Shown piece after piece: positions 1 to 38,096 of a stretch of 38,096 nucleotides of DNA. This DNA is from a virus. Made by a program: the position numbers and the translations under genes. The notes below the pieces were generated by a model. It searched no databases. It was not told the origin of the DNA and worked only from the letters and a program-made list of their open reading frames with translations. The DNA lies in the IMG/VR virus record IMGVR_UViG_3300010158_000164, positions 1 to 38,096 of that record. One strand, 5' to 3'. Each line of letters opens with the position of its first letter. The first letter of the stretch is position 1.

Positions 1-123
1 ACATGGAGTCACTAAAAACTGTACTTCCTGAAATGAGCATGCCTGGTGTTTCACCAATTATGGCTCTATCGGCTAATACCATTGCTTCTTTACATCCTGA
101 ATGGTCACGTCAAATAAAAGCCA
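1..123. repeat. Left copy of 123-bp exact terminal direct repeat
   Basis: These 123 bases are identical to 37974-38096. The repeat lies inside one continuous reading frame, so joining the ends at the repeat restores an intact gene. This is what an assembler produces when it closes a circular or circularly permuted molecule. A true short terminal redundancy cannot be excluded, but a packaging end in the middle of a structural gene would be unusual. The unique genome length is 37,973 bp. Confidence 0.95.
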
Positions 124-1205
124 TTATTGGAGATAAAGCATTTGGCAGAGGAATCATTGACGAAATAATACCATCTTCACCATTGCGTAATTTAGTTAAA
201 GCTGTAATTATTCGTGATGGCGATGCTTCATTCCAAAATGCAATGTTGTCATCTATTGCTTCAGCTTCATACTCTGGTCAAGTTCCTGGACCTGACTCAT
301 CACCTGCCGAAAAACAAGCATTTTTAGATCGCATTAAAAATAATGCAACAAGTATTATGCTTATTAAGGCTGTGCTTTCTGCAGTATCTCCTCTGTCTCC
401 ACAAGTTACACAAGAAGAACTTGGTCTACGCGATGAGTTCTACAAACTTGTTAAAGAAAAGGGTGATTACCCTACAGCCCTGCATGAGTTTTTAATTAAA
501 CATGGTGATGGTGCAATTTCTTATACTGTCGCACGTTCAGAAGGAACGATCAAGGGCGCTAACATGCCTTACACTGATGAAGTTGCCAACTGGTTAGAAA
601 GCAATAATGCACTTCTTTCATCTAATCGTGCTGTAGGTGCAGCGTTTCTTATTCCACAATCCACTAACGGTGGTGGAGACAAGCAAGCAATTTATGATGA
701 AATTATGAAATTGCATCTGCGTACTAAAAGAAACCCTCAAGAATTTTTAGATGCTATTTATAGTGCTACTGGAAACAATGCTTACTTCCAGGATAAAGCT
801 ATTCACGATGCTACTATTGCTGCTGCTGGTAAAAACAAAAAAGCCGTTGATGTTGAAAATGCTAATTGGGATGCCTACAAATCTGATTTTGCTTTGGCTA
901 ATCCAATTTGGGCTGATGATTTTCAATCACCTGAAAAACGAAATATTGCTAAAAAAGCCATAGATGATTTGCAATATTTGTTTTCCAATAACATGGTCCC
1001 AAATACAGAGCAATCTAATTTAGTTTCTGGTTTGCTTAATGACTACAAAAAACATCAAGAAACTAAAGATCAAATCAAAGGATTAAATACTAAGGTTACG
1101 TTAACCCAAGAAAATGATAACTGGGATGCGTACTTAACTCAGTTGTCACAGGATGAACCTCGCCTTACAACTATTATTAACGGCGTTTTTAGAAGGTTGG
1201 ATTAA
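3..1205 (+). CDS. Giant internal-virion / DNA-ejection protein candidate, C-terminal part (continuation of 34721-38096)
   Basis: This is not an independent gene. The ATG at position 3 is an internal Met of the frame starting at 34721, and the codon is identical at 37976. The part shown is the last 400 residues of the 1485-residue product, rich in Asn, Lys and Ala, with no recognisable domain. The stop at 1203-1205 directly precedes the ATG of the next gene, so the genes are translationally coupled. Confidence 0.85.
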   Translation: MESLKTVLPEMSMPGVSPIMALSANTIASLHPEWSRQIKAIIGDKAFGRGIIDEIIPSSPLRNLVKAVIIRDGDASFQNAMLSSIASASYSGQVPGPDSSPAEKQAFLDRIKNNATSIMLIKAVLSAVSPLSPQVTQEELGLRDEFYKLVKEKGDYPTALHEFLIKHGDGAISYTVARSEGTIKGANMPYTDEVANWLESNNALLSSNRAVGAAFLIPQSTNGGGDKQAIYDEIMKLHLRTKRNPQEFLDAIYSATGNNAYFQDKAIHDATIAAAGKNKKAVDVENANWDAYKSDFALANPIWADDFQSPEKRNIAKKAIDDLQYLFSNNMVPNTEQSNLVSGLLNDYKKHQETKDQIKGLNTKVTLTQENDNWDAYLTQLSQDEPRLTTIINGVFRRLD

Positions 1206-1823
1206 ATGGGATATACACCAGTAACCATTACTACTGCTGGAAGTTCAAGTACAAACCCTTGGGCTAATAGTGAGTTTTATTTTAATGCTGGAACTTTGTC
1301 AGCAACCAACAATCCTTTTGGTGGAAATAATGTTCCCTGGGTAATGGATCCTGAAACTCGTAAAGAAACATACCGTGGTTACTCTGACAAAGCAGCTTAC
1401 GACAAGGCTTATGCTGATGCTGTAAAAAACTTTGGTATTGCTAATGTTACTAACCAAACTGGTAAATCTACAAGTCAAACTTCTAAAAGCATTAAACAAT
1501 TTAGTTTACAACAAATACAAGGTTTAGCCACTTCTGCTTTTCAAGCAGCTATTGGTCGTGCTGCAACTAATGAAGAACTTGCAACTTTCTTAAAACACCT
1601 TAATAGTGAAGAAAAAAAGAATCCTACTATTACAAAAACCACAACAAGTTCTGGTAAAAATAATTCTACTTCTACATCTGTTTCTAGTGGTGGTGTTGAT
1701 GAATCACAATTTGCTACTACCGAATCACAGATGCACCCAGAATTTGCTAACTACCAAAAAGCAACAACTTACTTTGATGCCATGACAAGTGCTCTTCGTG
1801 GCCCTACAGGAGGTGGGTTCTAA
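1206..1823 (+). CDS. Probable structural / internal virion protein (205 aa), unknown family
   Basis: The ATG follows the preceding stop without a gap. The product is low in complexity at both ends (Ser, Thr, Gly, Asn). A short helical segment at about residues 100-135 (QIQGLATSAFQAAIGRAATN) resembles the Gly-Arg-x-Ala-Thr helix seen in many phage structural proteins of unknown role. There are no Cys residues and no signal peptide. Its place between the giant protein and the scaffold suggests an inner-core or ejection component, as T7 gp14 and gp15 accompany gp16. That is inference from position only. Confidence 0.75.
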   Translation: MGYTPVTITTAGSSSTNPWANSEFYFNAGTLSATNNPFGGNNVPWVMDPETRKETYRGYSDKAAYDKAYADAVKNFGIANVTNQTGKSTSQTSKSIKQFSLQQIQGLATSAFQAAIGRAATNEELATFLKHLNSEEKKNPTITKTTTSSGKNNSTSTSVSSGGVDESQFATTESQMHPEFANYQKATTYFDAMTSALRGPTGGGF

Positions 1824-2803
1824 TGGCTGGTGAATACGCAGAAAGCTTACGCCCTACAACACCAACACCAGTTCCTACTCCAAAACCAAAACCAAAATCA
1901 AAAGTTACTCCAAAAACAAATGTTGTAACACCACAAACTGTTTCAAAACCAATAGATTTTGCTGCGGCATATGGAGTACAAGCTGCGCTTGTAAATAGTG
2001 ATCCAGGTCTTAAAACTCTTTTTGATAAAGCTGTTGCAGAAAAATGGACACCACAAAGATTTTCTACAGAATTTCAAAATAGTAGTTGGTACCAAGGACA
2101 TGCACAATCTTGGCGTGAAGCAGAAACTGCACGATTAACTGATCCTAAAACTTGGGATCAATCAATTAAAGATTTGTCTGCACAAATTAAACAAACTGCT
2201 ACCTCTATGGGCATCTCTTTAACAGACCAACAAATTACAGATTTAGCCAATCAAACTTCTTTTTCCTCATGGGGTAAGGGTATTGATACTGGTCTACTTC
2301 GCACCCATATTGTTGATACTGGTCGCATTTCAGGCACTGGTGGAGAAGCATCACAGACTATTGATAAATTAAAAAATTATGCTTACAACATGGGTGTGTC
2401 TTACAATGATGATTGGTATAACACTCAAGCACAAAATGTTCTTTCTGGTAAAGCAACTTTAGAAGAAAGCAACAATGCCATTAAAGATATTGCTAAATCT
2501 AAGTATGGCGCTTTTGCTGACCAGATTGATGCTGGAGCCACAGTCCAACAAATTGCTTCTCCATATATGAATAGCATGGCTAACATACTTGAATTAAATT
2601 CAGCAGATATTAAACTTGATGACCCTAACATTAACAAGGCTTTGACTAATTTGACTCAAGACTCCAAGCCAGCATTGCAACCTCTGTGGCAATTTGAAAC
2701 TGAATTACGTAAAGATCCACGTTGGGCAAAAACTAAAAATGCTCGCGATGCAATAGACTCTACCGCGCGTTCAGTTCTTTCTACATTTGGGTTGGTTAGC
2801 TAA
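1823..2803 (+). CDS. Probable structural / internal virion protein (326 aa) with Pro-Lys-rich N-terminus
   Basis: The start overlaps the previous stop by one base (TAATG). Residues about 9-40 are a Pro-Thr-Lys linker (TPTPVPTPKPKPKSK), followed by an alpha-helical body. Around residue 70 there is an F-x-x-x-F-Q-x-S-x-W-Y-Q-G-H pattern. The closing part contains ELRKDPRWAKT, which resembles the C-terminal segment of several phage internal proteins. No enzyme motif is visible. It is probably one of a set of three coupled genes (205, 326 and 312 residues) that act with the giant protein. Confidence 0.75.
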   Translation: MAGEYAESLRPTTPTPVPTPKPKPKSKVTPKTNVVTPQTVSKPIDFAAAYGVQAALVNSDPGLKTLFDKAVAEKWTPQRFSTEFQNSSWYQGHAQSWREAETARLTDPKTWDQSIKDLSAQIKQTATSMGISLTDQQITDLANQTSFSSWGKGIDTGLLRTHIVDTGRISGTGGEASQTIDKLKNYAYNMGVSYNDDWYNTQAQNVLSGKATLEESNNAIKDIAKSKYGAFADQIDAGATVQQIASPYMNSMANILELNSADIKLDDPNINKALTNLTQDSKPALQPLWQFETELRKDPRWAKTKNARDAIDSTARSVLSTFGLVS

Positions 2804-3741
2804 TGGCAAAATCAGTAATTGATACCAATACTACAATTATCAATGGGCGTAATGTCCAAGTTGTAACTTATGATGATGGTGAAGTTGTACAAAATGATTT
2901 AGGACCAGCAGGAAATCAAGATGATGCTATTGCTAATCTTTCTAAAACATTTGAAAATTATGGCATTAGTTCTTTAGCTTCTGTTATTGCTGGTTTTGTA
3001 CAACAAGGTTACAGTTCTGACACCATTGCTTTAATGCTACAAGATACTTCAGAATACAAACAGCGTTTTGCTGGAAATGAAGCTCGTCGCAAGGTAGGTC
3101 TTCCAGTTCTTAGCCCTGGAGAATACTTGGCAACTGAGCGTTCTTATAGGGCCATTCTTGAATCTTCAGGTTTGCCCAAAGGATTTTATGATAGCCAAGA
3201 TGACTTTCAAAAATTTATTGAAAATGATACTTCACCTACAGTTTTGAAGCAACGTGTTGATGCTGCTTCTGGTGCGATTAAAAACGCTGACCCTTACTAC
3301 ACCCAAGCACTACAAGACATGTACGGATTATCTACTGGTGACATGATTGCTCATGCTTTAGATCCAGATAAAGCTTTACCTCTTATTGAAAAGCAAGCCA
3401 AGGCTGTTGAGTTTGGTGCAGCGGCTGCTCGTCAAGGTTTGTCATACAGCCAGGGTAGTTCTGAAGCACTGGCACAACAATCTATTGCTGGAGTTGGCAG
3501 TGGTGTTGGTGCAGAGCAAGGCTTCAGTTCTATTGCTTCTATACTTCCTACAGCACAGCAGCTTGGTCAAATTTATGGTGACAATTACGACCAAGCAACT
3601 GCAGAACAAGATGTGTTTGGTGGTCTTGCTTCCGCAAAACGTAAACGTCAAAAACTTGGTGAAATGGAAACCTCAACTTTTAGTGGACAGTCTGGTCTTT
3701 CTGCTGGCTCATTAAAAAAGAGTTCAGAAGGTTCCTTCTAA
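2803..3741 (+). CDS. Probable structural / internal virion protein (312 aa)
   Basis: It is joined to its neighbour by a one-base overlap (TAATG). The product is mainly helical. At residues 85-115 it has RFAGNEARRKVGLPVLSPGE, a pattern I associate with phage internal or minor structural proteins rather than with a named family. The last 40 residues are basic and serine-rich. It is the last gene before the 120-bp gap that precedes the scaffold gene, so it probably ends a sub-block of ejection proteins. Confidence 0.75.
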   Translation: MAKSVIDTNTTIINGRNVQVVTYDDGEVVQNDLGPAGNQDDAIANLSKTFENYGISSLASVIAGFVQQGYSSDTIALMLQDTSEYKQRFAGNEARRKVGLPVLSPGEYLATERSYRAILESSGLPKGFYDSQDDFQKFIENDTSPTVLKQRVDAASGAIKNADPYYTQALQDMYGLSTGDMIAHALDPDKALPLIEKQAKAVEFGAAAARQGLSYSQGSSEALAQQSIAGVGSGVGAEQGFSSIASILPTAQQLGQIYGDNYDQATAEQDVFGGLASAKRKRQKLGEMETSTFSGQSGLSAGSLKKSSEGSF

Positions 3742-3817
3742 CAAACTCCATACGGATCGATCGGCCCTCGTATGCGTAATAAAGACCGATAGTGAAAGCC
3801 AATGTAAATTCCCCTGT

Positions 3818-3847
3818 TTGCATTGTGGTTCGCGACTAACCTAACAA
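3818..3847 (+). promoter_or_regulatory. Candidate promoter before scaffold and capsid genes
   Basis: TTGCAT (3818-3823) is followed after 18 bases by TAACAA. The surrounding TTTGCATTGTG (3817-3827) is repeated exactly at 18284-18294 in the only other sizeable gap upstream of a rightward gene block. The -10 is poor, so the support is mainly the shared motif and the position. A weak inverted repeat (ATCGG/CCGAT) lies just upstream, at about 3760-3790. Confidence 0.35.
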
Positions 3848-3864
3848 GAAAGGGAGTGGCTGCT

Positions 3865-4326
3865 ATGGCCAACCAATACGAAGAATACGAAGATGATGAT
3901 GACTTCGATACCGAAGAAGCCAACGGTCCTGCTAACTTACGCAAGGCACTTAAACGTGCTGAACGTGAAGCTAGCAAACTAAAAGATGAACTGGCATCAT
4001 TAAGATCAGAAAGTCGCACCCGAACCGTTAAAGACGTGTTGGAAACCAAGGGTGTTAATCCAAAGATTGCTGCGTTCATCCCAGCAGATGCGGATACACC
4101 CGAAAAGGTTGCTCTATGGCTTGACGAATACTCAGATGTTTTTGGGTACAAGACCAACGAGCAATCAGACGACATTGTGGCTCCAGATTCGGCTCGCCGT
4201 ATTCAGGAATCCACTTCTACTGCTACAACTTCAGGTCGCGATGAGGACTTAGGTGCTCGTCTCGCTGCAACTAATAGCAAGGAAGAGCTGGATCAACTGA
4301 TCTTTGGCATGTCCACAGGTCGTTAA
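3865..4326 (+). CDS. Capsid scaffolding protein
   Basis: The start was set at the ATG at 3865, which has an AGAAAGGGAG ribosome site 9 nt upstream. An ATG 42 nt earlier has none. The product is 153 residues: a very acidic head (EEYEDDDDFDTEE), a charged coiled-coil at about residues 25-55 (ALKRAEREASKLKDELASLR), then a compact segment and a Gly-Arg tail. Acidic head, coiled coil and location directly before the major capsid gene are typical of podovirus scaffolds. It should be needed for prohead assembly and absent from the mature virion. Confidence 0.85.
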   Translation: MANQYEEYEDDDDFDTEEANGPANLRKALKRAEREASKLKDELASLRSESRTRTVKDVLETKGVNPKIAAFIPADADTPEKVALWLDEYSDVFGYKTNEQSDDIVAPDSARRIQESTSTATTSGRDEDLGARLAATNSKEELDQLIFGMSTGR

Positions 4327-4368
4327 CAGCAACTACAACAAACCCTAATCCCCAAGGAGGGGAAATAT

Positions 4369-5328
4369 ATGGCTAACGCATATACAGATACTAGCACTGG
4401 CTCGCTTGGTACCAACCTGGTCCAAGCCGCCTATGACCGCTATGTAGAGTTTGCGCTTCGTGCGATCCCATTGATCCGCGACGTAGCAGACAAGCGCCCA
4501 GCGCAGCAGGCAATGCCAGGTTCCTCAGTCGTGTTCCAGCTTTACAGCGACATGGCTAAGGCTACCACAGCTTTGACTGAAACCACAGATCCAGATGCAG
4601 TTGCTCTTGGCAACACCACATCTGTATCCGTAACACTGAACGAATACGGCAACGCAGCCCTTGCAACTCGCAAGTTGGAACTGTTCTCGCTGTCCGATGT
4701 TGATCCAGCTATTGCTAACATCATCGCGTTCAACATGGCTGATTCCCTAGATGAACTAGCTCTTACCGAACTACGCGGTGGAACTAACGTAATCTTCTCA
4801 GCTAACTCAACTGGCACTGTACCAACAGGTACTACTGGTGTTGGTTCTACAAACACCCTTAAGTCAGCCGATGTACGTAAGGCAGTAGCCAAGCTTCGTG
4901 CTGGCAAGGCTGTCCCACGTATGGGCGAACTATACTGGGTTGGTATCCACCCTGAAGTTTCACACGATCTTCGTGCTGAGACTGGTGCAGGTGGATGGCG
5001 TGAAGCTCACGTCTACAACGAATCTGGTGCAGGTAACCTGTGGCCAGGAAGCATTGGTACCTACGAAGGTGCAATGTTTGTTGAATCACCACGTCTATAC
5101 AACGCAACTGATGGCGCTTCAAGCACTCGCGTGTTCCGCACCATCGCTTGTGGTCAGCAAGCACTTGCTGAGGCTGTAGCAGAAGAGCCACATGTAATCA
5201 TTGGCCCAGTTGTTGACAAGCTAATGCGCTTCCGTCCAATCGGATGGTACGGCGTACTTGGTTGGAAGCGTTACCGTGAAGCTGCGCTTTACCGTATCGA
5301 ATCCACATCAAGCATCAACGCTTCCTAA
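4369..5328 (+). CDS. Major capsid protein
   Basis: The 319-residue product starts at an ATG preceded by CCAAGGAGGGG, the best ribosome site of the late block. It has the features of an HK97-fold capsid protein of the type found in actinobacterial and N4-like phages: an N-terminal helix with RYVEFALRAIPLIRD, a long beta-rich segment (ALTETTDPDAVALGNTTSVSVTLNEYG), a helix with NMADSLDELALTELRGG, and an Arg-rich C-terminal strand region (MRFRPIGWYGVLGWKRY). Codon choice looks more GC-rich and uniform than in its neighbours, as expected for a highly expressed gene. A hairpin follows immediately. Confidence 0.9.
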   Translation: MANAYTDTSTGSLGTNLVQAAYDRYVEFALRAIPLIRDVADKRPAQQAMPGSSVVFQLYSDMAKATTALTETTDPDAVALGNTTSVSVTLNEYGNAALATRKLELFSLSDVDPAIANIIAFNMADSLDELALTELRGGTNVIFSANSTGTVPTGTTGVGSTNTLKSADVRKAVAKLRAGKAVPRMGELYWVGIHPEVSHDLRAETGAGGWREAHVYNESGAGNLWPGSIGTYEGAMFVESPRLYNATDGASSTRVFRTIACGQQALAEAVAEEPHVIIGPVVDKLMRFRPIGWYGVLGWKRYREAALYRIESTSSINAS

Positions 5329-5340
5329 TTTAGGCAAGCA

Positions 5341-5380
5341 TAGTGTGGTCCCCGTCATATAACGGGCGGGGACTGCACTA
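5341..5380 (+). terminator. Long hairpin after the major capsid gene
   Basis: TAGTGTGGTCCCCGTC (5341-5356) pairs with GGCGGGGACTGCACTA (5365-5380), giving a 16-bp stem with a few G-U pairs and an 8-base loop. There is no strong T tract, so it may be a partial terminator or an mRNA 3' stabiliser that keeps capsid mRNA abundant relative to downstream genes. Confidence 0.6.
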
Positions 5381-5406
5381 CCCCTATAACTTTTGAAAGG
5401 ACAGCA

Positions 5407-5667
5407 GTGACTTACTACTTCATTCCACCTACAGTTGAAGAGGGTCCTGCTGGAACTTCACGTTTGTTTTGGCGTTACCGCATTGCCAGAGCAGATACCG
5501 TATTACTTAATAGTGATGGATCTTACTCACACTACCGTTCCCCTGGTGTTGAAGAACTTGAAGCTGCAGTGCGCTTCTATCAAGGTGGACACAAATATGA
5601 AATTACAGAAGCAGAACGTACCAGCCTAATTGCAGGCGGCTACGGTCCTAACATTACGGAGGCATAG
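5407..5667 (+). CDS. Small conserved late protein (86 aa), unknown function
   Basis: It starts at GTG, with GAAAGGA about 6-12 nt upstream, just after the capsid hairpin. The sequence looks like a compact beta/alpha protein: FWRYRIARADTVLLNSDGSYSHY, then a helix and a Gly-rich end. There are no motifs I can assign. The position after the capsid protein would suit a head decoration or head-completion role, which is inference. Confidence 0.7.
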   Translation: MTYYFIPPTVEEGPAGTSRLFWRYRIARADTVLLNSDGSYSHYRSPGVEELEAAVRFYQGGHKYEITEAERTSLIAGGYGPNITEA

Positions 5668-6014
5668 TGCAACCTGGGCGTTTCAACTTTCGCGTTTATC
5701 AGGGCGACACCTTTAACACTGCTCCTGCTTGGAAGATCAATGGCACTTACGTTAATGTAACTGGCTACACTGCAAAGATGCAAGTTCGCCAAGATGTTAA
5801 TTCCGCTTCCGTAATTGTAGAACTTTCTACTGCCAATGGTCGCATTGTTACTGGTGGTTCTGATGGTAAGTTTACTATGACCCTTACCCCTGCCGTAACT
5901 TCAGCTTTACCTCCAGGCAACTACGTATACGATTTTGAAATAACTTCACCTAGCAGTGTTGTAACTAAACTTTTAGTTGGTGGCTTTACTGTGATTGCTG
6001 AGGTAACCCAGTAA
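5667..6014 (+). CDS. Small beta-sandwich virion protein (115 aa)
   Basis: It begins at GTG overlapping the previous stop by one base (TAGTG). The product matches a common phage pattern: Q-G-D-T-F near residue 12, [16 protein letters not shown], a Gly-rich turn, then [12 protein letters not shown] and G-G-F-T-V-x-x-E-V-T at the end. That layout is typical of small all-beta baseplate or fibre-attachment domains found upstream of fibre genes. The exact family is not certain. Confidence 0.7.
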
Positions 6015-7290
6015 TGGCTATTGATACCTACTCAATGGATGATGGCACTTCAGTTGTTGAGATCCCTGTTGAACGTACCACTATGGACGTTAACTACCTA
6101 GAGACCGTAACCATTGAACTTGGTGTCATTGGCCCTCAGGGAACTCAAGGATTTACAGGTCCTACTGGTCCACAAGGCAACAGCATTACGGGTGCCACTG
6201 GTGCCACAGGTTCACAGGGTATAACAGGTCCTACTGGACCTACAGGTAATACAGGAAGTACAGGTCCTACTGGACCAACAGGCGCAACTGGGGCAGGTTA
6301 TACCGCAACTTCTAGTACAACTGTAACTATTGGAACTGGCATAAAATCGTTCATAATTACTTCTGGCAGTGCGTTTAGCACAGGTACAAGAGTTAGGGCT
6401 GCTTATACTTTCTTTCCAGAAAATTACATGGAAGGTATTGTTGCAGTAAGCGGTACCGCAATGAGCATGGATGTTGATGCTGTGGGAGGTTCTGGTACCT
6501 TTTCTAGTTGGAGTTTTAATGTTGCTGGAAATGTAGGAGCTACAGGACCTACGGGAGCTACGGGATCCACTGGATCAACTGGTTCAACAGGAACTACAGG
6601 TAGTACAGGACCAACAGCTCTTGCAGTACAGACTGGAACTCCATCAACTACAGATGTGTTATGGCTTGACACTGATGACCCATCAGCAACAATGCTTCCT
6701 GTTGGTGGAACAACTAATCAAGTGTTAGCCAAAATAGATGGAACTGATTACAACACACAATGGGTAAATCCCACTACCCCTAAATATCCACCATTTGTTT
6801 CTGGTGCATTTTATAGACCTGATTTAACTTTAACCACTGTAACCAATGTAGTTGCTAACACCACTTATTACTCACCACTCTATGTAAATTCAACTACTGC
6901 ATTTGATAGAATTGGTTGCACACCTATATCTGCAGGAACTGCTTCTGTTAGACTTGGAATCTATAGTGATACTAATGGTGCGCCAGATGCTTTAGTTGTA
7001 GATGCTGGAACTGTAACTGTAAATTCAACTCTTACTGCTTTTCTAATTACAATTAACCAAACTTTAATTCCTGGTTGGTATTGGCTTGCATTTAATATGC
7101 AATCTGGTTCGGCTAATTTTTATGCTTTAAGAACTGATCTTCTTGGGTCACAAAAATTAATGTCAAATACCACACTTTCACTTAGTTCTTGTTTTACTCA
7201 ATCCTCAGTAACTGGTGCATTTCCTTCAACTGCTACGCCAGTTGCTACTGGAAGTGCAAATCACCCGTTTTCATACGTAAGGGCTACCTA

Positions 7291-7291
<1 letters not shown>
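6014..7291 (+). CDS. Collagen-like tail fibre protein (425 aa)
   Basis: The start overlaps the previous stop by one base (TAATG). After a 40-residue head come Gly-X-Thr/Gly-Pro-Thr triplets (about residues 47-96), a 75-residue beta domain, a second triplet block (about 173-202), and a C-terminal beta-rich domain of about 200 residues that probably binds the host surface or carries another protein. Collagen-like triplets form trimeric rods in phage fibres. The repeats are rich in Thr and Pro, and imperfect at DNA level. Coupled with the next two genes, it belongs to the receptor-binding module. Confidence 0.85.
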
Positions 7292-9453
<2,162 letters not shown>

Positions 9454-9454
<1 letters not shown>

Positions 9455-9549
9455 TGGCTTGTAGAACAGGATGCCCCACCCAAGACTGTGAGTCTTATGC
9501 AGATTGCTGTAAGGGTGTAGCTATTAACAAATCGTCATTACGCCCATAG
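9454..9549 (+). CDS. Cys-rich mini-protein, short paralogue of the 10618 gene (31 aa)
   Basis: The ATG overlaps the fibre stop by one base. The product begins MACRTGCPTQD, nearly the same as MACRTGCRTQD of the 105-residue protein at 10618, and similarity continues for about 25 residues with gaps in chemistry (ADCCKG against GDCLRA). It has five Cys in 19 residues, then stops. It may be a functional metal-binding peptide or the truncated remnant of a duplicated gene left when the glycosyltransferase gene was inserted. Confidence 0.65.
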
Positions 9550-9566
9550 TGTGATAGGATTGCAGT

Positions 9567-10628
9567 GTGAAAATTGCAGTTTATACCATAGCCCTAAATG
9601 AAGCAAAACACGTAGCTCAATGGGCAGAAGCAACTAAAGGTGCAGACTACAGGTTAGTTTGCGACACAGGATCAACAGACAATACCGTTGAACTACTTAA
9701 GAAACACAAGATTGACACTTACAAAATCAGTGTTAAACCTTGGCGCTTTGATACCGCACGGAATACAGCACTAAATCTAGTGCCAGATGATGTTGATGTT
9801 TGTTTAATTCTGGACATGGATGAAGTTCCAGAGCCAGACTTCTTTGATAAGGTGCGTGAACAATGGATTTCGACAGCGAATCGTGGATGGATTGGGCTGA
9901 ATACTGGCAATACCTGGGCAGCCGACAGGCTACATTCGCGCCAGGGATTCGTATGGAAATACGCTTGCCATGAAGTAGCAGTGCCCAGCATGGGCACTGA
10001 GGTTGAATACTGCTTCATACAGGCAACTATAGACCATAGGCCAGATAACACAAAATCACGTGGGCAATACCTTGGCATGTTGGAAGAGTGCGTTAAAGAA
10101 ATGCCAGATGACATGCGTATGCGCGTGTATCTAATACGAGAATATTACTTTGCACAAAAATGGCAGGAACTTATAGATGAAGGACAACGACTATTCGCTC
10201 ACGACAGAGTGGGTAACTGCTGGTCTAGTGAGCTTGCCGCTGCTTATCGCGGTGTTGGCGATGCTTACGACAAGTTAGGTAATCAAGACCTAGCAAAAGA
10301 AATGTACGAAAAGGGAATGGCTACCTCTCCAGATGAGATGGAAGCGGTGTTTCCCCTAGCGTATTGGAATTATGTTAATCAAAACTGGCAAGAATGTTTT
10401 GATCTAGCTAATAAAGTAAATGAACTCAAGCCTGGTGGACATTACCTTGTAGATGAATCTATCTATAAATGGCGAGCATACGACCTTCTGGCTATCTCGT
10501 CTTGGAACCTAGGTAAAAAAGGTTCGGCTAAAAAATGGGGACGACTAGCCGTAGAGGGAAACCCTACAGATAAACGACTCATTGATAATTACGATTTCAT
10601 GCTGAAGGGACAAACTAATGGCATGTAG
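9567..10628 (+). CDS. Family 2-type glycosyltransferase with helical-repeat tail
   Basis: It starts at GTG with AGGA upstream. The N-terminal 110 residues are a GT-A nucleotide-sugar fold: AVYTIALNEAKHV, then VCDTGSTDNT (33-42), then FDTARNTALN (61-70), then the metal-binding LDMDE (82-86). The remaining about 200 residues have repeated helical pairs (DAYDKLGNQDLAKEMYEKGM) resembling TPR units. The enzyme should transfer a sugar from a nucleotide donor. Acceptors could be host cell-wall glycans, phage fibres or DNA. It sits between two MACRTGC genes inside the virion block, as an insertion would. Confidence 0.85.
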   Translation: MKIAVYTIALNEAKHVAQWAEATKGADYRLVCDTGSTDNTVELLKKHKIDTYKISVKPWRFDTARNTALNLVPDDVDVCLILDMDEVPEPDFFDKVREQWISTANRGWIGLNTGNTWAADRLHSRQGFVWKYACHEVAVPSMGTEVEYCFIQATIDHRPDNTKSRGQYLGMLEECVKEMPDDMRMRVYLIREYYFAQKWQELIDEGQRLFAHDRVGNCWSSELAAAYRGVGDAYDKLGNQDLAKEMYEKGMATSPDEMEAVFPLAYWNYVNQNWQECFDLANKVNELKPGGHYLVDESIYKWRAYDLLAISSWNLGKKGSAKKWGRLAVEGNPTDKRLIDNYDFMLKGQTNGM

Positions 10629-10935
10629 AACAGGTTGTCGCACACAAGACCACGCCACATGGGGTGATTGCTTACGTGCTTCCAACATTCAAATGAACGC
10701 TGGTGATGCTGCCAGTGGCAAAGCAATGTCTAATGCTAAATGGAATGGCGAACTTGATGCTTACGCTAATGCCAGGGCACAAGGCATACAGCCTGCAGGT
10801 ACTCGAATGGGTCAAATCATTGAGGCTGAAAAGGCTAGTGAAACTTTGGGTAGGGCCTACGACGCAGGCACTATGCCAGCGGCTAAGACAATAGATAAAG
10901 CAACAGCAAACACAATGAAAGAAGTTGGTCTGTAA
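10618..10935 (+). CDS. Conserved MACRTGC-type small protein (105 aa)
   Basis: It overlaps the glycosyltransferase end by 11 bases. The first 30 residues (MACRTGCRTQDHATWGDCLR) carry three Cys and one His in a compact pattern that could bind zinc. The rest is Ala-rich and helical (LDAYANARAQGI). I have seen this opening motif in small proteins of actinobacterial phages, but no function is known to me. Its location among virion genes suggests a minor virion component. Confidence 0.7.
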   Translation: MACRTGCRTQDHATWGDCLRASNIQMNAGDAASGKAMSNAKWNGELDAYANARAQGIQPAGTRMGQIIEAEKASETLGRAYDAGTMPAAKTIDKATANTMKEVGL

Positions 10936-11201
10936 TGGCTAATACTCCCGATCCTCGTTTAAAGAACGCTGGTGTCTCTGGCTACAACAAGCCAAAGCGT
11001 ACACCAAATCACCCAACTAAGTCACATGTAGTTGTGGCTAAAGAAGGCACACAAGTTAAGACCATTCGCTTTGGTCAGCAAGGTGTCTCTGGTTCTCCCG
11101 ATGGTACAAAACGCAATGAAGCGTTTAAAGCACGTCACGCAAAGAACATTGCTAAGGGCAAAATGTCTGCAGCGTACTGGGCAAATAAGGAGAAATGGTG
11201 A
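10935..11201 (+). CDS. Conserved small basic phage protein (88 aa)
   Basis: The start overlaps the previous stop (TAATG). The C-terminal half carries a pattern I recognise from small proteins of many podoviruses, including cyanophages: KTIRFGQQGVSG, then FKARHAKNIAKGKMSAAYWAN, ending in Lys-Trp. It is strongly basic. No function is established to my knowledge; a nucleic-acid or virion role is plausible. Overlapping signals lead into the run of Lys-rich genes. Confidence 0.75.
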   Translation: MANTPDPRLKNAGVSGYNKPKRTPNHPTKSHVVVAKEGTQVKTIRFGQQGVSGSPDGTKRNEAFKARHAKNIAKGKMSAAYWANKEKW

Positions 11202-11356
11202 AGAAAGAAGTATGGGATAAACCAAACCCCAAGGCAAAATCTAAACCTCTAACATCAAGTCAAAAGTCTAGCGCCAAGGCTAAAGCCAAGGCTACTGGAA
11301 GACCATACCCAAACCTGGTGGACAACATGAACGCCGCTAAAAAGAAAGGCAAGTAA
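11198..11356 (+). CDS. Lys-rich small protein (about 52 aa)
   Basis: It starts at GTG (11198), which sits 5 nt after AAGGAG; an ATG three bases earlier would be too close to that site. It overlaps the previous stop. The product is about one third Lys/Ala (KAKSKPLTSSQKSSAKAKAK), has a YPNLVDNMNAAKKKGK end, and no hydrophobic core. It is the first of four consecutive Lys-rich genes. Confidence 0.65.
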   Translation: MKKEVWDKPNPKAKSKPLTSSQKSSAKAKAKATGRPYPNLVDNMNAAKKKGK

Positions 11357-11545
11357 ATGGCTGGTAAATATACTAAAGCTGCTGATAAAAAGCAAGATGT
11401 AAAAGTCACAAAGGGCTTAAGTTCTGCACAAAAAGCAAAGTTTGTTAAGGCTGACAAGGCTATGGACAAAAAAGCTTTGACTGCAAAGCAGGACATGAAG
11501 GCTGACAAAGCCGTTGTCAAAAAGATTACAAAGAAGGGTAAGTAA
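11357..11545 (+). CDS. Lys-rich small protein (62 aa)
   Basis: The ATG follows the previous stop directly. The composition is histone-tail-like (Lys, Ala, Asp), with DKAMDKKALTAKQDMKADKA in the middle and an ITKKGK end. The alternating acidic and basic pattern suggests a helix. It may bind DNA or neutralise packaged DNA; no family is recognised. Confidence 0.65.
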   Translation: MAGKYTKAADKKQDVKVTKGLSSAQKAKFVKADKAMDKKALTAKQDMKADKAVVKKITKKGK

Positions 11546-11546
11546 C

Positions 11547-11660
11547 ATGTGCGTTGAATGTGGATGCAACAAGACTCAGATTGGCAAGATCAACGACAAA
11601 CTAACTGGAAAGCCTGACAAGCCAGGTGGCGGTTACGAAGGCGTTGGAGGTAGCAAGTAA
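11547..11660 (+). CDS. Short CxxCxC mini-protein (37 aa)
   Basis: Its ATG is one base after the previous stop, and its end overlaps the next start (TAATG). It begins MCVECGCNKTQIGKIND, so three Cys lie within the first seven residues, followed by a Gly-Lys-Pro-rich tail. Such a cluster may bind a metal with a partner. The tight coupling supports translation. Confidence 0.6.
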   Translation: MCVECGCNKTQIGKINDKLTGKPDKPGGGYEGVGGSK

Positions 11661-11830
11661 TGGCTGTCGCAAAAAAGGGCATGGGCTTTAAGGCCGCCCA
11701 GAAATCTATTGCTAAGAAGCAAGGCATACCTATGAAAAATGCTGGTGCTATCTTGGCCGCAGGAGCTCGCAATGCTAGCCCTGCTGCTGTTAAGAAAAAC
11801 CCAAATCTAAAGAAAGTAAAGGGCAAGTAA
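11660..11830 (+). CDS. Lys/Ala-rich small protein (56 aa)
   Basis: The start overlaps the preceding stop by one base. MGFKAAQKSIAKKQGIPMKN is followed by an Ala-rich helix (AGAILAAGARNASPAA) and a KKNPNLKKVKGK tail. It resembles small proteins found next to tail adaptor genes in other actinobacterial phages, with no assigned role. Confidence 0.65.
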   Translation: MAVAKKGMGFKAAQKSIAKKQGIPMKNAGAILAAGARNASPAAVKKNPNLKKVKGK

Positions 11831-11831
11831 C

Positions 11832-12086
11832 ATGGCTGCTGGTGACGGACGTACATTGCAATACCACTTAAATCGTTTGGCTGGAACATTAAACTCTAAT
11901 GATGTCCCACGTTATGCTTCTCAAGGTGCTGCAAATATTTGGGCTGGCACCAGCAGCTTGGCTCTTCAAGGTGCTTTGAATAAAAAGGCTGGTACATCTG
12001 GTCTTGCTATTCAAGGCGCATTAAACAAAATTGCTGGGACTACTGGTCTTGGTGAGAATGAAGCTGCAGCAAGGATAGTCGCATGA
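11832..12086 (+). CDS. Small protein with internal LN-x-x-AGT repeats (84 aa)
   Basis: The product contains repeats of about 16-20 residues: HLNRLAGTLNSN, ANIWAGTSSLALQGA, LNKKAGTSGLAIQGA, LNKIAGTTGLG. Such repeats occur in small neck or tail proteins of several phages. It overlaps the adaptor gene by 4 bases (ATGA). A connector-associated structural role is likely by position, not shown by sequence. Confidence 0.7.
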   Translation: MAAGDGRTLQYHLNRLAGTLNSNDVPRYASQGAANIWAGTSSLALQGALNKKAGTSGLAIQGALNKIAGTTGLGENEAAARIVA

Positions 12087-12970
12087 ATTTTGCAGACATG
12101 GTTGATGAAGTACTTATCAATGTCGCTGGTTACACTCAACGCCAGGACCAAGCAACATACTTAACAGCTGCTATAAATGAGTCAGCGCTTACATTTACCG
12201 TACAAGATGGCAATGTGCTTTCACGCGGTCTTGTAGAAATTGATGATGAACTTGTATGGGTTGACCGCTTTGACCGAGCAAATAACATTGCTTACATTGC
12301 TCCATCTGGTCGTGGTTTCCGTAACTCGACGGTAGCACCACACGCAGTTGGTGCACGTGTTGTAATTTCTCCAGCATACCCAAGAGTAGTAGTAGCCAAA
12401 GCTATTAACAACGCTATTGATGGTGTATACCCTAGCTTGTTTGGAACTTTCTATACAACATTCCCATTTGTGGCTACACGTTCTACTTACCAGATGCCTT
12501 CAGATGCAGTAAACATTATGCAAGCTTCATGGCAAACTGTTGGTCCTACAAAAGAATGGTTGCCTATTCGCCGTTGGCGCATGGACAATACTGCAAACCC
12601 ACAGGCATTTAATACAGGTAAATCATTGTCCATCTATGATGGCATTGTTCCTGGTCGCACTGTTCACGTAGTTTATTCTAAGCGCCCAAGTCAATTAGTA
12701 TTACCTTCAGATGACTTTACTTTATCGGGCCTACCTGATTCTGCTCAAGAAGTTATTATTCTTGGTGCTTCATACCGTGTGGCAGCTTATTTAGATGCAG
12801 CCAGAGTTACAGGTATGTCCGTAGAAGCCGATGCACTTGACCAATCAAATCCATCAGGTGCTGGTGCACAAGTATCCCGTTACCTCTTTGCTCAATACAA
12901 AGATCGCTTGGCTATTGAAGTCAATCGCCAGTCACAATTCTTTAACATCCGCGTTCACTACACAAGATAG
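12083..12970 (+). CDS. Tail-tube adaptor (T7 gp11-like position) with inserted beta domain (295 aa)
   Basis: It begins with a helix typical of head-tail adaptors (MNFADMVDEVLINVAGY), which is resumed at about residue 100 (RVVVAKAINNAIDGVYPSLFG) after an inserted beta domain (about 30-95). That domain ends in GRGFRNSTVAPHAVGARV. The later part has YQMPSDAVNIMQASW and RRWRMD, then helices (AQEVIILGASYRVAAYLDA). Helix-beta-helix layout and location before a large nozzle-like gene suggest the protein joining portal and tail. The inserted beta domain resembles the start of the next protein. Confidence 0.7.
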   Translation: MNFADMVDEVLINVAGYTQRQDQATYLTAAINESALTFTVQDGNVLSRGLVEIDDELVWVDRFDRANNIAYIAPSGRGFRNSTVAPHAVGARVVISPAYPRVVVAKAINNAIDGVYPSLFGTFYTTFPFVATRSTYQMPSDAVNIMQASWQTVGPTKEWLPIRRWRMDNTANPQAFNTGKSLSIYDGIVPGRTVHVVYSKRPSQLVLPSDDFTLSGLPDSAQEVIILGASYRVAAYLDAARVTGMSVEADALDQSNPSGAGAQVSRYLFAQYKDRLAIEVNRQSQFFNIRVHYTR

Positions 12971-12977
12971 GTAAACC

Positions 12978-14219
12978 ATGCCAGCAGTAAATCGTTATTA
13001 TTCATCCGTTGCCGTTGATACAAAATTAAGTTCTGCAATTACAGACTCAGCTTTAACACTTACAGTTGCATCAACAACAGGCTTTCCAACTTCGTATCCA
13101 TACACACTTGCCATTGGTTATGACCTTAGCAATGAAGAACTTGTAACCATTATTAGTGCTTCTGGCACAACACTTACCGTAGGTACAACCGTTGCTGGTG
13201 GTGCTAATATTGCTGGTCGTGGCGTAGATGGTACCAATGACCAAGCTCACGCCGCAGGCGAGCCTGTCAAGCATGTGGTTTCCGCCCGTGACATGACTGA
13301 ATCTCAAGCACACATTGCTGCTGAAGCTGGCGCACATGGGGTTACTGGCTCTTTTGTTGGTACATCAGACACACAAACATTAACCAATAAAACTATTACT
13401 GGTGGCACTGTTAATCCAACCACGCTTCAACAAAATGGTGTACCCGCAGTAACCACAACTGATGCTCAAGAGTTAACAAATAAAACTCTTGGAAATACCA
13501 ACAATATTAAAGCTGGATCAACCTTAACAAACAACGGAACTATTAGTGGTGGAACTATATCGGGTCCAACAATTAGCAACCTAACGGTTACTGGAACACT
13601 AGCACTTCCAACTGGTGCAATTACATCAACAATGATTCTTGATGACACCATTGTTAATGCTGACATAAATGCCAGTGCTGCTATTGCCGATACAAAACTT
13701 GCCACAATTTCTACTGCTGGTAAAGTTTCAAATAGTGCAACTACCGCAACAAGTGCAAACACTGCTTCCGCGATAGTTGCTAGAGATGCTTCAGGAAACT
13801 TTACTGCTGGAACTGTTACTGCCAACTTAACTGGTAACGTAACTGGAAATGTTAGTGGATCTTCAGGTAGCACGACTGGTAATGCTGCAACTGCAACTAC
13901 CACAACAGGTAATGCTGCTACAGCTACCGCACTTCAAACTGCTCGCACCATCAACGGTGTTTCTTTTAATGGAACTGCAAACATTAGAACAAGTATTGGT
14001 GGACAAGATACAACTACCTCTGGTGCTAACAAAACCATAACCCATGGTCTTGGAACTACACCTAGTTCAGTTGTTGTATGTGCGCGTTCTGACAGTTACA
14101 ACACAAACCCTAAAGTTCTTACAGTCGGAAACATAGGGGCAACGACTTTCACAGTGTTTGCAAATGACACTGCTGGTGGAGCAGTGGCTACACCCTTTGC
14201 TTGGATAGCAACAGCGTAA
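12978..14219 (+). CDS. Tail fibre / tail appendage protein (413 aa)
   Basis: Residues about 10-105 form the same type of beta domain as in the adaptor, including AGRGVDGTNDQAHAAGEPV. Next comes TQTLTNKTI and QELTNKTL, repeats characteristic of phage fibre shafts, then low-complexity Thr/Asn/Gly beta-helix-like sequence and a C-terminal domain with ITHGLGTTPSSVVV, as in fibre tips. There is no collagen block, unlike the other two fibre genes. It probably sits at the tail tip or as a short fibre. Confidence 0.75.
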   Translation: MPAVNRYYSSVAVDTKLSSAITDSALTLTVASTTGFPTSYPYTLAIGYDLSNEELVTIISASGTTLTVGTTVAGGANIAGRGVDGTNDQAHAAGEPVKHVVSARDMTESQAHIAAEAGAHGVTGSFVGTSDTQTLTNKTITGGTVNPTTLQQNGVPAVTTTDAQELTNKTLGNTNNIKAGSTLTNNGTISGGTISGPTISNLTVTGTLALPTGAITSTMILDDTIVNADINASAAIADTKLATISTAGKVSNSATTATSANTASAIVARDASGNFTAGTVTANLTGNVTGNVSGSSGSTTGNAATATTTTGNAATATALQTARTINGVSFNGTANIRTSIGGQDTTTSGANKTITHGLGTTPSSVVVCARSDSYNTNPKVLTVGNIGATTFTVFANDTAGGAVATPFAWIATA

Positions 14220-16447
14220 TGACAGCAGTAGGTTTAACCGCATCCATCACTGGTGTTGCAATAACCAATGTTACTGGACCCCCAGCGTATCAGTCAGTAG
14301 TATTTACGGCAACCAATACATTTAATGTTGGTGCTACTGGTAACATTGTTAATGGCGTAAACATTACTGGTATTATTCCAGCTACTTTAAATGTTTCTAA
14401 TGCTCAAATTGTTTCTAGCACTTCAACAACATTTACTGTATTGCTTCCTGCTGGAACAGTTTCTGGTACATACAGTAGCGGTGGAACAGCCACCACATTT
14501 TACTTTAATCCAAGTGCAACGGTAACTTCTGCAAAGAGTATTACTGAAGACCCAATTAACCCAATAGGTCGGCCACCCGAATCTACCATTCTGTACACAA
14601 ATCAAAACAATTTGTATGACGTAGCAGTTGGTGGAGAACCATTCTTCTTGGCAGCTTCAGACAAGTACCCTTACCACAGAGAAACTGCGTCGTATAAACG
14701 ACAACAGTTGGATCTCACCCAACAACCAGGTGAGCAAACCTTTGAAGGCTGGTGGCTACGGTCCCAGTCTTCTTGGCATTTAGGCGCAGGTATCAATTAC
14801 CTTGAGCCATTACAAGGTCAAGATGTTATCTACCGATTCAACAAGTCAAACGGTGTAGATGTTTGGACTCCAGGACAAGCAACGCTTCTTAAAGATACAA
14901 CTAACGTACTAACGGTATCTGGAGAAAGCCAGATTACTGGTGCTATTGATGGTAACAATGTTTCATGCGTATTTGTATCTGATAATGCAAACTTAACCCG
15001 TGTTGGACCAACAGGTGCTACGGGTGCTATAACTTACGGCGGTTCTGGATCTAACATTGTTGCCTTGACCCAAGATGGAACTAACTACTACGCAGCCAAT
15101 AGCACTGGTATTTACAAAGGTTTACTGACTGGTGTAGGTACTGGAACTCTTGCCTGGAACACTGGTTCAGCCAGAGTTGCAATGGGCTGGGTTAAGCAAC
15201 GTCTAGTTGCTGGCATTGGTGATACTTTGTATCAACTTATAGGAGTAACTGGTGCTACTGGTTCTCCTGGTGTACCGCCAACACTACCAACAGGAACGTA
15301 CAAACATCCAAACGCAAACTGGACTTGGACTGGTATTGCTGAAGGACCAACTGCAATCTACGCATCGGGTTATGCAGGTACTACATCTGCCATTTTTAAG
15401 TTAACTATTAGTGATACTGGTGGACTACCTACTCTTTCGCAAGCCGTAACAGCAGCCGACTTCCCAGACGAAGAGCACGTAACAAGCATTGCTACATACC
15501 TTGGCAAGTACATGTTAATTGGAACTAACAAGGGTGTACGCGTTGGTATAATAGATACCGCAGGAAACATCTCTTATGGCGGTTTAACTTTTAAACAAAA
15601 AACCAATGACCACATAACTGGCTTTGCTTTTGAAGATCGCTTTGCTTACGCAACAGTTACGCAAGATATTGATGGTAATTCTGGGTTAATTCGTATTGAT
15701 TTGTCTGCACCTAACAGTGATGGGCTATACCCATACGCCAATGATCTTGCCTCGTCTGCTACGGGTAACTGTAATGGCGTAGCTTTCATTGGTGAAACTG
15801 GCAGATTGGCATTTGTAGTTGAAGGTAGTGGTCTTTACTTTGAACATGCAACTCAGTTAGTAGCTCAAGGTTACATAGACACTGGTGCTATTCGTTACAA
15901 CACCATGGAAAAAAAGCACTTTAAGTTGGTCAAGGTTCGCATAGCTTCGCCATTTGAAGGAACGGTTGCAATTTCAACCATTGCTAAAGATGGTGACATT
16001 GTAAGTATTATTACTGTAGGTAACTCTGGATCGGCAGATCAAGATTTTTCAACTAACATAACTACAGCTCAAGAACAATTAGCCTTTAGGTTTACCCTTG
16101 GCCGTAGTTCTATTGACACCTCAAAAGGTGGCGGAATTGTTGGCTACCAGGTTAAAGCACTACCTGCCAATAAAAGAACTCGCAGTATCTCAGTGCCACT
16201 TATGTGTTACGACTTTGAGCAAGACCGAAACAACATCATGGTTGGCTGGGATGGCCGTGCCTGGTCACGTCTATCTGCTTTAGAGACCATTGAGTCCAAT
16301 GGAAATACTGTAACTATTCAAGACTTTACAAGTGGTGAACAGGTAGAAGGTTTAATTGAAAAAATAACCTTTGACCGCATCTCTCCACCTGACCGTAGGT
16401 TCCAAGGATTTGGTGGAGTTATTTACGTTACGGTGAGAACAATCTAA
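14219..16447 (+). CDS. Tail nozzle-like protein with beta-propeller character (742 aa)
   Basis: The chosen ATG overlaps the previous stop (TAATG) as in most neighbours. A TTG 18 nt upstream is less likely. The N-terminal 110 residues are an immunoglobulin-like segment. From about residue 130 there are many short beta blades (YYAANSTGIYKGLL, AIYASGYAGTTSAIFKL, KYMLIGTNKGVRVG, GRLAFVVEGSGLYFE), as in nozzle proteins of short-tailed phages such as T7 gp12 (about 790 residues). The end is a beta/alpha domain. Size, location after the adaptor and blade repeats give the call. Two short collagen-like bits ([16 protein letters not shown]) are odd insertions in loops. Confidence 0.7.
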   Translation: MTAVGLTASITGVAITNVTGPPAYQSVVFTATNTFNVGATGNIVNGVNITGIIPATLNVSNAQIVSSTSTTFTVLLPAGTVSGTYSSGGTATTFYFNPSATVTSAKSITEDPINPIGRPPESTILYTNQNNLYDVAVGGEPFFLAASDKYPYHRETASYKRQQLDLTQQPGEQTFEGWWLRSQSSWHLGAGINYLEPLQGQDVIYRFNKSNGVDVWTPGQATLLKDTTNVLTVSGESQITGAIDGNNVSCVFVSDNANLTRVGPTGATGAITYGGSGSNIVALTQDGTNYYAANSTGIYKGLLTGVGTGTLAWNTGSARVAMGWVKQRLVAGIGDTLYQLIGVTGATGSPGVPPTLPTGTYKHPNANWTWTGIAEGPTAIYASGYAGTTSAIFKLTISDTGGLPTLSQAVTAADFPDEEHVTSIATYLGKYMLIGTNKGVRVGIIDTAGNISYGGLTFKQKTNDHITGFAFEDRFAYATVTQDIDGNSGLIRIDLSAPNSDGLYPYANDLASSATGNCNGVAFIGETGRLAFVVEGSGLYFEHATQLVAQGYIDTGAIRYNTMEKKHFKLVKVRIASPFEGTVAISTIAKDGDIVSIITVGNSGSADQDFSTNITTAQEQLAFRFTLGRSSIDTSKGGGIVGYQVKALPANKRTRSISVPLMCYDFEQDRNNIMVGWDGRAWSRLSALETIESNGNTVTIQDFTSGEQVEGLIEKITFDRISPPDRRFQGFGGVIYVTVRTI

Positions 16448-16755
16448 TGACTATTCAGTACGTTGCAAGTCTTATACAAATTACATCTGTTATAGGGGGC
16501 ATGTTGTTTGCGTTATGGAGGATCTGGCGAAAGCTTGACCAACACCAATCCAATAGCGCTGCTCGCTCAGATGTTATGGAAGTAAGACTTGACCGCATTG
16601 AGTTTCAGTTCGGTCCTAATGGTGGTGGCTTGCGTGAAGCAGTTAACAACATCTCTAATAACTTGCAACACATGGATGCAAAGTTAGACAAAGTAAGTAA
16701 TGATCTATCTCAACTCAAAGGAGAGTTCAAAGAACATGTCAGAAACAATGAGTAA
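16447..16755 (+). CDS. Membrane-anchored coiled-coil protein, DUF2746-like, holin-associated (102 aa)
   Basis: The start overlaps the previous stop by one base. Residues 5-28 are a single hydrophobic span (YVASLIQITSVIGGMLFALW), followed by a basic stop-transfer and a long coiled coil with the PNGGGLREAVNNI signature of the DUF2746 proteins found near lysis genes of actinobacterial phages. It probably acts with the adjacent two-span protein as a holin or holin regulator. Confidence 0.7.
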   Translation: MTIQYVASLIQITSVIGGMLFALWRIWRKLDQHQSNSAARSDVMEVRLDRIEFQFGPNGGGLREAVNNISNNLQHMDAKLDKVSNDLSQLKGEFKEHVRNNE

Positions 16756-16951
16756 GTTTGGTATTTGGCTAGCTGATAGCCCGCTAGGTGGAATGTTTAA
16801 GACAGCGCTAGGTGCTGCACTTGTATACGTACTAGATAATCTTGCATCATTTAATTTAGACCCAATTCTTATTGTTGCCATAGGGTCTGCACTTCCTATT
16901 GCAATCAATTACGTTAACGGTATGGACACACGGTACGGCAAGGTTAAATAA
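16736..16951 (+). CDS. Putative holin (71 aa)
   Basis: The start was set at ATG 16736, 12 nt after AAGGAG and inside the previous gene; an ATG four codons later is the alternative. Two hydrophobic segments are visible (about residues 18-33 and 39-57, GAALVYVLDNL and PILIVAIGSALPIAINYV), with a short basic tail. Size, two spans and position between the coiled-coil protein and the endopeptidase are typical for holins, which open the membrane for the lytic enzyme. Confidence 0.7.
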   Translation: MSETMSKFGIWLADSPLGGMFKTALGAALVYVLDNLASFNLDPILIVAIGSALPIAINYVNGMDTRYGKVK

Positions 16952-17358
16952 TGGCTTCACCTATGCAAGATAAGAAGTACAAGGTTACAACCGCCTTTGG
17001 AATTAAGGGCGATAGATGGTCCTCTGGCCGCCACGAAGGAGTGGACTATGCTGCACCAACTGGCGCAGTGGTTGTTGCACCTATTGCAGGCAAAGTAGTT
17101 AAAGTTGGCCAGTGCTGGGGACCGTCTTTCGGTAGCCACTCTGTGTTAGTTAAGGTTGCAGGTGGATACCTTCTCTTTGCCCACCTATCAGCCAATAGCG
17201 TGAAGGTTGGACAGGACCTAAAAATTGGAGATGTAATTGGTAAGGTTGGAGCAGACGGAAACGTCACAGGTCCACACTTACACATGGAACTTCAAGAGGG
17301 TCCAGGCTGGGTTAAAGGCGGAGGCTTAGATCCAGCAGCTATAATTAGCGCTAAATAA
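16951..17358 (+). CDS. M23-family metallopeptidase endolysin (135 aa)
   Basis: A LytM/M23 zinc peptidase domain fills the protein: H28-x3-D32 (GRHEGVDYAAPTGAVV), H78 (LLFAHLS) and H109-x-H111 (GPHLHMEL) form the zinc and catalytic set. It cleaves peptide cross-links of peptidoglycan. There is no signal peptide, so it needs the holin. No cell-wall binding domain is present, making it shorter than most phage endolysins. It is the last gene of the late block, followed by a strong terminator. Confidence 0.92.
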   Translation: MASPMQDKKYKVTTAFGIKGDRWSSGRHEGVDYAAPTGAVVVAPIAGKVVKVGQCWGPSFGSHSVLVKVAGGYLLFAHLSANSVKVGQDLKIGDVIGKVGADGNVTGPHLHMELQEGPGWVKGGGLDPAAIISAK

Positions 17359-17421
17359 AACTCAGCAAACAGTGGGATAACATACCCATTGCTGGCGCAC
17401 AGCGCCACGTATAGCGACTTT

Positions 17422-17461
17422 GAGGGTCACTTGGTACTTCGGTATCAGGTGGCCCTCTTTT
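17422..17461 (+). terminator. Rho-independent terminator closing the late block
   Basis: GAGGGTCACTTGGTAC (17422-17437) pairs with GTATCAGGTGGCCCTC (17442-17457) over 16 positions (three G-U pairs), closed by a TTCG tetraloop and followed by TTTT. A smaller hairpin, GGCGC-ACA-GCGCC, lies just upstream at 17394-17406. The stem could also slow leftward transcripts, although there is no T tract on that side. Confidence 0.88.
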
Positions 17462-17472
17462 GTCGTTCCTAA

Positions 17473-17646
17473 GGTGGTGAGGATGGGAATCGAACCCACG
17501 CCTTCGTCCTGATACCCAGGAGTAACTGCTCCGTAATGCAACTTCTCGTTAACTTTGTGCTGTATAGGAAGCACTGGTTTCCGCTTGAATGTATTGCGCC
17601 TTAGTAGCTGGTTAACTGCAGTCCCGCCAATACTGCTTCGCTCACC
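17473..17646 (-). ncRNA. Candidate tRNA-like RNA (about 174 nt) or tRNA-derived att core
   Basis: On the minus strand the 3' end has a perfect T-arm (17499-17483: GTGGG, TTCGATT loop, CCCAT) followed by CCTCACC, A, CC. The 5' end, GGTGAGC (17646-17640), pairs with CCTCACC at 6 of 7 positions. Three bases later comes a D-arm-like hairpin, GCAG-11 nt with GG-CTGC (17636-17618). The space where an anticodon arm should be is enlarged to about 118 nt and contains GTGCT/AGCAC, GGAG/CTCC and TCCTG/CAGGA hairpins and a GTTAAC/GTTAAC pairing. No normal anticodon arm is found. It could be a new tRNA-like RNA, or the 3' part of a host tRNA kept as an attachment site, although I see no integrase gene. 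Confidence 0.5.
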
Positions 17647-17651
17647 TTGGA

Positions 17652-18173
17652 TTATTGTAGCATAAGATTTATTTTATTTATCTTTGATGCATCTAAATGC
17701 CAAGACTTACCATTGTAATCTCCACATTCTTTAATCTCAATCCCTGAAGCCCAGCCTAGAGCTTGGTACGGTGGAGACAGCCAGTTGTTTTCTTTAACTC
17801 TGCGGGTTTTGTGCTGTGGTCCACCAACAATAAGTACATAGGTAGCATCCTCAGCATCCCATTCAGATAGCCGTAGGCCCGTGGCCTTAAATGAATACCT
17901 AACCTCGTACCCTGGCACATCCTCTTGGGTTTTCCATTTGTTTACGTGCGGTTCAAAGTCATCAAGCCCACACATCCTAGCAAATGCAAGTTCAGACCCA
18001 GCGGCTATAGCATGTTGCCACATTTCCCAAATGTCACCCTCGGAATAGTTGCGATTCATCTCAGGTCTACCAAGGTAAGGGAGCTGGCGCTCATACCCAA
18101 TACGGGCAACCAAGCCTTCCTCCTGCGGAGTCAGGGAATAGGAATCAAATTTAAGCACACTAAACCCTTTCAC
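17652..18173 (-). CDS. PD-(D/E)xK-like or related phage protein of unknown function
   Basis: The only gene of a short leftward unit. The core reads GSELAFARMCGL, then TQEDVPGYEVRYSF, then LRLSEWDAEDATYVLIVGG, then GWASGIE. This E, D, E-V-R layout matches a widespread group of phage proteins that resemble restriction-type nucleases, though the last catalytic Lys is not clear to me. The start is uncertain. The frame is open to GTG 18242, but a consensus promoter -10 lies on 18232-18237, so transcripts from it must use a later start. GTG 18173, 9 nt after AACAGGG, is chosen. Its end lies just before the tRNA-like RNA. Confidence 0.65.
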   Translation of the reverse strand: MKGFSVLKFDSYSLTPQEEGLVARIGYERQLPYLGRPEMNRNYSEGDIWEMWQHAIAAGSELAFARMCGLDDFEPHVNKWKTQEDVPGYEVRYSFKATGLRLSEWDAEDATYVLIVGGPQHKTRRVKENNWLSPPYQALGWASGIEIKECGDYNGKSWHLDASKINKINLMLQ

Positions 18174-18231
18174 CAACCATGGCCCTGTTGGGTGGTGTAA
18201 CCACCCTACCTGTTTACTCGCTGTCGCTCGT

Positions 18232-18262
18232 ATTATACTCACACCCTCAAGGAACCTGTCAA
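18232..18262 (-). promoter_or_regulatory. Near-consensus leftward promoter (TTGACA / TATAAT)
   Basis: Read leftwards, TTGACA (18262-18257) and TATAAT (18237-18232) are both perfect hexamers, separated by 19 bases, slightly longer than the usual 17. The predicted transcript starts near 18225, inside the longest version of the leftward frame, and would carry the nuclease-like gene and the tRNA-like RNA. Confidence 0.65.
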
Positions 18263-18284
18263 ATCACGGCGTTACCAAGCCAGT

Positions 18285-18313
18285 TTGCATTGTGTACTCG
18301 TTGGGTGTACGGT
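18285..18313 (+). promoter_or_regulatory. Rightward promoter giving a leaderless nuclease mRNA
   Basis: TTGCAT (18285-18290) and TACGGT (18308-18313) are 17 bases apart. A start about 7 nt after the -10 falls at 18320-18321, exactly on the ATG of the first gene, which lacks any Shine-Dalgarno sequence. Leaderless mRNAs are common in actinobacteria. It is divergent from the leftward promoter with only about 23 bp between the two -35 boxes. Confidence 0.5.
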
Positions 18314-18320
18314 GTGTGGC

Positions 18321-18521
18321 ATGGGAATAATAAAAGAAACAACGATAGGACATAGATCCTTCTCGTCATTTACATCCTGGGTCAAGTGCGGTAAGTCATG
18401 GCAACTTGAACGGGAGTTAAAGGTACCCACTGATACAGCGTGGTACTTTGTCGGAGGGTCAGCCTTCCACCTAGCAGTAGAACGCTACCTCAAGGGAGAG
18501 CTACCTGATGTTGAACATTAA
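18321..18521 (+). CDS. RecB/Cas4-like nuclease, N-terminal chain (66 aa)
   Basis: This short product carries the opening motifs of the PD-(D/E)xK RecB/AddB/Cas4 family: SFSSFTSWVKCGKSWQLERE with Cys23, the first iron-sulfur ligand position, and VGGSAFHLAVERYL with His50, the active-site His motif. The normal continuation is in the next frame (18508-19191). Deleting one T in CATTAA (18516-18521) would fuse them as ...DVEHKLLWEQAF. There is no ribosome site; a leaderless start is likely. It may be a genuine separate chain, a +1 frameshift product or a sequencing error. Confidence 0.75.
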   Translation: MGIIKETTIGHRSFSSFTSWVKCGKSWQLERELKVPTDTAWYFVGGSAFHLAVERYLKGELPDVEH

Positions 18522-19191
18522 ACTATTATGGGAACAGGCTTTCAATGAAAGCATTGGTGCCGAACAAGAGAAGCATGGCACTAACCCAGTTGATTGGAAA
18601 GCTGGCGGTAGAACCAGCAAGGCTTGGCCTAACAAAGAGAACGGTGATTGGTGGGCTGAAAAAGGTCCAGAAATGGTTGCCAACTTCATTGACTTCTGGG
18701 AGCAGTCAGGCTGGCAGGTATGGGAAACTCCTGAAGGTATCAAGGCCATCGAACTGCAGCTCAACATTGACTACGGTGACATACGCATTAAGGCTTTTGT
18801 TGACCTGGTTGCCGTTACTCCTGATGGTGAACTTGTAGTCATTGACTTTAAGACTGGTGCTAACATGCCAACCAATGCAATGCAGTTGGCGTTGTACGCC
18901 TGCAGTATTGAGAAGCAGTTTGGCATACGCCCAAGTCAGGGTTATTATTACGATGCACGTAACGTCATGTTGTTACCAGCCGAAGGTTTTAACAACTGGA
19001 CATACCCACTGTTTACTGAACTGTTTAGGCAGTTTGAGTTTGCAGTAGAGAACAAGATTTTCTTGCCAAGATTGGACAAGATGTGTAGCTATTGTTCAGT
19101 GAAAGACTTTTGCTACGCCTACGGCGGGGACTTTAAAGATGCCGTAGATCCATTAGCACTAATCGCACACCCGAAGGAAACAAATGTTTAA
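18508..19191 (+). CDS. RecB/Cas4-like nuclease, catalytic chain (227 aa)
   Basis: Its own ATG has AAGGGAG 9 nt upstream, inside the first chain's frame, with a 14-base overlap. Catalytic motifs are visible: FVDLVAV (Asp99), VVIDFKTG (Asp113, Lys115), MQLALYA (Gln126). Then MCSYCSVKDFC gives Cys193, Cys196 and Cys202, the C-terminal iron-sulfur ligands. Together with Cys23 of the N-terminal chain they would complete a 4Fe-4S cluster. The likely role is 5'/3' DNA end resection for recombination or replication with the helicase and resolvase encoded downstream. Confidence 0.85.
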   Translation: MLNIKLLWEQAFNESIGAEQEKHGTNPVDWKAGGRTSKAWPNKENGDWWAEKGPEMVANFIDFWEQSGWQVWETPEGIKAIELQLNIDYGDIRIKAFVDLVAVTPDGELVVIDFKTGANMPTNAMQLALYACSIEKQFGIRPSQGYYYDARNVMLLPAEGFNNWTYPLFTELFRQFEFAVENKIFLPRLDKMCSYCSVKDFCYAYGGDFKDAVDPLALIAHPKETNV

Positions 19192-19354
19192 CAACAGTAA
19201 AAAGAAAATCCAAATCTTACAAGATGAATTGTACATTGTAAGACTAGAGAACGCATCGCTTCGCTCACGCCTTGCAAGAGCAACAGCCAAAGAAGTAATC
19301 ACCAAGACAACCAAGCCTAAGAAGGCAACTAACACAAAGAAAGAAGCTAAATAA
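19184..19354 (+). CDS. Small basic coiled-coil protein (56 aa)
   Basis: The ATG overlaps the nuclease end by 8 bases and has GAAGGAA upstream; its stop overlaps the next ATG by one base. Residues 8-35 form a heptad-like helix (IQILQDELYIVRLENASLRSRL), followed by a Lys/Thr-rich tail. It is probably a DNA-associated accessory to the neighbouring nuclease or binding protein; unassigned. Confidence 0.7.
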   Translation: MFNNSKKKIQILQDELYIVRLENASLRSRLARATAKEVITKTTKPKKATNTKKEAK

Positions 19355-19761
19355 TGAGCGCACCAGAAAGCACTAAGTTCCAGGCTAACTTCAAGACAGC
19401 ATCAGGTGCACTGTACAACGTGTACGCCAGCAGTACCGAAGAGTTCATCAGCGCACTCAATGACATGGGTGACCTGGTTGCAGTAATTACTTCCGTTGAG
19501 CAAGCCCTAGCCACAGGTCAGACCATTGCCCAGCACATCCCACTAGCACCTGCATCACAGCAAGCTGCTCCAGTGCAGGCACCAGCACCAGTACAGCAAC
19601 CAGTTCGTGATGCTTCATCTGCCGCACCATCTGCACCTATGTGTCGTCACGGCGCAATGGAATGGAAGACTGGTAGCAAGAATGGTAAAGACTGGAAAGC
19701 TTGGATGTGTTCAGCACCAAAGGGTGCAACAGACAAGTGTGATCCACAGTGGGTCCGATAG
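19354..19761 (+). CDS. Possible ssDNA-binding-type protein with C-terminal zinc motif (135 aa)
   Basis: The N-terminal 55 residues look like a small alpha/beta fold (FKTASGALYNVYASSTEEFISALN). A Pro/Ala/Gln linker follows (about 65-95), then a C-terminal motif C-x-H-G-x-M-x-W-K-x-G, C-S-A-P-x-G, C-x-P-x-W, which could bind zinc. Proteins of this layout occur next to RecB-like nucleases in actinobacterial phages and are sometimes thought to bind single-stranded DNA or act in recombination. I cannot confirm that here. Confidence 0.65.
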   Translation: MSAPESTKFQANFKTASGALYNVYASSTEEFISALNDMGDLVAVITSVEQALATGQTIAQHIPLAPASQQAAPVQAPAPVQQPVRDASSAAPSAPMCRHGAMEWKTGSKNGKDWKAWMCSAPKGATDKCDPQWVR

Positions 19762-19764
19762 TCC

Positions 19765-19989
19765 ATGACCGTACGCAAGGGAACTAAGGTACACCCTGCG
19801 TCGTTTGAAATAGTGCTCAAGTTAAAAGATCGCTGGGGTTTTACTTACGATGACCTCAGTGATCTACTTGATGTTTCTTCATCACGGGTACAGCAGATAG
19901 TATTACACCAACGTAGGAGAGGATTAGACGATGTTGACTCTCGCTCAAGCAGCGAACAAGCAAAAGAGTGGAGCGCAACTACTTCCTGA
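19765..19989 (+). CDS. Small helix-turn-helix protein (74 aa)
   Basis: The ATG lies 3 nt after the previous stop. Residues about 13-45 form a predicted HTH (IVLKLKDRWGFTYDDLSDLLDVSSSRVQQIV), the recognition helix being SSSRVQQIV. The last third overlaps the ATPase gene by 59 bases. It may be a repressor of the divergent promoters at 18.2 kb or a replication initiator accessory. The fold is clear, the target unknown. Confidence 0.7.
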   Translation: MTVRKGTKVHPASFEIVLKLKDRWGFTYDDLSDLLDVSSSRVQQIVLHQRRRGLDDVDSRSSSEQAKEWSATTS

Positions 19990-20758
19990 TCTGTTTCCTG
20001 CGTTGGCTAATGATGGTGTCAGGTTCCGTAGGGGACAGGTAACCATGATTGCTGGCCAACCCAACAGTGGTAAGTCATTGCTTGCCTTGTTCTATGCGGT
20101 TAAGTCAGATGTACCAACACTGTACGTTAGTGCTGATACAGATGCCTACACCACAGCGATCCGAGCTGCCGCAGTTATCACAGGTAACCAGGTAGCAAGT
20201 GTTGAAGAATCATTTAACAGTGGCAATGGGTATGAGTTTTACCAAGGCGAACTGGAATCATTGAAGAACTTACAGTTCAGCTTTGATCCATCACCTACTT
20301 TGGATGACATTGACTTGTCTATCCAGGCGTACGGTGAAGCGTTTGGCGAATACCCACACTTGATTATCATTGACAACTTGATGAACGTAGCTGCACTACA
20401 CGACAATGAGTGGACTGGTATGCGTGACATAGCCAAGGCTATGCACCACGTTGCTAGACAAACAGAAGCAGCAGTATTCCTGTTGCACCATACGTCAGAG
20501 GGTGAGGGTAGACCAGAGCTACCACCATCACGCAAGTCTATTCAAGGTAAGATCAGCCAGTTACCTGAGATGATCCTTACTGTAGCAATGGACCATGACA
20601 CTAACGAGTACCGCATAGCGTGTGTTAAGAATCGCTTTGCTAAGAACAGTGCAAGTGGTGCCAACTTTACGGTGTTGTATGCCGATGCTTCTCGCATGAC
20701 GTTATACAATGATCGTCAAGGTGGTAGCAATGCAGAATACTGGAGGGGATTATCTTGA
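19931..20758 (+). CDS. DnaB-like helicase / RecA-fold ATPase (275 aa)
   Basis: The ATG follows AGGAGAGG. Walker A is AGQPNSGKS (41-49) and Walker B is HLIIIDN (143-149). LLHHTSEGEGRPE (184-196) matches the sensor segment of hexameric phage DnaB/RepA-type ATPases, followed by SRKSIQGKISQLPEMIL. The protein is shorter than DnaB (about 450 residues) and lacks its N-terminal primase-binding domain, so it is a core motor. It is likely the replicative helicase, working with the CHC2/TOPRIM primase pieces encoded downstream. Confidence 0.85.
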   Translation: MLTLAQAANKQKSGAQLLPDLFPALANDGVRFRRGQVTMIAGQPNSGKSLLALFYAVKSDVPTLYVSADTDAYTTAIRAAAVITGNQVASVEESFNSGNGYEFYQGELESLKNLQFSFDPSPTLDDIDLSIQAYGEAFGEYPHLIIIDNLMNVAALHDNEWTGMRDIAKAMHHVARQTEAAVFLLHHTSEGEGRPELPPSRKSIQGKISQLPEMILTVAMDHDTNEYRIACVKNRFAKNSASGANFTVLYADASRMTLYNDRQGGSNAEYWRGLS

Positions 20759-20967
20759 GTTACAAACTATACGTAACCAAAGATTGCCCAAGTTGCAAGA
20801 AGCATGGCATGTTAACTATTTGGGAACATGATTACACTAGGTATCTTAATGGTGCTGATGCTAAAGATGCTTTTCCTGATTTACTTGCACCAATACGTGA
20901 GCAGATAATTAGTGGCACTCATCCCGAGTGCTGGAATGAAATCTTTAAGGATGATAATGGCCAGTAA
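20755..20967 (+). CDS. Small zinc-motif phage protein, CW-type (70 aa), paralogue of the 25643 gene
   Basis: It starts at TTG overlapping the helicase stop (TTGA), with GGAGGGG upstream. CPSC (residues 11-14) and C59 in HPECWNEIF are probable zinc ligands; the middle reads YLNGADAKDAFPDLLAPIREQIISG. A second protein with the same plan is on the minus strand at 25643-25903. The family is common in tailed phages; no function is assigned to my knowledge. Confidence 0.75.
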   Translation: MSYKLYVTKDCPSCKKHGMLTIWEHDYTRYLNGADAKDAFPDLLAPIREQIISGTHPECWNEIFKDDNGQ

Positions 20968-21313
20968 GCAAGCAGCAGCTAAGGCAAAAGGAGCCAATTT
21001 TGAAACGTCAGTTCTCAAGTGGTTGCGAAATAAAGGAATTACTGCGGAGCGTTTACGACTTGCAGGAAAGGCAGACGAAGGTGACATCGTTTGTTTTGTG
21101 TCAGGCTCACCTTACGTACTTGAACTCAAGGCTACTGCACGACTGGACCTACCAGCTTTTTGGCGAGAGGCTACAGTTGAGGCCGAGAACTATGCAAAGG
21201 CACGTGGTATTACCCCAGTGCCACCAGCCTACGTCATTGTTAAGCGCCGTCAAGCAAGCATTGACCAAGCATGGGTAGTACAAACCCTTGAACAATGGAT
21301 AGGACAGCAATGA
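20957..21313 (+). CDS. Holliday-junction-resolvase-like PD-(D/E)xK nuclease (118 aa)
   Basis: The start was set at ATG 20957 (AAGG 6 nt upstream); an ATG two codons earlier is possible. The pattern KGANFETSVLKWLRNKG, then DEGDIVCF (Asp43), then YVLELKAT (Glu56, Lys58) and a basic helix region is that of archaeal Hjc-like and related junction-cutting nucleases. The length of about 120 residues fits. It would resolve branched DNA before packaging or in recombination. Confidence 0.8.
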   Translation: MASKQAAAKAKGANFETSVLKWLRNKGITAERLRLAGKADEGDIVCFVSGSPYVLELKATARLDLPAFWREATVEAENYAKARGITPVPPAYVIVKRRQASIDQAWVVQTLEQWIGQQ

Positions 21314-21489
21314 ACACAGAACAATGGAATGAACGTGCCGACTGGGTGCAGTATGGTATCCAAAAGGGATGGGTAACGGATAGCATTTGCGCTACTCACG
21401 ATGGTACTTATGATTACATGTCTGATGAAGAGCGTGAGCAATGGGATGAGGGCGGGGATCCATGCGACCTGGTGCTCAAGCTACTATGA
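21310..21489 (+). CDS. Small acidic conserved phage protein (59 aa)
   Basis: ATGA overlap with the previous gene. The motif GWVTDSICATHDGTYDYMSD and closing DEGGDPCDLVLKL follow a pattern I recognise from small proteins of actinobacterial phages, with two Cys and one His-Asp pair conserved. The function is unknown. It is coupled to the primase gene downstream by another ATGA. Confidence 0.7.
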   Translation: MNTEQWNERADWVQYGIQKGWVTDSICATHDGTYDYMSDEEREQWDEGGDPCDLVLKLL

Positions 21490-21848
21490 CCGACAAGCCT
21501 GACCTTGCTACGGTACTGGAGCACTACGGTGCAACAATACCTAACAAGTATGGCTACATCTCAATGCGGTGTGTACTGCATGAGGACACGCACTCAAGTG
21601 CAACAGTAAACATAGACAAGCAACGATACCATTGTTTTGTCTGCCAGTTTGATGGCGATGTATATGATGTGGTATCCAAAAAGGAAGAGATAGGTTTTAA
21701 GGATGCTGTCACAAGAGCAGAAGCTATTGCTAACGGAAACCGCAGAGAAGTACGCAGGCACACTGGATCAAGCAACGGCCTCTTACCTGCTAGGGCGAGG
21801 AATAACAAAGGAAGCCGCCGTTACGTTCCGCCTAGGTACAGTAAATGA
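21486..21848 (+). CDS. CHC2 zinc-finger primase subunit (120 aa)
   Basis: The start at ATG 21486 overlaps the previous stop. Cys29-x2-His32 and Cys50-x2-Cys53 (CVLHEDTHSSA ... YHCFVCQFDG) form the CHC2 zinc finger of DnaG-type primases, which recognises the priming site. The last 50 residues are basic and overlap 146 bases of the TOPRIM gene in another frame. There is no RNA polymerase domain in this chain, so it must act with the next product. Confidence 0.88.
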   Translation: MTDKPDLATVLEHYGATIPNKYGYISMRCVLHEDTHSSATVNIDKQRYHCFVCQFDGDVYDVVSKKEEIGFKDAVTRAEAIANGNRREVRRHTGSSNGLLPARARNNKGSRRYVPPRYSK

Positions 21849-22338
21849 TCCTGCGCCAGGTCATGAGCATGCTGTTGGCTGTCTTAGTATTCCTTATCGT
21901 ACTCCCACTGGGATTGTTGGTATCAAGTTTCGTAAAGTTGACGGAGGCACTCCTAAATATTTGTGGCCGACTGGTCAAAAGGTTGGCATGTATAACGTCA
22001 TTGACCTGCATGAAAGCTCAGATGTTATTGCTATCTGCGAGGGTGAGTTGGATACCTTGGTTATGTCTGCTCTTGTGGGTGTGCCTGCTGTGGGTATTGC
22101 TGGCGTGAGCCAGTGGAAGCCACATTTTCCTAAGATGTTTGAGGGGTTTGATCGTATCGTTATTTTTGCAGACAATGACCTCAAAGAGGATGGCCGTAAC
22201 CCTGGCATGGAGCTGGCCAAGCGCATTAAAGAGGACTTGGATAAGGCAGTAGTCATCTCACTACCTGAAAACAATGACGTGAACCAAGTGTACTTAGATG
22301 GTGGCGAGGAATGGTTGCGTGAGAGGGCCTTGGCATGA
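21703..22338 (+). CDS. TOPRIM-domain primase subunit (211 aa)
   Basis: The first ATG after an in-frame stop is used, because the conserved start YLLGRGITKEAAVTFRLG lies only 28 residues in. The ribosome site is poor. TOPRIM residues are Glu113 (CEGELDTLV) and Asp157/Asp159 (FADNDLKED). IPYRTPTGIVGIKFR is the region preceding TOPRIM in phage primases. With the CHC2 chain it makes a two-part primase; no helicase domain is fused. Confidence 0.88.
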   Translation: MLSQEQKLLLTETAEKYAGTLDQATASYLLGRGITKEAAVTFRLGTVNDPAPGHEHAVGCLSIPYRTPTGIVGIKFRKVDGGTPKYLWPTGQKVGMYNVIDLHESSDVIAICEGELDTLVMSALVGVPAVGIAGVSQWKPHFPKMFEGFDRIVIFADNDLKEDGRNPGMELAKRIKEDLDKAVVISLPENNDVNQVYLDGGEEWLRERALA

Positions 22339-22856
22339 CGATCATAGTGGGCATAGCCCATGACGGTAAGGTCTACATGGCTGGTGACCGTGGTATGTCA
22401 GACAAAGAGTTCATAGGTAGCATGGTTACACCTAAGATACACAAAGTTGGACCCATAATTATGGGTTACTCTGCATCGCAGGGTACAGGCCAGCTTGCTC
22501 ACCTGATTACCTATCCCAAGCCAGTGTATGAGAACCTTGAAGCATGGCTACGCATAGATTTCTGTGATGCCATACAAAAAGCAGCAGAATTATTTAAGGT
22601 AGACATTAACTCTGAGGATAATGGTGCTGACTTCCTTGTTGGTGTAGATGGCAGGCTCTTTGAGATCAGTACCGAGGATTGGTCAGTAGCAGAATACGAC
22701 ATGATAGCCAATGGTTCAGGCTATGCCTATGCAATGGGGTCACTATTCAGTACCCGTGACTGGGATAGTCCCCGTAATCGCGTTAGGGAGGCTGTGAAGG
22801 CCTCTATTAGGTACTCACCCACGTGCCAAGGGCCAGTAGATACGTTGGTCTTATGA
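22335..22856 (+). CDS. Proteasome / HslV-like Ntn hydrolase (173 aa)
   Basis: ATGA overlap with the primase. After Met removal the chain begins with Thr1; counting from it, Asp17 (AGDRG) and Lys33 (TPKIHKVG) fall at the residue numbers of the proteasome beta catalytic set, and GSG (126-128) matches the later conserved Ser region. The opening TIIVGIAHDGKVYMAGD is close to HslV. It should be a threonine peptidase, probably in a ring. No unfoldase is encoded here; it might use host HslU, Mpa or ClpX, or work alone. Confidence 0.82.
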   Translation: MTIIVGIAHDGKVYMAGDRGMSDKEFIGSMVTPKIHKVGPIIMGYSASQGTGQLAHLITYPKPVYENLEAWLRIDFCDAIQKAAELFKVDINSEDNGADFLVGVDGRLFEISTEDWSVAEYDMIANGSGYAYAMGSLFSTRDWDSPRNRVREAVKASIRYSPTCQGPVDTLVL

Positions 22857-23038
22857 TTTACACGTATTATGGTGGCCCTGCAGATGGAGCTGAGATACCT
22901 GATTGGCTATCTAATCAAGACTACCTAATTGTTGATCGTCCGATTGCCAAAGGCAAGTTTGTAAGTTACTATTATGAGAAGTGTGAAGATCATCCATGGT
23001 TTGAATACTGTGGGGAAATAGAGGAAGAAGATGAGTGA
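22853..23038 (+). CDS. Small protein of unknown function (61 aa)
   Basis: ATGA overlap with the peptidase gene. It begins MIYTYYGGPADGAEIP, a pattern seen in many small phage proteins, and ends in an acidic stretch (EIEEEDE). Tyr and Trp are frequent (YYYEKCEDHPWFEY). It is possibly a partner of the peptidase, given the coupling, but no function can be assigned. Confidence 0.7.
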   Translation: MIYTYYGGPADGAEIPDWLSNQDYLIVDRPIAKGKFVSYYYEKCEDHPWFEYCGEIEEEDE

Positions 23039-23444
23039 CAAAGACCGACTGGGAAAGCCTTATCACGTGCCTTACCTCGATGGGTTTGGAGATTTCCCAA
23101 GTGGATACGACGAATGGGACTATCTTAGTCAAAATACCACCGACAAGAAACTAAGTATGCAACAATTTGCCAATGACATGTGGGAAGTTATTGATAACTG
23201 CGGTAACGTACTGCTATCCAAGCAAGAAGACTACGGCCCACTTAACATTGCACGTGCGCCAGGTGGCCCGCTTAACGGGCTACGTGTACGTATCTTTGAC
23301 AAGATCTCTCGCATTAACAATTTGATTGACGAGAACCAAGACCCTAAGCATGAGTCACTTCGTGATTCATTCCTTGACCTAGCCAACTACGGCATCATTG
23401 CACTCATGGTGCTTGATGGCACGTGGCCCAAACTAGAGGACTAA
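23031..23444 (+). CDS. DUF1599 / nucleotide-modification-associated domain protein (137 aa)
   Basis: The C-terminal 100 residues carry the DUF1599 signature: LLSKQEDYGPLNI, GLRVRIFDKISRINNLI, HESLRDSFLDLANYGIIAL and a final GTWP. DUF1599 is a phage domain associated with modified nucleotides and all-alpha NTP pyrophosphohydrolases. The role could be control of nucleotide pools. The N-terminal 35 residues (HVPYLDGFGDFPSGYDEWDY) are an unrelated extension. Confidence 0.82.
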   Translation: MSDKDRLGKPYHVPYLDGFGDFPSGYDEWDYLSQNTTDKKLSMQQFANDMWEVIDNCGNVLLSKQEDYGPLNIARAPGGPLNGLRVRIFDKISRINNLIDENQDPKHESLRDSFLDLANYGIIALMVLDGTWPKLED

Positions 23445-23445
23445 A

Positions 23446-24189
23446 ATGAAAGCAATAGTCTGTATCTCAGACCTGCAAGTTCCCTACCATGACAAGCGGG
23501 CTGTTGCTAACGTAGCTACATTTATCCGTGCGTTCAAGCCTGATACCGTGGTATCTGTTGGTGATGAGATGGATTTCCAGACCATTAGCCGCTGGGCACA
23601 GGGCACACCCCTAGAATACGAGCGTACCATTGCCCGTGACCGTGATACTACCGTTAGTGTGCTTGAATCTTTGCGTGTAGACCATGTGATACGTAGTAAT
23701 CACACCGATCGTTTGTTTAATACCGTAATGATGCGAGCACCTGGCCTTATCTCCCTGCCTGAGCTAGAGATCGGTAATTTCCTACGCTTTCCTGAGTTAG
23801 GCATCAAATACCATAAGCGACCATACGAATTAGCACCAGGCTGGCTGTTAATGCACGGTGATGAGGGTAACATCTCTCAAAATGGTGGTACTACTGCCCT
23901 TAACCTAGCTAAAAAGACTGGTAAGAGCGTGGTATGTGGTCATACACATAGAATGGGTTTGGTACACCATACTGAATCGTTCTCTGGTGTGCCTACCCGT
24001 ACCCTATGGGGCATGGAAGTGGGTAACCTAATGGATGCCAAGCAGGCCAGTTATCTAAAGGCTGGCATAAGTAACTGGCAACAAGGATTCGGTATCCTGT
24101 GGGTAGATGGTAAGACCGTAGTACCCCAGCTCATACCTATCGCACGTGATGGTTCTTTCTTTGCTGAAGGAAAAGTGTGGGGTAAGTGA
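23446..24189 (+). CDS. Calcineurin-like metallophosphoesterase (247 aa)
   Basis: Metal-binding motifs in order: ISDLQVPYHD (Asp9), SVGDEMDF (Asp40), RSNHTDR (Asn85-His86), LLMHGDEG (His137) and CGHTHRMG (165-170). It is a dinuclear metal phosphoesterase; phage members act on nucleic acids or nucleotides. The first motif has DLQ where DxH is usual, with His15 a possible substitute. It lies next to the DUF1599 gene, consistent with nucleotide or DNA processing. Confidence 0.88.
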   Translation: MKAIVCISDLQVPYHDKRAVANVATFIRAFKPDTVVSVGDEMDFQTISRWAQGTPLEYERTIARDRDTTVSVLESLRVDHVIRSNHTDRLFNTVMMRAPGLISLPELEIGNFLRFPELGIKYHKRPYELAPGWLLMHGDEGNISQNGGTTALNLAKKTGKSVVCGHTHRMGLVHHTESFSGVPTRTLWGMEVGNLMDAKQASYLKAGISNWQQGFGILWVDGKTVVPQLIPIARDGSFFAEGKVWGK

Positions 24190-24416
24190 AAATAGATTAC
24201 TGGCTACCAGATAGCGAAGAAAGAAATCATAAACTATCAGACATACCAAGTCCAACGGACATGGCTAAAGCCATTGAACGTGTGCGTGAGTTGCACAAGC
24301 CATTTGGACCAAATAATGAATGGTGTGACCATTGCGAAATAGGTCAAAATTCTGGTTATGAATGGGCTGATTATCCCTGCCCAACAATTCAAGTATTGGA
24401 TGGTAATAATAAGTGA
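24186..24416 (+). CDS. Small HxCxxC zinc-type protein (76 aa)
   Basis: It starts at GTG overlapping the previous end (GTGA). HKPFGPNNEWCDHCEIG and DYPCPTIQVL form a C-x2-C ... C pattern that recurs in many actinobacterial phages near sigma or primase genes. It probably binds zinc. No role is known; it is coupled to the sigma-like gene by GTGA. Confidence 0.72.
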   Translation: MKIDYWLPDSEERNHKLSDIPSPTDMAKAIERVRELHKPFGPNNEWCDHCEIGQNSGYEWADYPCPTIQVLDGNNK

Positions 24417-25090
24417 CTGATCAATGGTTAGTGGAAGCTGATGAGATAGCGGCAACAGTAGCCAGACAGATACACAATAGGTACGCAGTCTACTTTGATT
24501 CTGCAGATGTTAAGCAAGAGCTTATTATCTGGGCACTCAAGAGACCCCATAAGATTAAGGAATGGTTAGATCCTGAGCAAGAACCAGCAGACCGCAAGGG
24601 TGGCATACGCCAGTGCGCTAAGGCCATGCAGCGTGAGGCAGATAAGTATTGCCGTAGCCGTAAAGCCAAGGCCGTTGGGTATGAAACCAGGGATGAAGCG
24701 TTCTATAACATAGGCATCATCGAGGAGCTGATAGCTCACATGAATGAAGCCAATGAGCAACAGACTACCCAACAGATACGAGTCTCTGGTGGTGGTAGTG
24801 ACCCCGCAACTGGTGGTAACTTCCTTATCTCACTTATTGACGTACGTGCTGCTATGGATAAGCTAGATCCTGACGATAGACTTATACTTGAGATGAGATA
24901 CCAGGAGAACATGACATTAGGGCAGATAGCTACCGTGTTTGACCTATCTGATACCACCATACATAGACGGATCAACGGATCACTTAAGCGTATGGTTAAG
25001 GTACTGGGTGGCGAAAGCCCGTGGTCGTATACCGCACGGCGGGTTATGTCTAACTCCCAAGCTAATGCTATAGTATCTGATAACAACTAA
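24413..25090 (+). CDS. Sigma-70-like factor (225 aa)
   Basis: It starts at GTG. Residues about 25-45 (DSADVKQELIIWALKRP) resemble sigma region 2, and about 140-200 (VRAAMDKLDPDDRLILEMRYQENMTLGQIATVFDLSDTTIHRRI) is a clear region 4 helix-turn-helix. The middle is a charged linker. It could redirect host RNA polymerase to late promoters, since the phage has no polymerase of its own. It is the last gene of its block, before a terminator. Confidence 0.8.
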   Translation: MTDQWLVEADEIAATVARQIHNRYAVYFDSADVKQELIIWALKRPHKIKEWLDPEQEPADRKGGIRQCAKAMQREADKYCRSRKAKAVGYETRDEAFYNIGIIEELIAHMNEANEQQTTQQIRVSGGGSDPATGGNFLISLIDVRAAMDKLDPDDRLILEMRYQENMTLGQIATVFDLSDTTIHRRINGSLKRMVKVLGGESPWSYTARRVMSNSQANAIVSDNN

Positions 25091-25133
25091 ATAGATTTCC
25101 GATACCAGAGGGGAAGCTGGCTATCGGATTAGG

Positions 25134-25174
25134 CAATGCCTCGGATCTTAATTGGTTCGGGGCATTGTTGTTTG
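25134..25174 (+). terminator. Terminator for the rightward DNA-metabolism block
   Basis: CAATGCCTCGGATC (25134-25147) pairs with GGTTCGGGGCATTG (25154-25167) with four G-U pairs, has a TTAATT loop and is followed by TTGTTTG. It lies 44 bases after the sigma-like gene. A smaller CCGATA/TATCGG pair is located just upstream. Confidence 0.75.
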
Positions 25175-25218
25175 CCAAGTGAGCTAGCCATACGGGACTG
25201 TGTGATTAGGGGCAATGC

Positions 25219-25251
25219 AAAAACCCCTAGCGGATAGGAGTACGCTAGGGG
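25219..25251 (-). terminator. Terminator for the leftward early block
   Basis: Read leftwards, CCCCTAGCG (25251-25243) pairs perfectly with CGCTAGGGG (25232-25224) and is followed by TTTTT. It lies 28 bases after the last leftward gene and faces the rightward terminator, so the two blocks are insulated. Confidence 0.9.
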
Positions 25252-25278
25252 CTTGCAATTAGTGAGAGGATAGGGACT

Positions 25279-25578
25279 CTAACTAATGTTTATCATACAC
25301 GGATCTTGCAGCTTTGCCAAATAGGCACGGCTACGCTCGTCATACTTAGTGAGCTTGGTCGGTATGTCTTTGATTGCTTGGTTAGACGTGGCGTACGGGC
25401 CGATAGCTTTAGCCACACTAAGCGAGGGTTCAATCTGTACTAGCACGTAGGTGTCCCGCTTGGATCGCATAATGTCAATCAACTCAATGACGGATCTTGC
25501 CAGGTCATCTACGCTGTCGTGTTCCTGCAATAGCAAATCAGATACGGCCTTAATTTCGGTTGGTCGGATCTGCAGCAT
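25279..25578 (-). CDS. Conserved small phage protein, unknown (99 aa)
   Basis: It is the last gene of the leftward block. The start overlaps the end of the upstream mini-gene (TAATG). The sequence is helical: LQIRPTEIKAVSDLLLQEHDSVDDLARSVIELIDIMRSKRDTYV, then a short beta part. Similar proteins occur in early regions of actinobacterial phages. No enzymatic motif. Confidence 0.72.
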   Translation of the reverse strand: MLQIRPTEIKAVSDLLLQEHDSVDDLARSVIELIDIMRSKRDTYVLVQIEPSLSVAKAIGPYATSNQAIKDIPTKLTKYDERSRAYLAKLQDPCMINIS

Positions 25579-25646
25579 TAGTCGGTGTATCTAAATACTA
25601 CGGCTAGGGTGAGCATAACTACTACGTAAATTGTAATAAGTTTCAT
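25578..25646 (-). CDS. Single-span membrane mini-protein (22 aa)
   Basis: Encodes MKLITIYVVVMLTLAVVFRY and two further residues, almost entirely one hydrophobic span. The ATG overlaps the upstream stop (ATGA) with GAGGA before it, and its stop overlaps the next start (TAATG). Such coupling on both sides makes it more likely than a chance frame. It might alter the host membrane or superinfection. Confidence 0.5.
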   Translation of the reverse strand: MKLITIYVVVMLTLAVVFRYTD

Positions 25647-25903
25647 TCCTCATCATCCCAATCTGCATCATCATCATACAATTCTGCCCAACACGGATCA
25701 CACATGCCGCTAATGAATCGCTCGCGTATGCCAGGATGGTACTTACTCAATACTTCCTGCGCGTACGCGCCTTGGTTGTATGCGTATAGTTTGTCGGGCG
25801 TTATCTTTATGGATGCCGTAGTGTTACAAATAGGGCAGGGGTGTGACGTTACCGTGTAATACTGCAAGTCATCAGACTTTACTGGGTTATGTAGCTGAAA
25901 CAT
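25643..25903 (-). CDS. Zinc-motif phage protein, CW-type (86 aa), paralogue of the 20755 gene
   Basis: CPIC (residues 23-26) and CDPCWAELY near the end are probable zinc ligands. The middle reads YNQGAYAQEVLSKYHPGIRERFISG, aligning with the 20755 product (NGADAKDAFPDLLAPIREQIISG). The last residues are acidic (DDDADWDDEE). It is a divergent copy on the opposite strand. Confidence 0.75.
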   Translation of the reverse strand: MFQLHNPVKSDDLQYYTVTSHPCPICNTTASIKITPDKLYAYNQGAYAQEVLSKYHPGIRERFISGMCDPCWAELYDDDADWDDEE

Positions 25904-26044
25904 TTATTCCTCATCTCGGATTGTGCGGGTATCGTGGTCATCTTCACGGTCATAGGCTACGCCGTGATAAATACGGGCATTGCAGGTACTGCATACATCA
26001 TAGCCGTCATCACTATCTATCCAGGTGTGTTCGTAGTTACTCAT
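25904..26044 (-). CDS. Small CxxC protein (46 aa)
   Basis: Its stop abuts the next start and its 5' part overlaps the upstream gene by 8 bases. MSNYEHTWIDSDDGYDVCSTC has a C-x2-C pair followed by an acidic, His-containing tail (HGVAYDREDDHD). Probably a metal-binding mini-protein. Confidence 0.6.
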   Translation of the reverse strand: MSNYEHTWIDSDDGYDVCSTCNARIYHGVAYDREDDHDTRTIRDEE

Positions 26045-26198
26045 CAAAGCTATCCAACCACTCGATACTGTCCAGTATGTAACGGATCATAGCTTCATCA
26101 GCAACGGGGGTAGGATCATTCAATACCAAGTGCTGTAGCCCGTCTAAATAGTCCGTATCCTTGCGGATTTTACGTTTAATCTTTAGTTCTTTAATCAT
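26037..26198 (-). CDS. Small helical protein (53 aa)
   Basis: ATGA overlap with the WhiB gene upstream. The sequence begins with a basic helix (MIKELKIKRKIRKDTDYL), then an acidic helix (DEAMIRYILDSIEWLDSFDE). No family recognised. Coupling to WhiB suggests co-expression. Confidence 0.6.
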   Translation of the reverse strand: MIKELKIKRKIRKDTDYLDGLQHLVLNDPTPVADEAMIRYILDSIEWLDSFDE

Positions 26199-26620
26199 AA
26201 CTTGACTCCATTCATCTTATTCAAGCGTTCACGTACGATACGTGCCCCACTTACTGCCATTGTTTCACCGTTAGTTAGTTTCTTACCTGTTAGCTTGGCA
26301 CGTAGTGCTAGGCGTTCGCCTGCCAACATACCGCCCCAAATACCATAACGTATGTCATCATCTTGCATACCCACCTCTAGGCATTGTTCTCGGATCGGGC
26401 AAGCAGCACAAATTTCTAATGCAATACCTGCCGTAGCTATCTCATCAAGTGTGATGTGATTAGTTGTCGCGGGATACCACCAATCTGGATAGGTAGCACC
26501 AGCGCATAGCGCGTTGTCCCATAGTGACCCGTCGTGTGTCAGGTGTGCGAATAACTTTTGCGCGTCTATTGCTTGTTGCTCACGCGGTCTTAGTTTCCGT
26601 CCATTCGGTTTCCTGCTCAT
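26195..26620 (-). CDS. whiB: WhiB-family iron-sulfur transcription regulator (141 aa)
   Basis: Four Cys in the WhiB order: Cys39, then Cys71-x2-Cys74-x5-Cys80 (EICAACPIREQC), followed by the GIWGG turn (93-97) and a basic C-terminal segment (ALRAKLTGKK). The start ATG has GGGAGGTGAG upstream. WhiB proteins bind 4Fe-4S and the host sigma factor. Phage copies, such as the one in mycobacteriophage TM4, affect host septation and superinfection. It is the best evidence for an actinobacterial host. Confidence 0.93.
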   Translation of the reverse strand: MSRKPNGRKLRPREQQAIDAQKLFAHLTHDGSLWDNALCAGATYPDWWYPATTNHITLDEIATAGIALEICAACPIREQCLEVGMQDDDIRYGIWGGMLAGERLALRAKLTGKKLTNGETMAVSGARIVRERLNKMNGVKL

Positions 26621-26702
26621 CTCTCACCTCCCAGTAAGGCTCGGTTTCTAATGATAGCTTTACTATTTCAGTCATACGTTCAAGCGATAGTAAGTTAAGC
26701 AT
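26580..26702 (-). CDS. Small protein overlapping the WhiB start (40 aa)
   Basis: ATG at 26702; the frame runs 41 bases into the WhiB gene. The product, MLNLLSLERMTEIVKLSLE followed by an acidic tail, is a possible amphipathic helix. The WhiB ribosome site lies within it, so it may act as a leader gene coupling WhiB translation. The ribosome site of its own is weak. Confidence 0.45.
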   Translation of the reverse strand: MLNLLSLERMTEIVKLSLETEPYWEVRDEQETEWTETKTA

Positions 26703-26704
26703 GT

Positions 26705-26935
26705 TTAAACATCCTCCCTATTTCGTATGTTGCTTATGATTGTGTTGAAGACATCAACCAGTTGTAAGTCAATGTCATGCCACGCCTCTTCGAACTCTTC
26801 CCATTCTTCTTCCGTCAACGGTACTTCTGTATCGTTGTACTGCTCCACCAAGTCACGATCAAACCATAGGGAATACACTTCTTCCTCTGGCTTGCTGTAC
26901 TTGCTTAGCATTTCAATTAACTTATCTGTTCTCAT
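26705..26935 (-). CDS. Small acidic protein (76 aa)
   Basis: The chosen ATG 26935 follows GAGGTGAACC and overlaps the preceding stop (ATGA). The sequence is rich in Glu and Asp (VPLTEEEWEEFEEAWHDIDL), helical and DNA-mimic-like in charge, but no known inhibitor family is recognised. Confidence 0.68.
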   Translation of the reverse strand: MRTDKLIEMLSKYSKPEEEVYSLWFDRDLVEQYNDTEVPLTEEEWEEFEEAWHDIDLQLVDVFNTIISNIRNREDV

Positions 26936-27129
26936 TGGTTCACCTCTTCTAGTTCGTAGTAGTCGCATTGACCATTTTTAATGTTTACTCGACCATTAGG
27001 TAGGTCTTCGGGCATTAGATCTCCGTCTTGTATCTGCCCTAACAAACCTTCGGCTTCGGTCAATGACTCTGCACTAAAGTAAACGTAACCGTATTGCTCT
27101 TCATCTAATCTAAATCGGTATTGCTTCAT
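26932..27129 (-). CDS. Small acidic alpha/beta protein (65 aa)
   Basis: Start at ATG 27129 (AGGAG 8 nt upstream); a longer version from 27150 has no ribosome site. MKQYRFRLDEEQYGYVYFSAESLTEAE looks like a ferredoxin-like or antitoxin-size fold. The function is unknown. It is the first gene after the repeat/operator cluster at 27145-27181, from which its expression may be controlled. Confidence 0.66.
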   Translation of the reverse strand: MKQYRFRLDEEQYGYVYFSAESLTEAEGLLGQIQDGDLMPEDLPNGRVNIKNGQCDYYELEEVNQ

Positions 27130-27144
27130 TGTCTTGCTCCTATC

Positions 27145-27181
27145 ATTCATTGTGTATTCATTGTGCCCCTATGACACAATG
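27145..27181. promoter_or_regulatory. Operator-like cluster: two direct copies plus one inverted copy of CATTGTG
   Basis: ATTCATTGTG occurs at 27145-27154 and again at 27156-27165 (11-base period, one helical turn), and CACAATG at 27175-27181 is the exact inverse of 27159-27165 with 9 bases between. This lies in one of the few gene-free spots of the leftward block, just before the gene at 27129. It may be a repressor site or an mRNA hairpin. Confidence 0.5.
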
Positions 27182-27186
27182 AAAGT

Positions 27187-27399
27187 CTAGCGGATCTTGC
27201 TTACGTTATCTAGCACTTGGCTAGGTTTAATTGGTGCGTGTCGGCTTGGTTTAACCTGCGTATGCCGTGCCTTTAGGTGCGCGGTCATAGCTACGGATAC
27301 CTGCGATAGTTTCGTGTAATTATCGGATACCCATTCACAATGGTCGCATACTATTCGGTACGGTTCATACGTTAGTATGTCGTGTTTAATGTGTAGCAT
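27187..27399 (-). CDS. C2H2-type zinc-finger mini-protein (70 aa)
   Basis: Start at ATG 27399, with GAGGGG just upstream. CDHCEWVSDNYTKLSQVSVAMTAHLKARH gives C-x2-C and H-x4-H spaced like a C2H2 finger with a longer middle, followed by a basic tail (KPSRHAPIKPSQ). It may bind DNA, possibly the neighbouring repeat cluster; that is a guess from proximity. Confidence 0.68.
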   Translation of the reverse strand: MLHIKHDILTYEPYRIVCDHCEWVSDNYTKLSQVSVAMTAHLKARHTQVKPSRHAPIKPSQVLDNVSKIR

Positions 27400-27512
27400 T
27401 ACCCCTCGCAAGTCTGACAGTATTCTTGCTCACCCTCGCAAGTACGGCAAAATGGCGTACAATCGTAGCCCCCGTCGTGTTCAGGGCAGATAGTCTTATC
27501 GTGTTTGCACAT
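27399..27512 (-). CDS. Cys-rich zinc mini-protein (37 aa)
   Basis: The ATG overlaps the upstream stop and its stop overlaps the next start (TAATG). Seven Cys and two His in 37 residues (MCKHDKTICPEHDGGYDC, then FCRTCEGEQEYCQTCEG) give several C-x2-C pairs suited to one or two zinc ions. Confidence 0.6.
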   Translation of the reverse strand: MCKHDKTICPEHDGGYDCTPFCRTCEGEQEYCQTCEG

Positions 27513-27691
27513 TACATAACCCCATTCTTGCGGGCGCGCTCAACTTGAGCAAGGCTATCGAGTCTGCCTTGCCAATAGTTTCTTTCCGCCGTGTCGCTTA
27601 GGCTTATCTCGTTTAGTTTCTCGAATACGTACTCAATTTCAACATTCATAAATTGGTTATTGGTATTCCATAACTTTTCTTTAGTGTTCAT
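27512..27691 (-). CDS. Small charged helical protein (59 aa)
   Basis: Begins MNTKEKLWNTNNQFMNVEIE; later a helix with AERNYWQGRLDSLAQVERAR. It overlaps neighbours by a base or two on both sides. The pattern of Trp and charged heptads suggests dimerisation. Unassigned. Confidence 0.6.
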   Translation of the reverse strand: MNTKEKLWNTNNQFMNVEIEYVFEKLNEISLSDTAERNYWQGRLDSLAQVERARKNGVM

Positions 27692-27852
27692 TACTTGCCC
27701 CTATTCTGTCGGATCTTGTATGCCTTACGCCCTAGCCAGATAGCTAAGATTATTAGGATAGTGCGGGCAGGTATTACCAACTCTATCCAATGGGTGAATA
27801 ATTCCACCCCATTATTGGTTAAGTGTAAGTCTAGTGTTAGGTAGTTAGCCAT
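27691..27852 (-). CDS. Single-span membrane mini-protein (53 aa)
   Basis: Start at ATG 27852 (AAGGGGG about 10 nt upstream), preferred to a longer open frame that would overlap the next gene. The C-terminal half has a hydrophobic span (WIELVIPARTILIILAIWLG) followed by a basic tail (RKAYKIRQNRGK), so the N-terminus is probably outside. Role unknown. Confidence 0.58.
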   Translation of the reverse strand: MANYLTLDLHLTNNGVELFTHWIELVIPARTILIILAIWLGRKAYKIRQNRGK

Positions 27853-27856
27853 AAGA

Positions 27857-28021
27857 TTACACCCCCTTAATCTGGCGTAACTTGCGATACGCGCCTGAAT
27901 AACTAGCCCAACTATGGCGAGAGCCTGCGCGTGTCCATAGATAGCCGTATTCCATTCCAATAATGTAATAAAGATTACCCTCGCGCACAATGCGCGGGTC
28001 ACCCGTGTATTGGTTAAGCAT
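27857..28021 (-). CDS. Small aromatic-rich protein (54 aa)
   Basis: MLNQYTGDPRIVREGNLYYI continues to a Tyr/Trp-rich end with SRHSWASYSGAYRKLRQIKG. The frame fills the gap between the membrane mini-gene and the next gene, with no other candidate frame as plausible. No family recognised. Confidence 0.55.
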   Translation of the reverse strand: MLNQYTGDPRIVREGNLYYIIGMEYGYLWTRAGSRHSWASYSGAYRKLRQIKGV

Positions 28022-28023
28022 AG

Positions 28024-28161
28024 TTACACCGCCTTAGAATCTGCGCGAAATAGGCGGATAGCCTCGCGCTTAGTGTAGTAGTAGTAAGTCTGGGATACGC
28101 GGTATCCCCCGATTATGTCGGAGATTACCCACGCGCCCGCGTGATTACGTTCGATTATCAT
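28024..28161 (-). CDS. Small Tyr-rich protein (45 aa)
   Basis: MIIERNHAGAWVISDIIGGY, then QTYYYYTKREAIRLFRADSK. A beta-hairpin plus helix is likely. The start overlaps the preceding stop (ATGA). It resembles the next gene's product in its aromatic, basic character, possibly an old duplication, but the similarity is weak. Confidence 0.55.
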   Translation of the reverse strand: MIIERNHAGAWVISDIIGGYRVSQTYYYYTKREAIRLFRADSKAV

Positions 28162-28259
28162 TTGCCTACCGCCTTACGGTGATTAGCCTTAGCGCACTTA
28201 CCGCACACTGTGTCCGTAAAATACCCTAACGCGTCTTCGTGTCCGCATTTTGCTTTCAT
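28158..28259 (-). CDS. Zinc-ribbon-like mini-protein (33 aa)
   Basis: MKAKCGHEDALGYFTDTVCGKC, then a Lys/His tail; Cys5, His7, Cys19 and Cys22 could bind one zinc. It is the first gene after a 96-bp gap and has no strong ribosome site; support is the coupled ATGA junction downstream. Confidence 0.5.
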   Translation of the reverse strand: MKAKCGHEDALGYFTDTVCGKCAKANHRKAVGK

Positions 28260-28355
28260 TACATTAGCCCCTATCTGGCTTAAGTTTCCTAACCCTAGTG
28301 ATTAGGTAGCGGGGCACGGAAAGCTTTTCGCCTGCCGTGCGCCACTATCCAATAA
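28260..28355. other. Gene-free spacer with a small inverted repeat
   Basis: I see no coding frame. GCACGG (28314-28319) pairs with CCGTGC (28335-28340), and CCTAA/TTAGG pairs at 28288-28305. The hairpin lies just after the leftward gene ending at 28356 and may reduce read-through, although there is no T tract. Confidence 0.4.
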
Positions 28356-28661
28356 CTAATTGTCGTCGCGTGACTTCAGTTCGCGGGCGATAGTATCAAA
28401 AGCATCACTACCCCAGCCCGCTAATAGTTGCATTATTAGCAGTCTTTCAAATTCGCTAAAGGTTTTACTTTTAGATTCCATTAGGTCAAATACCCGCCCG
28501 CATAGATCCTCGTATGATTCCCGCATAACGTCGGAAAGTTTGACTACGCCTAAGTGCTTTGAGGCGATACGGTGCGTCTCGTAAGTGTTGTAATCGTTGT
28601 CGGCTACAAGTAGGTAATCGCTAGCGAATAAATCCCGCGCGCTTTGTGTCTCTGTTTGCAT
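28356..28661 (-). CDS. Conserved phage protein of unknown function (101 aa)
   Basis: ATG with AGGAG 9 nt upstream. FASDYLLVADNDYNTYETHR, VVKLSDVMRESYEDL and MQLLAGWGSDAFDTIARELK are segments I recognise from small proteins of many actinobacterial phages. The ending WGSDAFDTIA is especially typical. The function is not known. It is the largest gene of its neighbourhood apart from WhiB. Confidence 0.75.
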   Translation of the reverse strand: MQTETQSARDLFASDYLLVADNDYNTYETHRIASKHLGVVKLSDVMRESYEDLCGRVFDLMESKSKTFSEFERLLIMQLLAGWGSDAFDTIARELKSRDDN

Positions 28662-28689
28662 TGTCTTAGTCTCCTATTTCTAAGCCCGC

Positions 28690-28742
28690 CTTGTCGCGGA
28701 TACGGTGCAGGGTGCTAGCCCCTGCGCCATACTCTAGACAAG
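28690..28742 (-). ncRNA. Candidate structured RNA or processing hairpin between leftward genes
   Basis: CTTGTC (28690-28695) pairs with GACAAG (28737-28742). Inside, GGTGCAGGG (28704-28712) pairs with CCCTGCGCC (28720-28728) over nine positions (one G-U), around a 7-base loop TGCTAGC. No credible gene covers this gap (28662-28744). The form is like an anticodon arm on a stalk, but there is no T-arm, so it is not a tRNA. Could be an attenuator or a small RNA. Confidence 0.4.
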
Positions 28743-28744
28743 TT

Positions 28745-28864
28745 TTAGTTAGTTGCCTTTAGTAAGAATAACACGAACACGCCCGCCACCATTAACCAAC
28801 ACGCGCCCGCAATTAGGTTATCGCGCAAGCGATAAGCCCGTGGCATCCAATTCCATTTAGTCAT
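28745..28864 (-). CDS. Single-span membrane mini-protein (39 aa)
   Basis: Start at ATG 28864, overlapping the upstream stop (ATGA). MTKWNWMPRAYRLRDNLIAG is followed by a clear hydrophobic span (ACWLMVAGVFVLFLL) and a short tail. It is one of three membrane mini-genes of the block. Confidence 0.6.
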   Translation of the reverse strand: MTKWNWMPRAYRLRDNLIAGACWLMVAGVFVLFLLKATN

Positions 28865-29109
28865 ACGACACACTCTCCCTCTTGGCAAACTTCGCTCAAA
28901 CAATAATGACAGACAGTTTCGCAAAATTCCTCGTCGCGTACACACTCGGGAAAATCCCACGGGCAACCTTGTGAGCAAACTTCATTCATGCAAAATTCAT
29001 TCTCGCATTCGTCGTGAGATTCGTACACGGTAGGCGCGCCACAATGCGCCCAAACACCTGACATGTAACGCGTCAATAATCCCTCATAGTTATGGATAAG
29101 TGTAGTCAT
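28861..29109 (-). CDS. Cys-rich acidic protein (82 aa)
   Basis: Eleven Cys in the last 60 residues (HDECENEFCMNEVCSQGC ... CHYCLSEVCQEGEC), with many Glu and Asp. Repeated E-x-C-x4-C units suggest several metal sites or disulfides. The ATG overlaps the upstream stop. No family assigned; the composition recalls metal-storage or zinc-sequestering peptides. Confidence 0.68.
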   Translation of the reverse strand: MTTLIHNYEGLLTRYMSGVWAHCGAPTVYESHDECENEFCMNEVCSQGCPWDFPECVRDEEFCETVCHYCLSEVCQEGECVV

Positions 29110-29297
29110 CAGTTGCCCGCCTTGTTTGTATTGGTGGCAAGATCTAGCAGGAACTGCAAGGCATAAATGCGGTCATCTATTGACTTGGCTTGCAGTAGTT
29201 TCCGCATAACGCCGTGAACTTTATTTGTATCCAAGTTCAGGGCGGTTGCGTAGCCCGCGATTAGTTTTGATTCTCCGACTTGTTGCTTGATGTTCAT
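29109..29297 (-). CDS. First gene of the leftward block, small helical protein (62 aa)
   Basis: ATG preceded by GATAGGGATAAT. MNIKQQVGESKLIAGYATAL, then MRKLLQAKSIDDRIYALQFLLDLATN, is two to three helices. It is directly downstream of the promoter at 29344-29371, so it is likely the first early product. Function unknown. Confidence 0.7.
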   Translation of the reverse strand: MNIKQQVGESKLIAGYATALNLDTNKVHGVMRKLLQAKSIDDRIYALQFLLDLATNTNKAGN

Positions 29298-29343
29298 TTG
29301 ATTATCCCTATCAATTACGGGGCGGTGTTGCCCTATACATCTA

Positions 29344-29371
29344 ATAGTAATGGTTGATTAATTGGTGTCAA
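29344..29371 (-). promoter_or_regulatory. Strong leftward early promoter
   Basis: Read leftwards, TTGACA (29371-29366), 16 bases, TACTAT (29349-29344). The start would be near 29337, giving a 40-nt leader before the first early gene. The palindrome CAAAATTAATTTTG (29380-29393) and GTGAGGTGCATCAC (about 29393-29406) immediately upstream are possible operator sites. Confidence 0.75.
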
Positions 29372-29519
29372 GTACATTTCAAAATTAATTTTGTGAGGTG
29401 CATCACACTCTAAGGGGCTGGCAGTAGCCCCTCAAGTTGCGCCCCGTGTTGCCCCCCCCTGATAGTGACTGCCATTAACTACACACACCACAGGCAATAG
29501 GCAAAAACACACACCACAC

Positions 29520-29545
29520 CACGCCACGCAACGGGCACGCCACGC
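29520..29545. repeat. Two direct copies of CACGCCACGC (iteron-like)
   Basis: The 10-mer occurs at 29520-29529 and 29536-29545, 16 bases apart, in a CAC-rich tract that also contains related CACACCAC copies from 29480. Short spaced repeats in a non-coding hub can be initiator or packaging-protein sites. Confidence 0.45.
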
Positions 29546-29715
29546 CCTGCAAGTGACACGGGGGGCACGGGTGGAAAGTAGGGGGGGTGTCTGGCACAAG
29601 GCACGGCACACCAGCCAACGACCCAGGGGTTTTTAATACGCGCGTGGGTACTATTGTACTATCCACCAAAATATTTTTTCTAAAGTAGCTACCCAGATCC
29701 CTTGTGATTAAAGGG

Positions 29716-29744
29716 TTTATTGTCTGTTACCAAAATGTTATAAA
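29716..29744 (+). promoter_or_regulatory. Candidate late promoter for terminase and structural block
   Basis: TTTATT (29716-29721), 17 bases, TATAAA (29739-29744) with an extended TG (29736-29744, TGTTATAAA). The -35 is weak but the extended -10 is good. The transcript would have a leader of about 240 nt that includes the folded region at 29800-29901. Confidence 0.45.
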
Positions 29745-29799
29745 ACTTTTTTTAAAATATGCGTGGTAAAGCATACATTTCCCCCCCTTAGTATTAGTG

Positions 29800-29901
29800 A
29801 GGGGCTTCGCCCCTAGAAGCCCCGAACCTTCACGGTTGTTACGGTTCGTGGAGCGCAAGCGGAACGGGCCGTAACGGTTCGCAAGCTTCGCTTGCTCACC
29901 G
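29800..29901 (+). ncRNA. Densely folded leader / possible packaging or regulatory RNA
   Basis: Four inverted repeats in 100 bases: AGGGGC-TTC-GCCCCT (29800-29814), which competes with GGGGCTTC/GAAGCCCC (29801-29823); CGAACC/GGTTCG (29823-29848); GTTACGG/CCGTAAC (29838-29875); and CGGT-TC-GCAAGC-TTC-GCTTGC-TC-ACCG (29875-29901). Two hairpins share the GC-TTC-GC tip. Alternative pairings look switch-like. Located 90 bases before the terminase gene. Confidence 0.55.
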
Positions 29902-29989
29902 TATAAAATTGGTTTTTTTACTACCAAAGTTTTATTCTAGGACTACTACTAACCAGGCTTTCCCTTGGGAGTAAAAGCATGGAGGCACA

Positions 29990-31885
29990 ATGTCTAGCCC
30001 TAAGAGAAATTCGCAGCATCGTACCGTTGGTACGCTGACTGCTGACCAGGCCAAGGAAAGATTACTTTCCCTGCTCCAGGATGGCTTCTCGGTAGCAGAT
30101 GCTTGTGCTGGAGTTAACAAGTCCGAGAAGACGTATTACTATTACATCCAGTCTGACCCAGAGTTTAATCGGGCAGTTAAGCTTATGCGGGCCGTACAGC
30201 AGCGTAAGGGCCATATCTCTGATGAAGACAAAGAGATTACCTTCGAGGAATTTAGATCCAAGTATTTGAACTCGGTGACCTTTGGTCACCAGCTAAATGT
30301 GGTGGACCTGATTGAGAATCGGCCTCCCCGCTGGGTACATGAATCAATGACGTACGAGGCAGGATTGCCGCAGTACGTATTAGTCAACATGCCACCTGAA
30401 CACGCTAAGTCTATGACGGTTTCGATTGACTACATTACCTACCGTATTTGTACAGATCCCAACATCCGTATTAAGGTTGTTTCCAAGACACGGGAAATGG
30501 CTAAGGAGTTTTTATATGCGGTCAAGCAAAGGCTTACAAGTCCGTCTTATGCCGAGCTACAAAGGCGGTACGCGCCTGCTGATGGTTTCAAAGCTACATC
30601 GGACAAGTGGACTGCTGATGCTATTTACCTTGAGCGTGACTCAGGGGAAAAAGATCCGACGCTACAGGCTCTCGGTATTGGTGGACAGATTTACGGTGCC
30701 CGCGCAGACCTCATCATACTGGACGATACGGTTACCCTTGCTAACGCTGGTGAGTACGAAAAACAGATTAGATGGATTCAACAAGAAGTACTTACCCGTG
30801 TTGGACCGACAGGCAAAATCCTGGTTGTAGGTACCCGCGTAGATCCAGTAGATTTATACCGCGAGATTCGTAACGAAGATCGCTACCCTGACGGTGCGTC
30901 CCCCTGGACGTACCTAGCAATGCCAGCCGTTTTGGAGTTCAACGATGATCCGAATAAATGGGTCACTCTTTGGCCGCGTTCAGACCGCCCTTGGGCTAAT
31001 GATCCCGTTGACCCTGACCAAGATGGCTTCTTTCCTCGGTGGGATGGAACTAGACTCCGACAACGACGAGGACTTCTAGACCCTAAAACCTGGGCAATGG
31101 TTTACCAACAGCAAGATGTACAGTCTGAATCGGTGTTCTCACCTGAATCAGTACGTGGATCTGTTAATGGTATGAGAGCTTGCGGACCGCTGATCGCGGG
31201 AGCCGCAGGTCACCCGAAAGAAACCAATGGTTTCTACACAGTATGCGGCTTAGATCCCGCCATGTCGGGTGACACGTTCGGTGTTGTGGTGTCGGCTGAT
31301 AGAACGACAAAAAAACGGTATTTACTTGATGCGTCACGTATGCCCGCACCCACACCGCAACGTATTCGTGAACTTATTATGACGTGGACTGAGAAGTATA
31401 GCCCACAAGCATGGGTTATTGAAAAGAACGCCTTTCAGTTGTTCTTAACCCAGGACGAACAGATCAATCAGTTCCTAGCTTCTCGCGGTATTAGACTTAT
31501 TAGCCACTACACGGGTGCTAATAAAATGGATTTGGAGTATGGCGTTGCTTCCCTTGGACCCTTGTTTGGTCAGTTGGACCAGGCAGGAAAGTACATCAAG
31601 GGATCCAGCCTTATTGAATTGCCTCGTACAGATAACGAGGGTGTTAAAGCGCTCATTGAGCAACTAATTACATGGGCACCTGGAACTAAAAACAAACAGG
31701 ACGGTCCTATGGCGCTGTGGTTTGTAGAAACCCAGTTGCGCGATTATGTGAACCAGATGGGGTCACATGGTAATACTTGGGTTCGTAATCCTTTTGCTAC
31801 TCCTAGAGATCTAGCAAAGCGTATGACAGTGGATCTAGAAGAGTATTCAAGATTACAGCAGCAACTAGCTGCGGGAGGTTACTAA
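29990..31885 (+). CDS. Terminase large subunit with N-terminal HTH (631 aa)
   Basis: ATG with GGAGG 4 nt upstream. ATPase motifs: Walker A-like NMPPEHAKS (133-141), Walker B LIILDD (241-246), coupling motif VVGTR (279-283). The nuclease domain opens with CGLDPAMSGD (419-428). Before the ATPase, residues about 30-60 (LQDGFSVADACAGVNKSEKTYYYYI) form a helix-turn-helix as found in small terminase subunits, and no separate small subunit gene is apparent. It packages DNA into proheads through the portal encoded next. Confidence 0.92.
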   Translation: MSSPKRNSQHRTVGTLTADQAKERLLSLLQDGFSVADACAGVNKSEKTYYYYIQSDPEFNRAVKLMRAVQQRKGHISDEDKEITFEEFRSKYLNSVTFGHQLNVVDLIENRPPRWVHESMTYEAGLPQYVLVNMPPEHAKSMTVSIDYITYRICTDPNIRIKVVSKTREMAKEFLYAVKQRLTSPSYAELQRRYAPADGFKATSDKWTADAIYLERDSGEKDPTLQALGIGGQIYGARADLIILDDTVTLANAGEYEKQIRWIQQEVLTRVGPTGKILVVGTRVDPVDLYREIRNEDRYPDGASPWTYLAMPAVLEFNDDPNKWVTLWPRSDRPWANDPVDPDQDGFFPRWDGTRLRQRRGLLDPKTWAMVYQQQDVQSESVFSPESVRGSVNGMRACGPLIAGAAGHPKETNGFYTVCGLDPAMSGDTFGVVVSADRTTKKRYLLDASRMPAPTPQRIRELIMTWTEKYSPQAWVIEKNAFQLFLTQDEQINQFLASRGIRLISHYTGANKMDLEYGVASLGPLFGQLDQAGKYIKGSSLIELPRTDNEGVKALIEQLITWAPGTKNKQDGPMALWFVETQLRDYVNQMGSHGNTWVRNPFATPRDLAKRMTVDLEEYSRLQQQLAAGGY

Positions 31886-33706
31886 ATGGCTGACATTCAG
31901 CAAATCGCTGCGCGTGTCAAGCAACTGCGCGAAAAAGCGCGGGAACGGGACTCTCGTTGGTCTGACGTACTTGAGGTGCGTAAGGGAAATATTAACAAAG
32001 TATTCCCTGGATTATTCCCAGATGACTACCCTAAGCCTATGGTTGCTAACTTTATTGACATTGCAGCTCGAGACGTATCTGAAGTTATAGCCCCGCTTCC
32101 AGCGTTTAACTGTTCAGCAACTAACTCAGTATCAGACCGCGCGCGTCAGAAAGCTGACAAGCGCACCATGATCGCTGCAGGATACCGTGACCAGTCACGC
32201 CTGCAGGTACAGATGTTTACAGGTGCAGATCGTTATGTGACCTTTGGTTTGTTACCAATCCTTATTGAGATTGACTACGAACGCAAGACTCCAATCATTA
32301 ATATTGATGATCCTATCGGATCATACCCAGATTTTGACCGCTTTGGACGTTTAGTTTCCTATACAAAGCGTTACACCAAGACTGTGGCTGACTTAGTTCG
32401 GGACTTCCCAGAGCATGAGTCCGTTATTCGTGGCCGTTACAATACCACTAATGACCTATCTCGCATGGACATGTACCGCTACCATGACAAAGATACAACT
32501 ATGTTGTTCTTGCCAGAGCGTAATAACTTTGTTCTTGCAGAAACCCCTAATCCTATTGGCAAGATCATGGCTGTTATGGCTGTACGCCCAGGGCTTGATT
32601 CAAACTCAGAGTTTCGTGGACAGTTTGATGATATCTTGTGGGTCCAAGTGGCGCGTTCGCGCTTTGCTACCCTAAGCCTAGAAGCTGCACAGAAGTCTGT
32701 ACAGGCACCATACGCATTGCCAGCAGATGTAAACGTAATGGAGATTGGCCCTGATGCCACTATCCGTTCAGCTTCCCCTGAGAAGATTCGTCGTGTAGAC
32801 CTTAATGTTCCTCCTGGTTTGTTCCAGGAATCAGCAGCATTAGACCAAGAATTACGTGTTGGTGGGCGTTACCCAGAGGGTCGCCTTGGCAACATGTCAG
32901 GTTCTATTGTTACAGGTCGTGGCGTTGAAGCTCTTATGGGTGGATTTGATACACAGGTTAAGACTGCACAGACCGTATTTGCTCAAGCATTAACTCAGGT
33001 TATGGGACTTTGCTTTGAGGTTGACGAAAAGATATTCAAGAACGTACGTAAAACTGTACGTGGCATGGATGCAGGTTCACCATTTGAAATAGAATATACT
33101 CCTGCTAAAGACATTGCAGGTGAATACGTAGTAGATGTTACCTACGGTTTGATGGCTGGACTTAACCCTAACCAAGCTTTAGTCTTTGGATTACAGGCAC
33201 GTGGAGATCAGTTGATCTCACGTGACTTCCTACGCCGTCAAATGCCATGGGAAATCAACGTAACCATGGAAGAACAAAAGATTGAAGTAGAGAAAATGCG
33301 TGACTCGCTACTCGCTGCAGTCTCTGGTCTAGCCCAATCGCTACCAGCATTGGTACAAAGTGGGCAGGACCCATCACAGTTTATTGGAAAACTAGCAGCA
33401 ATTATTGACGGTCGCCTAAAGGGTGACTCTATTGAATCAATAGTTTCTCAGGTATTCGCCCCAGAGCCACCACCGTCCGCACCTGGATCGCAGCCTGCAG
33501 TCCCTGGCTCTCCAGAAGAAGCGGCCGCTGCTGCGGGCGGTGGTGTTTCTGGACTTAATCCACTGACGGGTTCACCTACGGGTGTAGCTCCTGGTCAGGT
33601 AGGGGTAGGCGGTAAGCCTCCAATTCAATATCTCCTTGCTGGTTTAACTAGTAGGGGTAAGCCGACACTAGCTTCTAGTGTCACAAGAATGATGCCAGCA
33701 GGATAA
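31886..33706 (+). CDS. Portal protein (606 aa)
   Basis: It follows the terminase stop directly. The length, helical start (IAARVKQLREKARERDSRW), central alpha/beta core (YRDQSRLQVQMFTGADRYVTFGLLPILIEIDY), long helix with a GGRYPEGRLGNMSGSI loop, and Pro/Ala/Gly-rich C-terminal tail (about 530-580) are those of portals of short-tailed phages. It forms the dodecameric DNA gate at one capsid vertex. Confidence 0.88.
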   Translation: MADIQQIAARVKQLREKARERDSRWSDVLEVRKGNINKVFPGLFPDDYPKPMVANFIDIAARDVSEVIAPLPAFNCSATNSVSDRARQKADKRTMIAAGYRDQSRLQVQMFTGADRYVTFGLLPILIEIDYERKTPIINIDDPIGSYPDFDRFGRLVSYTKRYTKTVADLVRDFPEHESVIRGRYNTTNDLSRMDMYRYHDKDTTMLFLPERNNFVLAETPNPIGKIMAVMAVRPGLDSNSEFRGQFDDILWVQVARSRFATLSLEAAQKSVQAPYALPADVNVMEIGPDATIRSASPEKIRRVDLNVPPGLFQESAALDQELRVGGRYPEGRLGNMSGSIVTGRGVEALMGGFDTQVKTAQTVFAQALTQVMGLCFEVDEKIFKNVRKTVRGMDAGSPFEIEYTPAKDIAGEYVVDVTYGLMAGLNPNQALVFGLQARGDQLISRDFLRRQMPWEINVTMEEQKIEVEKMRDSLLAAVSGLAQSLPALVQSGQDPSQFIGKLAAIIDGRLKGDSIESIVSQVFAPEPPPSAPGSQPAVPGSPEEAAAAAGGGVSGLNPLTGSPTGVAPGQVGVGGKPPIQYLLAGLTSRGKPTLASSVTRMMPAG

Positions 33707-33720
33707 AAGGAGAAACAACT

Positions 33721-33912
33721 ATGGCTTTCGGATCAGGTAAGAAGCCTGCGAACCAAGGTTCAGCAGGAAAAGCAAATGTACAACCAGTAAGAACAAGCGG
33801 AACACCAAATGGCGCAAAGCCAGGTGCAAGTAAGATTCTATTTTCAAACAAGCCAGCAGGAACCAAAGGCACTGGATCTACTTCAGGCCGTGGCAAAGGA
33901 GTACTTAAGTAA
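33721..33912 (+). CDS. Small Gly/Lys-rich late protein (63 aa)
   Basis: AAGGAG 8 nt before the ATG. The product is disordered and basic (MAFGSGKKPANQGSAGKANV, ending GRGKGVLK), related in composition to the 11198-11830 group. Probably a minor virion protein associated with DNA. Confidence 0.68.
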   Translation: MAFGSGKKPANQGSAGKANVQPVRTSGTPNGAKPGASKILFSNKPAGTKGTGSTSGRGKGVLK

Positions 33913-34220
33913 TGGCTATGGAACGCACAAATGCAGGCGATAACAAGTTCGTCAACAACAAAGACTTTGGCATGATTGCACAGTCTGCAAACCGTGGTAG
34001 CAATACACCAACACAAGTTGGCAATGACAATGAACGTGAAGCTTACAACGCTAATCGTGATGTTACATACAGAAGAGGCCTTCCTTCAAGTGGTGGTAAT
34101 GGAGCAAAGTCAACTGCTGCAGGTGCAACCGCAAGTTATGGCCCAAAAGTACCAACACCATTTAAGGGCGTTGCGGCTGAAAGTCGTGCAGCTCAGCGCA
34201 AGGGCGGCAAAGGTCGCTAA
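33912..34220 (+). CDS. Small basic late protein (102 aa)
   Basis: The start overlaps the previous stop (TAATG). Gln/Asn-rich first half (NKFVNNKDFGMIAQSANRGS), then a Ser/Gly/Ala middle and a basic RAAQRKGGKGR end. No fold is obvious. Position after the portal hints at a head-internal protein. Confidence 0.68.
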   Translation: MAMERTNAGDNKFVNNKDFGMIAQSANRGSNTPTQVGNDNEREAYNANRDVTYRRGLPSSGGNGAKSTAAGATASYGPKVPTPFKGVAAESRAAQRKGGKGR

Positions 34221-34232
34221 GTAAATAAACGT

Positions 34233-34249
34233 CCAGAACTGTGTTCTGG
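34233..34249 (+). terminator. Perfect hairpin in the spacer after the 33912 gene
   Basis: CCAGAAC (34233-34239), TGT loop, GTTCTGG (34243-34249). No T tract follows. It lies in the only spacer (34221-34294) between portal and giant gene and may be an mRNA processing or partial termination site. Confidence 0.45.
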
Positions 34250-34294
34250 TCTGCAAGTAAAATCATTCGGTTTAATTAAAAAGGCGGTAGAATC

Positions 34295-34720
34295 ATGGCA
34301 GGTAAAGGTGGGTATCAAGCCCCAGCAAACCCAGCTCCAGTTTCAGGCCCAGGCGCATTGTCGCAACGTACCGATGGTGGACCAGCAGACACACAAGCAG
34401 CACAGTACGTATCTGGTCTTCCGTATGGTGAGGGGCAGGCTTTAATGGCTACACAGCAAGCAGCGCCTATGGCGGCTTCTGGTGCAATGCCAGCGCCTGC
34501 CCCCATCGTACCTCTTAACGCACCATCCATTGGTGATGGTATTCCTGTTACGCACGGCGCAGATGCTGGCGTAGGCCCAGGTATGGCTTCTTTAGGTTTA
34601 CCAAATCCAGATGTTTCTAATTATCAAAACACTAGAGATTACATTCATGCTTTAGCGCAAAATAGTAACTCTTCTCCAGCTTTGAAATTTTTAGCGCAGC
34701 GTATAAACGGAGCGTTCTAA
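34295..34720 (+). CDS. Conserved late protein, Pro/Ala/Gly-rich (141 aa)
   Basis: ATG preceded by AAAAGGCGG. MAGKGGYQAPANPAPVSGPG and ALSQRTDGGP are segments I recognise from a family found between portal and giant-protein genes in actinobacterial phages. A short helix closes the chain (NYQNTRDYIHALAQN, LKFLAQRINGAF). The disordered front and helical tail suggest an adaptor to the giant protein, whose TTG start directly follows this stop. Confidence 0.72.
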   Translation: MAGKGGYQAPANPAPVSGPGALSQRTDGGPADTQAAQYVSGLPYGEGQALMATQQAAPMAASGAMPAPAPIVPLNAPSIGDGIPVTHGADAGVGPGMASLGLPNPDVSNYQNTRDYIHALAQNSNSSPALKFLAQRINGAF

Positions 34721-37700
34721 TTGACTGTAGATCCTTCGTGGGCCTATAACGAAGCGCTCAATAATAATCCACATTTGCAAAACTCTCCAGGGTTAGCAAC
34801 AGATGTTCTTCGTTCCCCAAATCCTTTAACTACCGCACCTGTGCTTGTACATGGTGCTACCATGTCTTCAACACAACAAGCTGCACAAGATTATGCTGCA
34901 GAAAATCCAGTACAAAATCACTGGTGGGATGGTGTTGTGCATGGTGCGGCTACTAGCCTTGAGTCTTTAGGTAAACCACTTAAAGAAGTTCAACGTGATT
35001 ACAAGTACATTCACTCTCTTTACTCTAAACATGGTATTATTTGGGGAACTTTAGGTACCCTTGCTGTTGCAGGTGGTGGAACTATAGGCGCACTTGTTGG
35101 TGGACCAATGGGTGCTGTACTTGGAGCTGAACTTGCTGCTACTGGTTTGCGTAAAATTGGTGGAAATCTTGATGAGTTCAAAGATTCTGTTGCAGATTCT
35201 GAAAATGAAAACTACAAAGTTTCGGCTGGCCGTGACTTTGCACATATGCTTCAAATTGAAAATACCGATGCAGGCATTGGTAAAATAGTTTCTGGTAGTG
35301 TTGATACTGTTTTTGATATTAGTATGGACCCATTGATGAAACTTGGAGTTTTGTCAAAAGTTGTTAAAACTGGACAGTATGTTAAAGGAAGTGGAAAATT
35401 CATTCCACTTATTTATCGTAGTGCTGGTGCACAAGCTTTCTTAGAACGCAACAGCCTTCGCATGTATAGTGCCGACCAAGTTGATGCTTTATATCAAACA
35501 GCAAAATCTGGAAACATTGCTGATAAAACTTTTGGTGCTGGTCGTCAGTATAACCGATCACTTGAAGAACTTGCTGGCATGAAATCTGGTGATGTTATTG
35601 CTAAGTATCCAGAGCTTCAAGGTCTTGCTTCTGAAATTGGTGCAGCAAAAAATGCAGATGAAGTGCATAATGTTTTCTTGCGTACTTTTTCTGAAAATGA
35701 TTTAATGACTAAGTTTGCCGTATCTGGTTCACCATTTGTACCATCACGTTCTGTAGCACGTGCTGCACTATCCAGCGTTTCAAATAAATTGCGTCAACCT
35801 GGTTGGGACAAATTAGATGATGCTGCATTTGAATATCGCAATGCTGCTAATTTTATTATTCCTCGTCTTGCAAAAGATGGTGAAGGTTCTACAAAGTTTA
35901 TTATGCCTGTAGCTTTTAATCCATTTAGCGGTGAAAAGTGGGCTTCAGCTTTAGCAAAAAAGACTCGCACATTTTCTGGTTACAAACCTTATGTGATTGA
36001 CCAAGGAACTCTTGATCTTTCTACCACTACATTTAATCCAAATGATGTTGGTGCTTTGCAGGGAATTTACCGAGTTATGCGTTTTTCTTTGGGAGATAAG
36101 TCTGCCCGCAACATTGCTGGTGCATTTGCTGATGCTCCAGATGTAGCAACTAAAAGAAGCATTTATCTTTCTGGTTTGCATGAAATGTTTAAAGCCGCTG
36201 GACTTCCAAATGATTCTCATCTTGTATCAGATTTGTTAGAACAAATTGGCATGCACGGTGAAGGAACTGTTGGTTCTGGGGTATACGGTCATGGTCTTGC
36301 TCTTGGTGATGAAGCATCTATTGTTACCACTGCATCTGGATCTAATGCTTCTGCTCTTTACACCCATCAAGCTGGCAAATGGGCTTATCCTGATTTTGGA
36401 CAAGTTAAACTTGCCATGCGTAGCATGGGACATGCTGGTAAACTTTACGGCAAGGTAGATGACTTTACTGCACGTAACTGGACTAATAGTATTTTTAAGC
36501 CTTTAGCTTTGTTAACCACTGGTTTTGGTTTACGCATTGCTGCTTCTGAACTTGTACCTTCAATGATTCGTTTTGGCGGTCTTGAAATGGCTAAGTCCAA
36601 GATTGCTGGCGCTGCCGCTAAAATGAATTACAAGTTGATCCCTGGTGAAGATCAGCATGTTTTGGCCAATGCAGCCCTTGCTTTATCTGGAAATGATTTT
36701 GATTACACCGCAGGAAAACTTCTTAGCGATGTTGCTGGCGACATTCCTGGCAAACCTATTCGTTCTACCATTGCTCGTACACTTACAAAAATTGCTGATC
36801 CAGAAGATTTTGATTTAGCGGCTCGCATTACATTTGCTACAAATGGTCACATGGCTACAGGTGCTACTTTGTCAGGCCATGGTACTGAAGCTGAGTTTAC
36901 AGAACGTCAACGTCAACTAATGGACCTTACTGGTCAACGTGTTAAGCGCGCAATGACTGAAGCACCTGATGGCAAATACAGTCATTACACCGCACATGAC
37001 GATCATTTTGATATTCATTGGACTTCTAATCTACAAAAAGCTTCTCAGAATAAAGCAGCTCAGTCTATTGCTACAGATGTTCGTGAAGGTTTAGATAATG
37101 GTCTTAGCCAAGATGAAGCATGGAAACTTGCTCAAGTTAAAGAAGAAGCGCGTATCCGTGGCGTACAATATGACCCTTCAAAGCCAAATAGTTTTGGTGA
37201 ACAGTTAAGTCCTTCTGAAGATGTATATGCAGGAGAACGCTTAGTTCTTTCTCGCTATAAAGACCAAGCACCACAGACATTTGCTTTTCATCGTGTAGAT
37301 GATTTACGCAATACTCTTACTGGTACTGATGGAACTTTTCACGACAATTTCTTAAACATGATTGCTGATCGCCAAAAGCCAATGGTTACTGATGTTGTAG
37401 GTATTGATTCAGCCGCAAAACCTAAAGCAGTTATTGGCCCAGAACTCGAACCTTACATTGGTAACAATGTTATGCAACGTATTATTCAAACTGGTTTCAA
37501 AAAAGTAATTGATCCTATTGTTGGTAATCTTTCACGTCAACCATTGTTTTTCCAGCATACAAAACAAGCAATGACTCTATACCAGCCAATGATTGATGCT
37601 GGCATGATTAGTGAAGAAACTGGTTTGCGCTTGGCTATGACCCGTGCAACTCATGCTATGCTTCCACAGATTCACAACGTAGCATTACGTACACAATTTT

Positions 37701-38096
37701 CTGTGTTAGCACAAAACTACTTGCCATTCTATTTTGCTCAAGAACAAGCAACCAAGCGTTACATTAAACTTGCTGCAGATAATCCCCAAGCGCTACGTGC
37801 ATACCAGTTAATTGAACAAGGATTAAATGATCCTGGTTTTGTGCAAAAAGATGACCAAGGTAATCGTTACTTAATGTTCCCTGGAGTTGGTGAACTTGGT
37901 GCCGCAGCCATTTCTGGTGCTGCTGCTATTGGATTGCCAGTACAAGCTGGGCTTCCAGTTACAGTTCGTGGAAACATGGAGTCACTAAAAACTGTACTTC
38001 CTGAAATGAGCATGCCTGGTGTTTCACCAATTATGGCTCTATCGGCTAATACCATTGCTTCTTTACATCCTGAATGGTCACGTCAAATAAAAGCCA
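34721..38096 (+). CDS. Giant internal-virion / DNA-ejection protein candidate, N-terminal part (gene continues at window start)
   Basis: The frame opens with TTG directly after the stop of the upstream gene, with GGAG 8 nt before it. I read no stop codon to the window end. Continued through the terminal repeat to 1205 it encodes 1485 residues, comparable in size to the T7 gp16 ejection protein (about 1,300 residues). Residues about 105-140 form a glycine-rich hydrophobic stretch (GTLAVAGGGTIGALVGG) that could insert in a membrane. The rest is mostly helical-looking, with no catalytic motif I recognise. An aromatic patch, LPFYFAQEQ, lies near residue 1004. It sits after the portal gene and before the scaffold gene, together with three further unknown proteins. 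Ejection protein is an inference from size and position. A MuF-type or virion-polymerase role is less likely but not excluded. Confidence 0.8.
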   Translation, partial: MTVDPSWAYNEALNNNPHLQNSPGLATDVLRSPNPLTTAPVLVHGATMSSTQQAAQDYAAENPVQNHWWDGVVHGAATSLESLGKPLKEVQRDYKYIHSLYSKHGIIWGTLGTLAVAGGGTIGALVGGPMGAVLGAELAATGLRKIGGNLDEFKDSVADSENENYKVSAGRDFAHMLQIENTDAGIGKIVSGSVDTVFDISMDPLMKLGVLSKVVKTGQYVKGSGKFIPLIYRSAGAQAFLERNSLRMYSADQVDALYQTAKSGNIADKTFGAGRQYNRSLEELAGMKSGDVIAKYPELQGLASEIGAAKNADEVHNVFLRTFSENDLMTKFAVSGSPFVPSRSVARAALSSVSNKLRQPGWDKLDDAAFEYRNAANFIIPRLAKDGEGSTKFIMPVAFNPFSGEKWASALAKKTRTFSGYKPYVIDQGTLDLSTTTFNPNDVGALQGIYRVMRFSLGDKSARNIAGAFADAPDVATKRSIYLSGLHEMFKAAGLPNDSHLVSDLLEQIGMHGEGTVGSGVYGHGLALGDEASIVTTASGSNASALYTHQAGKWAYPDFGQVKLAMRSMGHAGKLYGKVDDFTARNWTNSIFKPLALLTTGFGLRIAASELVPSMIRFGGLEMAKSKIAGAAAKMNYKLIPGEDQHVLANAALALSGNDFDYTAGKLLSDVAGDIPGKPIRSTIARTLTKIADPEDFDLAARITFATNGHMATGATLSGHGTEAEFTERQRQLMDLTGQRVKRAMTEAPDGKYSHYTAHDDHFDIHWTSNLQKASQNKAAQSIATDVREGLDNGLSQDEAWKLAQVKEEARIRGVQYDPSKPNSFGEQLSPSEDVYAGERLVLSRYKDQAPQTFAFHRVDDLRNTLTGTDGTFHDNFLNMIADRQKPMVTDVVGIDSAAKPKAVIGPELEPYIGNNVMQRIIQTGFKKVIDPIVGNLSRQPLFFQHTKQAMTLYQPMIDAGMISEETGLRLAMTRATHAMLPQIHNVALRTQFSVLAQNYLPFYFAQEQATKRYIKLAADNPQALRAYQLIEQGLNDPGFVQKDDQGNRYLMFPGVGELGAAAISGAAAIGLPVQAGLPVTVRGNMESLKTVLPEMSMPGVSPIMALSANTIASLHPEWSRQIKA
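37974..38096. repeat. Right copy of 123-bp exact terminal direct repeat
   Basis: Identical to bases 1-123; see that entry. The reading frame entering from the left of this copy is the same frame that continues at position 3. Confidence 0.95.

Follow-up and report, generated by a model that had tools for sequence, protein, structure and literature searches.

A cassette with exchangeable cargo in the phage genome

The window analyzed here (38,096 nucleotides, positions 1 to 38,096 of the IMG/VR virus record IMGVR_UViG_3300010158_000164) originates from a freshwater setting and probably represents a tailed phage of an actinobacterium, as hinted by a WhiB-like gene and by a 748-aa protein that matches Streptomyces phages. 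A leftward cassette, in which a promoter is followed by a leader hairpin, cargo and an end hairpin, sits between convergent gene blocks of this genome (Table 1). The near-consensus promoter that the original prediction assigned to the unit ending in the tRNA-like element is indeed found there (TTGACA-N19-TATAAT at 18262-18232) and is kept in relatives. The leader hairpin is probably a real RNA structure because both of its sides are changed in L068. The strong hairpin noted at the end of the unit is likewise real (17422-17457) but its T-run lies on the plus strand, so that it is first of all a terminator of rightward genes. The first cargo gene, P0001, yielded no Pfam family and one weak PHROG.

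In the related phages, with flanks that are about 80-92% identical to those in the window, the promoter, the leader hairpin and the end hairpin are kept whereas the cargo differs. There is no cargo at all in L027-L029, where the distance from promoter to hairpin is 99-100 nt, so that the leader transcript of about 100 nt might itself be a small RNA. P0001 is the sole cargo of L003 and L004; L026 and L030 have an ORF of about 80 codons instead, and L002 combines P0001 with that ORF. In the window and its near-identical contig, P0001 is accompanied by the 174-nt element. The combination of a conserved promoter, a covarying leader hairpin and exchangeable cargo was observed in window positions 17422-18262 and in L002, L003, L004, L026-L030 and L068.

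Judged by these sequence comparisons, the whole element constitutes an insertion into a slot whose cargo varies; it follows directly after the P0001 stop codon and is missing from close relatives. In more distant phages, the P0001 homolog is directly followed by an ordinary tRNA-Arg(UCU) gene (L019-L021, L023-L025), with tRNA-Met present as well in L019-L021; thus, the end of the P0001 gene is a site where tRNA genes occur. A perfect 9-nt inverted repeat (17441-17449 and 17508-17516; chance expectation, about 0.2 in 321 nt) links the hairpin that precedes the T-arm with an arm of the end hairpin, and the two copies could pair in a read-through RNA, opening the end hairpin. Elsewhere in the window, in the replication gene block, the plus-strand gene at 22335-22856 encodes a protein with similarity to HslV/proteasome-type peptidases (phrog_1040, 2e-18; the Pfam Proteasome match is below the cut-off).

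Table 1. Coordinates of the cassette, the parts of the 174-nt element and the mini-tmRNAs (window positions unless another sequence is named)
Feature	Position	Strand	Evidence and remarks
Cassette promoter TTGACA-N19-TATAAT	18232..18262	-	kept in relatives
ORF P0001, first cargo gene of the cassette, family unknown	17652..18242	-	true start may be inside
Leader hairpin GGGTGGTTACACCACCC; L068 version GGGCGATTCCATCGCCC	18190..18206	-	comparison with relatives
Insert relative to related phages (ends +/- few nt)	17471..17663	-	L002 similarity stops at CTTATG; L027/L003 similarity restarts at AGGAACGAC
Extended -10-like TGC-TACAAT	17654..17662	-	consensus match only; in the insert alone, lacking in L002 at the same place
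tRNA-like element, 174 nt (acceptor, D-like arm, expanded middle, T-arm, A73, CC)	17473..17646	-	sequence, descriptor scan, identical copy in IMGVR_UViG_3300010885_003101
Acceptor 5' strand GGTGAGC	17640..17646	-	6/7 pairs with 17482-17476
D-arm-like hairpin GCAGT-ATTGGCGGG-ACTGC, loop with GG	17618..17636	-	sequence; most constrained low-energy folds
Hairpin TCCTG-GGTAT-CAGGA directly 5' of T-arm, place of class II variable arm	17507..17521	-	low-energy folds, varying register, acceptor and T-arm fixed
T-arm GTGGG-TTCGATT-CCCAT	17483..17499	-	sequence; clan CL00001 match; R1 match confined to T-arm
Acceptor 3' strand CCTCACC (17482-17476), A73 and CC (17475-17473)	17473..17482	-	sequence
Hairpin closing the cassette	17422..17457	.	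intrinsic terminator of plus strand; no T-run on minus strand; kept in relatives
Mini-tmRNA	L051:3664-3744	+	descriptor scan
Mini-tmRNA	L035/L056/L057:7597-7678	+	descriptor scan; Rfam tmRNA for L035, L056
Mini-tmRNA	MT701595.1 42932-43011		

Structure of the 174-nt element

The top half of a tRNA, that is, the acceptor, a GG-bearing D-like hairpin and the T-arm, is present in the element, and the lower half is not that of a tRNA. The T-arm, the 7-nt acceptor strand, the 5' strand complementary to it at six of seven positions and the D-like hairpin are all located on the minus strand where the original prediction had placed them, and so is the stretch of about 118 nt between the D-like arm and the T-arm that takes the place of the anticodon arm. 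The T-arm has exact tRNA geometry; in the acceptor, GGTGAG(C)/(C)CTCACC, six contiguous pairs are formed and the seventh is a C7.C66 mismatch. Further deviations from tRNA are the spacer of 3 nt, not 2, before the D-like stem, and position 14, which is not A. The CCA end is only partly encoded (A73, CC), and G1 of the acceptor is the 8th nucleotide past the extended -10-like sequence.

In IMG/VR, the element is known from a single population, represented by two near-identical contigs, the only other copy being in a contig that is 99.97-99.98% identical to the window. The search of plasmids gave no match, and the search of the phage collection gave only short matches, mostly to tRNA T-arms.

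Fixing the acceptor and T-arm gives a predicted fold of the minus strand in which a middle of several parts separates the D-like hairpin from a hairpin immediately 5' of the T-arm. The unconstrained free-energy minimum lacks the T-arm (-48.2 kcal/mol vs -45.0 kcal/mol with the acceptor and T-arm constrained), and the folding energy of the whole element, compared to shuffled sequences, gives no indication of extra stability (z of -0.77).

In class II tRNAs, which include tRNA-Ser and tRNA-Tyr, the variable arm lies directly before the T-arm. Among the phage tRNAs examined that have the acceptor GGTGAG/CTCACC, 46 of 57 are tRNA-Ser, and the rest include tRNAs for Cys, Arg and Tyr; those that combine this acceptor with A73 are limited to Ser (two) and Tyr (one). 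Judging from the acceptor with A73 and from the predicted hairpin 5' of the T-arm, the putative ancestor would be a class II tRNA of the Ser or Tyr type.

We identified six size-matched tRNA-like stretches with the GGTGAG/CTCACC acceptor in IMG/VR, none of which is homologous to the element except L032, a near-identical copy. In L094 and L198, GGTGAG appears to occur by chance upstream of normal tRNAs. The minus-strand sequence L122:4685-4862 reads as a tRNA-Tyr(GUA) in which 94 nt separate positions 37 and 38 (ARAGORN assigns it to Asp), and L197:10022-10186 (minus strand) and L199:1647-1809 (plus strand) are tRNA-like sequences with about 80 nt in the D-loop. Shorter tRNA-like sequences of 74-78 nt with the same acceptor, in which the seventh pair is mismatched and the anticodon arm is not clear, are found on the minus strand in L192 (7306-7387) and L196 (about 2769-2842).

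Comparison with known RNA classes

The covariance search proposed in the original prediction yielded, with the Rfam models, a match to the tRNA/tmRNA clan, but one far below threshold (13.7 bits, where the gathering score is 47) that covers only the T-arm and the acceptor, with an E-value of 0.0016 for 501 nt and of 0.12 for the window over 4227 families. The bacterial Y RNA-like YrlA also contains a tRNA-like module in a non-decoding RNA, but its model, RF02553, matched nothing in the window and nothing at E-values up to 10 within 17300-17800. The element is not a canonical tRNA with a cloverleaf and a 7-nt anticodon loop: ARAGORN with default settings made no call on it, and there was no RF00005 match at the gathering score. 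Compared to the phage class II tRNAs (Ser/Tyr), with which it has in common the GGTGAG/CTCACC acceptor, the T-arm, the D-like hairpin and the hairpin before the T-arm, the element lacks an anticodon arm, has about 118 nt between the D-like arm and the T-arm and carries a C.C seventh pair.

An intron-bearing tRNA resembles the element in that extra sequence splits the two tRNA ends, the clean example being the 178-nt jumbo-phage sequence in L122. However, none of the 1519 single-interval deletions of the element leaves a tRNA, whereas 26 of the 30 interior-shuffled control sequences gave at least one. Since no deletion of one interval restores a tRNA, the anticodon arm is really absent; in the intron model that ARAGORN produces for the element under lax settings, the anticodon stem includes T.T and A.G mismatches.

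As in tmRNA, the acceptor and the T-arm form the two ends of a longer RNA. However, the element is not a tmRNA: at 174 nt, it is shorter than one and contains no plausible tag frame, both as originally noted, the G3-U70 pair is replaced by U3-A70, and neither a tmRNA D-loop nor a P2 joined to the T-arm is present. The 'TLD only' tmRNA of mycobacteriophage DS6A is likewise a phage-encoded tRNA top half without an anticodon (PMC4131195, PMC11915505). RNAs of that type were recognized by the arrangement GGGG...GGNNTCGAC-P2-T-arm-...CTCC within about 80 nt, and the element has neither the G3-U70 pair nor the D-loop nor the short P2 helix. With R1, a covariance model of tag-less tmRNAs, the element falls outside this type: it scores 21.3 bits, through the T-arm only, compared to 22-23 bits for ordinary tRNAs and 79-86 bits for true members.

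Possible origin and function of the element

The descriptor that we used to assess chance resemblance (T-arm, 6-bp acceptor and GG-bearing D-hairpin) was written after the sequence had been seen, and accordingly, its single occurrence in the window against none in 300 shuffled windows is support rather than proof. For the T-arm by itself, the chance expectation is 0.22 occurrences per window. Nevertheless, given the absence of the joint pattern from the shuffled windows and the presence of tRNA genes at the same gene end in relatives, it is highly improbable that the element is an unrelated regulatory or junk stretch that looks like a tRNA by accident. Slightly less improbable, but still very unlikely, is that the element is part of a protein-coding sequence that either specifies a separate small protein or extends P0001. 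The original prediction drew attention to such a frame, and one minus-strand frame is indeed open for 103 codons, but its first standard start codon occurs only at 17574, the predicted protein has no PHROG and no relative in GenBank phages, and IMG/VR contains no further locus besides the near-identical contig. The codon usage fails to distinguish it from open wrong frames: the codon score of -0.109 is reached by 29% of these, and 93% of true frames score higher.

The 3' ends of tRNAs are the usual att cores of phages, and several T-arm matches in the collection that lack the 5' acceptor strand resemble att sites. An orphan att core, that is, the 3' end of a host tRNA used for integration, was the alternative given in the heading of the original prediction, and we consider it highly unlikely for the element because it would not account for the matching 5' acceptor strand and the D-like hairpin. 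Furthermore, neither a tyrosine integrase nor a serine recombinase was detected in the record (the original prediction likewise saw no integrase); related phages carry cargo in this slot without the sequence in question; and the suggested search for a host tRNA 3' end failed, with no exact match to the 34-nt or 22-nt 3' end in the genomes of about 85,000 species of bacteria and archaea, among which the host species may be missing. The other half of the heading, a tRNA-like RNA in which the anticodon arm is replaced, is the best remaining description.

We give about an even chance to the interpretation of the element as a tRNA-derived, anticodon-less tRNA-like RNA that forms the 3' cargo of the leftward, one-promoter cassette and would act as a mimic or decoy. 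The evidence for this origin includes the tRNA geometry, the outcome of the shuffling, the tRNA/tmRNA clan as the best Rfam match and the insertion after the stop codon of P0001, a gene whose homologs elsewhere directly precede tRNA genes. The arguments against a working RNA of this derivation are the confinement to one population, the ordinary folding energy, the lack of the T-arm in the unconstrained minimum, the C.C pair, the odd spacer and position 14. The P0001 message that starts at the cassette promoter would carry the element at its 3' end, and RNase P would release the element by a cut at G1; alternatively, the extended -10 could itself drive transcription from G1 or an adjacent nucleotide. 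Trimming of the 3' end and addition of CCA would follow. The mature RNA would keep those features that tRNA-binding proteins grip, the acceptor and the elbow, having lost decoding, and could thus act through such proteins, including a synthetase, EF-Tu, processing enzymes or tRNA-directed defense nucleases.

A decayed tRNA with a foreign insertion would look much the same. It is a real possibility, although we do not favor it, that the element is such a relic, an acquired class II tRNA gene in which the anticodon arm was replaced by insertion or fusion and which is now functionless. The single population, the acceptor mismatch, the odd spacer and D-loop and the stability no higher than that of shuffled sequences are all compatible with decay, as are the frequent gain and loss of cargo in the slot and the existence, in other phages, of tRNA-like sequences with inserts of about 80-95 nt (L122, L197/L199). 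Conversely, the acceptor retains six contiguous pairs, the D-like hairpin has persisted and the T-arm is perfect, and a simple insertion into a tRNA is not the history because no single-interval deletion returns one. Rather doubtful, in our estimate, is the more specific proposal that the phage makes a functional tRNA mimic with a new layout, in which a class II top half is combined with a non-tRNA domain of about 118 nt under the strong cassette promoter; such an RNA might engage a host synthetase or tRNA-processing enzyme, or shield phage tRNA pools from tRNA-cutting defenses. If functional, the element would be an anticodon-less phage tRNA mimic that is unrelated to tmRNA and resides in a natural cargo slot, which allows comparison of phages with and without it.

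Mini-tmRNAs in diverse phages

The descriptor scan of the relatives also led to RNAs of about 80 nt in L051, L035, L056 and L057, namely, tmRNAs from which the mRNA-like domain is missing (hereafter mini-tmRNAs). Their layout consists of G3-U70, the GGNNTCGAC D-loop, a short P2 and the T-arm. Those in L035 and L056 score above the Rfam tmRNA cut-off (61.7 and 56.7 bits vs 47), with about 306 model positions absent, and the cut-off was passed by all 10 mini-tmRNAs tested. A gapped pattern of this layout, in which GGGG, CTCC, the D-loop and part of the T-loop were fixed (so that G3-U70 is present by construction), retrieved at least 120 IMG/VR stretches that merge into at least 102 distinct places (L200-L319) in diverse phages.

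The pattern placed no constraint on acceptor pairs 5-7, on T-stem pairs 1-4 or on the P2 helix. Among the matches listed, all seven acceptor pairs are formed in 97 of 102 places. For the analysis of covariation, which is near-perfect in the T-stem and P2, 55 dissimilar mini-tmRNAs were drawn from those listed places where the acceptor is complete: the first two T-stem pairs form in all 55 (shuffled mean 21-24), each with four pair types, and the P2 pairs, with the register picked for each sequence, are formed in 47-54 of the 55 (shuffled mean 23-26).

In the literature searched, mycobacteriophage DS6A is the sole phage example of a tag-less tmRNA that is named (PMC4131195, PMC11915505); hence, the family appears to be known in principle but much larger than described. 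A molecule similar to the DS6A RNA strongly inhibits tmRNA, perhaps by titrating SmpB, according to a statement in PMC4131195 that cites Mao et al. 2009. The mini-tmRNAs are candidate inhibitors of host trans-translation, and the wide spread and tight covariation of these RNAs suggest that phages commonly block or re-use the ribosome rescue of their hosts. In practice, this family carries more weight than the 174-nt element.

About a fifth of the mini-tmRNAs among the matches listed (22 of 125) have a canonical tRNA gene within 500 nt, and in Streptomyces phage Shaeky, the mini-tmRNA lies between tRNA-Phe and tRNA-Leu in a tRNA cluster. By full-length similarity, mini-tmRNAs were also found in Streptomyces phages LuckySocke, GiJojo and pSt2308, Pontimonas phage phiPsal1 and Stenotrophomonas virus Jojan60; the RNAs of these isolated phages carry no tmRNA annotation, and the isolated Streptomyces phages make the role of the mini-tmRNAs testable.
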